DNA of 64,000 nucleotides. Source: Rhizophagus irregularis. Taxonomy: Eukaryota; Glomeromycota; Glomeromycetes; Glomerales; Glomeraceae. The position numbers and the translations under genes were made by a program. The notes below the pieces were generated by a model. It worked only from the letters and a program-made list of their open reading frames with translations, searched no databases and was not told where the DNA came from. The stretch lies in contig NC_089446.1 of the NCBI RefSeq assembly GCF_026210795.1, positions 744,001-808,000 on the forward strand, given 5' to 3'. This document shows, piece by piece, positions 1-64,000 of the stretch (positions are counted from its first letter, which is position 1; the number at the start of each line of letters is the position of its first letter).

Positions 1-561
1 CGAAAAATATACTCACGGTATCATCGAAAATAATAACACGAGTTTCAAGATCAGTCATAGGTCTCATAACTTCTTTATCATCAATTTTATTATAATTTAT
101 ACCCCGGTGGTGTATTTGCAGTAATCATCGATGTCAAAAGGTAATTTGATAAAAATTTATCTAATGGAGCATTTTATACATACATCCTTTTGATAATTGT
201 ATCCATTTTTTGATTTATAAATTTGATGTTTTGAATAAAATCAGCTGATTTATTCTTAAAATATGAAAAATAATGTCTTTAAATGGAGATACGAATTGAA
301 ACATTATTAGATAACCCAAAAATATTTACGAATTGCACGAACAAATTTTACAGTCTCATCAACTAATGCAGATTGACGTTCAATTTTTTCGTTCTCACTA
401 GTAAGTCCGTTGGAGTATCCAGCTTAATGATGCGGATAATTATATCATTTGTAAATTGATTAAACCATGTAGAAATATCCACGAATTTCATTAAAGAGTT
501 TATTTACCAAATGAGGAGTAATAACATTAACAAATTTTGGTGATAAAATAGCATGGCTTAT
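1..561 (-). pseudogene. cytochrome P450 fragment, decayed, runs off the left edge
   Basis: Read on the minus strand, this stretch contains pieces that match the middle of a fungal P450. They are HAILSPKFVNVITPHLVNKL (about 555-496), WFNQFTNDIIIRI (about 480-440), a segment with EKIERQSALVDETVKFVRAI (about 400-340), then NAPLDKFLSNYLLTSMITA and YNKIDDKEVMRPMTDLETRV near 165-25, followed by a possible GTGAGT donor. In a working P450 these lie between the C-helix region and the I-helix; the haem-binding loop would be beyond the left edge. The pieces sit in different frames with stop codons between them, so the copy is broken. The family call rests on remembered similarity to Rhizophagus P450s and is moderately sure. 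Confidence 0.6.
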
Positions 562-1170
562 GTAAAAAAATGACGATTATATCTCCATGATTTATAGTCT
601 TGATTTAACAATATTCCCTTTCCCATTATCCCTAATTCATGAATCCTCTAAAATGTTTATCAGAAAATTTCTTTATATATAGATTTTTTATGAGACTAAT
701 AAAAGTTTTTTAAATATATTTTATTCGATTTAGAGCTATAAAGCGTGTATCTAAATGGAACTCAAATAAATCCTCATATTTTTATGATTAGATTCGAAAA
801 ATTTTATGAGATTTTCACCATTATGCACACATCGTTTATTATCGTTCATTATCGTTTATATCGTTTATTAACCTTTCACTTTACATCATTATTTATTCGT
901 ATACACTAGTGTCATATCACTTGTTATATAACGTCATCCTACCTATCATTTGTTAACCAATTCTTATATTTCTTTCTGTTACTACCTGACCAAACGTCAA
1001 AAACCGGTGATAACAGTACGTTTCTTAAAGCCAATTTCAAAATTTCACCCAAAGAAATCAGCCTACCATCGAAAGAACTTGGAGAAGCAATACCTACGAA
1101 AAATAAAAAAAAGAACCGTTAGTACGTTTCTTGAAGTTAATTTCAAAATTCCACCTCGAAAAAGATAATT
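562..1170. other. AT-rich stretch without a gene
   Basis: No supported gene. A short imperfect tandem repeat built on ATCGTTTATT lies at about 830-872. A short open frame at 950-1168 is lysine-rich, shows no domain and overlaps branch-point-like and T-rich intron signals of the opposite strand, so it is not called. Confidence 0.4.
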
Positions 1171-1960
1171 TGCCGTTAAAAAAAGAACTCTTCTGGAGAA
1201 GCCGATGCCTACAAAAAAGTAAAAATTCCAAGTCCAGTTCAAAAGGCCGAGAAGAGACCTACAAAAAAAGAAAATCTAGTCCGAAGTTGAGACTTGCAAA
1301 AAAAAATTAAATCGTTTAAAAAAAGGAAAAAAAAAGAACTGTTAATGTTTGGAAAAATAAAAATATATATACATATTTTTTTTTACTTGCCGATATTCCC
1401 CGTCCTAATACCCAAAAAACTCGCCTAAAAAAATAAGAACAGTTAGTAATGATCGTTAAACAAAAAAAAATCAAAAAAAAAAATTTTTCTCCCTAAAGAC
1501 GAAAAATCATCACTTCACAACTTACCTTTCATAATCCAGGAATCCAGATCCGGGAAGGCGTCCCCTAAAGATAATAATCAAAAACGTTAATGACGTTCCA
1601 AAGACAAAAAAAAACCAAAAAATCCCTACCTCACAACTTACCTTTCATAATCCAAGCCGGAATCCAGGTCCAGGAAGGCGTCCCCTGAAGAAAAAGAGAA
1701 AAATGAACGTTAATAATGTACCCAATGACAAAAAAATGAAAATTTTCTCCTCTCAACTTACTTTCGTAGCCCAAGCCGAAATCCAGTTCCAGAAAGACGT
1801 CCCCTAAAAAAATGAAGCAAAATAAACATGACGTTCCCAAGATGAAAGAACAAAGAAATTTACACTTTCCATCTAAAACCAAAGCTGTCTAAACTGGCTA
1901 AGTCAAATTCCGAAGAGAGAAGACCGAAGTCAAAGACGCTCCTAAAAAAAAGAAGTGTTT
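1171..1960 (-). other. minus-strand intron/exon array with a triplicated small exon
   Basis: On the minus strand, three short exon-like blocks of 39-43 nt lie about 120 bp apart, near 1772-1813, 1649-1691 and 1530-1568. Each begins after a T-rich acceptor ending in AG, starts GGGACG, and ends at a GTAAGTT donor. With a phase leaving two leading bases they read DVFLELDFGLGYE, DAFLDLDSGLDYE and DAFPDLDSWIMK, so they are copies of one exon. TACTAAC-like branch sites appear upstream of several acceptors. The host gene is not recognised and I could not join the exons with certainty, so this may be a decayed spliced gene. Confidence 0.45.
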
Positions 1961-2750
1961 TTTTTTTAAAAAAAAAACATACCGGATTATCTGATTAATC
2001 CGGTCAATCCGATCATCATTGTAACTTCTGATTATCTGCAAAGAACGGAGAATTCAAAAAACAACAGGTAAAGAGAAAGAAATAATAGATATGCCAACTT
2101 TGAATAATAATAACAAACGTATTGCAATAATTCAAGGTGAAGGGAAGATAATGATGATAGCGAATTTAGTGATTTCGAACCCCTAATAGAGTGACAATTT
2201 ACACTAGATTAGATTATTTTAAACAATATCATGTATTTTCTTTATAGCTTATTTTTTTTTAATTAGCCGTTAACTTAGAGTTAAGTCTAGTGTATTTTTA
2301 TATTGTTAAATTTATTTAAAAAAAAAAATCTAATTATCCACGAACCGTTCATCTCATTCTGGAATATTAGACAACATATCAGTGACAAATAAATTTAGAT
2401 ATCAGGGTCTTGACAATTTGATCATTCACAATTTTAGTGGGTGCCCGATATGTACCCGATAGTAACGATTTTGACCAGTGTACAATGCAGTTTATTTAAT
2501 TAAATTATTTATTTTCTTTTAAGATGCATATTACTCTCTGTCACTCCATAGAGTCACCTGATTTGTATGGTGTGTAGTGCCGATTACAAATCGAGATAAA
2601 ACCGGCCCCAATCGGAATGCATATTGCTCAAATTTATTTACATTATAAATAAAATAATTAAAATACTAATCTTAAAATAACAAATATATTAAATGTCATA
2701 TAATATATAATACATAAATAATATTATTTGCAAAACTTATCATCCGATCC
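1961..2750. other. AT-rich stretch, nothing recognised
   Basis: No open frame or repeat that I can support. Mostly A/T runs, with one slightly more balanced patch at about 2420-2620 that has no readable domain. Confidence 0.4.
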
Positions 2751-4200
2751 AAGAGAACCAATTAATACCTACAAAAAGAAGTAAAATGAAACGTTAGTAA
2801 CGTTTCTTAAAAAACATTTATAGTTTTGAAGTCGAAACTTACCGATCCAAAGCCCAAAAGAAGCTGACATCTAAAAAAAAAGAATAAAATTCAATTTTCT
2901 TTTGAAAAAAAAAAAATTTGAAAAGCTTCAAAACTTACCTATCCAAAGCAAAAAAAAATCCAAGGAAAAATTTCGAAATGAATTGTTTCGGAACAAAAGG
3001 CAATGCCGAAGTCACATACCTAAAAATAAAAAAATTAGAATTTTTTTTTTAAAAAAATAAGAACTAGTTATTGAAATTCTCTAAAGTTGCCGATAAAAAC
3101 AATTTTATTACCCTTTTGCTATAAACTTAGCTGCCCAATATTCAAAGAAGACTCAGGTACGCCGACCATACGCATATTGACACTATCTGTAAGTTTAAGT
3201 CAATTCTGTGTGACCCATGTCTGCATCACAAGTTAAACGAATTGGTACAATGTTGTTAATTATTTTAACGATGATCACTATACGGCACATTTAAAATTCT
3301 CCTTTCTTGAAAAATACAATCTAGGTTTTTCTGATAGGATTTTACCATTGGGTTATCTTCCGAATCATCATCACTAGCAGTTTCATCATCATATCTATGC
3401 ATGTATAATAATAAATAAATTTGTGGCAATGATCACACGTTAAAAAATTCAAAATTTGATTTTTTACCAAAGTCATCGCTTTCTCTTGTTCACAATTATC
3501 GACATAATCATCATCAATATTAGCTCTCCATGCATGAGGTTTTTCTATTATTTACAAAATGATTGATTATTATGATGCATACTCTATAATACCGAAATAT
3601 AAAACAACAATATGACAAACATACTTGAAGGAAGATCTGTGGAGTTATACTTATCACATCATCAGAAGAAATGTAAATTTTACATTTACCTCTTCGCTAC
3701 AAGATACGAAACACGTAAATTTAGAAGCATCATTTGTTCAATAAATTTACTTATAAAGAGCATCAACAACATATTCTCAAAACATTTTCCCCGAAGTTGA
3801 CTCTTTAGTCATCCCAGCGATACTCGTAGTTTCTACATTATTTAATCGATATTTTCTCCCGCCGAGACTTAGCTATTGCCAATTTCACATAAAAAGAATG
3901 AGAAGACCATGTTATTCAAAATTGTAATCTAAAAACAAATATTTTTGAAACCGAAGACTTCGAAACTTACCGTCTGGCGTTTGCATAACCGAATGCTCTA
4001 GTTGGTGATTCAAATTGAAAAGTCGAAGCCGATACCTAAAAAAAAGTAATAAGAAAAATATTAAAAAATACTATTTTTTTTTCAAAAACAAAGTTTCGAA
4101 AGAAGGAAATTTTTGAAACTTACCGATCCAAAGTTAAGGGTCGAAGCCGATACTTAAAAAAAAGTGAGAAAAGTTTAGAAAAAATTATTCAATTATTCTT
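2751..4200 (-). other. spliced coding remnants on the minus strand, gene unknown
   Basis: Several short minus-strand blocks are bounded by T-rich acceptors (TTTTTTTAG) and GTAAGTTT donors, near 4108-4153, 3970-4036, 2935-3020 and 2840-2870; some share a GGATCG ending. Two acidic exon candidates lie at 3468-3544 (contains PHAWRANIDDDYVDN and CEQEKAMTL) and 3346-3394 (contains YDDETASDDDSEDNPM). The two acidic exons do not join in one frame with the splice sites I see, so the gene is either incompletely resolved or broken. No domain is recognised. Confidence 0.35.
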
Positions 4201-4206
4201 TGTATT

Positions 4207-4490
4207 GAGGAGGTCACCGTCAGATGACAGTCATGATAGTCTCCCCATTTTCATCGTACTTCCAGCATCATCCGCCGTCCGATAACAGGCACGAACGTGT
4301 GGGATATCTGCCAGGAGGCAGGATTACGTTGAGAAGATCACCGTCAGATGACAGTCGTGATGGTCTCATCGTACTTCCAGCATCATCCGCCGTCTGATGA
4401 CAGGCGCGAAAGTGTGGGATACCTGCCAGGAGGCAGGATTACGTTGAGGAGGTCACCGTCGTGATGGTCTCACCATTTTTATCGCCATCC
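4207..4490. repeat. GC-rich tandem repeat, about 2.3 copies
   Basis: Two near-complete copies and one partial copy of a unit of roughly 120 bp. The landmarks GTCACCGTCAGATGACAGTC, CTTCCAGCATCATCCGCC and CCAGGAGGCAGGATTACG recur in the same order. The unit is far richer in G+C than everything around it. No open frame is shared by the copies. Confidence 0.75.
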
Positions 4491-6240
4491 GTCCATAATG
4501 TTTTCCTTCGAAACCTTCGAAACTAAATCTATTTTCGAAACTAATTTTAAAGGTAGGAAAACGAAAGGAAGTTAATAAAGCTTTTAACTAACGATTCCTC
4601 CTTACCAACCCATATTACTAATTGCAGTAAAAATAGACCAAAACTAGGTTGAACATACCGCAAGTCCATAGTACAAATGAGAATTAAGTTTTTCTTAGAG
4701 ATGTTCCTTTATCTTCCAGTTCCGATTTCCGTTTTCTTATTTCATGCCAAAGTCACGTTCAGTTAAGTACCTACAAAAAGGAATGTTAGAAATATCACTG
4801 TCATTTCTTTCTTGCTCTCCAATTTCAAGTTCTAGCTAAATACCTTACCTAAACCTTATTCCGAAGTTCGTATCTACAAGAAAAAAAAGTAATGTTTTTA
4901 TTTAAAAAAAAAAATTTTTTTTAAGCAAAAGGTTTATCGGTAATAAAAAGCGCGTATTTCTTGTGTATCAAAGAATTATGTGTTACTAGGCAAGGTTTTG
5001 AATTGATTTATTGGTTGATGAAATTGTGTGACCGGATCAATGATCCGAACTACTTTTTTTTAACGTTTCACGCGCTCTCAAAAAGTTTAATATACCTTTA
5101 TGATATTGCTTATTTGCCATTTTTAAAAAAAGAAAAATATTTTATTATACGAAAAATAAGGTGACCTCACATTATAGGATTGGTTAATGGATTTTCGATC
5201 AAAAAACCCGAACGATCAGAATTGAACAGGCCTACTGAAAACGATATTTTATTTTCGCAATATTTTATTTTCACGTTAAAAAACAACTTTGTATTTTATT
5301 ATTTAATACGGCGATCTTATTCTTGATTTCAAATATATATTATACTTGGTAATATAATATTTAATATAATAAAACATTCACCTGTATCAGTAAATAGTTT
5401 AATCATAAAACAGTTTTATTTTATAATGTATTTATAAAAATAATTGTTTTAAGATTTGCTGACGATAACCATAATTTTAGCCTATTACTATAAGCAAAAA
5501 AAACCCTTCTTATAAAAGTCTCTGAAACATTGGATCTTATTGGATCTTATTAGCTCAGTTGAAAGAGAAAACTTTGAAGAACATATATGCAAAGTTTCGT
5601 TATCGGTCGTGTAGGAATATTCAAATAATTTGATCAACAAAAATCAATGATTGGTTAATTCAGTAGACTATTAATTTTTAGTAATCTTACTTAAAAAAAA
5701 TCAATATTTGTTTTAGTGTGCGTATGTCATTGGTTTTCATGCTACACAATCCAAATTATATTTATATGGAGACTATTCTAAAGTCTGAACGACAGACATA
5801 TTTTTTTTTGATAAAAAAATACGAAATATATTAAAGAATAAAGTAATTATATTCCAATAATTTTACTTGGTTTTTTTATGTTGTATTATTTTCATTTCTG
5901 GTAAAAACTCTTTCAAGTTTATTAGAAAACGAACGTTTTTTTGTTATAATTATATGAAAATAAACGTCCAACGTCACGTCATGGTGCTTTTATAAAAAAA
6001 TTGTTCCAATATTTTTGGGAGAGAGTTTTTTCTGTCTCAAAATATTTTACTTGCTAACTATAAATTCTTTGAAAAATAACTATCGAACGTATCACGTGAT
6101 TTTTCATTATTGCTAGATCAGCTGATTTTATTAAAGACGTCGTCATTAAGACCATGCTTCAATCGCAATGCATCATAGTTGTAATAACGAAACCGTTTAT
6201 GTAACTGATCAGAACAATCTGTGCAATAGTCGATTTCTCA
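4491..6240. other. gene-poor stretch with a degenerate mobile-element end
   Basis: No supported gene. At about 5725-5805 there is a degenerate copy of the sequence that also occurs at 8641-8782 and, inverted, from 15671, where I interpret it as a Helitron-like 5' end. A short open frame at 4961-5164 has no visible domain. Confidence 0.4.
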
Positions 6241-6246
6241 TATATA
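6241..6246 (+). promoter_or_regulatory. TATA-like box of the CRN gene
   Basis: TATATA lies 72 bases before the start codon at 6313 and is followed by a C/T-rich stretch and CAAA directly before ATG. The arrangement suggests a core promoter; the start site itself is not visible. Confidence 0.4.
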
Positions 6247-6312
6247 CCCCAAATTTCCCCTTTTTACAAAAAAAATTTCTTTCATACAAACAATAACACA
6301 ATAACGTACAAA

Positions 6313-8033
6313 ATGTCTGAAGTTACAATTTCTGGAATGACCATCAACCTTTGGTTACTTTTTCATGAAATTGTTATTTTTAGGGTTACCATAGGAACGG
6401 ATAATCGTATTTCTGAGCTTAAGAAAGTTATCAAGAAAGCCAGAGAACCCGAGTTTGATAATTTCACTCCGGACAGACTTAAGCTTTTAAAGCTTAAAAA
6501 CCCTGTTGATGACGAACATATTTCTGATGTTCAAAACTTGAACCTTCAGGGTAACGAGGATGAGAATGACGATGTTTCTCTAATGAAGGATATGCGAAAA
6601 ATTGTCACTTACTGGCCTGAAAATCAAGCGCCTTCCGAAGATCTTATACACATTATTGTAGAAGCGCCTGATCTCTCCGGTGAGTCAAAAATTTAGCCAA
6701 CGTGATATGGCATAATTTTTTTCGTCTTCTCGGTCATATTCGCCAACAATACCGAATACTTACTTATTCTTGTGTTTCCTGCTTCTTATTGTCAACCCCG
6801 CCCAAAAAACACATTACGTTATCGTAGAGCAACCTACTGCTGGTAAGTGAGTCATAATAAAATAGTCAACGCGAGTGAACTATCCTGACTTGATTTTTTG
6901 ATATCCATTGCTTCTAAATAACCTTTTCCTTTATTAAACTATATTCACAGATTTGGAGAGTGCACTTCGAAATCTTGATGGCAAAGTCGATCTTATGAGA
7001 ACTGAATTAGAAAACGTTTATGAAATATCCGCTCGTCAAGAAATTGCAAAAATAAGCAGTTCCCATTACTCCTCCAAATTTGAAATATCAGATCTAAATG
7101 ATCTTGTACAACTTTCTTTACCACGGAAAAAATTCTCCAATGAAAACCCAAAGTACGACTCTCAAATATCTATTCAAGCATATCGTGCTGATAAACTTGC
7201 AAATCATATTTATGTAAGTGAATATAAATTATTATGAGATGGTTATTGCACATGGTAGTTATTTACCATAATTTTTTGCACTTCTTGAACAGATTAAAAA
7301 TATGAGAAAGAAACTTGAAGATTCAATAAGTTATATTCGTTCATTACCCAAAAATAATAATTTTATTAAAAATCTCAATACCCTCGCTGACAATGCAGCA
7401 GCAGCTCTTGATACCTGGAAAGCTTATGAAAAGAGTAAGTTTATTTAGACTGAAGTATGATAGTAAATCAAAATTTAACTTAATTTTGCCAATTAGAATC
7501 TACCGGTTCGTCACAAAATCGTCTATTTCTCGCAAATACAGAATTCTTGGGTGTTATGCTGATCACTTCGTATATCATGGACCCAAAAATAGCTATAGAG
7601 AACGATCATGTATTTATATACACACTTTTGAGAATGTGATTTGAAATTGTTATAATATACTGACTCTTGTTTGTTATGTATAATTTTTTAGGCACCGTTC
7701 AACAAAGTTCTTGAATTGGACGTTCGTGGAAGACCAACAAGTTATGATATGAATAATGTCTCAATTGAGATAGGTGAAATTAAATTAACAACCAAGAACC
7801 TACATCATGGTTATCGACAACTATTGATCAGACTTGCTTCACTTGGGTTCGTGATTGAAGCGTTGAACAGTAAAGATGGCGAAGTAGGCGATTATAGGTG
7901 CGAATTAGTCGGAATATTATACGTCCCGAAAGTCCCTTCCATTAATATTCCAAATGAATGGGAAGACGGTATTAAATTTCCCGAAAGGACCAAACACACT
8001 ATAAGAATTGTCGCAGTAGGCGATAAACCATAA
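6313..8033 (+). CDS. Crinkler (CRN) family protein with candidate nuclease C-terminus
   Basis: Six-exon model: 6313-6679, 6828-6842 (a 15-nt microexon, optional), 6951-7213, 7293-7434, 7497-7609 and 7692-8033. All junctions are GT-AG and the frame is continuous, giving 413 residues, or 408 without the microexon. The N-terminus (INLWLLFHE, ISELKKVIKKA, DRLKLLKLKNP, IHIIVEAP) is the ubiquitin-like CRN entry domain. The middle is helical. The last exon carries LELDVRGRP (Asp about 310) and EIGEIK (Glu about 329, Lys about 331), an arrangement like the D...ExK core of restriction-endonuclease-fold effector domains described for CRN proteins. There is no signal peptide. In oomycetes and Rhizophagus, CRN proteins are proposed effectors acting in nuclei; nuclease activity here is inference. 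The family call is firm. Confidence 0.85.
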
Positions 8034-8340
8034 AACTGCTTAATGTTGTAACGAATAGATTTTCTACTAGTGTAATTGCTAATTATTTTCTACTAATGTA
8101 ACAGTTACTGTATAATTGCTAATTATTTTCAATTTTTTATATTAATGTATTGTTTTATATTGTTTTATATTATGTTTTATATTAATGTAACAGCTTTTTT
8201 ATCGTATTTTAATATAGTCGAGAGTAAAGAATGTAAAAAAGTCACATGATACTATGAACTAGTAAAAATAAAGCTTTGAATAAATCATCCTTTAACTTGT
8301 TCTTATATATATTAGAAATTTTTTTTATTAGCATCATGTA
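8034..8340. other. 3' flank of the CRN gene
   Basis: AT-rich, with short direct repeats of CTAATTATTTTC and TTGTTTTATATT between 8070 and 8190. It probably contains the 3' untranslated region. No gene seen. Confidence 0.4.
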
Positions 8341-8364
8341 ACGTGATAACTGTAAGGGCTTCGC

Positions 8365-8619
8365 GTGCTCGCAAAATTAGTTGTTCGCAATGCTATTGAG
8401 ATCAAATCCGATCCAGAATTAATTATCAAAACGTTTCACATACTTGAAATTCCAGAATAGTTTTAGAGGGATTGATAATTATAATTTTGCATTTGCTCAG
8501 CCGTGGGATTCATCATGTCCTATTTGTGATGGAAAACATGGGAATTACGGGTTGCATGGCGAATGCTATAAAAATGGAACGGAATATTGTCTTACCTGCA
8601 ACACTTCGCAATTGTAACA
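8365..8619 (+). pseudogene. zinc-ribbon-like coding fragment, frameshifted
   Basis: One frame reads DPELIIKTFHILEIPE and then stops. A shifted frame continues RGIDNYNFAFAQPWDSSCPI and CDGKHGNYGLHGECYKNG, and ends ...EYCLTCNTSQL at 8619. The pairs CPIC and CLTC with an intervening KHGNYGLHGEC resemble a zinc-binding module such as those of primases or transposon proteins, but I cannot name the family. The frameshift and the lack of a longer frame make this a relic. It sits next to a Helitron-like end, which may have carried it. Confidence 0.4.
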
Positions 8620-8640
8620 TAGAACGAGGCGCAGTGTGAT

Positions 8641-8782
8641 AAATAGTTTTTGACCATAAATAGATCAGGCGGAGGCTTGTCACGGGTTTTAATTATATGG
8701 CATGGGATTTCAAGTCACACAATTCAAATTATTTATACGGAGACTAATCCAAACGTCAGACAAATTTTTTTAGTTATATAGA
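8641..8782 (-). mobile_element. Helitron-like 5' end, second copy
   Basis: In reverse complement this copy begins TCTATATAACT after an A at 8783 and runs through GATTAGTCTCCGTATAAA, GAAATCCCATGCCATATAAT and CCTCCGCCTGATC. The same order of blocks starts the candidate Helitron at 15671. Its own 3' end was not found. Confidence 0.45.
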
Positions 8783-8789
8783 TGACGAT

Positions 8790-9390
8790 CCTTTTTTTTT
8801 AATGAATTGATCCGATTTTATTCCAGTATCACGACGAGATATTACACTATATTTTGACTGCATTATAATGATTGTTTTATAGAATTGTTAATTCATTGAT
8901 AATATAAATAAAAAAAATGTATTATAGGTATTGTCAAAGTATCTTAAAAATTTCATAAAGTTATAATAATTTATCATTTTTATAATTACCATCACGAAAT
9001 TTTTTATGCACAGCATTGGCACAAAAAAATTGATATTGCGTACCCTGTAAAAGCGCATTGTCTGCATAATTAGCAATGCGGCAATTAATTGTTCAAAATT
9101 TTGTGCATTTTTCAACACAATAAATTGTAAAAACATAATTCTATTATTCAATATGTTGTACATTCTATAAACAATGAATTGCGTAAATTTAGCATTTTTT
9201 ATTTGCAATTTATCAGATAATTTTGTTTAAACAAACAAAAAATTTCGATTCTTGATACATAAAAAAAAAAAATTTTTTTTATTTATGATCCAAATGGAGA
9301 ATATTCATCATGATTACTTTTAAAAGAATTGTAGGACAATGCGCAGGAAATACAAAATAGGAAAAAACATTTCAAGTCTTTTATACTACG
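8790..9390. other. AT-rich stretch, nothing recognised
   Basis: A minus-strand open frame at 8888-9208 is composed almost entirely of residues with AT-rich codons (F, I, N, Y, M) and shows no domain, so it is not called. Confidence 0.35.
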
Positions 9391-9399
9391 ATGAGTGAT

Positions 9400-10925
9400 A
9401 ATCGTGCCCTATAAGAAATATGTATACGGAAAGGAAACGTTTTGTATACATTTTATGTACGTTTCTATAGATTCCGTATACAAATTCCGTATATTTAATA
9501 AGCAATTCATTTTTGAACATTTTTTAAAAAAACTAATGTATACGAAATGTATACGGAAAAAATTAATCATACGGAATGTATACGGAATTTTTAAACTTAA
9601 TATTTTTAGAAAATAATTTTACAAAAATCTCGTATCATAACACGAGATCACGTGATTGTTTGTTGTTTTGTTATGATACGTTTTTTGTTTTTTATATAAA
9701 CCCTTACTTTGATGAGTTTGATCTTCCGATCTTCCTTTCTGTCTTTCCCTTCCTTCTCTTTTCTCTTGTCTTATTTTTGTTATTTTTTCTAAATTTTTCT
9801 TCTTTTTTCGTCACCCCCCTTTTAAAAAAAAATTTTTTTTTGATTTTATTCTTTTATTCCCACTATTCCCACTCTTCTTTTTTTTTAAAAAAAAATTTTT
9901 TCTTTCTATTTCTATTTCCTCTTTATAAAAAATTTTTTATTTTTCTAACTTTGACGTCCTCCCTTTAGAAAAAAAAAATTTTTTTTAACTTTCCTAACTT
10001 CGTTACCCTCTTTTTAAAAAAATATTTTTTTTTGATTTATTCTTTATTCCCCTTTCTTTTTTATTTATATATATCCCTTTTTTTATTTCATAGGCCAGCA
10101 GATTTTTTTTTGTGAGAAGATTCAGTTTCTTTTTTCGAGATCAGTTTGGGAGTCCTTTCCTTTTTGTAGGATTGTTTAGGATTTTTTTCTTTTTTTAGGT
10201 CAGTTCAAATTTTCTTTTTTTTTTTTTTTGTAAGTTGGGTTCAGATTCTTTTCTTTTTGTAGGTTGTTTCAGTTTGTTGCTTCAGAGTCTTCTTTTTTTG
10301 TAGGTCAGTTTTGGATTTATTTTGTTGTTTTGGTTTCTTTTTCATCAGATGCTTCATAATTCTTTTCATTTATGTAGGTCAGACATTCTGGAGTTCTCTT
10401 TCTTTTTTTGTAGGAATGCTGACCTTTGGTGACTTGGACGATTGCAGATACTATATGAAGGTGGGGTTTTGTTTCCAATTAAGCTAGACATTCTTATGTT
10501 TCTTTTTTTTTGTTTTTTTTAGGTTGTTTGACTCCAAATGAACCTGAACTTATAGATAATTTTCGTTGCAATAGGTGGTTTTAATAAGTAGGGAATTTTC
10601 ATAATGTATTTGTATTTTGTTTATTTTTTATTTTTTATTTAATTTAATAAAGTAAAATTAGATTTATGTAAATATAATTATAGTAAACTGTAATACAAAT
10701 AGTAAATTCAGTGACCAAATCGTATAAATTTCGTGATCAAATCAGTGATCAAATCATGTAAATTCCATATGAATTCCGTGCAAATTCCGTATCCAAACCA
10801 TATTTTTAGTGATACGGAATTGTGCATTTTTCCGTATCCTATTATGATACGTTATTTCTAAGGAAAAAAATCGTATAAAAACTTTATAAAAAACGTATCC
10901 CAATTTTTTTATAGGGAGTGTACCA
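9400..10925. repeat. putative repetitive element with GTATACGGAA motifs at both ends and a T-rich core
   Basis: Many direct and inverted copies of TGTATACGGAA / TTCCGTATACA lie at 9415-9600, and related TTCCGTATC motifs at 10760-10850. The left edge carries GTGCCCTATAAGAAATA and the right edge the opposite-strand counterpart ACACTCCCTATAAAAAAA, so the ends may be inverted repeats. Between them is a strongly T-rich plus strand with repeated acceptor-like sites. Boundaries and class are uncertain. Confidence 0.35.
10160..10530 (+). other. plus-strand array of intron-acceptor-like sites, many AG|GT
   Basis: Seven T-rich runs end in TAG or AG near 10169, 10198, 10262, 10303, 10377, 10413 and 10522. 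At five of them (10198, 10262, 10303, 10377, 10522) the AG is followed directly by GT, so acceptor and donor touch. Repeated short words such as GTCAG and GTTGTTT follow the sites. No coding exon is visible between them. Confidence 0.4.
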
Positions 10926-11173
10926 ACTTTGATTTCTCTAGGCCAATCCGATCCCAATTTTCTCATATGGAACTTTTTATTAATAAGATATTTTTAATTC
11001 TTTTTTGTGTTCCGATAATCCGATAAATAGACTCTTTACATACTGTATACTCTAAACTCGAAGTCTTTTTACTAGAAACAACTCAGTATATTTAGTGTCA
11101 ATAATTAATTTTTTTTAAGTAATATATAATATATTTATTTGTAAAAAATTGTTTTTAGATGCTTAATACATAT

Positions 11174-11507
11174 TAGCCCTGTTCATTTCCGGTCGGTTGC
11201 ATTTTTTCGGTCAGATTTTGTTGTACAAAATTTATCCAATAAAATTTTTTATTTTCATCGCAAATTGAACTGTTTTAGATTGAAAGTTAGTTCGAATTCC
11301 TTATAGTGATATATATTTTTTACTTTTTTTTTCTTAAATGTCATGTAAACAGAAATTATATAATTTTGGTTGGTTATTTTTTGGGCGTTCGACCAAAAAA
11401 CCCCCAAAAAATTGGGCCAAAAGTTCAAAAATGGTTGTGTTGTACAAACTGATCAGCACAATCAAAATTAACTTAAATCCGACCGAAAAATGCGACCGAC
11501 CGGGCTA
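11174..11507. mobile_element. short element with long terminal inverted repeats
   Basis: The left end, TAGCCC then CGGTCGGTTGCATTTTTTCG, matches the reverse complement of the right end, which reads TAGCCC then GGTCGGTCGCATTTTTCGGT. The right arm lacks a block of about ten bases present in the left arm. The interior is AT-rich. I see no clear target-site duplication. A small open frame at 11338-11532 lies across the right arm and is an artefact of it. Confidence 0.5.
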
Positions 11508-11509
11508 TT

Positions 11510-13230
11510 TTAATGTATTTTTTAACTTATAGACGATAAAAACAATTCAAGAGAATATTATTGGTAGTTTTATAGGTTTAGTATATGGGTTGTTTGCTCG
11601 CATTACTATTTTAGTATCATTTGAATAAAGATTATAATTTAAAGAGAATCCATTATAAACAGCAAAGTAATAAAGTATTATTATACTGAAATTTACATTA
11701 AAAATAGTTGGATTTTTAAAACAGGTCATATTTTTAGTTTCTTGTTTTAATTAATAAATAATTAATATTATAATTTATTTTTTATATTTGATTTCAATAT
11801 ATACAAATAATTAATGATTAAAATAATAGCTTCCAACTTATTTGCTTTGTTACAATGTCTGTACTGAAAAAATAAGAGGCGTAGCGCGTTTAAAATTTTT
11901 ATATAAATATCGCATTTTTGATTGGTTAATTATCATGTGACTGTGATTTGTGTTTTATTCTATTGTACGATTAAAAATATGTCATTCATTCATTGTAATG
12001 TTTACCTTCCAAACTTCACATAAAATAAATAAATAATTCATTGTAATGTTTTTTTTTGTTTCATAAATTCATGTCATAACCTGGTGGCAGCAACACAGTG
12101 AACACACATCAATCTAATTTGGTTTAATTTGCTAAAAATTATTTAAAGTACGGAAAATAAGTATCAAAAAAGGCTTATAAAAAGGTATAACTTGAATTAA
12201 TCTAAAATTAGATAAAAATCCTTACTTTTTAACGATCAATTCATGTGCAACGTGCATGAAAATTTAAAATAGAATAATTAGATTTGCTGCTGCGGTCAAA
12301 GAAAATCAAATATGCATGAGACGAAGAAGGTTAATTAGTTTACTCGTTGAAACATTCACAACATTCATAATTCCCAAATATAGATTTAATCTTTCGTGTT
12401 CACATAGATTTACAATAATATATTCTAGAAATGAAAATGAAGAAAAATACCGGATTTCATTATCCTATCAGAAAGGATAATAGTGTAACCAACTAAGTGT
12501 TACAATTTTTTTAATTTTTTACCAATTTAGTAAGCATGATGAAATAATGCTTCGTTCAGATAATCATATATAGTAGTTGTGAACAGGGGCACCAAGTTGA
12601 GTTGTACAGTCATTTTTGCATATGGCGTATCCGATTAAACGTAAATAAAGAATATATGTGCGGTGAAGATACATATGCACATTCCTCTTTTATACTTTTA
12701 AACGATTTATGATTCATATGTAAATACTTTTTTTATACTTTTAAACGATTTAACATTCAATATCAACAAACGCCATAATTAAATGGAACCTTGGACGAAT
12801 TCATCGAAAGTATAACGATTATTTATTTTTTACTTTTTAGATAACAATTATTGTAGATTTTTTTTTTACCTTTTGGAATTAGTTTTATCAAGAAGAAAAG
12901 AAGAATCAATAATAGGGGACAAGTATTTTTTTAAAAAAAAATTCTATTGGTCATTTGTTTAATAAATATTCATTATATTTTTTTTTTATTTATATATATA
13001 AAAAAAACTAGATTATCTATTAAGTTCAAATTCGGAAAAAATTATCCATGTGAACTAACTATTTTCGTCAATTAAAACGAAATGTTATGCATGAAATCTT
13101 TTTAATTGATCTTAACATGTTTAAAAGTAATGTTTGCCTTTTTATATTGATTTATAATAAACTTTTTATATAAAATTTATGACTTTTTACATTTAACTTC
13201 CAAAAGAAAGAGAAAAAGATAAGGCTAATT
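11510..13230. other. AT-rich stretch, nothing recognised
   Basis: No supported gene. A 19-base word, TATACTTTTAAACGATTTA, occurs twice at about 12690-12755. The last part (13100-13300) is probably the promoter region of the HMG-box gene. Confidence 0.4.
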
Positions 13231-13316
13231 TAAAAATAAATATATATACTACTGGTTTACCCCATTTCATTTTCAAAGTTCTAATTCTTTTTCCTTCATT
13301 TTGATAATATTTGAAA

Positions 13317-13697
13317 ATGAACGTTAAAAAATCAACCAAATATAAAATTCCGCTCTTTAAAGTACCATTTCCACCAGAACTGACAGTTGAAGAAATCTTG
13401 AACAGTAGGTCTGAAGATAAACTTAAATCGAGGGCACCCAACAGATACCTCATATACAGACTCGCTTTCCTTAAAGAACTTAGAAAGAGAACTGATGACA
13501 ATGTGTCTATGACGAAAATATCATCTCATATTAGTTCGATGTGGTTCAATGAAACGACCGCAATAAGAGATGCTTACAAGAATCTATCTGAACAAGTAGA
13601 AAATCGGCTAACAGAAATAAGGCAGAAAGAAAATTTAGTTTTCATCAATAAAGATAACTCACCTTCCGGAATTACCGATAACAATCAATGTAGTTAA
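13317..13697 (+). CDS. HMG-box protein of the MATA-HMG type, truncated tail
   Basis: An intronless frame of 126 residues from the ATG at 13317. An HMG box spans about residues 36-100: the landmarks are RAPNRYLIYR (helix 1), MTKISSHISSMW with the conserved Trp (helix 2), and DAYKNLSEQVENRL (helix 3). The preceding PFPPELTVEEILNSR is typical of the Rhizophagus proteins related to the fungal MATA-HMG mating-type factor, which form a large family in that genus. The predicted role is sequence-specific DNA bending or binding in the nucleus. The frame closes early at NNQCS; the expected low-complexity tail continues in another frame just downstream, so the protein is shortened by an indel. An overlapping minus-strand frame is a shadow. 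Confidence 0.8.
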   Translation: MNVKKSTKYKIPLFKVPFPPELTVEEILNSRSEDKLKSRAPNRYLIYRLAFLKELRKRTDDNVSMTKISSHISSMWFNETTAIRDAYKNLSEQVENRLTEIRQKENLVFINKDNSPSGITDNNQCS

Positions 13698-13880
13698 TCC
13701 AAACTATATTCCAATCCTTTCTGACTCTTCCTACCAACTTTGTGACCCATTATATCCTCTATCACTCACTACAGTCCCCGCATAAACACTCCCTATCTGA
13801 GGTTACTGTAAATGTTAATCCAAGTTACATTCAAATCCCTTATTTTAACCCTTCTTACCAACTTTTACACCAGTCGATGA
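13693..13880 (+). pseudogene. out-of-frame tail of the HMG-box gene, duplicated
   Basis: Shifted by one base relative to the HMG-box frame, the sequence from 13693 reads VNPNYIPILSDSSYQLCDP and on to a TAA at 13783-13785. From 13814 a second related block reads VNPSYIQIPYFNPSYQLLHQ. The shared VNP.YI and SYQL words show a tandem duplication of about 120 bp. This looks like the natural C-terminal tail, separated by a single-base indel near 13688-13693. Confidence 0.5.
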
Positions 13881-13889
13881 TTTCTCCAA

Positions 13890-15660
13890 TATTCTAAGGC
13901 GCCATACTTATGTGAAACATGTTTAAATAATTTTACCAATTTCGAGCAATCTTAATAATATTATTCTTGTTTATTTTTTTTTCTTTCAACATATTTTATT
14001 TTTCGTTTATTTATTCTAAAAGTAGTAACGGATGATTTTGGAGGAACCAATGATCAGCGAGAGATGAGGTGATTTACTGTACTAATTTACGGCACAAATT
14101 TATCCGAGGTCAGGATCAGCCATAACCGCAGCAAATGGGGGGAGGAAGAGCAGAAACTTGTTAATTTATTTAAGTACGGATTTTGTATAGTTTAGATTTA
14201 GGATAGACTGGTTTGTTATAGGGTCATATCGTGTTGCACGAATGCCTCTAAGTATTTCTGTAAATTAAATAGATTCTATCCTAAAATTTAATAAAAAAAT
14301 GCGTTACTAATTATAAAAAAAAAAAAAATTTCGTTTATTTTTCATTCGATTAGATTTTTTTTTCATTCGATTCATCGGTTCGATTTTATTCATTCGGTTC
14401 ATTCTTTTTGATATATTTTGGACGCTACCGCTTTTATTTCGCCGTTGTTTTTCGTTGTTTATTACCAGAATGTTGGTTTTAAGATTTGAAATCATAGTTC
14501 ATTATTCTAAATTAAGATTTTTTTTCCACTCACTAGAATCCTCTATGTTTGTAAAATAAATAAATTAATAAACAAAATAAATGATATGGGATAAAATGCT
14601 AATATGAAAAATTTATGTGTGACGTCATTATTTAGTTTGTTAGCTATTATATCATATTAAAAACTCGTATAACCAACTGACAATGGTAATATCACAATTG
14701 TGTAACATTATTTTTGAACCTTTTTTTTATTGCACATTTTTATGTAAAAATTTCTTTTTAACTACAACCATACCGCTATCTTTAAATAATTTGAAAATAA
14801 AAATTAATATTTATGAATTACTTATCAAGCCCGATAACTTTGTGTTGTATGATTACAGATTTTATCATTGTATCCTCACAAATTTCTAAGAATCTTGACT
14901 GAAATAAGCAAATAAGCTTTTTTTTTTTATAAAATATAATGTATTAAACTTTTTGTTTTCGTTCACTGAAAATATTTAATAAGATTTCTTGACAAAATTT
15001 TAGGCGTAAATTTAATGTAAGGTGTAGAAGTTAGATTGTAGATTTGTATCGGAAATTTTCTTGAATGATTTGTCCTGTAATATACGTAAAATTTAAATAT
15101 TTGTTCCTAAAATCCTTCTAATATAAGGTATTATTTAAAATTTCATCTATTCTTCATATTCTTGGATATTTGTATGAGATATGCGAATAATTAACTTATA
15201 AGGAGAATATTATTAATCATGATTTTTACTGAGAATATAATAATAATTTTTTTTATTTTTCGATCTTTACCGTAAAGACTGAAACTACCTTTTTAGTCTT
15301 TTTTTTATTAATTATTTTATCCCTCCTTTTATTATTATTCTTTCTTTCGGTTAACTTAACCAAAATTTTTTTCTTATTCCTTTTTTTTATTTTTATTGGA
15401 TTTTTTTAGGGGATTTTTTTTTTAATCAAAATTTTTGGAATTTTTTTTTTAACTCAAAGAATATTGTTTATTTTTTTTGGATTTGGTCAAGACTATAATT
15501 AGATTAGAACTATGTCCTACGGCTTTTTCGATACTTAGTAAGATTTTTTTTAGTCAATGATATTGTTTCTGACTAATAAATTTGCGTGAAAATTTTTTAT
15601 TAGTGAGATTGTTTTTAATTATATAGATATATAACAATATTAATAATTTTGTAATTAATC
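13890..15660. other. AT-rich stretch, no gene seen
   Basis: Contains short open frames (14307-14495 minus, 14683-14889 plus) that are low-complexity or unrecognisable. TTCATTCGATTC-like words repeat at 14340-14410. The 15240-15480 part is dominated by T runs. Confidence 0.35.
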
Positions 15661-15670
15661 TATAATTAAA

Positions 15671-16951
15671 TCTATATAACTAAAAAATTTGTCTATTTTG
15701 GATTAGTCTTCATAACTTGAAATCCCATGCCATATAATTAAACCCGTGAGCCCGTGACTGCCTCCGCCTGATCTATTTTACTATTTATGATCAAGAACTA
15801 TTCGATCATACATCCAATCCAATTTCAGTTAATGAAATTTTACCTAAATTTTTTTGATTTTTTTTGACCGATTTTTTTTTTAAAAAAAAGAAAAGCGGTT
15901 TTTAAATTTTTCATTTTTTTTTCAAACTGAAAATTTTTTTTTTATTAAATAATCCTATTGTTTAGATCTTTTAAGACTGATTTTTTTTTATATTATTTTT
16001 TTTTTGATTTTTTTGTTAGACCGTATTGTTATTTTTTTTTGGACCAAATTATTGTCCTTTTTTTTCAGAATTTTTTTTGGTACTTATTTTTTTTCTTTTT
16101 TTTGGAGAAATTTCCTTTTTTTAAACCGATTTCTTTCTTTATCCTTTTTCTTTCCCCCAAATTTTTTTTTGATTTTTTTTTCTTTTTCTTTCAATTTTTT
16201 ATTATTATTAAATAAAGAAATAAAATATTATATTAAATATATTTACAAAATTATTATTTTTTTTAAAAAAAATCAATATGACATGTAAGGAAAATTGACC
16301 GACGTTGATAGAAAGATGATTAAGATTTTATTTTTCAAGTTCATAAAAATCAAAAAAAAAATTGATATTTTTACAATATTTTATAATTAATTAATTTGAG
16401 ATTATTATAACTCAGATTTTTGAATAAAGATTTTAATTCAAATGATTTTAGTTAAAATTAAATAATTTATTGAGTAAAAATGAGTAATCAAAAGATATAA
16501 TAATAAATGAAATGAACAGTTTTCTAATACATTAAATTGTTCAAAATATTTTTCCTAAGTTGGTTATAAGTTTTAAGATTGACGTAATATAAAATATTAT
16601 AAGAAATAATTATAATTTATAATTAATTAATTAATAAAAATATTTGTAGTATTTTCATAATATTAAAAGTTTTTTTTTGAAAATACTTCTAAAAATTAAT
16701 CAATTTTATTGATAATTATTTTTTACAACAATTCCTTAATTAATCCGAATTTCATTATACACTCAAACGTCAAATCATACATTATTATAAATATAATTTA
16801 TATCATTAATACGTATTATTTTGTTATTTTTTGTATTTTTTGTTAACTAATTATTACCATATTAAATTTCTAGTTATAAACAAAAAACTACTATAACCAT
16901 CTATTTAAACAAACTCATTGGTCCCAATGCGAAGCAACGGGTGACTGCTAA
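15671..16951 (+). mobile_element. candidate non-autonomous Helitron
   Basis: The element starts TCTATATAACT directly after A (15670). It ends with a hairpin-like CCCAATGCGAAGCAACGGG at 16923-16941 followed by GTGACTGCTAA; the terminal CTAA matches the CTRR rule and the next base is T (16952). Insertion between A and T, a TC start, a 3' hairpin and a CTRR end are the hallmarks of Helitrons. The interior is T-rich with no helicase. Two related 5' ends occur at 8641-8782 and about 5725-5805. The phenylalanine-rich frames at 15958-16288 are T-run artefacts. Confidence 0.5.
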
Positions 16952-17530
16952 TAATTAAAAAAAAAAATACAATATAACGTTAAATTATATATTAAAAAAA
17001 AATTTTCTGATTAATATATATATCTAAACCATTACTTTTCATACTGCTTTAGAATTTTTTTTTTTTAAGAAAGAAAAAAAATATACCATCAGCAGTTTCT
17101 GCATTATGTCAAGTCAAATCCAAAGGATTAGATGGTGTATTTATCAATGGTTTGACAAATTATATGATTTCACCAAAAACATTCATTTTATAAATACAAA
17201 ATTTGACATTTCTTAATACAATGTATAGTTATTTATTAGTATTATTCATAACAATAAATGTTCAATTACAACTCCCTGTTTCTAATTCAAGTTATTGCCT
17301 CACATTAAACAGTCCCGTCAGGGACTAAAACACTTGTTTCATATAAAAGATTTTTATAAAAGCCATAAAAGCCATAAATATTTAAGTGATTAAATCACTA
17401 ATAATTATTTATTTAAAAAAAGTAATAAAAATCAATAAAAAAGCTTAGTTTTTATAATTGTCTCATATGAAAATATTTATTATATATAAAAGATTAAACA
17501 AAAGTAATAAGTTTTATACAAGAAAAAAAT
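16952..17530. other. AT-rich stretch with a small palindrome
   Basis: Nothing coding. A short perfect palindrome, GTCCCGTCAGGGAC, lies at about 17312-17325 and appears only once. Confidence 0.35.
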
Positions 17531-18100
17531 GGGATTTGGGATTTGGGATTTGGGTGGGATGGTTTAGGATAGAGGTTGGAACCGACCAAAAAAACCTTAA
17601 CCGATTAATAATCGATTAACCAAGGGCCCTAATCGATTAATAATCGATTAATATTAAAATATTAAAAATTTTTTTTTTTTTTGACCGCAGATTGCACCAA
17701 ATTGTTTTTGATCATACATTTAGTTATAGGAAAGTCTTATTTATTGTTATTATCATCAAAAAATTAATACAAATTCTTCCAAGTTCGGAGAACACGTGAC
17801 CAAAAATTCACAGCTCTGGGCCGCATTAGATAATTTGACCAGAATTATGGGTCGATAATTTTAATCGATTAACCGATTTTTGAGATACCTTAATCGATTA
17901 ACCGTCTTAGTCGATTAATTAATCGATTAACCTTAATCGATTCCAAACTCTAGTTTAGGATTCTCCCAATCCTATTAATATTGGATATGAGATGGGATAT
18001 GGGATAGAATGGGATTATGACAAATGGACATGGGATATGGATTTGGGATTTGGGTGGGATGGTTTGGGATTCTCCCAATCCCATTTATATGTATAGTGGG
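17531..18100. repeat. G-rich direct repeat interrupted by a transposon
   Basis: The block GGGATTTGGGTGGGATGGTT followed by TAGGATTCTCCCAATCC or TGGGATTCTCCCAATCC occurs twice. The first copy (17540-17990) is split by the hAT-type element; the second (18038-18093) is intact. Further GGGATATGGGAT-like words fill the space between. Confidence 0.6.
17570..17952. mobile_element. hAT-type MITE with 8-bp target duplication
   Basis: The element begins TAGAGGTTGGAACCGA and ends TCGATTCCAAACTCTA, which are imperfect inverted repeats. It is flanked by GTTTAGGA on both sides (17562-17569 and 17953-17960). An 8-bp duplication and a TAGAG-type terminus are typical of hAT elements. The interior has many TTAATCGATTAA palindromes and no transposase. 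Removing the element and one duplication restores the G-rich repeat seen intact at 18038. Confidence 0.75.
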
Positions 18101-19862
18101 ATGATTTGAAAAATTATTTAGTGTAACTTTTTTCTTTGCTCATGTCACCTTCATTTCACGATTTCCCATTACAAGTAATATTAAAGCAAATCGACATGAG
18201 ACAATCTATTAAAAAAATTCAATTTTTTTTAGAAAATTAAAACACACCGAGATCGAATATCACTGGGAATTTAATTATCCCAAAAGGGTAAGTTTTTCCC
18301 TCTATATAAGAAGTGGACAGTATGATTAACACAAAATATTTATATAATTAATTAAAATTCATGACAATTTAATTAATTTTTAATTTTTTAATTCATATCA
18401 TTGGTACAAATATCACTTATAAGTAAATCGAAGATCATAATAACTGAACTAACCTTACGAAACCTTACGATCTCTCCAAATTTATTAATATCTCATCATC
18501 TTATATTTCACTAAAAAATAAAATTCTGAATGATAAAATTAATAAAAATACTTTGTCTCGTTATGAAAAAGAACAAAAACATTCTTAAACTTCTTTTATA
18601 TATTGTGGTTTAAAGTATTCATTCATATAAATATATTGATTAGAATTCTCGTAATATTTTCAAAAATAGGTTTCTATTCTCCTTACACTATAATAATATG
18701 TAATTTCTTTAAATTAAGATTACAAATTATTTTAAGTTATTTTATTCTTATATTTATTTTTCGCGAATAGAATGAATGACTCGTTGGAGTGCAAAGAGAT
18801 TATATTAAAAATTATTTTTATCTTATGAGATTATAATTTTTCATTTTGATACTCTTCCAGAAATTGATCACGCTTGCGATCACGTTTCTTAATCATATGT
18901 ACAACCGATAATATTAAATGTTTAGATTGAATTGATTGCAATTAGTGGAGTTGCGCGTTAAAGCCCTATAAAAAAATATGAAATTCCTGGAAAAATAAAA
19001 TTACTCAGTACTTCAGATGGTCTTCCTACTGAAGGTCAATATCACTTAAATACGCAAAATATTTATTAGTTCACATTTTCATTTTAGAAAATCATGAAAT
19101 CATGGATGGCAAAGTTTATTTGATTAAAGCAGGTGCTTATGACTCTAATGATTCAACTTAGGTAAAGTTATTAATTAGTAAGAAACCTTTTTACTTTTAA
19201 ATGAACAAAATTAATTATTAAATATACACCACTTTTATGAAACACTTATGAAGAAAGTTAAGAAAGTTTCTAGGTTTGGATAATTAGGATATTGAATATT
19301 TAGAAAAATTGCGCATGTCACTGCTGGTATATTATGGGAGGAATTAACGCATTGTTTTGACTTACAATATTTGATTATTAAGACAACAAATCTTGCCTAT
19401 AACAGATAAATTATTTTTTATAAATTTATAAAATGTAATTATTCCATTCTTAATTTTAAACTGCAACCCACTTTTAGAATTCATGGAATTATAACTAATA
19501 ATGCAGGAGAGTCACCAAATGGTATTTCAAGCACTGTATTTATTATTGCTTAACTATATGGCTTATCAATGAATCACTAATGCTTATTATTTCTTATTAG
19601 GACTCGTTATTCCTGATTAAACATCAATAAAAATTTGCTATTTTCTGAAAAACTATTGAAGATCTACATGCTCTAAAACCACGTGTTCATATAAATGTTT
19701 TGAAAAATAACCATTTCAGAGGCATATGGAACCAAAGAAAAAAACGCGTAGAGAAAAACTTGAAAAAAAAGAAAAACTTTATTATTAAAACTCTTTCTAT
19801 CAATAAAACTTATAAAGATAACCTCAAAAATAGATTTCTCGATGTAGTTTACATATAAAAAC
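18101..19862. other. AT-rich stretch with decayed coding scraps
   Basis: No intact gene. Plus-strand scraps such as ENHEIMDGKVYLIKAGAYDS (about 19088-19150) and HVTAGILWEELTHCFDLQY (about 19315-19375) look like protein but sit among stops. Their family is unknown. Confidence 0.3.
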
Positions 19863-20030
19863 ATGACTCACAACACCCGTTCAAAATCTTCTTCAAAAGA
19901 TAAAAATAATAATAATAAAAATTTTTTCGCTTAACATACAAGTCTTTCTGATGAAGAAATAGTAGCACAAACCTACAGCACTCGTCGCCCTGCAAGTGAT
20001 AATGACCTACAAGATAGACCTAACAATTAA
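19863..20030 (+). pseudogene. short coding relic with an internal stop
   Basis: From ATG the frame reads MTHNTRSKSSSKDKNNNNKN, then FFA and a TAA, and continues in the same frame HTSLSDEEIVAQTYSTRRPA with a natural stop at 20030. A balanced composition on both sides of the stop suggests the start of a broken gene. No family recognised. Confidence 0.35.
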
Positions 20031-22205
20031 ATATTTTATTGCAAAATTAATTAACTTTTATCTGTATGGATAAAATGATCATTAGTGAAATAATTATAAG
20101 TGAAATAATCCTGTCTATAATAATATTATTAACAAATAATAACCTGTAAAAATAATAACAAATCACGTGATTAAAAAATCTTTACTACTATTGGAACTTT
20201 TTTGATTATATATATTAAACCAATTTTGTTTTAATATTTTTGTTTTCTTAATTAAAACAAACAAAATAATTAATAAAAATTCTCAGAATATTTAATATTT
20301 TTCAAATGACTTAAATGACAGGTCATTTGAGTTATTTGTTCATTTCAAGTCATTTGCCGAACACTGTTATAACTCTATCTCTAAGCTCAGCAGTTTCCAT
20401 CTTATTTTCCAAATATATTTCTGTGTGATCAATTCCACATGACTGGACTTTTTCCAGGCAAATTTATCATATTCTGTGTTATTTCTGTATACTTGTTGCG
20501 AATGTTTATTCAAATTTGAACAAAAACTGGTTATTTCTAAAATTTGTTTTGGTTTTGTTTTCCAATGCCCAATTATACGCCCACATCGTGACATCATATG
20601 AAAAAAAACTTTATTATTGGATAAACTTTAAGTAATTACAAGTAATTTAAGTTGACTGAACATAGAAGCGAAACTTTAAAAAAAGAAGCAACTAAAATCT
20701 TAAGCGAAATAAAGTGACTAAAATCTTAAGCCAAGAATTAATCATTACCTTATAGATTAAAAATAGTCAAAATAAAATTTCAGTGAAATTCTGTTTCTTA
20801 AGTCCATTGATCACTTTAGTAAGCTCTTTATTTGCTAAGATTTTATATCTTTGTTTTTAATTTTCATACCCCAACATATAACTTTTTTTCCAATAATCAC
20901 AAGATCGCTGAATTGATTTGCTAATTTTAAACATAGTGGGCAATAATTTGTAATAAAAGTTATCACATATTTCTTCATTTATTTTGACATCTAATATAAA
21001 AACAATAGAATATAAATTAACATAAAATTGATACAGTACATGATTAAAGTTATCAAACTTACCAAATTTTCTTTTTTTGTTATTTGTATTTGAGAAAAAA
21101 TCTGACTTGTCTTCAGTCTTATCATTATTATTACACAGCTCTTCCTGATTTACAGCTTCGTTATTACTACATAGCTTTTTCTGATTTATAGTTTCAATTC
21201 AATTATTATTATTATTTATTACACGGCTTTTTCTGATTATGGCTTTGATTCAATCATCATCTACATTCTTCTTCAGCATCTTCGGTAGTAATAATTGGTT
21301 TTTTTATCTGAATAACAGATTCATTAAAGTTACATTTATCACTTTTATTGTCTGGTAAATCATAGATAATTAGATATAATAGTCAATGCTTACTTTTACA
21401 TAAACAACCTTTCTCTTTGATCTCCCAAAATAATATGATTCTCTTATTCTTATGTTTTCTTAGCCTGTAGGACCATCAAAAGTGACATTTCATAAGCATA
21501 AAAGAAGTTGCTCACATCTTTGTGACTGGAAAAATATATATAACCATAGCTACAATTAAATCAGAATCAGTATGTGAATAAATTTTTTTAAAAATCAACA
21601 GAGAACATATATAAAGAACATAGATAATATAGAAATACTTACCTAATATATATATTTTTGTTTACATGTACAACGGAAGTTTTACTGTTTTGAGTAGCCA
21701 TGTTTCAAGATCTTCTTCATTAAGGGAATTAATGTTTCCATACAGCATCACTGATAATTCTGGCTTTTTGCAACAGGAATGTTTTTTATAATCTGAAGCT
21801 AAAAAGAGAGTAAGCAATATGCTGAAACCTCTGATTCCCTCATAAGAATTGCCACGTCGAATCAGGTCTCAAAAATAAAAGTTAATATCAAGTGATGTTA
21901 GTAATACAAGACATGTGAAAAACAAAATAAATTCAAAATTCAAAATAAATCATGACTGATTTTATTCAAGGAATTCACCCTATATTTATAAGAATTAAAG
22001 TTACACAAATATCCATTTTAAGAACTATGATGTAATAAATGATATCATATACCCAGTTTATACTCATGTAATAGGAGTTGATCTGCATTACTGTCTATCT
22101 ATCTAATAATATCTATTATTTATGTTATCTAGATTTCTACTCTATCCACGACTTTATTTAATTTATTTATACTTGGTATCTGGCGATTACAGTGATATGT
22201 AGTAA
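20031..22205. other. AT-rich stretch, no supported gene
   Basis: A minus-strand frame at 20367-20597 (with RIIGHWKTKPKQILE) is plausible as a coding scrap but has no domain. At 21125-21265 a unit containing TTACACAGCTCTTCCTGATT repeats about three times with drift. No RNA gene seen. Confidence 0.3.
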
Positions 22206-22209
22206 AAAT

Positions 22210-22790
22210 AAAACAGCAATATGAAGAAAAATAAACAGCATTTCCATTAAGGGAAGGTAGCATCTCATAAAGAAAAAGTAAACAGCATTCCATCAAGGAA
22301 AAGTAGCATCTTGTAAAGAGGAGGTAAACAGCATCCTATTAAGGAAAGGTAGCACCTTGTAAAGAAGAGATAAATAGCATTCCATCAAGAAAAGATAGGA
22401 TCCCAGATATCTAATATAAAGGTCATAATGGACTTTGGGCCAAAAACACCCCTTTTTGCTAAAACTTAAAAAATCGTTTTTTGTAAATATCTTAGCATCC
22501 AGTGATTTAATTTTAATGAACTTTTTTTTATTCTGTAGCCTCATTTAGCTCTACAATTTAAAAAATAGTTCATCAAAATTGGACTACTGGATGCCAAGAT
22601 ATTTACAATAAATGATTTTTTAAGCTCCTAAAATGGGCCAATTTGCTAATAAAAGTATGACTTATGACCTGTTTTGAAGATATCCAGAATCCTGGAAAGC
22701 TAGCATTTCATAAAGAAAAGGTAAACAGCATCCCATTAAGGGAAGGTAGCAGCTCGTAAAGAGGAGATAGCATTCCTGTTGAGAAAAGAA
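22210..22790. repeat. degenerate tandem repeat of about 50 bp
   Basis: The words AAACAGCATTCCATCAAGGA, AAAGGTAGCATCTTGTAAAG and GAGGAGGTAAACAGCATCC recur four times between 22230 and 22392 and once more at about 22710-22775. The last copy is separated from the others by an inverted-repeat element. Open frames across it are products of the repeat. Confidence 0.65.
22429..22650. mobile_element. long-arm hairpin, MITE-like
   Basis: The arms at about 22466-22530 and 22559-22622 are imperfect reverse complements; the shared core is TGTAAATATCTT, then GCATCCAGT, then TTTTGATGAACT, with a loop of about 30 bases. Outside them, TTTGGGCC at about 22433 pairs with GGGCCAATT at about 22635. The element lies inside the tandem repeat, so it probably inserted there. 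Confidence 0.5.
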
Positions 22791-23030
22791 ATGGTATGCC
22801 TATCTGAATTCATTCTCTAAGAGAGTTATAATAATCCACTTGTATCTTATGACCGAATCGCCAATTTAGTAAAAAGACCAAGAATTTGTGAACTAGAGGG
22901 TGGAATATGTTTTACTCAAGTTATGAAGATTATTTTTTAACAGAAGTTTTATGTTACTACTGTAGAAGAACAATATAGGAGAAAACGAAGTTAACAAAAA
23001 AATGTTTTATATTCAGTATATGATATTTAA

Positions 23031-23335
23031 CTAGAGCTCTAAATGGATCAGGTTGGATCAAGTAATTGGCTTGACCTGACCTGAAGTGAGTCATGAATTT
23101 GATGATCTGATCCAAATATCACAGGTTGGTTCAGGTACCTGATCTTGATCAATTGACCCAATATATTTTAGGTCAAAAAAAACATTTAAGCATTTTTTAT
23201 ATATCAAATATAAGAAAAAATGCTGAACGTTTTATTTTTATAAAAAAGAACGTTTTGGCACTTTTTTACATATCATATATTATGCCAAAATGTTTTTGTA
23301 TCAGGTCAGGTCAGGTATCCAACCTGACCTGTTGA
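23031..23335. repeat. inverted repeat with GACCTGACCTG ends
   Basis: The left end, ATCAGGTTGGATCAAGTA...TTGACCTGACCTG, is an imperfect reverse complement of the right end, CAGGTCAGGTCAGGTATCCA...CCTGACCTG. It could be a short mobile element. Target duplications are not clear. Confidence 0.4.
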
Positions 23336-23339
23336 TGTT

Positions 23340-23700
23340 TAAAAAAAATGCAAGATTCAACATTTTTCATTAAAAAACTTTTTTTGTTTCTTTTAATGAA
23401 AAACATTGGGTTCAGCATTTTTTCATTAAAAAAACAGTTTTTTTGTTTCTTTTAATGAAAAACATCATGTTTGGCGTTTTTTATATTTCTTTTAATGAGA
23501 AATATCAGATCTTACATTTTTTCATTAAAAAAACTTTTTTTTTGTTTAATTTAATGAAAAACGTCAGGTTCAACATTTTTAACTAAAAAAAAAGTTTTTT
23601 TTATATATCTTTTAATGAAAAATATTAGATCTGACATTTTTTCATTAAAAAAACTTTTTTTTGTTTAATTTAATGAAAAATGTCAGGTTCGACATTTTTA
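23340..23700. repeat. tandem array of six hairpin units of about 55-60 bp
   Basis: Each unit carries TTTAATGAAAAACATCAGG, a TTCAACATTTTTTCATTAAA stretch and a T run. ATTTTTCATTAAA and TTTAATGAAAAAT are complementary, so each unit can fold on itself. Units start near 23395, 23451, 23493, 23548, 23610 and 23665. Confidence 0.65.
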
Positions 23701-23927
23701 ATTATTGCCCATTTTCAAAATGGTTGAAATTTGATAATTTATATAAGGTGATGACAAAAACACACAAAAAAAACACACAAAAAATTATATCAAAAAACAC
23801 ACTTAATAATGTATGTCATGTAATACAAGATTACAAAATCTTGAGTTTTTTTTGTATTAAAAGCCTTTAAAAGGTTGGAATTGACACCAAGCCACAAATG
23901 ATCTGTGATCACATAACCAAGACAATA

Positions 23928-24781
23928 CAGTTAATCCTTGTTATAATGAACCCTAGGGTCCAGACCTCAACTTTGCTATAAGACTATAGTGAAGATTTTA
24001 AGAGATTTGATTGGTTAATTCATTATAGCATGGGATTAGGATCCCAAACAATACTGATATAAGTAAAGTCCAGAAAAAAAAAAATTTACTATTAGCTATA
24101 TGCAGCACTTTTGACTATGATCAGTACGCATTTATAGCTCCTAATCCCTGAAATTTTTACAAAATAAGCATTTTAATCCTCTAACTTCAAGTCAGTTTTT
24201 AAAATTTTAATTGGTTCTTTTATTAGTTGTATCAAATTGTTCTCTGTCTTCGTCTGCTTTACATTCTGAACATGCTACATGTCTATTTAAATAATCTTCT
24301 TCATACCTGTGGTTTAATTTGATTTCTTTTCCACATATACATGCTACTTTTTTTGCATTAATAATATGAGTAACATATTTATGTTAACCAATCACTCTTT
24401 ACCATATTTCCAATGAAACATTATGTATGCAATACAAAAAGATTTTTTTTTGAAAAAAAAAATTTATTTTAAGATGATCATTAAATAAATTAAAAATATT
24501 AAATTATTATTACTTATTTCCAAAAATGTACCAAAAATAAGCAAATCCAACATCTTACCATCTTAAAATCCAATCAAAATTATGCAAAATCAAATTCAAA
24601 CCTTATCAAAATTTGTTGATGATTGTACGCATTCCCAAATTCAAACATATTGATAGCTACTAAGATGACGATGCATCTTCAACTTCTACCTATATTAGTA
24701 TTGTTCAGGGTCCTGGGAAATTTATTATAATCGTCTGAAAAATTCACTATATCAAGGGTTTGCTATATCAAGGTTTGACTG
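23928..24781. mobile_element. Tc1/mariner-type element, non-autonomous
   Basis: The left end CAGTTAATCCTTGTTATAATG matches the reverse complement of the right end, CAGTCAAACCTTGATATAGC, and both are flanked by TA (23926-23927 and 24782-24783). A TA duplication and CAGT ends fit Tc1/mariner. No DDE transposase is readable; the only coding trace is a zinc-finger-like frame on the minus strand. Confidence 0.6.
24207..24383 (-). pseudogene. zinc-finger-like coding fragment inside the mariner-type element
   Basis: An open stretch of 58 codons without a start reads ...KKVACICGKEIKLNHRYEED, then YLNRHVACSECK. C-x-C, H and C-x2-C spacings suggest a metal-binding finger of the type found near the N-terminus of some transposon proteins. 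It begins right after a stop, so it is a remnant. Confidence 0.4.
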
Positions 24782-24784
24782 TAT

Positions 24785-25640
24785 TTAATTGATGTTCATT
24801 TTTTATTTATTTTTATATAAAATTTAAAGGCTATGCATAAAATGAATAATCCAAGTTAATAAAGAATTCAAATATGCTGTTTAGGTTAAATTTTAATTAT
24901 ATTTACCCACACCAACTATAGTTTATTACACTAAATTTCACTTAAATAGCATTCAAGATAAAAAAGATTAATCAATTAAATAAATTTTATTAAAATAAAA
25001 TCCCATAATATAACATAACAATAAATAAACAAACTTTGTAGCAACTTATTAAAAATATTTCTCCCTTTCTTTCTATTTCAAAGCTATAAATATAAGATTT
25101 TAATTATTAATTAGTTAATAAGCATTTAAATAAAAAATTATATAGATAGAGTATTTCCACATAAATATGCAAAGTAGTGCCATAAAATACCATTTTACTT
25201 CTTCCCAAGAGGTCTGAGAATACTTTAGTTAGTTTAGTTGAAGTGTGATTCTAGTGTAGTGTCTTTTTTATTCACTTTCTGGCATCCTGGCAGTTCCTCA
25301 CTAGTTCCATGACAGCTCCAGGATACTAGTATCAAGTCGCGCCAGCTTGGATCTTCCAAATCACATACCCTAAAGATCAGCCTGAATTATGCCATAGTGC
25401 TGGCCAAATTTAGACGCAGATTTACATCAAATTACTGCACCACCTGACATGATATTTTTTTACCACATTTTAGCATCTAGAAAGGCAACCAAATAGGCAC
25501 AAAGGGTAAGCACTACAATATGGAATCCAGCACCCAATCAGGTGCAGAAGGTCAGCACCTTGACATAAAATCAGATATCTAAACAACTATAGAAGGCCAA
25601 TAACCCCATTATAGAATTTAATATGTAAACGACTCAGAAA
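24785..25640. other. AT-rich stretch, nothing recognised
   Basis: No supported gene. The part 25200-25580 is less AT-rich and has no readable domain in either strand. Confidence 0.35.
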
Positions 25641-25912
25641 TAAGAAGAAAAACATGGTATTTAGATTATATGTGTGTGGTAATTAGATTATATTGTGGTA
25701 ATAAAAATATATTAGCATAAAAACACAAATATCAAGAAAGACTTAAAGACATAGCTAGAACGTAAAAATGATATAAGAAATAATAAAATCTTAGATTATA
25801 TGTGGTATTTAGAGCATTCTCAAGCATCTAAGCTTGAGAAAGATTTTTTTTGAGCTACATGATTTCATTTGGTTATAAATTTTTTCAGATAATTATTTTC
25901 ACAATTTTTACC

Positions 25913-26071
25913 ATGCCTAATAAGTCCACTAAAAACAAAAATTCTACCAACCAGGTTATTGAACCAACTTTTAATACTACTTCTTTTAACAATCTTACAA
26001 ACATTCATCTCTTGTTGCAACAGCAGCAAAATCAAATTATAGCTCTAAGCAAAGCCGGGATGACTTTCTAA
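25913..26071 (+). CDS. small frame at the 5' end of the Harbinger element
   Basis: 52 residues, MPNKSTKNKNSTNQ..., ending LSKAGMTF. Harbinger elements usually carry a second, DNA-binding gene beside the transposase, and this may be its 5' remnant. It is too short to show a domain, and a TTTTTCAG acceptor-like site lies upstream. Confidence 0.3.
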   Translation: MPNKSTKNKNSTNQVIEPTFNTTSFNNLTNIHLLLQQQQNQIIALSKAGMTF

Positions 26072-26240
26072 TCATGCAATAATTGCATTAAAAGTAGCAT
26101 GAGTAATACGAAATTGTTTTCAAAAAGAGTTGTGACCACTTTTATCTGTTAAATATGGAAAAACATCTACCCAGAACTCTTCAGTTTTAGGTCTTTTTTT
26201 CTGGGAAACTCTCAAGTTCAAATGAGTAAATATTGAAAAG
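26065..26240 (-). pseudogene. HARBI1-like transposase N-terminal remnant
   Basis: On the minus strand the frame reads RPKTEEFWVDVFPYLTDKSG, then HNSF, a TGA, KQFRITHATFNAIIA and a TAG. The phrase F(R)ITHATFNAII is typical of the start of Harbinger/HARBI1-like nuclease transposases. At least two stops break it. Confidence 0.5.
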
Positions 26241-26799
26241 CTGCATTTGATGTAACTTGAATAAAAGTTAAAAGGTGTGTATTTGCATTGAAAACTCTAT
26301 TTTTCTTCTTGCATTAAAAGTAAAACAATAATTTTTTTACGTTGAAGAGAATTTTGCTGAGAATCATTATTAAAGAGGCAGCAATAATGAAAAAGTGTTA
26401 TAAAAAATATGTAAAATCATGAACGAGCTTGAGCATACTCTATCAATTGTAGATCATTGAAGAAAAAAGGTGGCATTTGTTTTTTCATTGAAATGGTAAC
26501 TCTATGATATTTTTTTGGCCAATCAGATCGTTCATCAGTCTATCAATTGAGGTGCTTGAGAACGCTCTTAGACCATAACATTTAGATTATATATGGTAAT
26601 TAGGCCACATCATTTAGATCATATGTAGTAGTCAGATTTTATGTGTTATTTAGATTACATATGATATTCAAATTACATGAGATGTTTAGATCATATGTGA
26701 TATTCAGATTATATGAGATATTTAAGATCATATGTGATATTCAGATTATATGTGATATTTAGATTATATGTGATACTATAATCTGGGCTAAGTGGGATA

Positions 26800-28700
26800 C
26801 CACATTTATATTACCACTTCTGTCCAATTAGATCGCTAGTTTAGTTATTTGGGAAATTTTATCACATAAACCTGTTACATCACATATGCGTGATTATGTG
26901 ATTTTACAGAATTTTTGATTTCGATCTTATCATCTTATCAAAATTAGATTAAAAAATCGAAAAAAAAAAAATTGAAAAGCCAGAGAATTTATGGAAAGTA
27001 AAATGCTTAATATCAATAAAAATCACTTTTTATGATAATTTTTACAGTGTTTATAAAATTTTAATTTATTAATACTGGCGACAGAATACACGATCACCAA
27101 TATATCAAAGAAATAAAACCAAAGTTACAAAGCCAAATATACAAGTATACTAGTAGAACTTCAAAAATCCAAAGTAAAAATTAAAAGACCCAAATACAAT
27201 AAATACAAGAAAGAAAATTGCAAGCCCAGTATAAAAAGAAACAATAGCATAAAGCAAATATAATAAACAAAATTTAAAGATCCCGCTATAAAAATAAGAA
27301 AAGAAATTGCAAAGCCGATATAAAAAAAAATAATAATGAAGCAAAGTATAATAGAAGTAAAATAAAAGTCCGACAAAAAGAAAAAAGATTGGTTAGTAAA
27401 GAAAATAACTTTTCAGGCCCAAAGAACATCAAAATGACCGAAACATAAAACTTACTACTACTTAATACTAAAATGCTTAATTAGATATAGAAAAGAAATA
27501 GCTAGTTAGATATACAAATTGTTTAAAGTGCAAATCGTTTGTGATCAAATTTTATTTTGAGGTAGACGGAGTTTAATAATAAAGAAAAAAAAAATTATCT
27601 ATATCATAGTTACAGAAAAACACTATTGTGTAATCTTTACCATAAAACCTATCTACTAATTACTATTCTTCTAATAAGAATAACTGCAACTTTGCAGAAT
27701 GTATTATAAAGTTTACTAGTTTTTTATATATTTTAAATTAATTTTTTTTTAAAGTCGTAACGACTTCGATAATACCATAACGACTTTTCAGGATTCATAA
27801 ATCTTGTGATATGTCTTTCTTATATTTCTGCGCTCTAAAATTAATAATTTTTATCTTTCTAACAACTGATGACTAAAGAATATTAACAAAAAAAATATTC
27901 TGAAATAATTCCTTCAGAATGGGATCATTTAAAGAGTTAAAAAATAATAAAAAAATTGAGTTGAATCTAGCAAGACTTCAAAGTCTAAAAAACTGATTAT
28001 AAAAAAAAATTATTATTTAAAGTGTTGTAAAAAAAATTTTTTTTCTATGTGAAATTTACCAAAAGAAAAATAAAAACTAGATGATTGTAGATTTTTTAAT
28101 AAGTGATCGTTTAATATTACCATGTGATGACATGATATCAGATGATTTTGTGAAATTATTGATGACAAGCATCATTTGATGCATTTTTATTTCATAAAGT
28201 CTTCAACCAATTTAAGTCGTTAATTGGACTTTCTGGTAATAGACGATTTGAAAATAAAAAAGGAAAAGAAAAAGTTTAGTCAGAAAATTCACGTTTAATA
28301 TATATACACTAACTTTAGTCTATGGTATAAATATAGACGACAAGATGGTTACCGAAATCGCAAAATGTATTGTCAAATTTGTAAAAATGTACAGTATTTT
28401 CGAATTTATAACCAAATTGTAAAAATATATCTTCAAATTTGTAAATAAATAATAAAAGCTTTTAAATATTTGGTTTATTGTTCTTTTTAGAAATTGTAAA
28501 GTCTCAGTAATGGATACATACTATTTCTCACAAATTATTTCTAAAATTACAATTGTTCCCATTATTTTTCATCATTTATAACCTGCAATACATACTGGCA
28601 ACCTAGTGCAATCTAGCGCTATTCAATAAGTTTTCTCTAGCCAATCAATGATAATAAATTATCATTCTTTTGATAATAAAATCTCTTCTGTCCGAAATCT
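26800..28700. other. AT-rich stretch, no supported gene
   Basis: Minus-strand frames near 27150-27376 are hydrophobic (F, Y, L, I) and overlap each other in two frames. They arise from a purine-rich plus strand and are not called. A cluster of ATTTGTAAA-like words is at 28370-28450. Confidence 0.35.
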
Positions 28701-28739
28701 CTACAAAATAAAGATAGAAATATTAAAAAAAGATGTTTC

Positions 28740-29720
28740 TTTAAAGAAAAATAATTTGTTTTGATAAATCCGAAACTTAACTTCTTCACCATACCATAAT
28801 CAGACACTGGAACCTAAAAAAAAATTACTAGTAATCGTTTATTCAATTAAAACAAATACGTTAGCTTCGAACAATCCGGAAGCGAAACATATCCACTTCA
28901 AAAGTCCAGAACCGATAAAAAATTATTTTTATAAGCTACTTTATAAATAGGTTTAGAAAATGTTTCAAAAACTCACCAAGAGATAGAATCCCTATAAAAT
29001 TTAAAACAAGTTAAAAAAAAGTTTTTAAAATTGCTTTTAAAAAAGCAAAAAAAAGAAATGTTAGAAGCCGCTTCGTGTAAAAGAATAGGTTCTCCCCTCA
29101 CTGATTAGTAGACCTGAAGAAGCGCTTAAGAAAACTGTTAGTCAACAGTTCGTAAGATAGACCAAATTAAAGTAAAAAGTACTACCATATGTCCAAGAAG
29201 CACGAAGAACCGCCTAAAAAAATAGGAATTATTAGTTAACGCTTCGTTAAAATAAAAAATTTAAGTACTGAAACTCACGAATTCCCAACAAATGAATGTT
29301 AGTAAAAGAAAATGAAACAAAAAAAATAATGATAAAAATAATCGGACACTAACCTTTATTTCCAAAGAGAACCGTCAAAACCTAAAAAAGAAAAAAATTT
29401 TGCTGAGACCTGAAAAAGAAGAGCCGAAGACCTTAGAAAAAATATTATTTTTTTTTTTATCAGAAAAAAATTTTTTTTAGACGAAAGTTAATAAAAAAAA
29501 ATTGACAGAAAAAAATGAAGCAAAAAACAGGTTAGTACCAACATTTCCATAAAGAGAGTTGTCGAACCTAAGAAAAGTACCAAAACCAAAAAAAAAGTGT
29601 TATTAATGAGGAAGACCCACCCTTATTTTCAAAAAGAATCGACAAAACCTAAAAAAAGAAATCTGAAAGAGCCGCCGAAATCTAAGAGGAAAAGGAAAAG
29701 AGTGAAAGGAAAGGGAAATT
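28740..29720 (-). other. minus-strand intron/exon array with triplicated exon
   Basis: Three blocks of 28-29 nt follow T-rich acceptors and precede GT donors on the minus strand, near 29356-29383, 29541-29569 and 29625-29652. They read in coding frames VLTVLFGNK, FDNSLYGNV and VLSILFENK, so they look like copies of one exon, though not all in the same phase. Branch-site-like TACTAAC lies at about 29533. The host gene is unknown. The style matches the array at 1171-4900. Confidence 0.4.
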
Positions 29721-30130
29721 ACGAGAGAGAACTGTTACATGATTTAAAGCGATAATCGGAAAATTGTATTACATTAATTAATACTGAGAGTTCAAATAAA
29801 AGCTAAATTATATCACATGTAACCATGTAAGATAGCTATCGATGACGAAATAACAGTAAAAGCGGATTTAAAGGAATCGGAAATGATCAGCGGGTTTTTA
29901 GTTAAAAAATCGGTTAGAAGAGGTAAACTAAATTAATAAATCATTTTATTTCCGCATAAAGATAAAAAAGCAAATAAAAAGTTTTTTGACGTTTAAAAAT
30001 CACAGAAATAAAATAAATAATATAATAAGGTATACAAAATATTTAGATATTTGAAGAAAACAAAAAAATAATTCAACTTCATTATTTATTACAGTCTTAT
30101 AAAAAAATTTTTATATTACAAGTATTCCGG

Positions 30131-30369
30131 CTATCGAAAATACGGAAATAGATAATAATATATTATTGCACCAATTGAAGCAAGATAAGTTGTTTTAATG
30201 ATACGATACTTTGTTGGTTCTCCAAATCCAGTAAAATTAGAAATGCCAAATGCGAAACAAAAAAAAATAATCATTAAAAACGATTATGGGCATTGATAAT
30301 GAAAATACTATGAGAAAAGTTATAAGCGCGGATAATCTCACCAATAACGGAGATACTCATATCGTAGGC
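30131..30369 (-). pseudogene. unknown membrane-protein fragment, unit 1 copy
   Basis: The minus strand reads AYDMSISVIGEIIRAYNFSH, then SIFIINAHNRF. After a one-base shift it continues MIIFFCFAFGISNFTGFGEP, TKYRIIKTTYLASIGAIIYY, and closes at 30131. Two or three hydrophobic stretches could be membrane helices. The same sequence recurs in the other duplication units. Family not recognised. Confidence 0.45.
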
Positions 30370-31489
30370 GACCTAATATAAAAATTTCTTAAATGACTTT
30401 TAAAAATGACCTTAGTCATATGCATGACGGCAAATAAATTTTACCCACGTGATTTGTGCTCCTGGATTCCTGGAATTTAATTGGCGCAATGTTTATTTCA
30501 CGTATTCCTTAGGAAAAAAAAATCGAAAAAAAAGTGTTGAAAAAAGCCAAAAAAAAAAAAAAGAAGTTCCCTTTAATATATTAATCATTTTATTACTTTT
30601 ACAATAAATACACTTGAAAATGATCATTTTCACTTTATTAAATTTAATAATAATAAACAAATAAATATTACTGATATTTAGATTATTGTACTATTGTAAA
30701 ATATGCTAATTATTCCTTACTGTAATATTAAAGCTAATTTAATAAAAATCAATATCTAAATAATTCCACACCCTGCTAATAATTTTAATTAATCTCCAAA
30801 GGCTTGTTTCACTTAACAAAAGTATCAAAATTACGTTGTAAAATGAAAAAATCAACCGCGCGCGGCACAGTAATTTCCATACAAAAATATTCATACTATT
30901 GCAAATATTAAAGAAAATTTATATTTGAGCGGTTCCATACCTGCTAAACAACCTTGCTTAAGCTACCTAAACCCATAACATTTAGCTAAAGTCCTGAAAT
31001 TACACTAAAAATAAAAAAACAAATGCAACTCAGTAATTTCTTTTAAAAACGGCAAATATAATATACATACTTGTTAAATAACTTTCTTCAAGCACCCAAA
31101 CCTTGTTTCATTGTAAATAAAATTAACTATAGCTTTATAACAATATTCTACATTCAAGCTTTTCAAAAATATTTATTTATTTTTTATTGTTTACGTTACA
31201 TTACATTATGAAATATCCGTTCGCTTTTTGCATGTTTCGTATATCGGTTCTTTTTCATGAAACATTATAATTATGGATTGGTTTAATTTAAAGGTTTTTA
31301 AAAACATTTTAACGTGAAAAAGTGGAGGGAGGAGAAATAAACAAATATACTGTTGCGCCACCGCACCGCACCACAAAAGTCACGCGGGAAGGAAAAATTT
31401 TGTGGTGAAGGATCATAATTATATAAATACTGCAATTTGATTGGTTAATAAATTTATAACCGAAGTCATATGACCTGAAAAATTTAAAA

Positions 31490-31780
31490 TGACCGTGGTC
31501 ATTTTAGGTACTGAGTCTTAGTAGGCCAGTTCATAATTGATTAATTAGTCGGTTACATTAAAATTTGTGGCCAATAAATTTTATTTTGGAATGATCAACA
31601 AACCTATCAAACCAAAACGTAGGTCGTTTTGGTCGAAAAAAATACTGACAAAAATAAATAAAACCATAACTATTGGTTGCTTAATAGTTTATCAATCAAC
31701 CAACTCAAAATTGAACTTTGATCATGAGATAATTTATATATACGCTATGATGAATTTTTAATTAAAAACTCTAAAACCTT
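31490..31780. other. insertion present only in arm 1
   Basis: Compared with the inverted arm (35190-35240), this arm holds about 290 extra bases between GAAAAATTTAAAATGACC and TTATCTTTTTCTTTTT. A small frame at 31567-31761 lies inside it and shows no domain. Terminal repeats are not obvious. Confidence 0.45.
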
Positions 31781-32271
31781 ATCTTTTTCTTTTTTATTAT
31801 TTTCCAGTCATCTGTTACCAGTAAATCCAATGAGCGTAATAAATTGGTTAAAGACGTATTTGTAGGAGTAATAATATTTGCACCATCAAATAATGCTTTA
31901 ATCAAATATTTTATCAGTTAACGAATATTTGATTGATGCGGATACGCAAGCCGATGAAAAAAATTTTATAAAAAAGTACATAAATAGTAGTTTTATTATT
32001 AAATTATTTTCAGGTTCATAACTTCTAATATTATTATTTATATAATTATTATTATAATATCCTACACTCTAAATGAATATTATTTACTATGAATAGCTCT
32101 CAATTTCAGAAGCAGAACGAAAAGAAAAATGCAAAAAGGATAGATATAATAATAATCTACAACAAAACTATTTATATAAATTGTACAATGAAAATATCTG
32201 TGAAAAATAAAAATGACAATAAATACAAAATCTAAGCTAAGATAAAACGAGAAGAAAATACATTTATGATT

Positions 32272-32697
32272 TTACAGTTCATCCCTCTTCTCCCTCCTCA
32301 AATACACCGCGATGTCAATGCAATTCTCACAATCCATGGGTGAACCTTCCGGGAAGTAAAAAGAAATGGGATTCACTGGAAGCATTTCAACTCCTCTTTC
32401 CACTTTATCATTGTAGAACTTAGTGATTAATTTTTTTGTAGTTATTCTATCGTTCATTTTACGGAGTGTAATTTGGTCGGGATTACACTTTTCAAGACTC
32501 GGCCATTTCTTTTTGATTTCCCATTTAACTTTGTCAACGTGTTGGTCGTTGTCAACTTTAATAACGCTAACGCTTTGAGATGATGTGTCATTTTCTCCTA
32601 GAAAAATGAGACAACGTAGGGTGACTTCGGCAGAATTTACTTTGTTGCAGAGAAGAATTATCAAATAGAAAAAAATAAAGTATCGCAAATAAGTCAT
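32272..32697 (-). CDS. secreted CRN-type ubiquitin-like protein with C-terminal RDEL, copy 1
   Basis: 141 residues, one exon. Residues 1-22 (MTYLRYFIFFYLIILLCNKV) form a signal peptide with likely cleavage near NSA. The mature part, VTLRCLIFLGEN, VDKVKWEIKKKWPSLEK, PDQITLRKMND and VNPISFYFPEGSP followed by CIDIAVYLRR, follows the order of the ubiquitin-like entry domain of CRN proteins; compare ISELKKVIKKA, DRLKLLKLKNP and IHIIVEAP in the gene at 6313. It stops after this domain, so no effector domain follows. The protein ends REKRDEL, an ER-retrieval-like signal. I infer a soluble ER-lumen protein with a ubiquitin-like fold. Conserved Cys in TLRC and DCENC could form disulphides. Function unknown. 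Confidence 0.75.
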   Translation of the reverse strand: MTYLRYFIFFYLIILLCNKVNSAEVTLRCLIFLGENDTSSQSVSVIKVDNDQHVDKVKWEIKKKWPSLEKCNPDQITLRKMNDRITTKKLITKFYNDKVERGVEMLPVNPISFYFPEGSPMDCENCIDIAVYLRREKRDEL

Positions 32698-32934
32698 TTT
32701 TTTTTAAAAAGATGAAAAAAATAGAAAAATATTTTAATTTTCAAAGTGTGATTAACAACTGTAGAAAAAAAGTTATTCGGAGCTTAAATTTTTCAATGAA
32801 TGTTTGTTATTAATTATTCAAATGTCAACAGAGAAATGAGTTTATTTATATAATCAGAAAATCAGAAAATGATAGATAATTATCATGAAAGAAAATCTAT
32901 AATTCCGGATTTCATGAAAGAAACCTATAATTAA

Positions 32935-32950
32935 CGGATTTTTTTTTCCG
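32935..32950 (-). promoter_or_regulatory. CGG-N10-CCG palindrome upstream of copy 1
   Basis: CGG and CCG are separated by ten A/T bases (CGGATTTTTTTTTTCCG-type), 238 bases before the start codon. The layout is that of binding sites for fungal Zn2Cys6 factors. The same motif is upstream of the other two copies. Confidence 0.45.
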
Positions 32951-33149
32951 ACTTTCATGTTACGCCGTCTTATGTATAAACATTTAATGCGTTAATGCGG
33001 TCACGTCATGACGTTCCCATATATAGTTGTAACATTTTGGTCGCATCATTATGATTGTCATTTCAGGAACAATGGCTGGCAATTTGAAGCATGGCATTAA
33101 AATGAAAATCGTATCACGTCAATCTTTACCTCAATCAGAAATTAGAAAT

Positions 33150-33590
33150 GATCGGCGGGTTTTTTGGTTAAAAAATCGGTTAAAGAGGTAAACTAAATTA
33201 ATAATTCATTTTATTTCTGCATAAAAATAAAAAAAAGCAAATTAAAAAATTTTTTTGACGTCTAAAATTCATAGAAATATAATAAATAATATAATAAGAT
33301 ATATAAAATATTTAGATATTTGAAGAATACAAAAAATAATTCAACTTCATTAGTATTTTATATTACCGTTTATAAAAAAAATTTAAAGTACTCCGGCTAT
33401 CGAAAATACGGAGATAGGTAAAGGTACGAATTTACAATAATAATAATATATTATTGCGCCAATTGAAGCGAGATAAGGCGTTTTAATGATACGATATCAA
33501 CCATCACTTTGTTGGTTCTCCAAATTCAGCAAAATTAGAAATGCCAAATGCAAAACAAAAATAATGGGCATTGGTAATGTTACTATGCAG
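33150..33590 (-). repeat. partial duplication unit between the arms
   Basis: This block repeats 29880-30310 in the same orientation, from GATC(A/G)GCGGGTTTTT through the ATATTTAGATATTTGAAGAA landmark to the decayed membrane-protein frame. It is therefore the tail of a further minus-strand unit, cut off at about 33590, and it forms the centre of the palindrome. Confidence 0.7.
33390..33580 (-). pseudogene. unknown membrane-protein fragment, partial-unit copy
   Basis: The minus strand reads FCFAFGISNFAEFGEPTK. After an interruption it continues RIIKTPYLASIGAIIYYYY, then CKFVPLPISVFSIAGVL with a stop near 33396. The second half is the best preserved C-terminus among the copies. Frameshifts make it a relic. 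Confidence 0.4.
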
Positions 33591-33884
33591 CTAAGTGATC
33601 GCTTTCAAATTATTATGTTTTAGTATCTAATTATTAAAAATTAAATTTACTTTATCATTTCTGATTGAGGTAATGATTGATGTGAATACCGTGTAAATAC
33701 CGAAAGTCCGACAATTTTCATTTAAATGCTATGTTCATTTTGTCGGACAATCCCAGCCATTGTTCCCGAAATGATAACCATAATGATGCGATCAAAATGA
33801 TAATCTCTTTGCTTACAACTATATAAGGGAACGTACCGCATTAACGCATTAAATTTTATACATAATGCGGCGTAATATGAAAGT

Positions 33885-33972
33885 CGGAAAAAAAAATCCG
33901 TTAATTATAGGTTTCATTTTATAATAAATGTTCATAAGACGGCGTATTATGAAAGCCGGAAAAAAAAATCCG
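33885..33972 (+). promoter_or_regulatory. two CGG-N10-CCG palindromes upstream of copy 2
   Basis: One site at 33885-33900 and one at 33957-33972, each CGG, ten A/T bases, CCG; a degenerate third (CGG then TTC) is at 34024. They lie 255-395 bases before the start at 34279 and are embedded in a repeated GAAAGTCGG...TAATTATAGGTTTC unit. Confidence 0.45.
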
Positions 33973-34278
33973 TAATGATAGATTTCTTTCATAATAAGAT
34001 GGCGTAATACGAAAGATGAAAGTCGGAAAAAAAAATTCAAAAATTATAGGTTTCTTTCATGAAATCCGAAATTATACTAGATTTTCTTTCGTGATAATTA
34101 TCATATCATTTATAAATAAGCAAGTTGGAATTTCATTTTTTGTTCATTTTCTCTGTTAACATTTTGAATAATTAATAACATTCGTTAAAAAATTGAAGTT
34201 TCGAATAACTTTTTTTCTACATTTGTTAATCACACTTTGAAAAATATTTTTCTATTTTTCTTATCTTTTTACATAAAA

Positions 34279-34704
34279 ATGGTTTATTTGCGATACTTTA
34301 TTTTTTTTTACTTTATAATTCTTCTATGCTACGAAGCAAATTCTGCCGAAGTTACCTTACGTTGTCTCATCTTTCTAGAAGAAAATGACACATCAGCCCA
34401 AAGTGTTAGTGTTGTTAAAGTTGACGACGACCAACACGTTGACAAAATCAAATGGGAAATTAAAAAGAAATGGCCGAGACTTGAAAAGTATAATCCCGAC
34501 CAAATTACACTTCGTAAAATGAATGATAAAATAACTACGAAAAAGTTAATCACTAGTTTCTACAATGATAAAGTGGAAAGAGGGGTTGAAATGATTCCAG
34601 TGAATTCCATTTCTGTTTACTTCCCAGAAGGTTCTCCTATGGATTGCGAAAATTGTATTGACATCGCGGTGTATTTGAGGAGGGAAAAGAGGGATGAACT
34701 GTAA
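34279..34704 (+). CDS. secreted CRN-type ubiquitin-like protein with C-terminal RDEL, copy 2
   Basis: 141 residues from the ATG at 34279; an upstream in-frame TTG is unlikely to be used because the hydrophobic signal peptide already begins at this ATG and copy 1 starts at the same codon. The signal peptide ends near EANSAEV. The ubiquitin-like CRN domain follows (VTLRCLIFLEEN, VDKIKWEIKKKWPRLEK, PDQITLRKMND, VNSISVYFPEGSP, CIDIAVYLRR) and the protein closes REKRDEL. Differences from copy 1 are mostly conservative (for example S to R at WPRLEK, P to S at VNSIS), and the reading frame is intact, which suggests the copies are maintained. The context is the plus arm of the palindrome. Confidence 0.75.
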   Translation: MVYLRYFIFFYFIILLCYEANSAEVTLRCLIFLEENDTSAQSVSVVKVDDDQHVDKIKWEIKKKWPRLEKYNPDQITLRKMNDKITTKKLITSFYNDKVERGVEMIPVNSISVYFPEGSPMDCENCIDIAVYLRREKRDEL

Positions 34705-35680
34705 AATCATAAATATATTTTCTTTTGTTTTGTCTTAGCTTGAATTTTATATTTTTTGTCATTTTTCACAGATATTTTCATTGTATAATTTATATAAATA
34801 GTTTTATTGTAAATTATTATTATTATATGTATTTTTTTTTTCGTTCTGCTTATGAAATTGAGAGCTATTCATAGTAAATAATATTCATTAGAGTGTAGTA
34901 TATTATATAATCATTAGAAGTTATAGACCTGAAAATAATTTAATAATAAAACTATTTCTGTACTTTTTTATAAAAATTGATTTTTTAAAAATTGATTTTC
35001 ATAATTTTCATAATGAATAAGTGACTATTGTATCAATCAAATATTCGTCAATAAAATATTTAAATAATTCATTAAAGCATTATTTGATGGTTCAAATATT
35101 ATTACTCCTACAATGACTTTAACCAATTTATTACGCTTATCGGACTTACTAGTAACATATGACTGGAAAATAAAAAAAAGAAAAGAAAAGAAAAGATAAG
35201 GGCCATTTGGTCATTTTAAATTTTTCAGGTCATATGACTTTGGTCATAAATTTATTAGCCAATTAAATTACAGCATTTACTACATATCTTCTCCAGTATC
35301 ACCACAAAATTTTTCCATCTCGCGCGACTTGTGTGACGCGGTGCGCTATTTATTGTTTATTTCTCTCCTCCCCCACGTTGAAATGTTTTTTAAAAACCCT
35401 TTAAACAATAAAAAAGAATATTGTTATAAAGCTATAGTCAATTTTTATTCACAATAGACGCGTTTTTTTATAGATTTTGTAATATTAATTTGAATATTTT
35501 AGCTAATTGAAACAAGGTTTGAGTGCTTGAAGAAAGTTGTATATTATATTTGTTGTTTTTTAAAAGAAATTACTGAGTTGCATTTGTTTTTTTTTATTTT
35601 TAGTGTAATTTCAGGACTTTAGCTAAATGTAATGGGCTTAAACAAGGTTGTCTAGCAGGTATGGAACTGCTCAAATATAA

Positions 35681-35917
35681 GGCCGGGCAAAAAAATTTTT
35701 TAGATTCTCGTGACATAAAATTTTAAAAATGACCCGGCCGGCGGCATTTTTTTTTATATTTGTAAAATTTTTTTATATGTAAAAATTTTTTTACGCCACA
35801 TTGGCCAATAACTTAAAATCACGTGATAAAACTTTTTACTATAAAAAAAAAATTCCCATTTTTCGAAAAACTGACCGGCCGGGTCACGAGAATCTAAATT
35901 TTTTTTTTTGCCCGGCC
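35681..35917. mobile_element. Harbinger/Tourist-like MITE with empty site in the other arm
   Basis: Inverted ends of about 34 bp: GGCCGGGC, an A/T run, TTTAGATTCTCGTGAC at the left, mirrored by GTCACGAGAATCTAAA, a T run and GCCCGGCC at the right. It is flanked by TAA on both sides (35678-35680 and 35918-35920). The inverted arm at about 30915-30935 has the corresponding site without the element and with a single TAA, which defines the insertion exactly. A TWA duplication and GGC... ends fit PIF/Harbinger-derived MITEs. No coding content. Confidence 0.75.
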
Positions 35918-36390
35918 TAAGATATCTTTTAATATTTGCAATAGTATGAATGGTTTTGTATGGAAATTATGGAAATTACTGTGCCGCGCGCGGTTGATTA
36001 TTTCACTTTACAGCGTGATTTTGATACTATTGTTAAATGAAACAAGCCTTTGGAGATTAAGTAAAATTATTAGCGGGTGTGGGACTAGTTAGATATTTGA
36101 TTTTTATTAAATTAGCTTTAATATTTATGGAATAATTAGCATATTTTACAATAATGTACTTAATGTACTTAACTATAATATTTAATTGCTTATTATAATT
36201 AAATTTAATAAAGTGAAAAGAGTCATTTTCAAGTGTATTTATTGTAAAAGTAATAAAATGATTAATATGTTAAAGGAAAATATCAGTTTTTCTTTTTTTT
36301 TGACTTTTTTCAACACTTTTTTTTGATTTTTCTTAAGAAATACGTGAAATAAACATTGCGCTAATTAAATTTCAGACGCCACAAAATCAC

Positions 36391-36657
36391 ATGGGGAAAT
36401 TTATTTGTCATCATACATATGACTATAATTTTTCCTATAGTATTTTCATTAACGCCCATAATCGTTTATTAATGATTGTTTTTTTTTGTTTTGCATTTTA
36501 CATTTCTAATTTTACTGAATTTGGAAAACCAACAAAGTTTCGTATCATTAAAACGACTTATCTCGCTTCAATTTGTAGAATAATATATTACTATTATAGT
36601 GTAAATTCACTCCTTTACCTAGTATCTCCGTCGATGACCGAAATACTTGTAAAATAA
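36391..36657 (+). CDS. unknown small membrane protein or fragment, unit 2 copy
   Basis: An open frame of 88 residues containing IFINAHNRLLMIVFFCFAFY, ISNFTEFGKPTKFRIIKTTY and LASICRIIYYYYSVNS. The same sequence, broken by frameshifts, is in unit 1 (30131-30369) and in the partial unit (33390-33580). Two hydrophobic segments could span a membrane. A TTTCCTATAG acceptor-like site precedes the conserved part, so this may be the last exon of a larger gene. Family unknown. Confidence 0.35.
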   Translation: MGKFICHHTYDYNFSYSIFINAHNRLLMIVFFCFAFYISNFTEFGKPTKFRIIKTTYLASICRIIYYYYSVNSLLYLVSPSMTEILVK

Positions 36658-37169
36658 AAGAAATTTTATATTACAAGACTGTAATAAATAATGAAGTTGA
36701 ATTATTTTTTGTATTCTTCAAATATCTAAATATTTTTTATACTTATTATATTATTTATTTTATTTCTGTGATTTTTAAACGCCAAAAAATTTTTATTTAC
36801 TTTTTTTTATTTTTATGCAGAAATAAAATGAATTATTAATTTAGTTCACCTCTTAACCAAAAACCCGCCGATCATTTTTGATTCCTTAATTCTTTTTACT
36901 GTATTTCGTCATCGATAGCTTACTAATTATTAAAAATTTGAAATTTAACTTTTATCATTTCTGATAGAGGTAAAGATTGACGAAAGTTCTAGAAATTTTC
37001 ATTTTTAATGTCATGCTTCATGATATCGGGCAATCCCACTATCCCAGCCATTATTCCCGAAATGACAATCATAATGATGCGATCAAAATGATAATCTCTT
37101 TGCTTACAACTATATATGGGAACCCCATGACGTGAACGCATTAAATGTTAATACGGTGTAATATGAAAT

Positions 37170-37250
37170 CGGAAAAAGTCCGTTAATAGGTTTCTTTCAT
37201 GATAAATGTTCATAAGACTGAGTATTATGAAAATCGGAAAAAAAAATCCG
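37170..37250 (+). promoter_or_regulatory. CGG...CCG palindromes upstream of copy 3
   Basis: CGG-N7-CCG at 37170-37182 and CGG-N10-CCG at 37235-37250, the latter 250 bases before the start at 37500. The surrounding repeat is shared with the other two promoters. Confidence 0.45.
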
Positions 37251-37499
37251 TAATTCTAGATTTTCTTTCATGTTTCTTTAATGAAATCCGAAATTATATA
37301 GATTTTCTTTCATGATAATTATCATAATAATTATTTATCATGTTTTTGATTATATAAATAAACTCATTTTTTTCTGTCAACATTTTGAATAATTAATAAC
37401 ATTCGTTAAAAAATTGAAGTTTCGAATAACTTTTTTTCTACATTTGTTAATCACACTTTGAAAAATATTTTTCTATTTTTCTTATCTTTTTACATAAAA

Positions 37500-37922
37500 A
37501 TGGTTTATTTGCGATACTTTATTTTTTTTTACTTTATAATTCTTCTATGCTACGAAGCAAATTCTACCGAAGTCACTTTACGTTGTCTTGTCTTTTTAGA
37601 AGAAAATGACACATCAGCTCAAAGCGTTAGTGTCATTAAAGTTGACGACGATCATCACGTTGACAAAGTCAAATGGCAAATCAAAAAGAAGTGGCCGAGT
37701 CTTGAAAAATATAATCCCGACCAAATTACACTTCGTAAAATGAATGATAAAATAACTACGAAAAAGTTAATCACTAGTTTCTACAATGATAAAGTGGAAA
37801 GAGGGGTTGAAATGATTCCAGTGAATTCCATTTCTTTTTACTTTCCAGAAGGTTCACCGATGGATTGCGAGAATTGCATTGACATCGCGGTGTATTTGAG
37901 GAAAAAGAGGGATGAACTGTAA
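37500..37922 (+). CDS. secreted CRN-type ubiquitin-like protein with C-terminal RDEL, copy 3
   Basis: 140 residues from the ATG at 37500, with the same signal peptide as copy 2. The ubiquitin-like CRN domain is conserved (VTLRCLVFLEEN, VDKVKWQIKKKWPSLEK, PDQITLRKMND, VNSISFYFPEGSP, CIDIAVYLRK), and one residue is lost near the end so the tail reads RKKRDEL. The RDEL end and the DCENC pair survive. Upstream and downstream flanks match copy 2 closely, so this is the most recent duplicate. A minus-strand frame across it is a shadow. Confidence 0.75.
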   Translation: MVYLRYFIFFYFIILLCYEANSTEVTLRCLVFLEENDTSAQSVSVIKVDDDHHVDKVKWQIKKKWPSLEKYNPDQITLRKMNDKITTKKLITSFYNDKVERGVEMIPVNSISFYFPEGSPMDCENCIDIAVYLRKKRDEL

Positions 37923-38390
37923 AATAATAAAATATATTTTCTTTTTGTTTTGTCTTAGCTTGAATTTTGTATTTTTTGTCATTTTTATTTTTCATAGATA
38001 TTTTATTGTACAATTTATATAAATAGTTTTGTTGTAGATTATTATTATATCTATCCTTTTTGCATTTTTTTTCTTTTCGTTCTGCTTCTGAAATTGAGAG
38101 CTATTCATAGTAAATAATATTCATTAGAGTGTAGTATATTATATAATCATTAGAAGTTATAGACCTGAAAATAATTTTATAATAAAACTATTTACGTACA
38201 ATTAATTTTTCAATAATTATGTTTAAAAAATTTCATAATGGATAAGTGACGAAGTGACGATTTTGAATCTGTTACACAATGCATCAATCGTTATTTGATT
38301 GTGTTACTCCTAAAAACTAAGTCTTTAGCCAATTTATTAATTTATTACGCTCATCGGACAAAAAAAAAGTAAAGAAAAGATAGCTTTTTA

Positions 38391-39186
38391 GAAAAAAATT
38401 CATCAAAGCGTATATATAAAATATGTATACACTAAGCCTACGATATGAATATCTCCGTTATTAGTGAGTCTACAAAAAAAAAAAAAAAAATATTTTTTTT
38501 TGGTTAGCCGTTTTTAACTAGATACAAGTAAAAAAAAAATCCGCCAATCATTTCCAATTCTTTATTTCATTGTTATTTCATTAAACGCAGAAATTTTTTA
38601 TGTCGAGCTGCAGCAAAATTAATTTATGCTAATATGCATGCTCGTTTATAAATTTCCACCTTTCCTTTTTCGGTTACAAGCTTGTCTTACGTTTGTTCAG
38701 GCTCCTTAAGAAGTCATTGGATTACAGCATTAAGAAAAAATTTTTATTTTTCGGTATTGAACTAGAAAACCGAAAATAAAAAAAATAAAAGGAAAAGAAC
38801 CGAAAGAATAAAAAAATATTAAAAAATTTCAGAAAAAATTCGAGTCTAGTATAAGAACGTAAAAAAAAAGGTATTCAAAAAAATTTAAAAAATCAATTTA
38901 TTTAGCAAACGTGATCTGCTGCGGCTGATCGCGTGGCCGAAAATGAAATATGATTAAAAAGAAAATTAAACTTCTTCGTTAGCATTATATTGCAGTTTCA
39001 AGTTCGTCAATATTTATATGCTGGGTGACAGTACATATATTGATATACATTTAAGAATAATATATTCATTAGTTTGATTATTATATATTATTAATTTTTT
39101 AATTTCATTATAAACATAAATACATATAATATAATTTATAAATATTAAATACTTTCATTACCGGTAAATAAGATAAAAGCATGTGA
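38391..39186. other. AT-rich spacer
   Basis: No gene seen. The word CTACGATATGAATATCTCCG at about 38437 matches the start of the membrane-protein relic of unit 1, so a scrap of the duplication persists here. Confidence 0.35.
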
Positions 39187-41465
39187 TTAAAATCCATCTA
39201 AAGATAAAAAATAAAAAATTATAAATTAATTATTTACTTTATAAAGAAATTTATTTTTTTAAGAACTTACCATCAGGAATTTCCAGTTCATCTTGTTCTT
39301 TTGAATGAAGATTTGGATTATTATATACTTCGTCATCATCTGTAAGAGATACTGTAAGATAGAATTAAAATAATATTAAAAATTGTTAATTGTTTATTAT
39401 TATGTAAAATTTTCACCTACCATCAACATGTTGTTGAGTTATTTCTTTTTCATCATCTAAATTTTAAATAAAAGTCGCGTTTAATAAATGAAATTGGTAT
39501 GGCAATTTTATTTGTTAGTAATTTACTTACCATTTGAATTTATTTGCAACTTTTTAAATAATTTAGATAATTTTTTACGACTATCTAAAAATTAAGATAT
39601 AGATTTAATATATAGATCAATCTCTATTTGATAATAATTAAAATATATTACCTCTAAAAATAGTAATTACTTTTGATGATTTGTTACTATTCTGCTCATT
39701 TGATTTATTAAAATCGTCAACTAAAATAAAAAAATCAATTATTAAATATCATTATACGATAATTAAACACTGTGATGTTAATAAATACTTACTATTGTTA
39801 GGAATGTTAAAATCATACAATTTACTATGAAACACTATTATTAGTAAAATAAAGTATTTTAAAAACTAAATTATGATTATAGTAACCAAAAAATGGTAAT
39901 AATTATTATTTATATGGTTATACCTTCTTGTTCTTCTATTATAATAAAAAAAGATAACATTAATATTGTAATTTAAAATAAATACACTTCATTAGCAGAA
40001 TATTATACGTTTATACCTTCTGTTGCATTTCTTGGTTCAGGTAGATTTCCAAAGTTGTGAATTTTACTTGTAAATAAACTGCTACTCGTATAATTTTCTT
40101 CTACTTTATTCATTTCTAAATTATCTATTTTTGATTTGATTAATTCATCTGACATATTTTGATAATATAAATTATTTTTTTGTATTTTATTACAAAGTGC
40201 GGCAGCGTCAGGTCTTTTTAATGGATCAGCATCCCAACATTCTTTCATTAAATTTCTATATTCTAATGGAGTTCCTGGCACAATTTTTGGCCTTATACCA
40301 TTAATAATATTCATTACAATATCATTTTCATGTTCATAATTTATAAATGGTAGTTGTCCAGATGAAATTTCCCACATAAGAATTGCAATACTATAAATAT
40401 CAGATGCAAAAGTGTATTCTCTTCCAACAATAACTTCGGGTGCTATGTATGAAAGATTTCCATATATACTTGTTGAAGATTTATCAGCATGTCCACAAAA
40501 TCCAAGATCACTAATGTACCATCGATCATTAAATTGTGAATATAATATATTTCCAGAATGTAAATCTCTATGAATTGCTTTCTCTTTATGAATATAATAA
40601 AGTGCAAGAGTTATTTCATCAATAATTTTCATTCTATCTTTCCATGTAAGCTGATTATGGTTTTGTTGTAAATATTTTCTTAGATCTATATCCATTTTCG
40701 TTATTACAAGCATATAATGTCCATTTGATAGATTTTTTGTTAAACCATAACATCGAGCAATACTTGCCCATTTATTACTTATAGTTAAATGTGATTTAGC
40801 CTAAATGACAACATGCTAATGTTAATACAAAAACTTCAGATTTATAAATAAATTTTGAATATAATAATACAGACCTCTTCAAACCAACTTTGATTTGCAC
40901 TTTCAACATTTTCTAACGTTTTAAGTATTATTTTAAAAGTTCCAAGTCTTTCTAATTGTTTTTTCCCAAAATTCCATTCTTCATATCTTCCATTAATCCA
41001 ATCTGCTGTATAAATTTCAGAGAATCCACCTTTTGTTAAATATTTAATATCTTCCAAATTGTTATATGGGATCCATTCAACTACCATATTTGGCATAAGT
41101 GTTTCCATTTGACATTTCTGTATTAAATTATCAATATCATTATTTCCAGATGTCCAATTTGAAAACTTTTCTTTTAAATAATTTCGAACACAATATTCAC
41201 AATATAATGTAGCTAAACATTCTAGGTTACAATTTTCACAAATTCTTTTTGTTCCTGAATTATCAATAACTTTATTTCGATCATAATCTTTAGTTAATTT
41301 TCTTATTGCTTCAGTTTTTTCATCATTTGTAAGAATTTTATCAGCAAAAACTGTTTGTTTGTAAAATTCAAATTGTTTGTGTATATCATTGTAAATATTG
41401 GTATCTAATAATGTAAATGCTCTATTAATTGTTGTACCAATTAATTCATATCGAAGGGTGGACAT
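39187..41465 (-). CDS. TKL-type protein kinase with modular spliced tail
   Basis: Nine exons on the minus strand: 41465-40875, 40800-40017, 39935-39924, 39834-39793, 39720-39652, 39584-39531, 39456-39421, 39351-39271 and 39197-39187. Together they give 559 residues with a continuous frame. A CxxC pair (Cys76/79 and Cys89/92) precedes WTSGN (104-108). The kinase domain has GGFSEIY (about 145-151), Lys182, HRD (274-276) with DLHSGN, DLG (295-297) in place of DFG, APE (319-321) and CWDADPLKRP. The essential Lys, Asp and Asn are present, so it is probably active on Ser/Thr or Tyr. The tail begins NLPEPRNATE, a signature of the expanded Rhizophagus kinase family. All exons from 3 to 8 are multiples of three in phase 1. 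Two acceptors 12 nt apart (39351, 39339) both keep frame. Confidence 0.85.
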
Positions 41466-43173
41466 AATGTAATCAATAAGAAAGAAAGAACGAATGAATT
41501 ATTTTAAGTTCATTCACTTGATAAATTAGTAAAATGCAAATTGTTGATCAAATTTCATGTTGTGTCCACATAAATTTTGTGATTTTGAGGCGTAGTATTT
41601 TACGCCAATTTTACGTTTTCATAATTAAAAAAAGAAAAATATTACTACCATTTACTTACTAATTTTTTTTATATTTAGTATGGTAGTAATTTAAAATTTT
41701 TTTCAGCGAATACGTTTTGTATTTAAAAAATTTGATTGTCATATTAAATAAATAGATGTAGTATCCTTGATATTGATTAATATTAAATAATTTGATAAAC
41801 AAAATTCAATGACTGTTATTCAATAGATTATTAATTTGTAGTTATTTTTAAAAATCAATATAAACATGATTAATGAAAAGTCAATTTTCTTTAGTTTATT
41901 TCAATTGGATTTATTTTAAATAGACAACGTGGTGAATAATGAACATGAAAGATTATAAGAAACCATTCACTAAAAATAGTCATATCTGATTTTACAGCAT
42001 TATAATCTTTTTTTAATGGATCGCAAATATAAGTTCAGTGAATAAAATATATGGTTTTAATAAAAGATATGTATGTTACAGAGTTACATGATTCAAATTA
42101 TTTATATAGAATTTTTTTGTACCAACAATTAATTTGAAAATAATAATTTTACGTAGGGGAGGCACCCCTTTTTTGGAAATTATTAGTTAGTAAATCTGCC
42201 GATAATTTATGATCATGTGATATCCTAAATTTTTTTTTTTTTTTAATAAACGTGTCGCAAACCTTATGTACTTATTATAGAACTTTTAAAGTACATATCC
42301 TATACGTATTTTTTCCTGTTCTACAACTTTACTTATAAGACTAAAAAGGGTTTAGAATACCAATTATAGGGAGTGCGTTACTATGCACCTGACCCGACTA
42401 ACCCGAGTATAAATTTAAACCCAATTATTAATACTAACAATAATTATATTTTATTATTATTAGTTAGTCAATATATAATACTTAAAAATGGCGATTCAAT
42501 TTGTTAAATTATTTTGATAATAAGCAAATTTAACTGTTAATAGTGAAAATGAAATCATTTTTGGAATAGTGCAGGATTTTAACTTTATAATTTCGAAATT
42601 TAAACATTTCTTAATAATAATTGTATAGTTATATATTATTTATTAATTATACAATAAATATTTATTATTATTACTAGATGTTTGTCTCATATGAAACCGT
42701 TTAAAACTAGTACTACCTGTTATGACCAAGTTAACTTGTTTAATATCATAATAACACTATTCTCAAAAAGATATTATTGAATTGTTCTGAATTTTTCAAT
42801 AGCTGTATAATGAGCTAAATGAAGATAAATTAGCATAATTAATCCGCATCTGTAATAAATATAGTTACATAATTCTATATATGCATAAATATCATTTAAA
42901 TATAAATAAAAATGTATGTAACTTTTTCATTAATAAATAAACAAGTAAAACAGGAGGACTGTTAAATTATGTGTCATTTGTGTGAAAAGGGGAATTTAGG
43001 AAACTTCAATGACTTTTCTGACAAATTTTGAAATTTTTTGAAAAAAATCTTAAAGAAAACTTTACAGATTTTTGTTTGCTAAGGTATTTTTACCAAAAAA
43101 GTATTATTGAAATAAAGATAAATTATTATTACCTTTGAATTAAAAGTGTAAGCAAATACAGTAGCAATATTAA
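41466..43173. other. AT-rich stretch, nothing recognised
   Basis: No supported gene. Includes the probable promoter of the kinase directly upstream of 41465. Confidence 0.4.
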
Positions 43174-44340
43174 ATTAAATATAAAGTTTACATAATTACA
43201 TAAAGATCATCTTTCAAAGATGAAGCAACTCAACATAACCATGTATTGTGTTAGAATTACTCTCTGTCTAAAGAATTTTAACATAGCAGAGGAGAGGGCA
43301 ATTCCACCAAGAACTCTGCATTCACAGTAAACCTATACTTACCAATCTAATGAGAATCATATCTGAATTTGTTATTGAACTTCAACAAATTTCTTGAAGA
43401 AATCTAATAAGAAGAATAAAAAAAAAATGTAAGATCCTAGGCAATATTATTAACAACATCAGGATATTAGAGATCCAAAACATTGCTAATAACAATCAAA
43501 GTAAGCATAAAGTTCACACTCAGTGACTTAGAGGTCATCTTTCAGAGAGGGAACAACTCAACACACCCGTGCATTGTGCTAGAATCACTCTTTGTCTAAA
43601 GAATTTGAACATTACAGAGGAGAGGATAATCCCACCAAGAACTCTGCATTCACAGTAAACCTACACTTACCAATCTAATGAGAATCATATCTGAATTTGT
43701 TATTGAACTTCAACAAATTTCTTGAAGAAATCTAATAAGAAGAATAAAAAAAAATATAAGATCCTAGGCAATATTATTAACAACATCAGGATATTAGAGA
43801 TCCAAAACATTGCTAATAACAATCAAAGTAAGCATAAAGTTCACACTCAGTGACTTAAAGGTCATCTTTCAGAGAGGGAACAACTCAACACACCCGTGCA
43901 TTGTGCTAGAATCGCTCTTTGTCTAAAGAATTTGAACATTACAGAGGAGAGGATAATCCCACCAAGAACTCTGCATTCACAGTAAACCTACACTTACCAA
44001 TCTAATGAGAATCATATCTGAATTTGTTATTGAACTTCAACAAATTTCTTGAAGAAATCTAATAAGAAGAATAAAAAAAAATATAAGATCCTAGGCAATA
44101 TTATTAACAACATCAGGATATTAGAGATCCAAAACATTGCTAATAACAATCAAAGTAAGCATAAAGTTCACACTCAGTGACTTAGAGGTCATCTTTCAGA
44201 GAGGGAACAACTCAACACACCCGTGCATTGTGCTAGAATCACTCTTTGTCTAAAGAATTTGAACATTACAGAGGAGAGGATAATCCCACCAAGAACTCTG
44301 CAATTCACAGTAAACTCACACTTACCAGTCTAATGAAAGT
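43174..44340. repeat. 327-bp tandem repeat, three full copies and one partial
   Basis: The landmark GTAAGCATAAAGTTCACACT occurs at 43501, 43828 and 44155, exactly 327 bp apart. A first, more diverged copy precedes 43501 and a truncated one ends near 44340. Copies two and three are almost identical, so the amplification is recent. No open frame is shared. Confidence 0.85.
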
Positions 44341-45546
44341 CCAAAAGAAATACCATAACCTTTTTGAAAAATCTATTAAATCTAATTAATTAATATAAAT
44401 GTATCTTGATATCCAAAGGAAAGTTGAAATGATATGGTGATAGAGAATATTTTGTTGTTTCAATATTTATTTCTTTTATATTCAAAAAATGTTTTTTTTG
44501 TATTAAAGTTCTCTTGCTTGTAAAGGGAGATTTTTCATAAAAACTATTAATATTATTTTCTATAATGCTTGTAATATAAGTGTATTTCAAATAAAAGAGA
44601 AGAAAAGTGAGCTTTTGTATCTTGTTTTAAAAAGTTATAGGTCAAAAAGCGTCAGTGGCTTTTTATAATATATATAATAACTTTGAAAAAAATTTTATAT
44701 ATAAAATAGCTGGTGGCTTTTTATAATAAATATGGTAAATAATAACTTCGAAAAAAAAGTTGGAGTCTTTTATAATAACATTGGAAAAAAAGTTAAACAT
44801 CGAAAAGAGCAATAAAAGTAAAAAAAGTAAAAAAGTAAAAAAATAGTCTATTTATTTAATTTATTTTGTTGATCTTTTACGTAAATGTAATCAATAATAA
44901 TAATTAGCAACTCGGAATTTGAAACAGTCGCGTATAATAATAACATAGACGCGTTTTATCACCACATAGGTCAAATCAAAATGATCTATTTGATCTATTT
45001 GATCTAAAATTCTTTTAAGTATTTACATTTTGTTAAATATTGGTAGTCATTTGTGAATAGATTAGAATCTCATATTAAAGTACCTAAATTAAATTTAGAC
45101 ATTTCGTGTTACACTACTCGGTATATGTCGATAATATATTTATTTTATAGTTGTGAGATAAAGTCTGTATAAAATAAATTATACATTTCTTCATTTTATT
45201 ATTTTATAATCGCGCTTTTTGTTATTTTCAGAAAAACTACGTGGAACTTTTATTTACTAAAAAATAAATTAACATGTTTTATTAATATGTTGGATCAGAT
45301 TAGTCTTATTTGCTCTTTCTAACCCTTTTTGCATGTACTATAAGTTGATCATAAACGTCCATAAGGCCTTCGAACAAGATCAATAAAGAGTAGATTTTCT
45401 TTTCTTTTTTCCATCATAGTAATAAATATAATAGTAAATATCACTCCACACAGTTATTTAATAAACATTCTTACAGATTTTCTTTATTCAAAATAAAGAC
45501 AAAAAAAGAAAAAATAAAAGTTCTAAAATATTTCACGCTATGAAAA
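44341..45546. other. AT-rich stretch, no gene seen
   Basis: Short repeated phrases (AGCTGGTGGCTTTTTATAATA and relatives) occur at 44650-44770. A minus-strand frame at 44390-44590 shows no domain. Confidence 0.35.
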
Positions 45547-47201
45547 TTATGACGAAATAGGTAAATTCAACTTAATTTGAAATACTTCAAATTCTTCTAC
45601 AAAACATAATTCTTCAGTTTCTCTAATTTGTTTTTCATAAGAACTTTTTTTACAAGAAAATCCCAATGTGCCACCTTCAATACTATGGTTAAGGCCTGGA
45701 AAACGTGGAATTTGTCGAAGACGTTCGTCGAAAATCTTCTGTAATTCCAACCCTCCGACCTTTTTTAAGATTTCCTGCGTAAACTCCAGTTGATATTTAA
45801 AAAGTCCAAGGTCGATATGATGCATACGGTCGGGAACGCACGCTTCGTAAATATTCAGATTTCTAGATCACAATTACCAAATAATGGACCGACGTAATAA
45901 CTATTATATACAGCATTCTTTTCATCCACTACATGACTCAGAATATTATTATTATTCCTAAAACAGAATATAAAACTATCTTTAGTAATACCATAACCGT
46001 TAGATTTCCATTCAATGGGATTATAACCTCCAAAAATTTCGTTACCGTTTTTCACTTTAATAATTGTCACAGTACGAGATTTATTATCACATTTTTCATA
46101 GAATTCTTTAAATACATCAAATCCGGCAAGTGTTTCATGAGATCCACGATATAATTGAATTTGTATGAAGTTGTTAATTCATCTGATTTATCGATCCATT
46201 TTGAGATTAATTCAGCTTTTTGAAGTGTAATGATCTTAGAATCAATATTTGTTTCATTAATCTCTTTAGAAGTACTAGGTTCTGATTTCTCGTTATCACT
46301 ATCCAAAAAATAATCTAATGAATGAATCCTCTGATAGAATCTTTTTAAAAGGTTTTACTTTTTTCGAAAATTCTTTAGAATTCATTTCACGGAATTTAAT
46401 TAAAGGAATAATATTTTTTGAGGTATTCTCTAAAGCTATGAATTGATCTTTTGTAAATTCTTTAGTATTAGAGGGAAGTTCTGGATTCTGTGCAAGACCC
46501 CATTTAACCACATGTTCCCAAATTTGTACTACTCTCATTTGAGCATTTTTATTTTGAATAAGCGAAACCAAAAGTTTTTCTGAAATTGTGGAAAAGTTTG
46601 GAGAATTAAAAATCTTACTTGGATCTTTAGAAATTAGATCATTACAATATTTTTGAAGTTGCGAAAAAGAGTCATCCTCAAAGCTCGTTTGATATATAAT
46701 ATTAAAATTTTGTCAGTTTCCTTTATTTTCAATCAATAAAGATTCCAAATATGGGGTTAATTCTTTGAGACCAAGTTTACTGGCAACAACCAAGATTTTA
46801 ATGATAACTGAAGTATCATATTCTTTCAAAGAAAGCCTCCCTCCATAAATATATCTAAAAAAAAATAACAAGTTTGTAAATTATAAATATATTTATTAAA
46901 TAACATCGTTCATTATATAATTTAATTTTATATTACTTACTTTAAGATTATATCAAAAATATTAGGAGAAATATCTGTTAATTTTAATATGTACCAAAGC
47001 TCCATCATCACTCTTTTTATTAGTTGATAATATTCTTTGCAAATAAGGAGAACAACAATTAAAAATAATCATATGAGCACGAAATGTTTTTACGTTAGGG
47101 TCGCTTCCAACTTCAATTATAATATCATGATATCCATTATTATCGTTTAAAGTTCCAAGTAAATTTTCAGTCAAGTTTGGTAAAAGTTCATTATCGACCA
47201 T
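45547..47201 (-). pseudogene. BTB-BACK-TLDc gene, broken by several lesions and a transposon fragment
   Basis: The start MVDNELLPNLTENLLGTLND at 47201 opens a BTB domain (YHDIIIEV, FRAHMIIFNCCSPYLQRIL). It is followed by an intron 46940-46855, a BACK-like part (YIYGGRLSLKEYDTSVIIKI, ASKLGLKELTPYL) and a TLDc domain (IFGGYNPIEW, DSFIFCF, GPLFGNCDL ... SSYEKQIRETEE, EEFEVFQI). These proteins typically act as adaptors, with BTB linking to cullin-3. Lesions: a frameshift near 46980, TGA at 46713-46715, a 4-bp repeat (AATG twice, 46317-46324) causing a frameshift, a frameshift near 46165, and a foreign insert in the TLDc domain. The gene cannot give a normal product. Confidence 0.75.
45685..45860 (-). 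mobile_element. transposase fragment inserted in the TLDc domain
   Basis: Between GNCDLEI and GGTLGFSCKKSSYEK the minus strand encodes NIYEACVPDRMHHIDLGLFK, then YQLEFTQEIL and LQKIFDERLRQIPRFPGL. This phrase is typical of Plavaka/KDZ-like CACTA-type transposases of fungi (from memory). It is in the same frame as the TLDc tail, so the insert and the tail form one open frame of 92 residues. Confidence 0.55.
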
Positions 47202-47312
47202 TATAAATTTTTTATTTTCAATGAAAGAAATGAAAAAAAAACCAGAAATGAATGGAATGAAAATCATTGCAGATCGTTGATAAATTTAAAATAGTCGAAT
47301 TTACAACCAGCG

Positions 47313-47690
47313 TTATAAATGATCGACATAATTTGCTAACTCTTGAGGTGGATTATCATAAATAACTGTATTGCTAGGAAAACAATGATAAATTTTCGCT
47401 ATATCTAATATATATATAATTAGCTGAGGCTTTTTCATCCAAATTTGGACTTATGGTTAGATCAAATGTAAAATCTAATATAAAAACGCACAATTCTTCA
47501 TAATTTTTCATTTTAAGATATGATTGCCAGGATATGATCATCATTTTTGACACAGAAAAATCTATCGAATTATTTGATATGAGGGTTAAAATACAATGGC
47601 TATGAAAAAATGAAAAATTATAATGGCCAATTAATAAAGAAAACTCGTAATTATTGAAAAAAATATTTAGATTTTAAAATTTTCTCACTC
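47313..47690 (-). pseudogene. unidentified coding fragment with a frameshift at a TA repeat
   Basis: The minus strand reads HYNFSFFHSHCILTLISNNS, IDFSVSKMMIISWQSYLKMK, and FDLTISPNLDEKASANYI. At a TATATATATA run near 47410 the frame shifts to IAKIYHCFPSNTVIYDNPPQ, then ELANYVDHL and a stop at 47313. The composition looks like real protein on both sides. The family is not recognised. Confidence 0.4.
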
Positions 47691-49973
47691 TTGTCACATA
47701 CTATCATACGGTTCATTCAATTCTACGATGTGGTGTTACGTTTTAACAAAACAAGAAAAGAATAACTATAATCGATCATGATGATCTTTGTCTACCACTG
47801 AAGTTAAAACGATAATTAATATTAACAATGTTACCCACTTGTAGCATGTTGATCTAACGATTTATGCAATATCTTTTAATCCACCATCCCGTTCCTAACA
47901 TCAATATTATGATTACTTTGGTCGGAAAGATGTAATTAAAATAAATATGATAATATTTTTATAATTATGTAACGTATTTATTGAGTGTATTATTATATAT
48001 TTATTGTAAAAATTATTTTAATTATTTAATATATCTAGAAAAAAAGGATCGATAAAAATCATTAAAAAAAATAAAAATCATTAAAAATAAAATCTTTTTC
48101 GTTCATTTCGTCGATTAAAATAAATGAATTCAATATATATATTATGAAAAAGAAACGCGCTATACATTTTTTGTATTTTTATTTTATATCATTGATTGAT
48201 AAAACAATTAAACATGCAATGGCCAATTCAGGAAATTAATTTGCACATTTTTTCTGATTTTCTGAATGTGTATTTAACTTATAGAAAACCCGGTACAGCT
48301 ATTAATAATTAATAACTCACCTTAACCTCTTTATCGAAATCTTTTAAAAAATGACAACCAGTTCTGATAAAAAATAAATAATAAAGATTTGAAGATAAAA
48401 TTGTCAGCGAAATATATCAATTACTTTACAGTTTAGTAGGATCCGAAAGTTTATTTAATTAAACGAGTAATAAGATATTAATATAATATAGTGTTATGGA
48501 AATTTATTGGAAAAATTTTTAAAATTTACAATTTTAATAAATGCATAAAATTATTATTCAAAATTTTTAAATATATAAGTGATATAATATAAATTAAACA
48601 AGATTTTAAAATAAAGTTAGCTTTAAGTTCTTTTGGTTTGTCTATTCTTTTCGATTCATTCAATTTTACTAATATATAATAACGTCTGTAATATTCTTTA
48701 TATTCTTTATATTCTTTTTTTTTCATTTTTGCCAGTTAATTATAATCGTATCATTATTTCGTATAGTTACTTCATATGATTAAATAAGAAAAATAGGATA
48801 AACTCCTTAAACTATAAGTTTGAATATAGATAAAAAGTAATTTACAACCTTTTTTTTAAATTATTTAATAAACAAGAATCCTTAACTTTTGTAACATGAT
48901 GCTAATATTATGAATAAACATATTTACGTGACATTCAATACAAAATGACGCAATAATTCCAAAAATATGTAAAATGAAATATTGCAAATATTGCTTGCTC
49001 TTGGCCAGTTATTAACTTACAACTGTTTCTCCTGAACACCACGTAGAGGTGGCAAGCTTCGTTCAGGGTAAAAAAGAAATCACTTACCTATAATCTTATA
49101 CAACCAGTTTATAATTAATAGGATTAAAAAAAAATAATAATAATATTTGGGTTGTTAAGAACAAAAATTGAGCAGAGACGTTCGGACATATAGATATATA
49201 TATAATATAACAACATTCACAACTTGACCAATTCTATATGTAAACTGTGTTTTTTTAGTTATGTTCTGGCCCCAGATACGACTACTTATGCACATGTGCA
49301 TCAAATCAAGAAAGAAAATTATAAAAGAAAATTATTTACATAAAAAATCAAAACAAATAAAAAAAAATGCACATGTGCATCAGAACAAGAAAGAAATTAT
49401 TTTTGTAAAATCAAAAATAAGCTTTCTCATCCCCCCATCTAATTATTTGGTTTACATATATACACAATACGTACTATGTACATACATACATAAAATACGT
49501 ACGTATATATACGTAATGTGGGAAAGTCGAACGAGCAATAAACACAGGTTTCTCGACTCAATTTTATTAGAAAAATTTGTTTAAGTATGGCTTTAACTTT
49601 TTTAAAGTTTTTAACGTGAAGTTGGTCGTACCTACGGTTTAAAATGAGATGTGGAGTTGGTTGCACCTTACCTATTACCATACTTAACAAGAAAAAAATA
49701 ATAAAAGAAAAAGAAAAGCGAGAAGGAATAAAAAAGGAGAGAGGAGTTGAAGAGAATAAAGAGAAAAAAGTGGTTATTTTATACTATATTTTACTTAACC
49801 ATGATGAGTCATGTTACAAACATGTAAACTCCAATAGTATAGAAAATAGACATGTGTTTGCAATAATTTCTCACGTAATCTTGTATATGACGTCAAATTT
49901 TATATACTATGGGCGTATATCAATCATTACATCACTAACTAAAACCCATTACTGCGTAACTTATTACAGTATA
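47691..49973. other. AT-rich stretch, no supported gene
   Basis: The palindrome ATGCACATGTGCAT occurs twice (about 49287 and 49367) followed each time by CAAGAAAGAAA, a short direct repeat. Frames at 48526-48726 and 49261-50051 show no domain and overlap on both strands. Confidence 0.35.
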
Positions 49974-50171
49974 CAGTCAGCCCCCTTTATAGTCACACCC
50001 CTTGGGACCGAAAAAAAAGGGTGTGATTATAAAAAAAGTCATATGTTGTGACTATAGAGGAGGTTTTTCTAATATATTTATTAGTACATTGGGCCAAAAT
50101 ATGGTGTGCTTATAAAGGGGAATTTTATATGTTGTGATTATACAGGGGGTGACTATATAGGGGGTCGACTG
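49974..50171. mobile_element. Tc1/mariner-type MITE
   Basis: 198 bp. The left end CAGTCAGCCCCCTTTATAGT and the reverse complement of the right end, CAGTCGACCCCCTATATAGT, are inverted repeats, flanked by TA on both sides (49972-49973, 50172-50173). The interior repeats the GTGTGATTATA/GGTGACTATA motif. No coding content. Confidence 0.75.
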
Positions 50172-50282
50172 TATTTTCAAAAATATTAGTGATGTACAAT
50201 CGTCTAAAACTCCTCTAATATAAACACAGAATTATAAGAATAATAAGTAAAAATTTTCTTAAAAGTCTTTTGAAACCTAACT

Positions 50283-51003
50283 AAATATAAAGGTAGATAA
50301 TCTATTATCAATAACTTGAAATACTTTATATTCCTCTATTTCAAAAGTTTCTCTATCAATGATTTTCTTTTCATATGAATGTTGCTTGCTTTTACCAACA
50401 ATATTATTAATAAAAGATCCTGATGATTTGATATACAAATCTTGTAACCAAAAATATGGTCCCTCATTTTTACTCCAAATGATTTCTTCCTTTTCAAAAT
50501 TGACTCGACTTAAAATAGGATTAAATCGATTTGTTAATGAAAATAAAAACTATTTGACGTTTTACATTGATAATTTTTTGTGGTTACGAGATCTTTCATC
50601 CGCTACCATTTTTGTACGACACCATTCTAATGGATTATATCCATCAATCTCTTGGGTGTAATTATAAGAACAGTTGGTCCCTTATTATCGCAATGTTTAT
50701 GGAATTTATCAATCCCAAAACTATCGCGACTAGCACGACAATTAACAGATAAGATTAAATTTAAAAGGTAAATCTTTAAAATGATAAGGTGTTCCTTTTT
50801 CTTATCAATCCAACTTGCTATTAATGCAACATCTGTAGTAATTAATAATCTTGGAGTCAAATATATATCTTGGCGGCAAAGCATTGGGGAAAGTCTGGAG
50901 GCTGAATTTGAAAAATATAGTAACTTCATCATCGAGACCATCAGGAAAAATATTTTTAAAATATACAAAATCTTTTTTAGTTAAAACGAGAAGTAATGAC
51001 AGG
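50283..51003 (-). pseudogene. TLDc-domain gene remnant
   Basis: On the minus strand in order: KDFVYFKNIFPDGLDDEV (frameshifted), PPRYIFDSKII, ASWIDKKK, SVNCRASRDSFGIDKFHKHC, DNKGPTVLIIT, IDGYNPLEWCRTKM, NRFNPILSRVNFEKEEIIWS, KNEGPYFWLQDLYIKSSGSF, HSYEKKIIDRETFEIEEYKV, FQVIDN. This is the C-terminal half of a BTB-TLDc protein. Several frame changes separate the pieces, so it is broken. Open frames on the plus strand across it are shadows. Confidence 0.65.
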
Positions 51004-53090
51004 CAATTGTATAATAATATGAATGTGATCTTTGGAGGTTTATAAATCTTATAATTTACAGGTTTCGTTATATTGTCTCCAAGTTCTTAGTGACACCTTC
51101 AAAAAAATCACCCGATATGCAGCTTCGATGGTTTCTCGTGGCCCAAAAATTCAGATCTTCTACCAGGAATGTGCAATCTAAAAGCAACTTTTTTGTCATT
51201 AGCAATAATTGTGTTGAACAATTGCTAACCTGGAACATAATTAGATTCATATGTCTGTAAAGTATAATTCGTATTTCACTTCTTTAATAACAATTTTTAA
51301 AACAATATTAATGCTTCTTGTTAAATATTTATTAAACAATTTATAATTTTCTTTTTTAGTAATATCTACATCTTAAAAACTATATATTAATAACTTTTTT
51401 TTTAAAAAAAAAAAGAGCTGTGATGCCATTATCTCTAAGTTTCCAACTCAAACTTTGAAAATCTCATATTTCTTCCCTTGGATTTTTTTTACGATCCATT
51501 ATACGCAGTGATAGAGCTGGTTACCAAATAGAATTTTGGTTATTCTCGAATTTACTTAAAATTTCTCTAAATTTTAATAAGTACTTGCGGAAAACAGAAT
51601 TATTAGGTGTATTTACGAGTAGCACACTTAAAAATCTACAAAATTTTGTTATTTTTTTAAATTTATTTTTATCCAATAATTTGTTATATTAATAAACACC
51701 TTTAAATATTCATTTGAACTACTTAAAATATTTAAAGCGATATATTTTAATGATAGTTTCGTCCATTAAATCAATGTATTAATAAGGCGGCGCAAAGTAT
51801 AATGTCAAGAAGTATATAATATTTATCGTACGGTTATATATGAACATAACATGTTTTAATTTTAGATATTTTCTATAGTATATTGACTAAAATTTATTCA
51901 TAGTATCAAATAAACTATATTGATTTATGTTAAATGTAATATTATATACACATATAATACATATTTTACTATTGATTTACGTTAAAGGTAATATTACAAT
52001 TATTAAAAATATTTCCTTGTAAGAATTCCTTAATAGAGTCATTATCCAATTGGATATTTTGCGACTTTTGAAGAAATAAATGAAAGAAAGAATTTATCAT
52101 TTGATTTAAATAGATTTTACTGATACAATAGACTTCCTGTTATGGTCAGTGCCGTACGATAATAATATTATAATATGTGGTAATCTCACTTATTTTAAAA
52201 TTTTTCCACGTAAGTGGCAAAATTTATAACCGATCAGTCCAATCATCCATTAATCCATGTTAAATTAAGTGATATTACTCTCACCCTGTACTATAATATA
52301 TTAATAAAAAATACCTAATGTTTTCCCATATTAGTATTGATATGATTTTATTTTTAATTTTAACATTACACCTCGTGAAAAAAAAGATCAGTTGTTCATC
52401 GATTAATCATTCAAATAATTAATTGTTCATTAGATTGTTTATTTAGAAATTGGAGATGAAAAATCAACCACTACAACTACAAACGTTCAATCAAGATCAA
52501 GTAAGAATATGTTGCTGAAAAAGTTTCCCGAAAGATTATAAGTAGTGTCTTGTGTAAGAATATAATCCGCTTAAAATTACGTTAATTTAGAGTTTTATAT
52601 TTTATCACGTACGCGTATCAGCGTGCTAACTCTTTCGTATTAGTCATTTTTATAAATTATTTTGGGAATAAATATTAATAATAAAAAAGTACTCCTACTT
52701 CATGTGTGCAATATATTTCCGCCCATTTAATGGATAAAAGCATCGCAACCTTAGTATTTCTTTTTATAAAGCTTCTTAATAACAAATATGACTACTGGTC
52801 ATAATCATATTTCCATTACTGGTTTCTTCGTACTAATAATGAAAATATTGTTTTAATGTAAATAATGTAATATAGCAAATAAAAATATTATAAATTCCTT
52901 TTTTTTACTATAGTTAAAATGTTGTACTTTTTTAAAGAGCATCAGACTGGCAAATTTAACCCACGAAAAAAGTACGATCAGACCAGAAAATTAAGGATTT
53001 TTTTCTTTTCTTTTGGCATACTATTTTTGGAGAACTTATCCAAGAAGGGCTCAGAATATTATCACTTTATTTTAATTAGAAACCACTTAT
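51004..53090. other. AT-rich stretch, no supported gene
   Basis: Minus-strand scraps such as RLHIPGRRSEFLGHEKPSKL (about 51120-51180) and NSVFRKYLLKFREILSKFEN (about 51535-51595) look coding but have no start, splice sites or family that I can support. Confidence 0.3.
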
Positions 53091-53109
53091 TATAGGACGA
53101 ACAATTAAA

Positions 53110-53455
53110 TAAAAAATTAAATTTAAATACATATTTTAAATTACATTTACTATAATTAAACATACATTTACTATATAACTTAAACTTGCATTTACTATAC
53201 TTAATATTTAAATTACATTTACTATAATTAAACATACATTTACTATATAACTTAAACTTGCATTTACTATACTTAATATTTAAATTACATTTACTATAAT
53301 TAAACATACATTTACTATATCTTAAACTTGCATTTACTATACTAAATATTTATATCTTAAATTTGCATTTACTATATCTTAAACTTGCATTTACTATACT
53401 TAATATTTAAATTACATTTACTATATCTTAAATTTGCATTTACTATGGCTTAATT
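53110..53455. repeat. minisatellite of CATTTACTATA units
   Basis: The words AATTAAACATACATTTACTA, TATAACTTAAACTTGCATTT and ACTATACTTAATATTTAAAT recur in a higher-order unit of about 73 bp (three to four copies), which decays into shorter 24-bp steps toward 53455. The YSKC-repeat open frame on the minus strand is produced by the array. Confidence 0.75.
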
Positions 53456-53664
53456 TTTGTTCATAATTTTGATACCATTTTTGTAAAATCAGTTTTTAAT
53501 AGATAAAAATCCTTACCAAAATTTTTATGACTGTATTTTCTTTGTTAAAAATTATATGTATTATAATGTTTCATAAATTTTAGGATGATATGTTTATATA
53601 CTTTGATAAATATTTAAAATGCTTATTTCATAAAATATAATATAACTTATTAATATAATTGATT

Positions 53665-56600
53665 TTAGTCTTCAAAATTTTTTAATTCTTTTTTTTCCTG
53701 TTCTAATTCTGATTTCAATTCATATATATTCTTTTTCAGCGAATTTATTTCTTCTGTCTTCATTCCTTCTTGAGAATTAGTGGTAAATTTAAAAATTTCA
53801 TATTTATCAATATTAAAAGAATTTGACTTAAGAATATTTTCAATTATAAACTTAACTTTCAAGTCTTTGTTGTTTTGAGCAATTTTCATTAAGGAATTAT
53901 AATTTTTTTTCAGCTGTACTAATTTATTATTAAGGATATTTTGAAATTCTTTATCAAACTTATTATTATCCATACCAACTATATTAACTATATTGCTAAT
54001 AGTATTTCCAGCAACTGACATAACTCTTCCAATAAAATAATTAATTATTTCATTTTGATTATATTCTTCTTTATTAGTAAAAGTATTAATGAATTCCTCT
54101 TGTAAAATTAAAATATCACTTTTAATTTTTAAAAAATTAGTAATTTGATTGAGAACATCCTTAGCATTTTTTTCATAAATTAATCTATTTACTAATTTTT
54201 TTCTTTCTTCTGTTAACTTTTTAATACATTCATAATCCAAATCAATCAGTTTTTGTTCTAATTGCATTTCAATTTGTTCTTTTTCAATTATTTTTTGTTC
54301 CAATTGAGTAATTTTTTCTTCCATTTTGGGTTTTTCTAAGTTAGAAAACTTTTGATTTTGTAAAAGAACTTCATTCATAATTTGGGGTTGACTTGGATCA
54401 TTTTCTTTTTGTTTAATCAAACTTTCTAGCTGTAATTTTAATTGTTGAATAGAACTTTTTGTTTCAATTAATTGAACATGCCAATTCTTTTTTTCTTGTT
54501 CTAACTGACCGATTTGAATTTGAGCTTGCCGATTAGTCAGCTCATTTTGTTTTAACTCTTTCTTTTCCGTTTGAATATTTTGATTTGATACTGATGATGA
54601 TTTTTCCTTTTGTTTAATTATATTTTCTTGCTGAGATTCTAGTTCTTGAACTATGGTTTTAAGTTGGATTAATTGATCTTGTAATTTATTTTTTTCTCTC
54701 ATTTGACTTTGAACTTGGTCATTAATTGGTTTAAACATCTCAATTAAATAGCCAGCTAAAGATTGCTTGTCGTTTTCCAAACAAGTAATTTGAGCTTGTA
54801 GAGTATTTTCTTTTTCTTCAAATTCTCTATTTTGTACATCTAAAGTAAGTTTCAGATTTTGATAATCTTGTTCAAATTGAGAATTTCTTTGTTGTAAATT
54901 AATTAATTCCATTCGAATTTTTTGATATGCTAAATGCATTTCTTTCAACTCCTTTTGGTTAATTCCAATTTCCATTTGAGAACTTTCATAATAAGATTTA
55001 GCAATTGTCTCTAGTTTAAGATTTTCATTCTTTACTTGCTCATAATTAATTTGAGATTGACTTAATTCATTTTCTAATTGCTCTTTTTGTTTAATTATAC
55101 TTTCTTGTTGAGATTTTAATTCTTGAATGTAAGCTTCAGTTTGTTTTAATTGATCTTGCAAAATATTTTTCTCTTGATTTAACTGACTGATTTGAGTTTG
55201 AACTTGTTGATTAGTCATTTTATTTTGTTTTAACTGCTCAGTTAGTTTGCTAGTTAAAGTTTGCTTTTCATCTTGCAAACAAGTAATTTGAGCTTGCAAA
55301 GTATTCTCTTTTTCCGCAAATTTTCTATTTTTTACATCTAAAGTAAATTTCAGATTTTGATAATCTTGTTCAAATTGAGAATTTCTTTGTTGTAAATTAG
55401 TTAATTCCATTTGAACATTTTGATATACTAAATGCATTTCTTTTAACTCTTTTTGCTTAATTCCAATTTCCATTTGAGAACTTTCATAGTAAGTTTTAGC
55501 AATTGTCTCTAGTTTAAGATTTTCATCATTTATTTGCTCAGAATTAATTTTGGATTGATTTAATTCATTTTCTAATTGCTCTTTTTGTTTAATTATACTT
55601 TCTTGTTGGGATTTTAATTCCTGTTCAGTTTGTTTTAATTGATCTTGAAGTTTGGTTTTCTCTTGGTTTAACTGACTGATTTGAATTTGAACTTGTTTTA
55701 ACTGCTCTGTTAGATCACCATTTAAAGTTTGCTTTTCGTCTTGCAAACAAGTAATTTGAGCTTGTAAAGTATTTTCTTTTTCTTCAAATTCTCTATTTTG
55801 TACATCTAAAGTAAGTTTCAGATTTTGATAATCTTGTTCAAATTGAGAATTTCTTTGTTGTAAATTAATTAATTCCATTTGAACATTTTGGTATACTAAA
55901 TGCATTTCTTTCAACTCTTTTTGCTTAATTCCAATTTCCATTTGAGAATTTTCGTAATAAGATTTAGCAATTTTTTCTAGTTTAAGATTTTCATCATTTA
56001 TTTGCTCATAATTAATTTTGGATTGATTTAATTCATTTTCTAATTGCTCTTTTTGTTTGATTATACTTTCAAGCTGAGATTTTAATTCTTCTTCTGTTCG
56101 TTTGAATTGATCTTGAAAATTAATTTTTTCTTGATTTAACTGACTTATTTGAGTTTGAACTTGTTGATTTGTCAGTTTATTTTGTTTTAATTGCTCAGTT
56201 AGATCACCAGTTAAAGTTTGCTTTTCATCTTGCAAACAAGTGATTTGAGCTTTCAAAGAATTTTCCTTTTCGACAAATTCTTTATCTTGTATATCTAAAG
56301 TAAATTTCAGACTTTGATAATCTTTTTCAAATTGAGAATTTTTTTGTTGTAAATTAATTAATTCCATTTGAATATTTTGATATGCTAAATACATTTCTTC
56401 TAATTCTTTTTGTTTAATTTTAATTTCCATTTGAGAACTTTTATAATAAGTTTCAGCAATTTTTTCAAATTTTTTCTTAGTATCCTTTTCTTTTTGTTTT
56501 AATTTAAGAAATTTTAATTTTTGAAATTCAAGAATTTCATTTGATTTTCCATCTGTAAAACTAAGCAAACGACTCTTATAATATGCTTGTGGATGAGATT

Positions 56601-57658
56601 CAATAATATTATGATTATTATTAGAAGAAATTGGTGATTTTATGAATTTCATAATATTACTTTTTAATTCTTCATTTATTGGAATACCATCAAAAATCCA
56701 ATTTTTAATAATATTTAAAATTTCTAATGAAGATGGCCTTTTTAATGGATCCTTATTCCAACATTTTTTCATCAAATCTATATAACATTGTGGAGTATTC
56801 TCAATAATTTCAGGACGTTCATCTTTACAAATACTTAAACAAAGTTGAAGATCATGAGCTCTATTATTAAATGGTGGAACGCCAGATGTAAATTCCCACA
56901 TAATCATAGAAAAACTATAAATATCACTAGATAAAGTATAAGATTGACTTAATAAAACTTCAGGTGCCATAAATGGTATAACACCATAAACATTATTTTT
57001 TCTTAAAGATTTTTCGGGTCTACATAATCCTAAATCAGAAATATAAACTTCATCATACTCATTTTTTTCATATTTATGTAATAAAATATTACCATCATGA
57101 AAATCATAATGAATAAGATTTTTTTTATGAATTCTATTAAGTCCAGAAATAATTTTATATAATATATATAATCTTTTTTTCCAATCATTATTGATTATTT
57201 CTATTAAACATCCTCTTAAATTACCCTTATTGGCATAATTCATTATTATCATATATTTTAAAGTATCTGGATTTTTTGTAAATCCATATAAATTAATAAA
57301 TTCGAATTTTCTTAAACATTCTTTATAATGTTTCAACTATAATAAAATATATAATATTAAATAAAATTAGTAAATATATATAAATTATAATTATAAATTT
57401 ATAAATTAAAAAAAAAGAAAAGAAATAGTGTTTTATCATACTTCATTTAAAAATTCATTTAAACTTTCATTTGAATTATTAAAATAATTTAGATGTTTAA
57501 GAACTACTCCATAATCTTCATATATGGCTTTATATATAATACCAAATACTCCTTCATCAAGTTTTTCGACATCTTTAAATTTATTATAAGGAATCCAAAC
57601 TAAACTCTTATTTTCAATAATAAATTTATCAATAATTTCGTTTCCGCTAGTTCCAAAT
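53665..57658 (-). CDS. TKL-type kinase with HYD loop and repeated coiled-coil tail
   Basis: Two firm exons on the minus strand, 57658-57442 and 57336-53665, join in frame across GTATGA...TTATAG. The first carries FGTSGNEIIDKF, WIPYNKF and a glycine loop LDEGVFGIIYKA with VVLKHL. The second gives 1,223 residues: YGFTKNPDTLKYMI, HYDFHDGN (Tyr replaces the Arg of HRD), SDLG, MAPE and CWNKDPLKRP, then a coiled coil of over 800 residues. About four near-identical blocks of 150-170 residues start at YYKSSQMEI, YYENSQMEI, YYESSQMEI and YYESSQMEI. The HYD change would alter the loop that senses activation-segment phosphorylation, but Asp and Asn remain. I infer a scaffold-like kinase that oligomerises through the tail. 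The true start lies upstream, through the microexon array. The second exon does not begin with a start codon. Confidence 0.8.
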
Positions 57659-58567
57659 CTTTTTTAAATAAATTACGTTAGAATTTGTATTAAAAAACTA
57701 ATTATAATACTGAATAACATAAAATATTACTTACTCTAAAAATTAAAAATAGAATTTTAATAAATGAATAAAATAAAATAAATTAGCTTAGTTAATTTTA
57801 CTATATAAGAACGATATATAATAACTTCAGATCAAAATTACCGACTAAAGTAAGATTACCAAATTTTTTTTTTTTGAAAAAAAAAAGAATTTAATTAAAA
57901 TTGTAAGTATAAAATATTAATATAATCAACAAACAATATTTATCAAATAAAATATATATTTATACTACTTACAAGCTATATATTTAAATAATATTTTAAA
58001 TGAAAAAATTTAATTAGTTTAAATTATTATATAAAATATTCAGTTAGAGTAAAAATAAATAACTTTGTAAACTTACGAGCTAAAATATTTAATTAATTTT
58101 TCAAATAAAAATTTTTAAAATTAGTTTAAACCATTTATAAATAAATGGAATTAAATAAGTAACTTATAACTTACAAGCTAAAATATTTAAATGATTTTTT
58201 AAAATAAAAAATTTAGTTAGTTAAACTATATATAAATATTATATAAAGCAAATAGAATTAAATAAAATAAAATAAAATATGAACTTACATCCTATATTTT
58301 AAATATATTTTTTTAATCACGAATTAAATTGGTTTCAAATTATATACGAAATATTATATAAATATAATAAATAATTTATGACGACTTACGCTCTATATAT
58401 ATAATTTTTAAATAAAAAATTCAGTTAAATTAGTATATACAGTATATAAATAATATAATATAAATATGGTAAAATTAAATAAATAACTTTTAACCTACCA
58501 ACTAAAATAGTTAATTGATTTTTTTTTAAAATAAAATTTCGGTTAGTTTAAATTACATATAAAACAC

Positions 58568-58698
58568 GGGTCTGGTACAAAATCCCGAATGTCAAAATCC
58601 CGAAAATCCAGAGCCGGGCAGAATTATGTTTAATGCTGGCCAATTTTTCGGGATTTCGTACCGTTCGAGATTTTGACATTCGGATTTTGTACAGATCC
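58568..58698. mobile_element. short inverted-repeat element inside the microexon array
   Basis: The left arm GGGTCTGGTACAAAATCCCG with AATGTCAAAATC matches the reverse complement of the right arm, GGATCTGTACAAAATCCGAA with TGTCAAAATC. The element explains why the spacing of the flanking microexons (58501 to 58750) is about 130 bp longer than the norm. I see no clear target duplication. Confidence 0.6.
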
Positions 58699-60069
58699 AA
58701 TAATTACTATATAAATATAAAAAATTAAATAAATAATTTTATAACTTACTAGCTAAATATTTAATAATTTTTGAATTTTTGAATAATTTGGTTGGGGTTG
58801 GTTAGTTTAAATATTATATAAATACGATAAAATTAGAAAGTCATATAACTTACGATCTAAATAAAGAATCTGATTAGTTTAAATTATATAAAAATATTAT
58901 AAGAACTAAATAATTGACTTACGTTCTATATTTTTAATAAATTTAGTTAATGTTCATCTTAATATAAGAATTTGATTATTTGCAAAACAAGTAGAATTAT
59001 AATAAATAACTTATAACTTACGAACTAAAATATTTAAATTTTATAAATAAAGAATTTGGTTAGTTTAAATTATATACAAATATTATATAAGAAATTAAAT
59101 AATAACTTACGTTCTATATTTTTAATAAATTTGGTTAGTTTAAATTATAGTATAAGTAATACAATTTAAGTATAATAAATAGAATAGAAGAAATAAACTT
59201 ATAGCTTACTGGCTAAAGTATTTAGAATAAGGAATTTGGTTAGTTTAAAATATGTATAGATGTTACGAGAAGATATACAATAAATTAAATTAATAACTTA
59301 CTAACTAAAATATTTAAATAATATTTAAATAAAAAATAAATATAATTAGTTTAAATTATATGGAAATATTACGTGTATATAAAATAAAATTAACAACTTA
59401 CCAACTAAAATATTTAAATAATTAAATAATTTTAAATAAAGAATTTGGATTAATTTAAATTATATGCGAATATTATATATAAATACGATAGATTACTTAC
59501 TAGCTAAAATGTTTAAAATGTTTAAATAATTTATTAAACAAAAAATATAATTAGTTTATTATACGCAAATATTTAATAAATATAAAATAATTTATAGCTT
59601 ACAAGCTAAAATATTTAAACAATATTTAAATAAAGAATTTAATTAGTTTAAATTATATATGAAATATCGTTTAAATCACATAAAAATTTATAACTTACGC
59701 TCTAAAATAAATTTTAAATAAAAAATTAATTAGTTAAATTATATGAAATGTCATTTAACTATAATAGAATCAAGTAAATAATTTATAACTTACTAACTAA
59801 AATATTTGGACGTTTTGTTTAAATTACATAATTACCATGAAAAAATAATTAGTTTAAATTATATATAAATATACATAATAGAATTTAAATAACTTAACTT
59901 ACCGACTAAAGTAAATTCCAACCGATTTTTAAAATAATGAATTTAGTTGGGTTTGCACATATACTGTATATCACATGTAAATCATCAAACATAAATATTA
60001 TATAACTTACACCCTATATAATTATAATTTTAAGGTGTAATTAATTATATGAAAATAAATTTTAAAATT

Positions 60070-60350
60070 TCTTAATGTACACAGATGCGACAGATGCGTT
60101 ATCACGACTATCACGTGACCTTACAAAATTTTATGTAAAAAAAAAATTGACATATGACGTTTATTAAAAAAAAATGCACATAATTGTAGTATTTTTTCTG
60201 CAAGTTTACCTTCAATGATGTTTTGAATATCACTTTGCCTTATTTAATAAATCTTTTCCTTTTTTTCGTTAAATTTACAATATTTTTTTTGGAAACTCGT
60301 GATTGAGTGATGGAAGCACCTGTGTACAAATAGAAATTTCCAATAATATG
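60070..60350. other. insert in the longest intron of the array
   Basis: The interval between microexons 60011 and 60377 is about 265 bp longer than the other spacings. It holds a minus-strand open stretch with RQSDIQNIIEGKLAEKILQL, which could be a captured coding scrap or an extra exon. No terminal repeats found. Confidence 0.3.
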
Positions 60351-61059
60351 ATAATAGATACAAAATTATAACTTACAATCTAATATTTAAATATAAAATT
60401 GTTAGTGTAAATTAGTGTAAATGATGCGTAAATATTTTAAAATTAATATAATAAAAATTTATAACTTACCGGCTAAGTAATATTTAAAACCAGTTATTTT
60501 AAAGAAGAATTTAGTTATTTTGAATGTCATGTAGGATACTGCAAAAATAAATAACTAATAACTTACCAACTATAATATGATTTATCGTTAAATAAATTGT
60601 TTTGTTATATAAAATATAATAAATGTAAGTCGATTATTATAAACTATTTTATAAAGATTATATAACTTACGAGCTAAAATAATTTGATTTTTAAGAAATA
60701 ATTTAGTTTAAAATAATAGATGAATATTATTTAAAATATAAAGAATTAAGGAACATAATTTACAAGCATCATAAATAAATTTAACTACCTTCAGCTTCCT
60801 TGGCACTTAAAGCTAATTTTATTATGTTACAATTTGTATTAAAAAAATATTGGAATAATTAATTTTGTTAAATTTTCAAGTTCATGGTATATATTTCTTT
60901 ACCTTTATCGTTATTATCCATTACTTTCAGTTATCTTTCTAAAAATCGGGTATTCGTATGTATTTTCTTTATTAAAGTCTTTATTATTTGTAGAATGGTA
61001 TATATAGCTGTTTGTTATGGTATTACGAAAGATGATGCAAAGCTACGTCATTGATATTG

Positions 61060-61440
61060 GGCGAATAGCAATTTGAAATATTTGTGCAACATGCAGACGC
61101 CAAGTGCTAACCAAATTTACTTATATAAACGAAATGCATTATGTACAATTATGCATACTCGATAGATAAAAACATATAGTATGAAAGGCACTTTGAAATA
61201 TTTATGGAAATAAAGATTTTAAGTAACCATATTTATTTAATATGAATGAATGCATTATATACGTTGATCACAAGCACAAGCATATGCACGGTAAATACGC
61301 TTCGATAAAAATATACAGCATAAAAGGCACTTTGAAATATTTATGGAAATAAAGAATTTAAGTAACCAGATTTACTTAATTTAAATGAATACATTATGTG
61401 CAATTATATTGGTCACAAAGCACAAACAACATGCACGATA
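61060..61440. repeat. tandem repeat of about 139 bp, 2-3 copies
   Basis: AAAGGCACTTTGAAATATTT begins at 61184 and 61323, with matching flanks (GCATTAT..., AAGTAACCA.ATTTA.TTAAT). A more diverged third copy lies upstream from about 61060. Confidence 0.65.
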
Positions 61441-61643
61441 AACGCTCTTTGATAAAAATATACAGTATGTATAATTCTTTTCCAATTAACTCTAATAAAT
61501 TATTTGACAAAAGAATTTAACAAAAATATAGTACTCAAAAATTTCTTTTAAAACTAACGAGTAATCTTATACCAATGTAGAGGACGACTTTATCTAGTGA
61601 CATTATTAATTTTGAGGCGCAATATAATATTTAATTTAGACGT

Positions 61644-61822
61644 AAATTTACTGCGGTCCACAATGACCTTAAACTACCATTTAAGTGACCATGGGTGGTC
61701 CGAAATGACGTTAAACTATCAGGTGATTTATTGTGGGGTACAAACTAGGGAAGATTGTGGAAGATTTAGTTAATTTTGCTCCCCTTTCCATTTTTTTTGA
61801 TATAATTCCGCAGTAAATTTTT
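61644..61822. repeat. short element with 13-bp inverted ends
   Basis: AAATTTACTGCGG and CCGCAGTAAATTT bound about 178 bp, in which GTCC(A/G)(C/A)AATGAC.TTAAACTA occurs twice. It may be a small MITE. Target duplication not seen. Confidence 0.4.
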
Positions 61823-61866
61823 ATTTTTTTACACTTTATATTTTTCTTACCCGAGGAGTGAGGACC

Positions 61867-63767
61867 ACTTGGTGGCCTCTATGGAAAGGCCTCCTCTTTT
61901 AACCTTCGACCTTCAAGAGAGATGGAAACGGAAAAAAAGCCCGTTTCAGAAGATATTATTCAATATACTTCAGTATCTTCTACTTTTTCTTCAAATATTT
62001 CTGAAAAAAAATTTTCAACACCGAAAAATACTTTCCTTGTCTCATGTGATGACTAATCGCCGTACCGGTTATAACAAGATTTATGAATCTAGGTGCTCAA
62101 AAAGTTTCTTTTTTGAGCTTGCTGATCTTTTTTCAAACACATTTATTAATACACACTAATGATTATCATATGAGTTCTAAACCTATTCGATAAAACTCAA
62201 CGAGTTTATTACCTAACTACAAATACAAAATTAGTAAAATGCTCTCACACTTTTTTAATTTACAAAAAGTTTTACCCCGTCGTATTCAACAAAAATACTT
62301 CAACCTTATACGTTGTAAACTATTGGAACGTATTGACTTTATTAAGTCACGTGCCTCTAACGAGTCTTTAAACAACAAAACCACACGTACTTTTTTCTCT
62401 TTTTCTTACAAACGTTATCGCTTCCATTTTGGTATTTACGTCCCCTGTGACCACTTTTATGCACCTGGGCTTTCTAAAATTGCTTCCCGACGCCGTGGTC
62501 CTAGTCCGTTCATTATGTCATCGAATAATAGGTATGCTTGCGGTGCTCATCAAGCTATTTTTTTTAAAATCAAATTAATCACAATCTCAAACCCAAACCT
62601 ATTGAAGATACTCCTTTATTAACTCAAAATCCACACATGCTAATCATTTATATCAACTTTGGCAGTTTCGATATTCCCAAAAAATTTTCTCTAACCGACT
62701 TGGTATTGAACGTTTCACCGCCAACGGTACCAACTTTGTACAAACACACCCTACCGCTAGTATGTATAGGAAACACCTTTCAGATTTCAACGTTTTTCTA
62801 AGTAACAACCCTAGTACTAGTCGTAAACAAAAAGCCCGTTTTAAAAGACAATGCGCCCGGGTCTTCAAGTATAATAAATTGACTCCTATAACTACCCTCG
62901 AAGATAAACTCGCCGCTGGAAGACGTTATCGCTTCCTTTTCCTCAAATCTCAACACATTTATTCAGTTATTCATCATCTGAAATATAAATGTCATCCGTA
63001 CAAAGGATCACCTGATCCCATGATTATTCATTCAACATTCCTTATCACTTACATACTGGAGTTAACAATTTGAGTAATAATCAATCAACTTCTACTTCAT
63101 CTTCAACTCTAAAAGATAATCCTAGCCAACCTACAGAAGTATTGGCACAATTTCTATCACCTTCAGAAATAGCAGCGCTTGGTCGCTTTTTAGAATCACT
63201 CCCTAAAAGTTTTCCTTTTGTTCGTGGACACAATCCAGTTGATACAACCCGTTTGGGTTGGAACTACTATTTACAATACAATCCTGACCTCCCGCATTTA
63301 CCACCAAATATATGCATTCGAAGTCCTGATGATGATGCTGTTGATGCATCTTTCGCCAATAATAATGGCACTTCTTTAAAACATTTTCATCGTCGTTCAG
63401 CCACGACTAGCCAACTCACCACTTATAACAATTCTTTTCATGAACACATGAAATGGGCTTCACAGCCGACTCCTAACAACAAATCCAGAAAATGGAAACG
63501 GCTTTGACGGGAATATGATGAATTCATGTCGTCGCCTTTCACACTCTTACCCTAACCTATACCTAAATATATACAAGAACGGTATTTTACCAACAACACA
63601 CTGACTTACACTTCAGATGAAACCAAACAAATCGAAACCCGGCCTTGAAGAGGGATTTTATTTCCAATCCTTCTACGTTATCTTCAACACAAACCATTAC
63701 AAAAAGACCTCGACACGCGAACAGTTACCCTCACGACTCCCTGATCGCTGGTCAGAGTGTTGAATAA
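61867..63767 (+). pseudogene. decayed, less AT-rich coding region, family unknown
   Basis: The readable protein moves between frames. It runs from MLSHFFNLQKVLPRRIQQKY and SFSYKRYRFHFGIYVPCDHF (62239-62600), to SQKIFSNRLGIERFTANGTN, SNNPSTSRKQKARFKRQCAR and TLEDKLAAGRRYRFLFLKSQ (62600-63010), then to YHLHTGVNNLSNNQSTSTSS and LSPSEIAALGRFLESLPKSF (63010-63507). After a TGA it continues YDEFMSSPFTLLP and IPKYIQERYFTNNTLTYTSD. At least two frameshifts and two stops break what was one long gene. The basic N-terminal part and the richer G+C content suggest a mobile-element protein, but I recognise no domain. A preceding frame at 61869-62159 is probably part of the same decay. Confidence 0.4.
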
Positions 63768-64000
63768 TTTTTTTCTTTTCACATAATTCTCTTAGAGATG
63801 TTTAGTTTTTCTTTAATTTTGTAATGAGTCATTATTTTTTAGGCTAGCTCCTTTTATATTTTACGCATTTACACTCTACATTTAAATTACAACCCATGTA
63901 TTGTGTATTTACGTACTTCAAAACAATTTAGAATAGTGTGAATCACTCCACTTATGACAGTATTGACAAGTGGCAGCTTAATTGCTGAAAGCAAAATGCG

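What the first reader, a model, noticed from the sequence alone, without database searches (positions are those of the whole stretch)
57735..60812. Twenty-five consecutive single-codon exons separated by homologous introns
Seen directly: 25 times in about 2.9 kb of the minus strand, an acceptor AG is followed by exactly three bases and then a GTAAGTT-type donor. The flanking AG and GT are kept in every unit, while the three bases differ freely and the rest of each unit has drifted. The 75 separating bases hold 32 G/C (43%) in a background that is overwhelmingly A/T. Joined in the only frame that links the 24-nt exon at 60789-60812 to the kinase exon at 57658, they contain no stop and use codons like the neighbouring coding exons. 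A neutral satellite would not keep splice sites while freeing only the bases between them. One reading is that an exon of about 75 nt was split at every third base by multiplying introns (introner-like); another is duplication of an intron-microexon unit. I know of no described array of this kind.
Basis: partly seen in the sequence, partly recalled or inferred. Interest (0 to 1): 0.95.

Follow-up and report, generated by a model that had tools for sequence, protein, structure and literature searches.

The report
Protein segment built from one-codon exons
In a symbiotic soil fungus, dozens of kinase genes seem to encode part of their protein one codon-length piece per exon, each cut off from the next by its own intron, and the DNA alone shows that these pieces are kept readable in their exact order.

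Summary
The window is from Rhizophagus irregularis DAOM197198 (scaffold N50 equals the length of contig C13). On the minus strand, 25 three-base exons lie between a 24-nt exon and a kinase gene. I read such arrays at 27 loci: 1,148 chained triplets, 23-84 per locus. With fixed splice flanks the genome holds 1,024 exons of exactly 3 nt against 40 in a reversed control; lengths 4-12 together do not exceed control. Decisive test: in the frame set by the ATG, codons straddle the introns. Stops appear at 1 of 956 adjacent junctions; shuffling triplet order gives 45.6. Skip-one junctions show no depletion. Donor strength compensates for the last exon base. Units seem to multiply as exon-centred modules whose triplets vary far more than their introns. 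I read this as a constitutively spliced, hypervariable segment with one exon per codon. No transcript was available, so splicing is inferred.

The parts
60971..61010 (-). 5' flank with a TATATATA-type element that looks shared with paralogous loci (in several of them ACTATATATACTCGAATAAAGGCGTTTAAT)
   Evidence: by eye, not tested
60903..60921 (-). exon 1, 19 nt, ATGGATAATAACGATAAAG, ends in phase 1
   Evidence: many paralogues start ATGGCTCAAAGT
60789..60812 (-). exon 2, 24 nt, ends in phase 1
60671..60673 (-). single-codon exon 1 CTC
60567..60569 (-). single-codon exon 2 TTG
60470..60472 (-). single-codon exon 3 CCG
60377..60379 (-). single-codon exon 4 ATT
60011..60013 (-). single-codon exon 5 GGT (after a 363-nt intron)
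59903..59905 (-). single-codon exon 6 TCG
59794..59796 (-). single-codon exon 7 TTA
59699..59701 (-). single-codon exon 8 AGC
59603..59605 (-). single-codon exon 9 CTT
59501..59503 (-). single-codon exon 10 CTA
59402..59404 (-). single-codon exon 11 TTG
59302..59304 (-). single-codon exon 12 TTA
59210..59212 (-). single-codon exon 13 CCA
59111..59113 (-). single-codon exon 14 AAC
59022..59024 (-). single-codon exon 15 TTC
58923..58925 (-). single-codon exon 16 AAC
58854..58856 (-). single-codon exon 17 ATC (66-nt intron before it)
58750..58752 (-). single-codon exon 18 CTA
58499..58501 (-). single-codon exon 19 TTG (donor GTAGGT; 248-nt intron before it)
58390..58392 (-). single-codon exon 20 AGC
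58289..58291 (-). single-codon exon 21 GAT
58175..58177 (-). single-codon exon 22 CTT
58077..58079 (-). single-codon exon 23 CTC
57973..57975 (-). single-codon exon 24 CTT
57842..57844 (-). single-codon exon 25 TCG (donor GTAATT)
57735..57735 (-). one-nucleotide exon A, restores the kinase reading frame
57442..57658 (-). first kinase exon; begins with the third base of a codon split over three exons (G|A|A = Glu), then FGTSGNEIIDKF
53665..57336 (-). rest of the gene: protein kinase domain and a long coiled-coil-like repeat region, open to the stop
   Evidence: 'coiled-coil-like' by eye

Best explanation
This is a protein-coding gene of a large kinase family in the arbuscular mycorrhizal fungus Rhizophagus irregularis. 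Between its second exon and its kinase exon, every codon-length piece is its own 3-nt exon (25 here, 23-84 in the chains of the loci read), each followed by a homologous intron of about 93 nt. The mature mRNA is inferred to contain all triplets in genomic order, followed by a one-nucleotide exon that sets the kinase frame. The exons are all of one size and phase (phase 1), so the last base of one triplet and the first two of the next make a codon. A duplicated module therefore adds one amino acid and does not shift the frame. Modules (half-intron, triplet, half-intron) seem to multiply and reshuffle by recombination in the shared intron core. Triplet positions 1-2 set an amino-acid class (xAA Lys/Glu/Gln; xAT Asn/Asp/His/Tyr; xGG Trp/Arg/Gly; xTT Phe/Leu/Ile/Val), and the third base of the preceding triplet picks the member. 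The result is a hypervariable N-terminal segment on a kinase. Shown: the anatomy, the stop avoidance in the exact full-inclusion order, the frame role of the one-nucleotide exon, the splice-site compensation, the excess variation in triplets. Inferred: actual splicing, its order (probably intron by intron, since both sites of a 3-nt exon can hardly be bound at once), and the biological role (a diversifying binding or regulatory surface).
For: Stops at adjacent junctions in the predicted frame: 1 of 956 (25 loci, 1,016 triplets) against 45.6 +/- 5.2 in 2,000 within-locus shuffles, minimum 29; at lag 2, 3, 4, 5 the counts are 40, 52, 47, 39 against 43.0, 40.5, 38.3, 36.3, so only true neighbours are protected; 24 of 25 loci have none; distinct ordered triplet pairs 1 of 348 against 29. 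Three further loci: 0 of 53, 0 of 35 and, for a partly read locus, 0 of 25 junctions. Exon length with fixed flanks: 3 nt 1,024 genome-wide against 40 in the reversed control; 4-12 nt together 183 against 288; 0-2 nt 124 against 105. Frame: of 11 loci joined by script from ATG to kinase exon, 10 are open with the one-nucleotide exon and all 11 carry stops without it; the codon split over three exons is Glu at 16 of 22 loci; at the 24 of 27 loci where the kinase exon was located it starts with one base of a split codon. Donor +5 is not G after 80 of 278 triplets ending in G but after 24 of 767 others (odds ratio 12.5), and the effect holds inside the A[AT]n class (47 of 87 against 7 of 372). 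YTAAY stands 18-70 nt before the acceptor in 925 of 1,019 introns (no control run); keeping an intron gives an in-frame stop in 1,013 of 1,019. The frame downstream is open in the window and has a Pfam kinase domain.
Against: No RNA was available. The 10 of 10 hits with OCT59 names (which I take for this assembly because two of their contig lengths equal C2 and C4) start at an internal Met in the kinase exon (P0003), although that genome's annotation was refined with Nanopore RNA reads (PMC10234402 passages). C13b has one in-frame TAG in the array and at C25 the three-exon codon is TAA. Four of 27 chains lack a one-nucleotide end. No intronless copy was seen among 150 scored hits. Three automatic gene models from other strains or species seem to chain triplets, but partly in phase 0. 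Triplets are never stop codons themselves (0 of 1,016), so phase 0 is also open inside the array; it fails at both ends. In the shuffles two sense codons, GGG and GTT, are also rarer than expected and lag 3 and 4 are above the shuffle mean, so neighbour order is not random for other reasons too; array duplication makes junctions non-independent. The 0-2 nt count does not exceed its control as a whole.
Confidence: 0.85

Rival explanations
1. The whole block is one long intron removed by stepwise (recursive) splicing: AG-NNN-GTAAGT sites are ratchet points and the triplets do not stay in the mRNA.
For: Acceptor and donor lie almost back to back, as at ratchet points; the introns are homologous and repetitive.
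Against: Ratchet points leave zero bases; here 3 nt is kept at about a thousand strict sites. Stop avoidance across neighbouring triplets has no reason if triplets are removed. By phase arithmetic (exon lengths) joining exon 2 straight to the kinase exon breaks the frame unless one more base is kept.
Confidence: 0.05
2. The triplets are optional: each transcript includes a different subset, so one gene makes many N-terminal variants by alternative splicing.
For: The triplet exons are all 3 nt, so any subset keeps the frame; modules are near-identical and could easily be skipped.
Against: Skip-one and longer junctions carry stops at or above the shuffled rate (40 against 43.0, 52 against 40.5 and so on), so skipped products have not been kept readable, while neighbour junctions have.
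Confidence: 0.12
3. An exon was split at every third base by mobile introns (introners) that inserted repeatedly.
For: Identical introns recur between different triplets and on different chromosomes, e.g. one 88-nt intron 16 times.
Against: Triplet class is tied to both flanking half-introns more than the two ends of an intron are tied to each other; chains hold 23-84 triplets in different paralogues (some chains incomplete), which fits unit duplication; insertion at exactly every third base would need a strange target rule. All 24 clusters listed by blastn of the window block proved to be arrays of this family (list cut at 163 matches).
Confidence: 0.1
4. A neutral satellite or decayed gene relic with chance splice-like motifs.
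For: AT-rich tandem repeats; C4b, C13a, C13c, C19 and C25 look damaged or incomplete.
Against: Exon length, stop avoidance, frame closure and donor compensation; similar 5' exons and open downstream frames at most loci.
Confidence: 0.02

Closest known systems
Bicycle and megacycle genes of aphids
   Same: Many tiny internal exons, nearly all of one phase, in a fast-evolving gene family; the megacycle gene has more than 100 microexons (PMC9168663, passages read).
   Different: Here the exons are 3 nt and in phase 1, between a short leader and a kinase domain, in a fungus. Secretion was not looked for.
Micro-exon genes (MEGs) of schistosomes
   Same: Tandem symmetric microexons that vary a protein (listing only; details recalled).
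   Different: MEG exons are longer (6-36 nt, recalled) and the proteins secreted (recalled).
One-nucleotide exons (APC11 and VPS55 in plants, CYP621A in Fusarium)
   Same: A single base is an exon needed for the frame, and annotation misses it (PMC4674806 abstract and introduction; PMC8831610 passages; PMC12940212 abstract).
   Different: Here it ends a long array and recurs in at least 23 paralogues.
Single 3-nt microexons of animals
   Same: Same exon size, e.g. homothorax micro-Ex8 in Drosophila (PMC7392893, listing and start of abstract).
   Different: A single, alternatively spliced exon.
Introners / intron gain by tandem duplication
   Same: Near-identical introns in many copies (PMC9860276 passages; PMC4974935 listing).
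   Different: Here the copied unit is centred on the exon and confined, as far as seen, to one gene family.

Membership tests
Microexon (internal exon of 30 nt or less) | short internal exon between canonical splice sites | tested here: met
   AG before and GT/GC after are required by the chaining; the 3-nt length is shown by genome counts
Microexon (internal exon of 30 nt or less) | included in mature mRNA | not testable with these tools
   no RNA; indirect support from stop avoidance
Schistosome MEG / aphid bicycle genes | many symmetric internal exons of one phase | tested here: met
   3-nt exons read in phase 1
Schistosome MEG / aphid bicycle genes | sequence homology to those families | not tested
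   no direct comparison made; Pfam found only kinase families in the parts scanned, so I do not file it as a member
Introner arrays | copies inserted at unrelated sites in unrelated genes | tested here: inconclusive
   all 24 listed blastn clusters are arrays of this family, but the list is cut
Recursive-splicing ratchet points | zero-length exon, AG directly followed by GT | tested here: not met
   no TAG-GTAAGY of zero length in L001-L028, which hold the 3-nt sites
Protein kinase (Pkinase / PK_Tyr_Ser-Thr) | Pfam domain above cut-off | tested here: met
   E 6.5e-31 in the window ORF, 4.3e-33 in the C10a model

The most novel reading that the evidence does not exclude
Rhizophagus irregularis has a gene family that writes a hypervariable protein segment one codon per exon: roughly 3,000 single-codon exons in the genome (extrapolated), duplicated and reshuffled as exon-centred modules inside near-identical introns, under diversifying selection, all spliced constitutively and brought into the kinase frame by a one-nucleotide exon. 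It would be a germline diversity generator that works at the level of single amino acids.
Probability: 0.5. Interest if true: 0.97.

Novelty: categorically new. Interest (0 to 1): 0.93.

Why it matters
Tandem runs of 3-nt exons are an extreme test of how small an exon a spliceosome can define, and here a fungus seems to rely on dozens in a row per transcript, at 27 or more loci. It offers a natural system for ordered splicing without room for simultaneous binding at both ends of an exon. It also suggests protein length and sequence being varied one residue at a time by recombination between introns. And it is a class of coding sequence that the annotation seen here did not record: the public models of this assembly that I saw start inside the kinase exon.

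Tried and rejected
Rejected: 'only 75 nt between exon 2 and the kinase exon' (frame fails). Rejected: array gaps over 125 nt as lost exons; most of the 60 listed contain a 3-nt exon with a variant donor (GTATGT, GTAAAT, GTGAGT, GCAAGT). Some gaps hold inserted DNA (window: 363-nt and 248-nt introns, the latter with an inverted repeat) and some stay unresolved.

Limits of the counts: the refined chains of 25 loci contain 7 exons of 6-12 nt, which I treat as chaining artefacts or small insertions, and 8 of the 27 chains begin with a CTT that is probably spurious, so 1,148 is a little high. Introns over 135 nt, runs under 3 and junctions beside other exon lengths were dropped before the stop count, which used the third-pass chains. 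In one search, 14 of 25 loci were left out because a pattern for exon 1, exon 2 or the kinase acceptor did not match (in some the exon may be missing); of the 11 joined, C23 has exon 2 cut short by the pattern and C2b has one 6-nt exon. One search uses each unit's best partner, and its pN and pS only units with the same preceding base: pN 0.163, pS 0.071, flank 0.009 rests on 4.5 synonymous differences.

Tried without result: an intronless copy in the genome (150 hits scored of 3,412 candidates); proteins in public data carrying the joined N-terminus (4 hits, all starting inside the kinase exon; none; 38 hits). Among the hits a few models reach upstream. P0016 joins exons 1-2 to the kinase through a filler that would fit a false 7-nt exon (again 1 modulo 3; my guess). 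P0014, P0017 and P0023 carry residues that look like chained triplets, partly in phase 0; the nearest own locus of P0014 shares the end (NNGVGGRRHL against NSGVGGHGGHL). I cannot tell whether those are transcript-based or ab initio, so I do not count them as proof of splicing. Structure prediction was not tried because the joined protein is not contiguous in the window. Literature: searches listed no array of consecutive 3-nt exons; only open-licence papers are held, and I saw listings, abstracts or passages, no whole paper.

Full report
WHAT IS THERE. The block lies on the minus strand of contig C18 of G000, 146.75 Mb in 32 contigs. The gene runs ATG exon (60921-60903), 24-nt exon (60812-60789), 25 exons of 3 nt, one exon of 1 nt (57735), first kinase exon (57658-57442), then one long exon with the rest of the kinase domain and coiled-coil-like repeats to a stop at 53665. 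The block has 24 AG-NNN-GTARG sites where resampling gives 0.07.

IT IS A FAMILY. A blastn search of the block against the own genome listed matches in 24 clusters (my grouping) on 14 further contigs, the list being cut. I read these and the window, 25 loci, and two more. In L001-L028, TAG-N(n)-GTAAGY sites on the coding strand are almost only n = 3, with one n = 1 at most loci, none of n = 0, 4 or 5, and a few of 6-12. Chains that favour 3 nt hold 1,045 triplets in 25 loci and 1,148 in 27. Genome-wide, TTTTAG-NNN-GTAAGTNA occurs 1,024 times against 40 for the reversed pattern; the same flanks with 4-12 bases between them occur 183 times against 288, and with 0-2 bases 124 times against 105 (75 of the 100 places listed read TTTTAG-A-GTAAGT by my count). 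The 27 loci hold 377 of the 1,024, so the genome may hold about 3,000 single-codon exons; this is an extrapolation.

IT IS READ AS CODONS, IN ORDER. Exon 1 and exon 2 leave phase 1, so each codon is the last base of one triplet plus the first two of the next. In 60 clean runs (1,016 triplets, 956 junctions, 25 loci) this frame has 1 stop; shuffling the order of triplets inside each locus gives 45.6 +/- 5.2, minimum 29 in 2,000 shuffles. The third frame has 151 against 123, and triplets taken by themselves are never stops. Junctions between triplets two, three, four or five apart show no depletion: 40, 52, 47, 39 against 43.0, 40.5, 38.3, 36.3. TAA, TAG and TGA are each rare (0 against 28.4, 1 against 13.5, 0 against 3.7), while GAA, TGG and TTT are enriched; GGG and GTT are also rarer than shuffled, so order is not random for other reasons too. 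Counting only distinct ordered pairs, to soften the effect of duplication, leaves 1 of 348 against 29. Three loci added later have 0 stops at 53, 35 and 25 junctions. The one exception is C13b. I conclude that selection has kept the full-inclusion order readable.

THE ONE-NUCLEOTIDE EXON. At 23 of 27 loci the chain ends in a 1-nt exon. Of 11 loci that a script could join from ATG to the kinase exon, 10 are open with it (C13b has its one stop) and all 11 carry stops without it; the other 14 of the first 25 were incomplete in that script. At 24 of 27 loci the kinase exon was located and starts with one base of a split codon; it was not located at C4b, C13a and C2e. The codon made from the last triplet, the 1-nt exon and the first base of the kinase exon is Glu at 16 of 22 loci, Lys at 2, Ala, Val and Asn at 1 each, and a stop at C25, where no exon 1 was recognised.

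SPLICE SITES. Introns up to 140 nt have a median of 93 nt; 925 of 1,019 have a YTAAY 18-70 nt from the acceptor, most often 40-49 (no control run in this AT-rich sequence); 1,013 of 1,019 would give a stop if kept. Where the triplet ends in G, which pairs with U1 (recalled), the donor more often lacks its +5 G: 80 of 278 against 24 of 767, and inside the A[AT]n class 47 of 87 against 7 of 372. Such compensation is what working 5' splice sites show (recalled); related units make these counts partly non-independent.

HOW IT EVOLVES. Acceptor type goes with the following triplet (Cramer's V 0.55) and donor type with the preceding triplet (0.38), but donor and acceptor types of one intron less so (0.19). 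So the moving unit looks like half-intron, triplet, half-intron, with recombination in the shared intron core. Best-matching units whose 81 compared flanking bases are identical (165 pairs) still differ at triplet positions 1, 2, 3 in 6, 19 and 26%. At mean flank divergence of 0.9% (341 pairs) pN is 0.163 and pS 0.071, on few synonymous differences. Either strong diversifying selection or homogenisation of introns by gene conversion would do this; I favour both together. Of 20 chains that begin with the first CTC or CTT, 17 start ALENW or a close variant; the other 7 of 27 begin elsewhere; Phe precedes the three-exon codon at 15 of 22 loci. Between these ends the peptides differ in length and sequence and are rich in Arg, Glu, Phe, Trp, Asn, Asp, Tyr, Lys.

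WHAT IS NOT SHOWN. No RNA was at hand. Ten of ten OCT59-named models and three R. clarus models seen start at an internal Met in the kinase exon, which is what I would expect of pipelines when exons are too small to find; PMC8831610 reports that STAR could not map reads across a 1-nt exon until it was annotated (passages). Mapping reads to exact joined strings could settle it.

NOVELTY. One-nucleotide exons are known in plants and, in a 2026 paper, in Fusarium; isolated 3-nt exons are known in animals; genes with many one-phase microexons are known in aphids and schistosomes. A protein stretch in which each codon-length piece is a separate exon, repeated through a gene family, was not found in searches. 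The machinery is ordinary; the architecture seems to be new.

Noticed in passing
window 58502-58749: The 248-nt array intron carries an inserted inverted repeat (GTACAAAATCC ... GGATTTTGTAC), probably a small mobile element, without loss of the splice sites.
   Followed up: partly
window 60014-60376: The 363-nt array intron is about 270 bases longer than its neighbours and seems to hold an insert.
   Followed up: no
window 54752-56466: Tandem repeat of 468 bp, 3.5 copies, inside the coding exon after the kinase domain.
   Followed up: no
window 43201-44336: Tandem repeat of 327 bp, 3.5 copies, 96% matches.
   Followed up: no
genome G000, e.g. C5:3584278-3828494 and C8:4068259-4160172: Many TTTTAG-A-GTAAGT motif sites cluster on C5 and C8 at places not among the arrays I read; whether they are exons is unknown.
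   Followed up: no
C2b, C2d, C5a, C25 loci (L012, L015, L020, L031): Downstream of the first kinase domain lies the start or body of a second one instead of the coiled-coil region; several first kinase domains have HYNFHNGN where HRD is expected and look like pseudokinases (by eye).
   Followed up: no
C13a (L026/L027): The longest chain (84 triplets) leads into coiled-coil-like sequence; no kinase exon was located.
   Followed up: no
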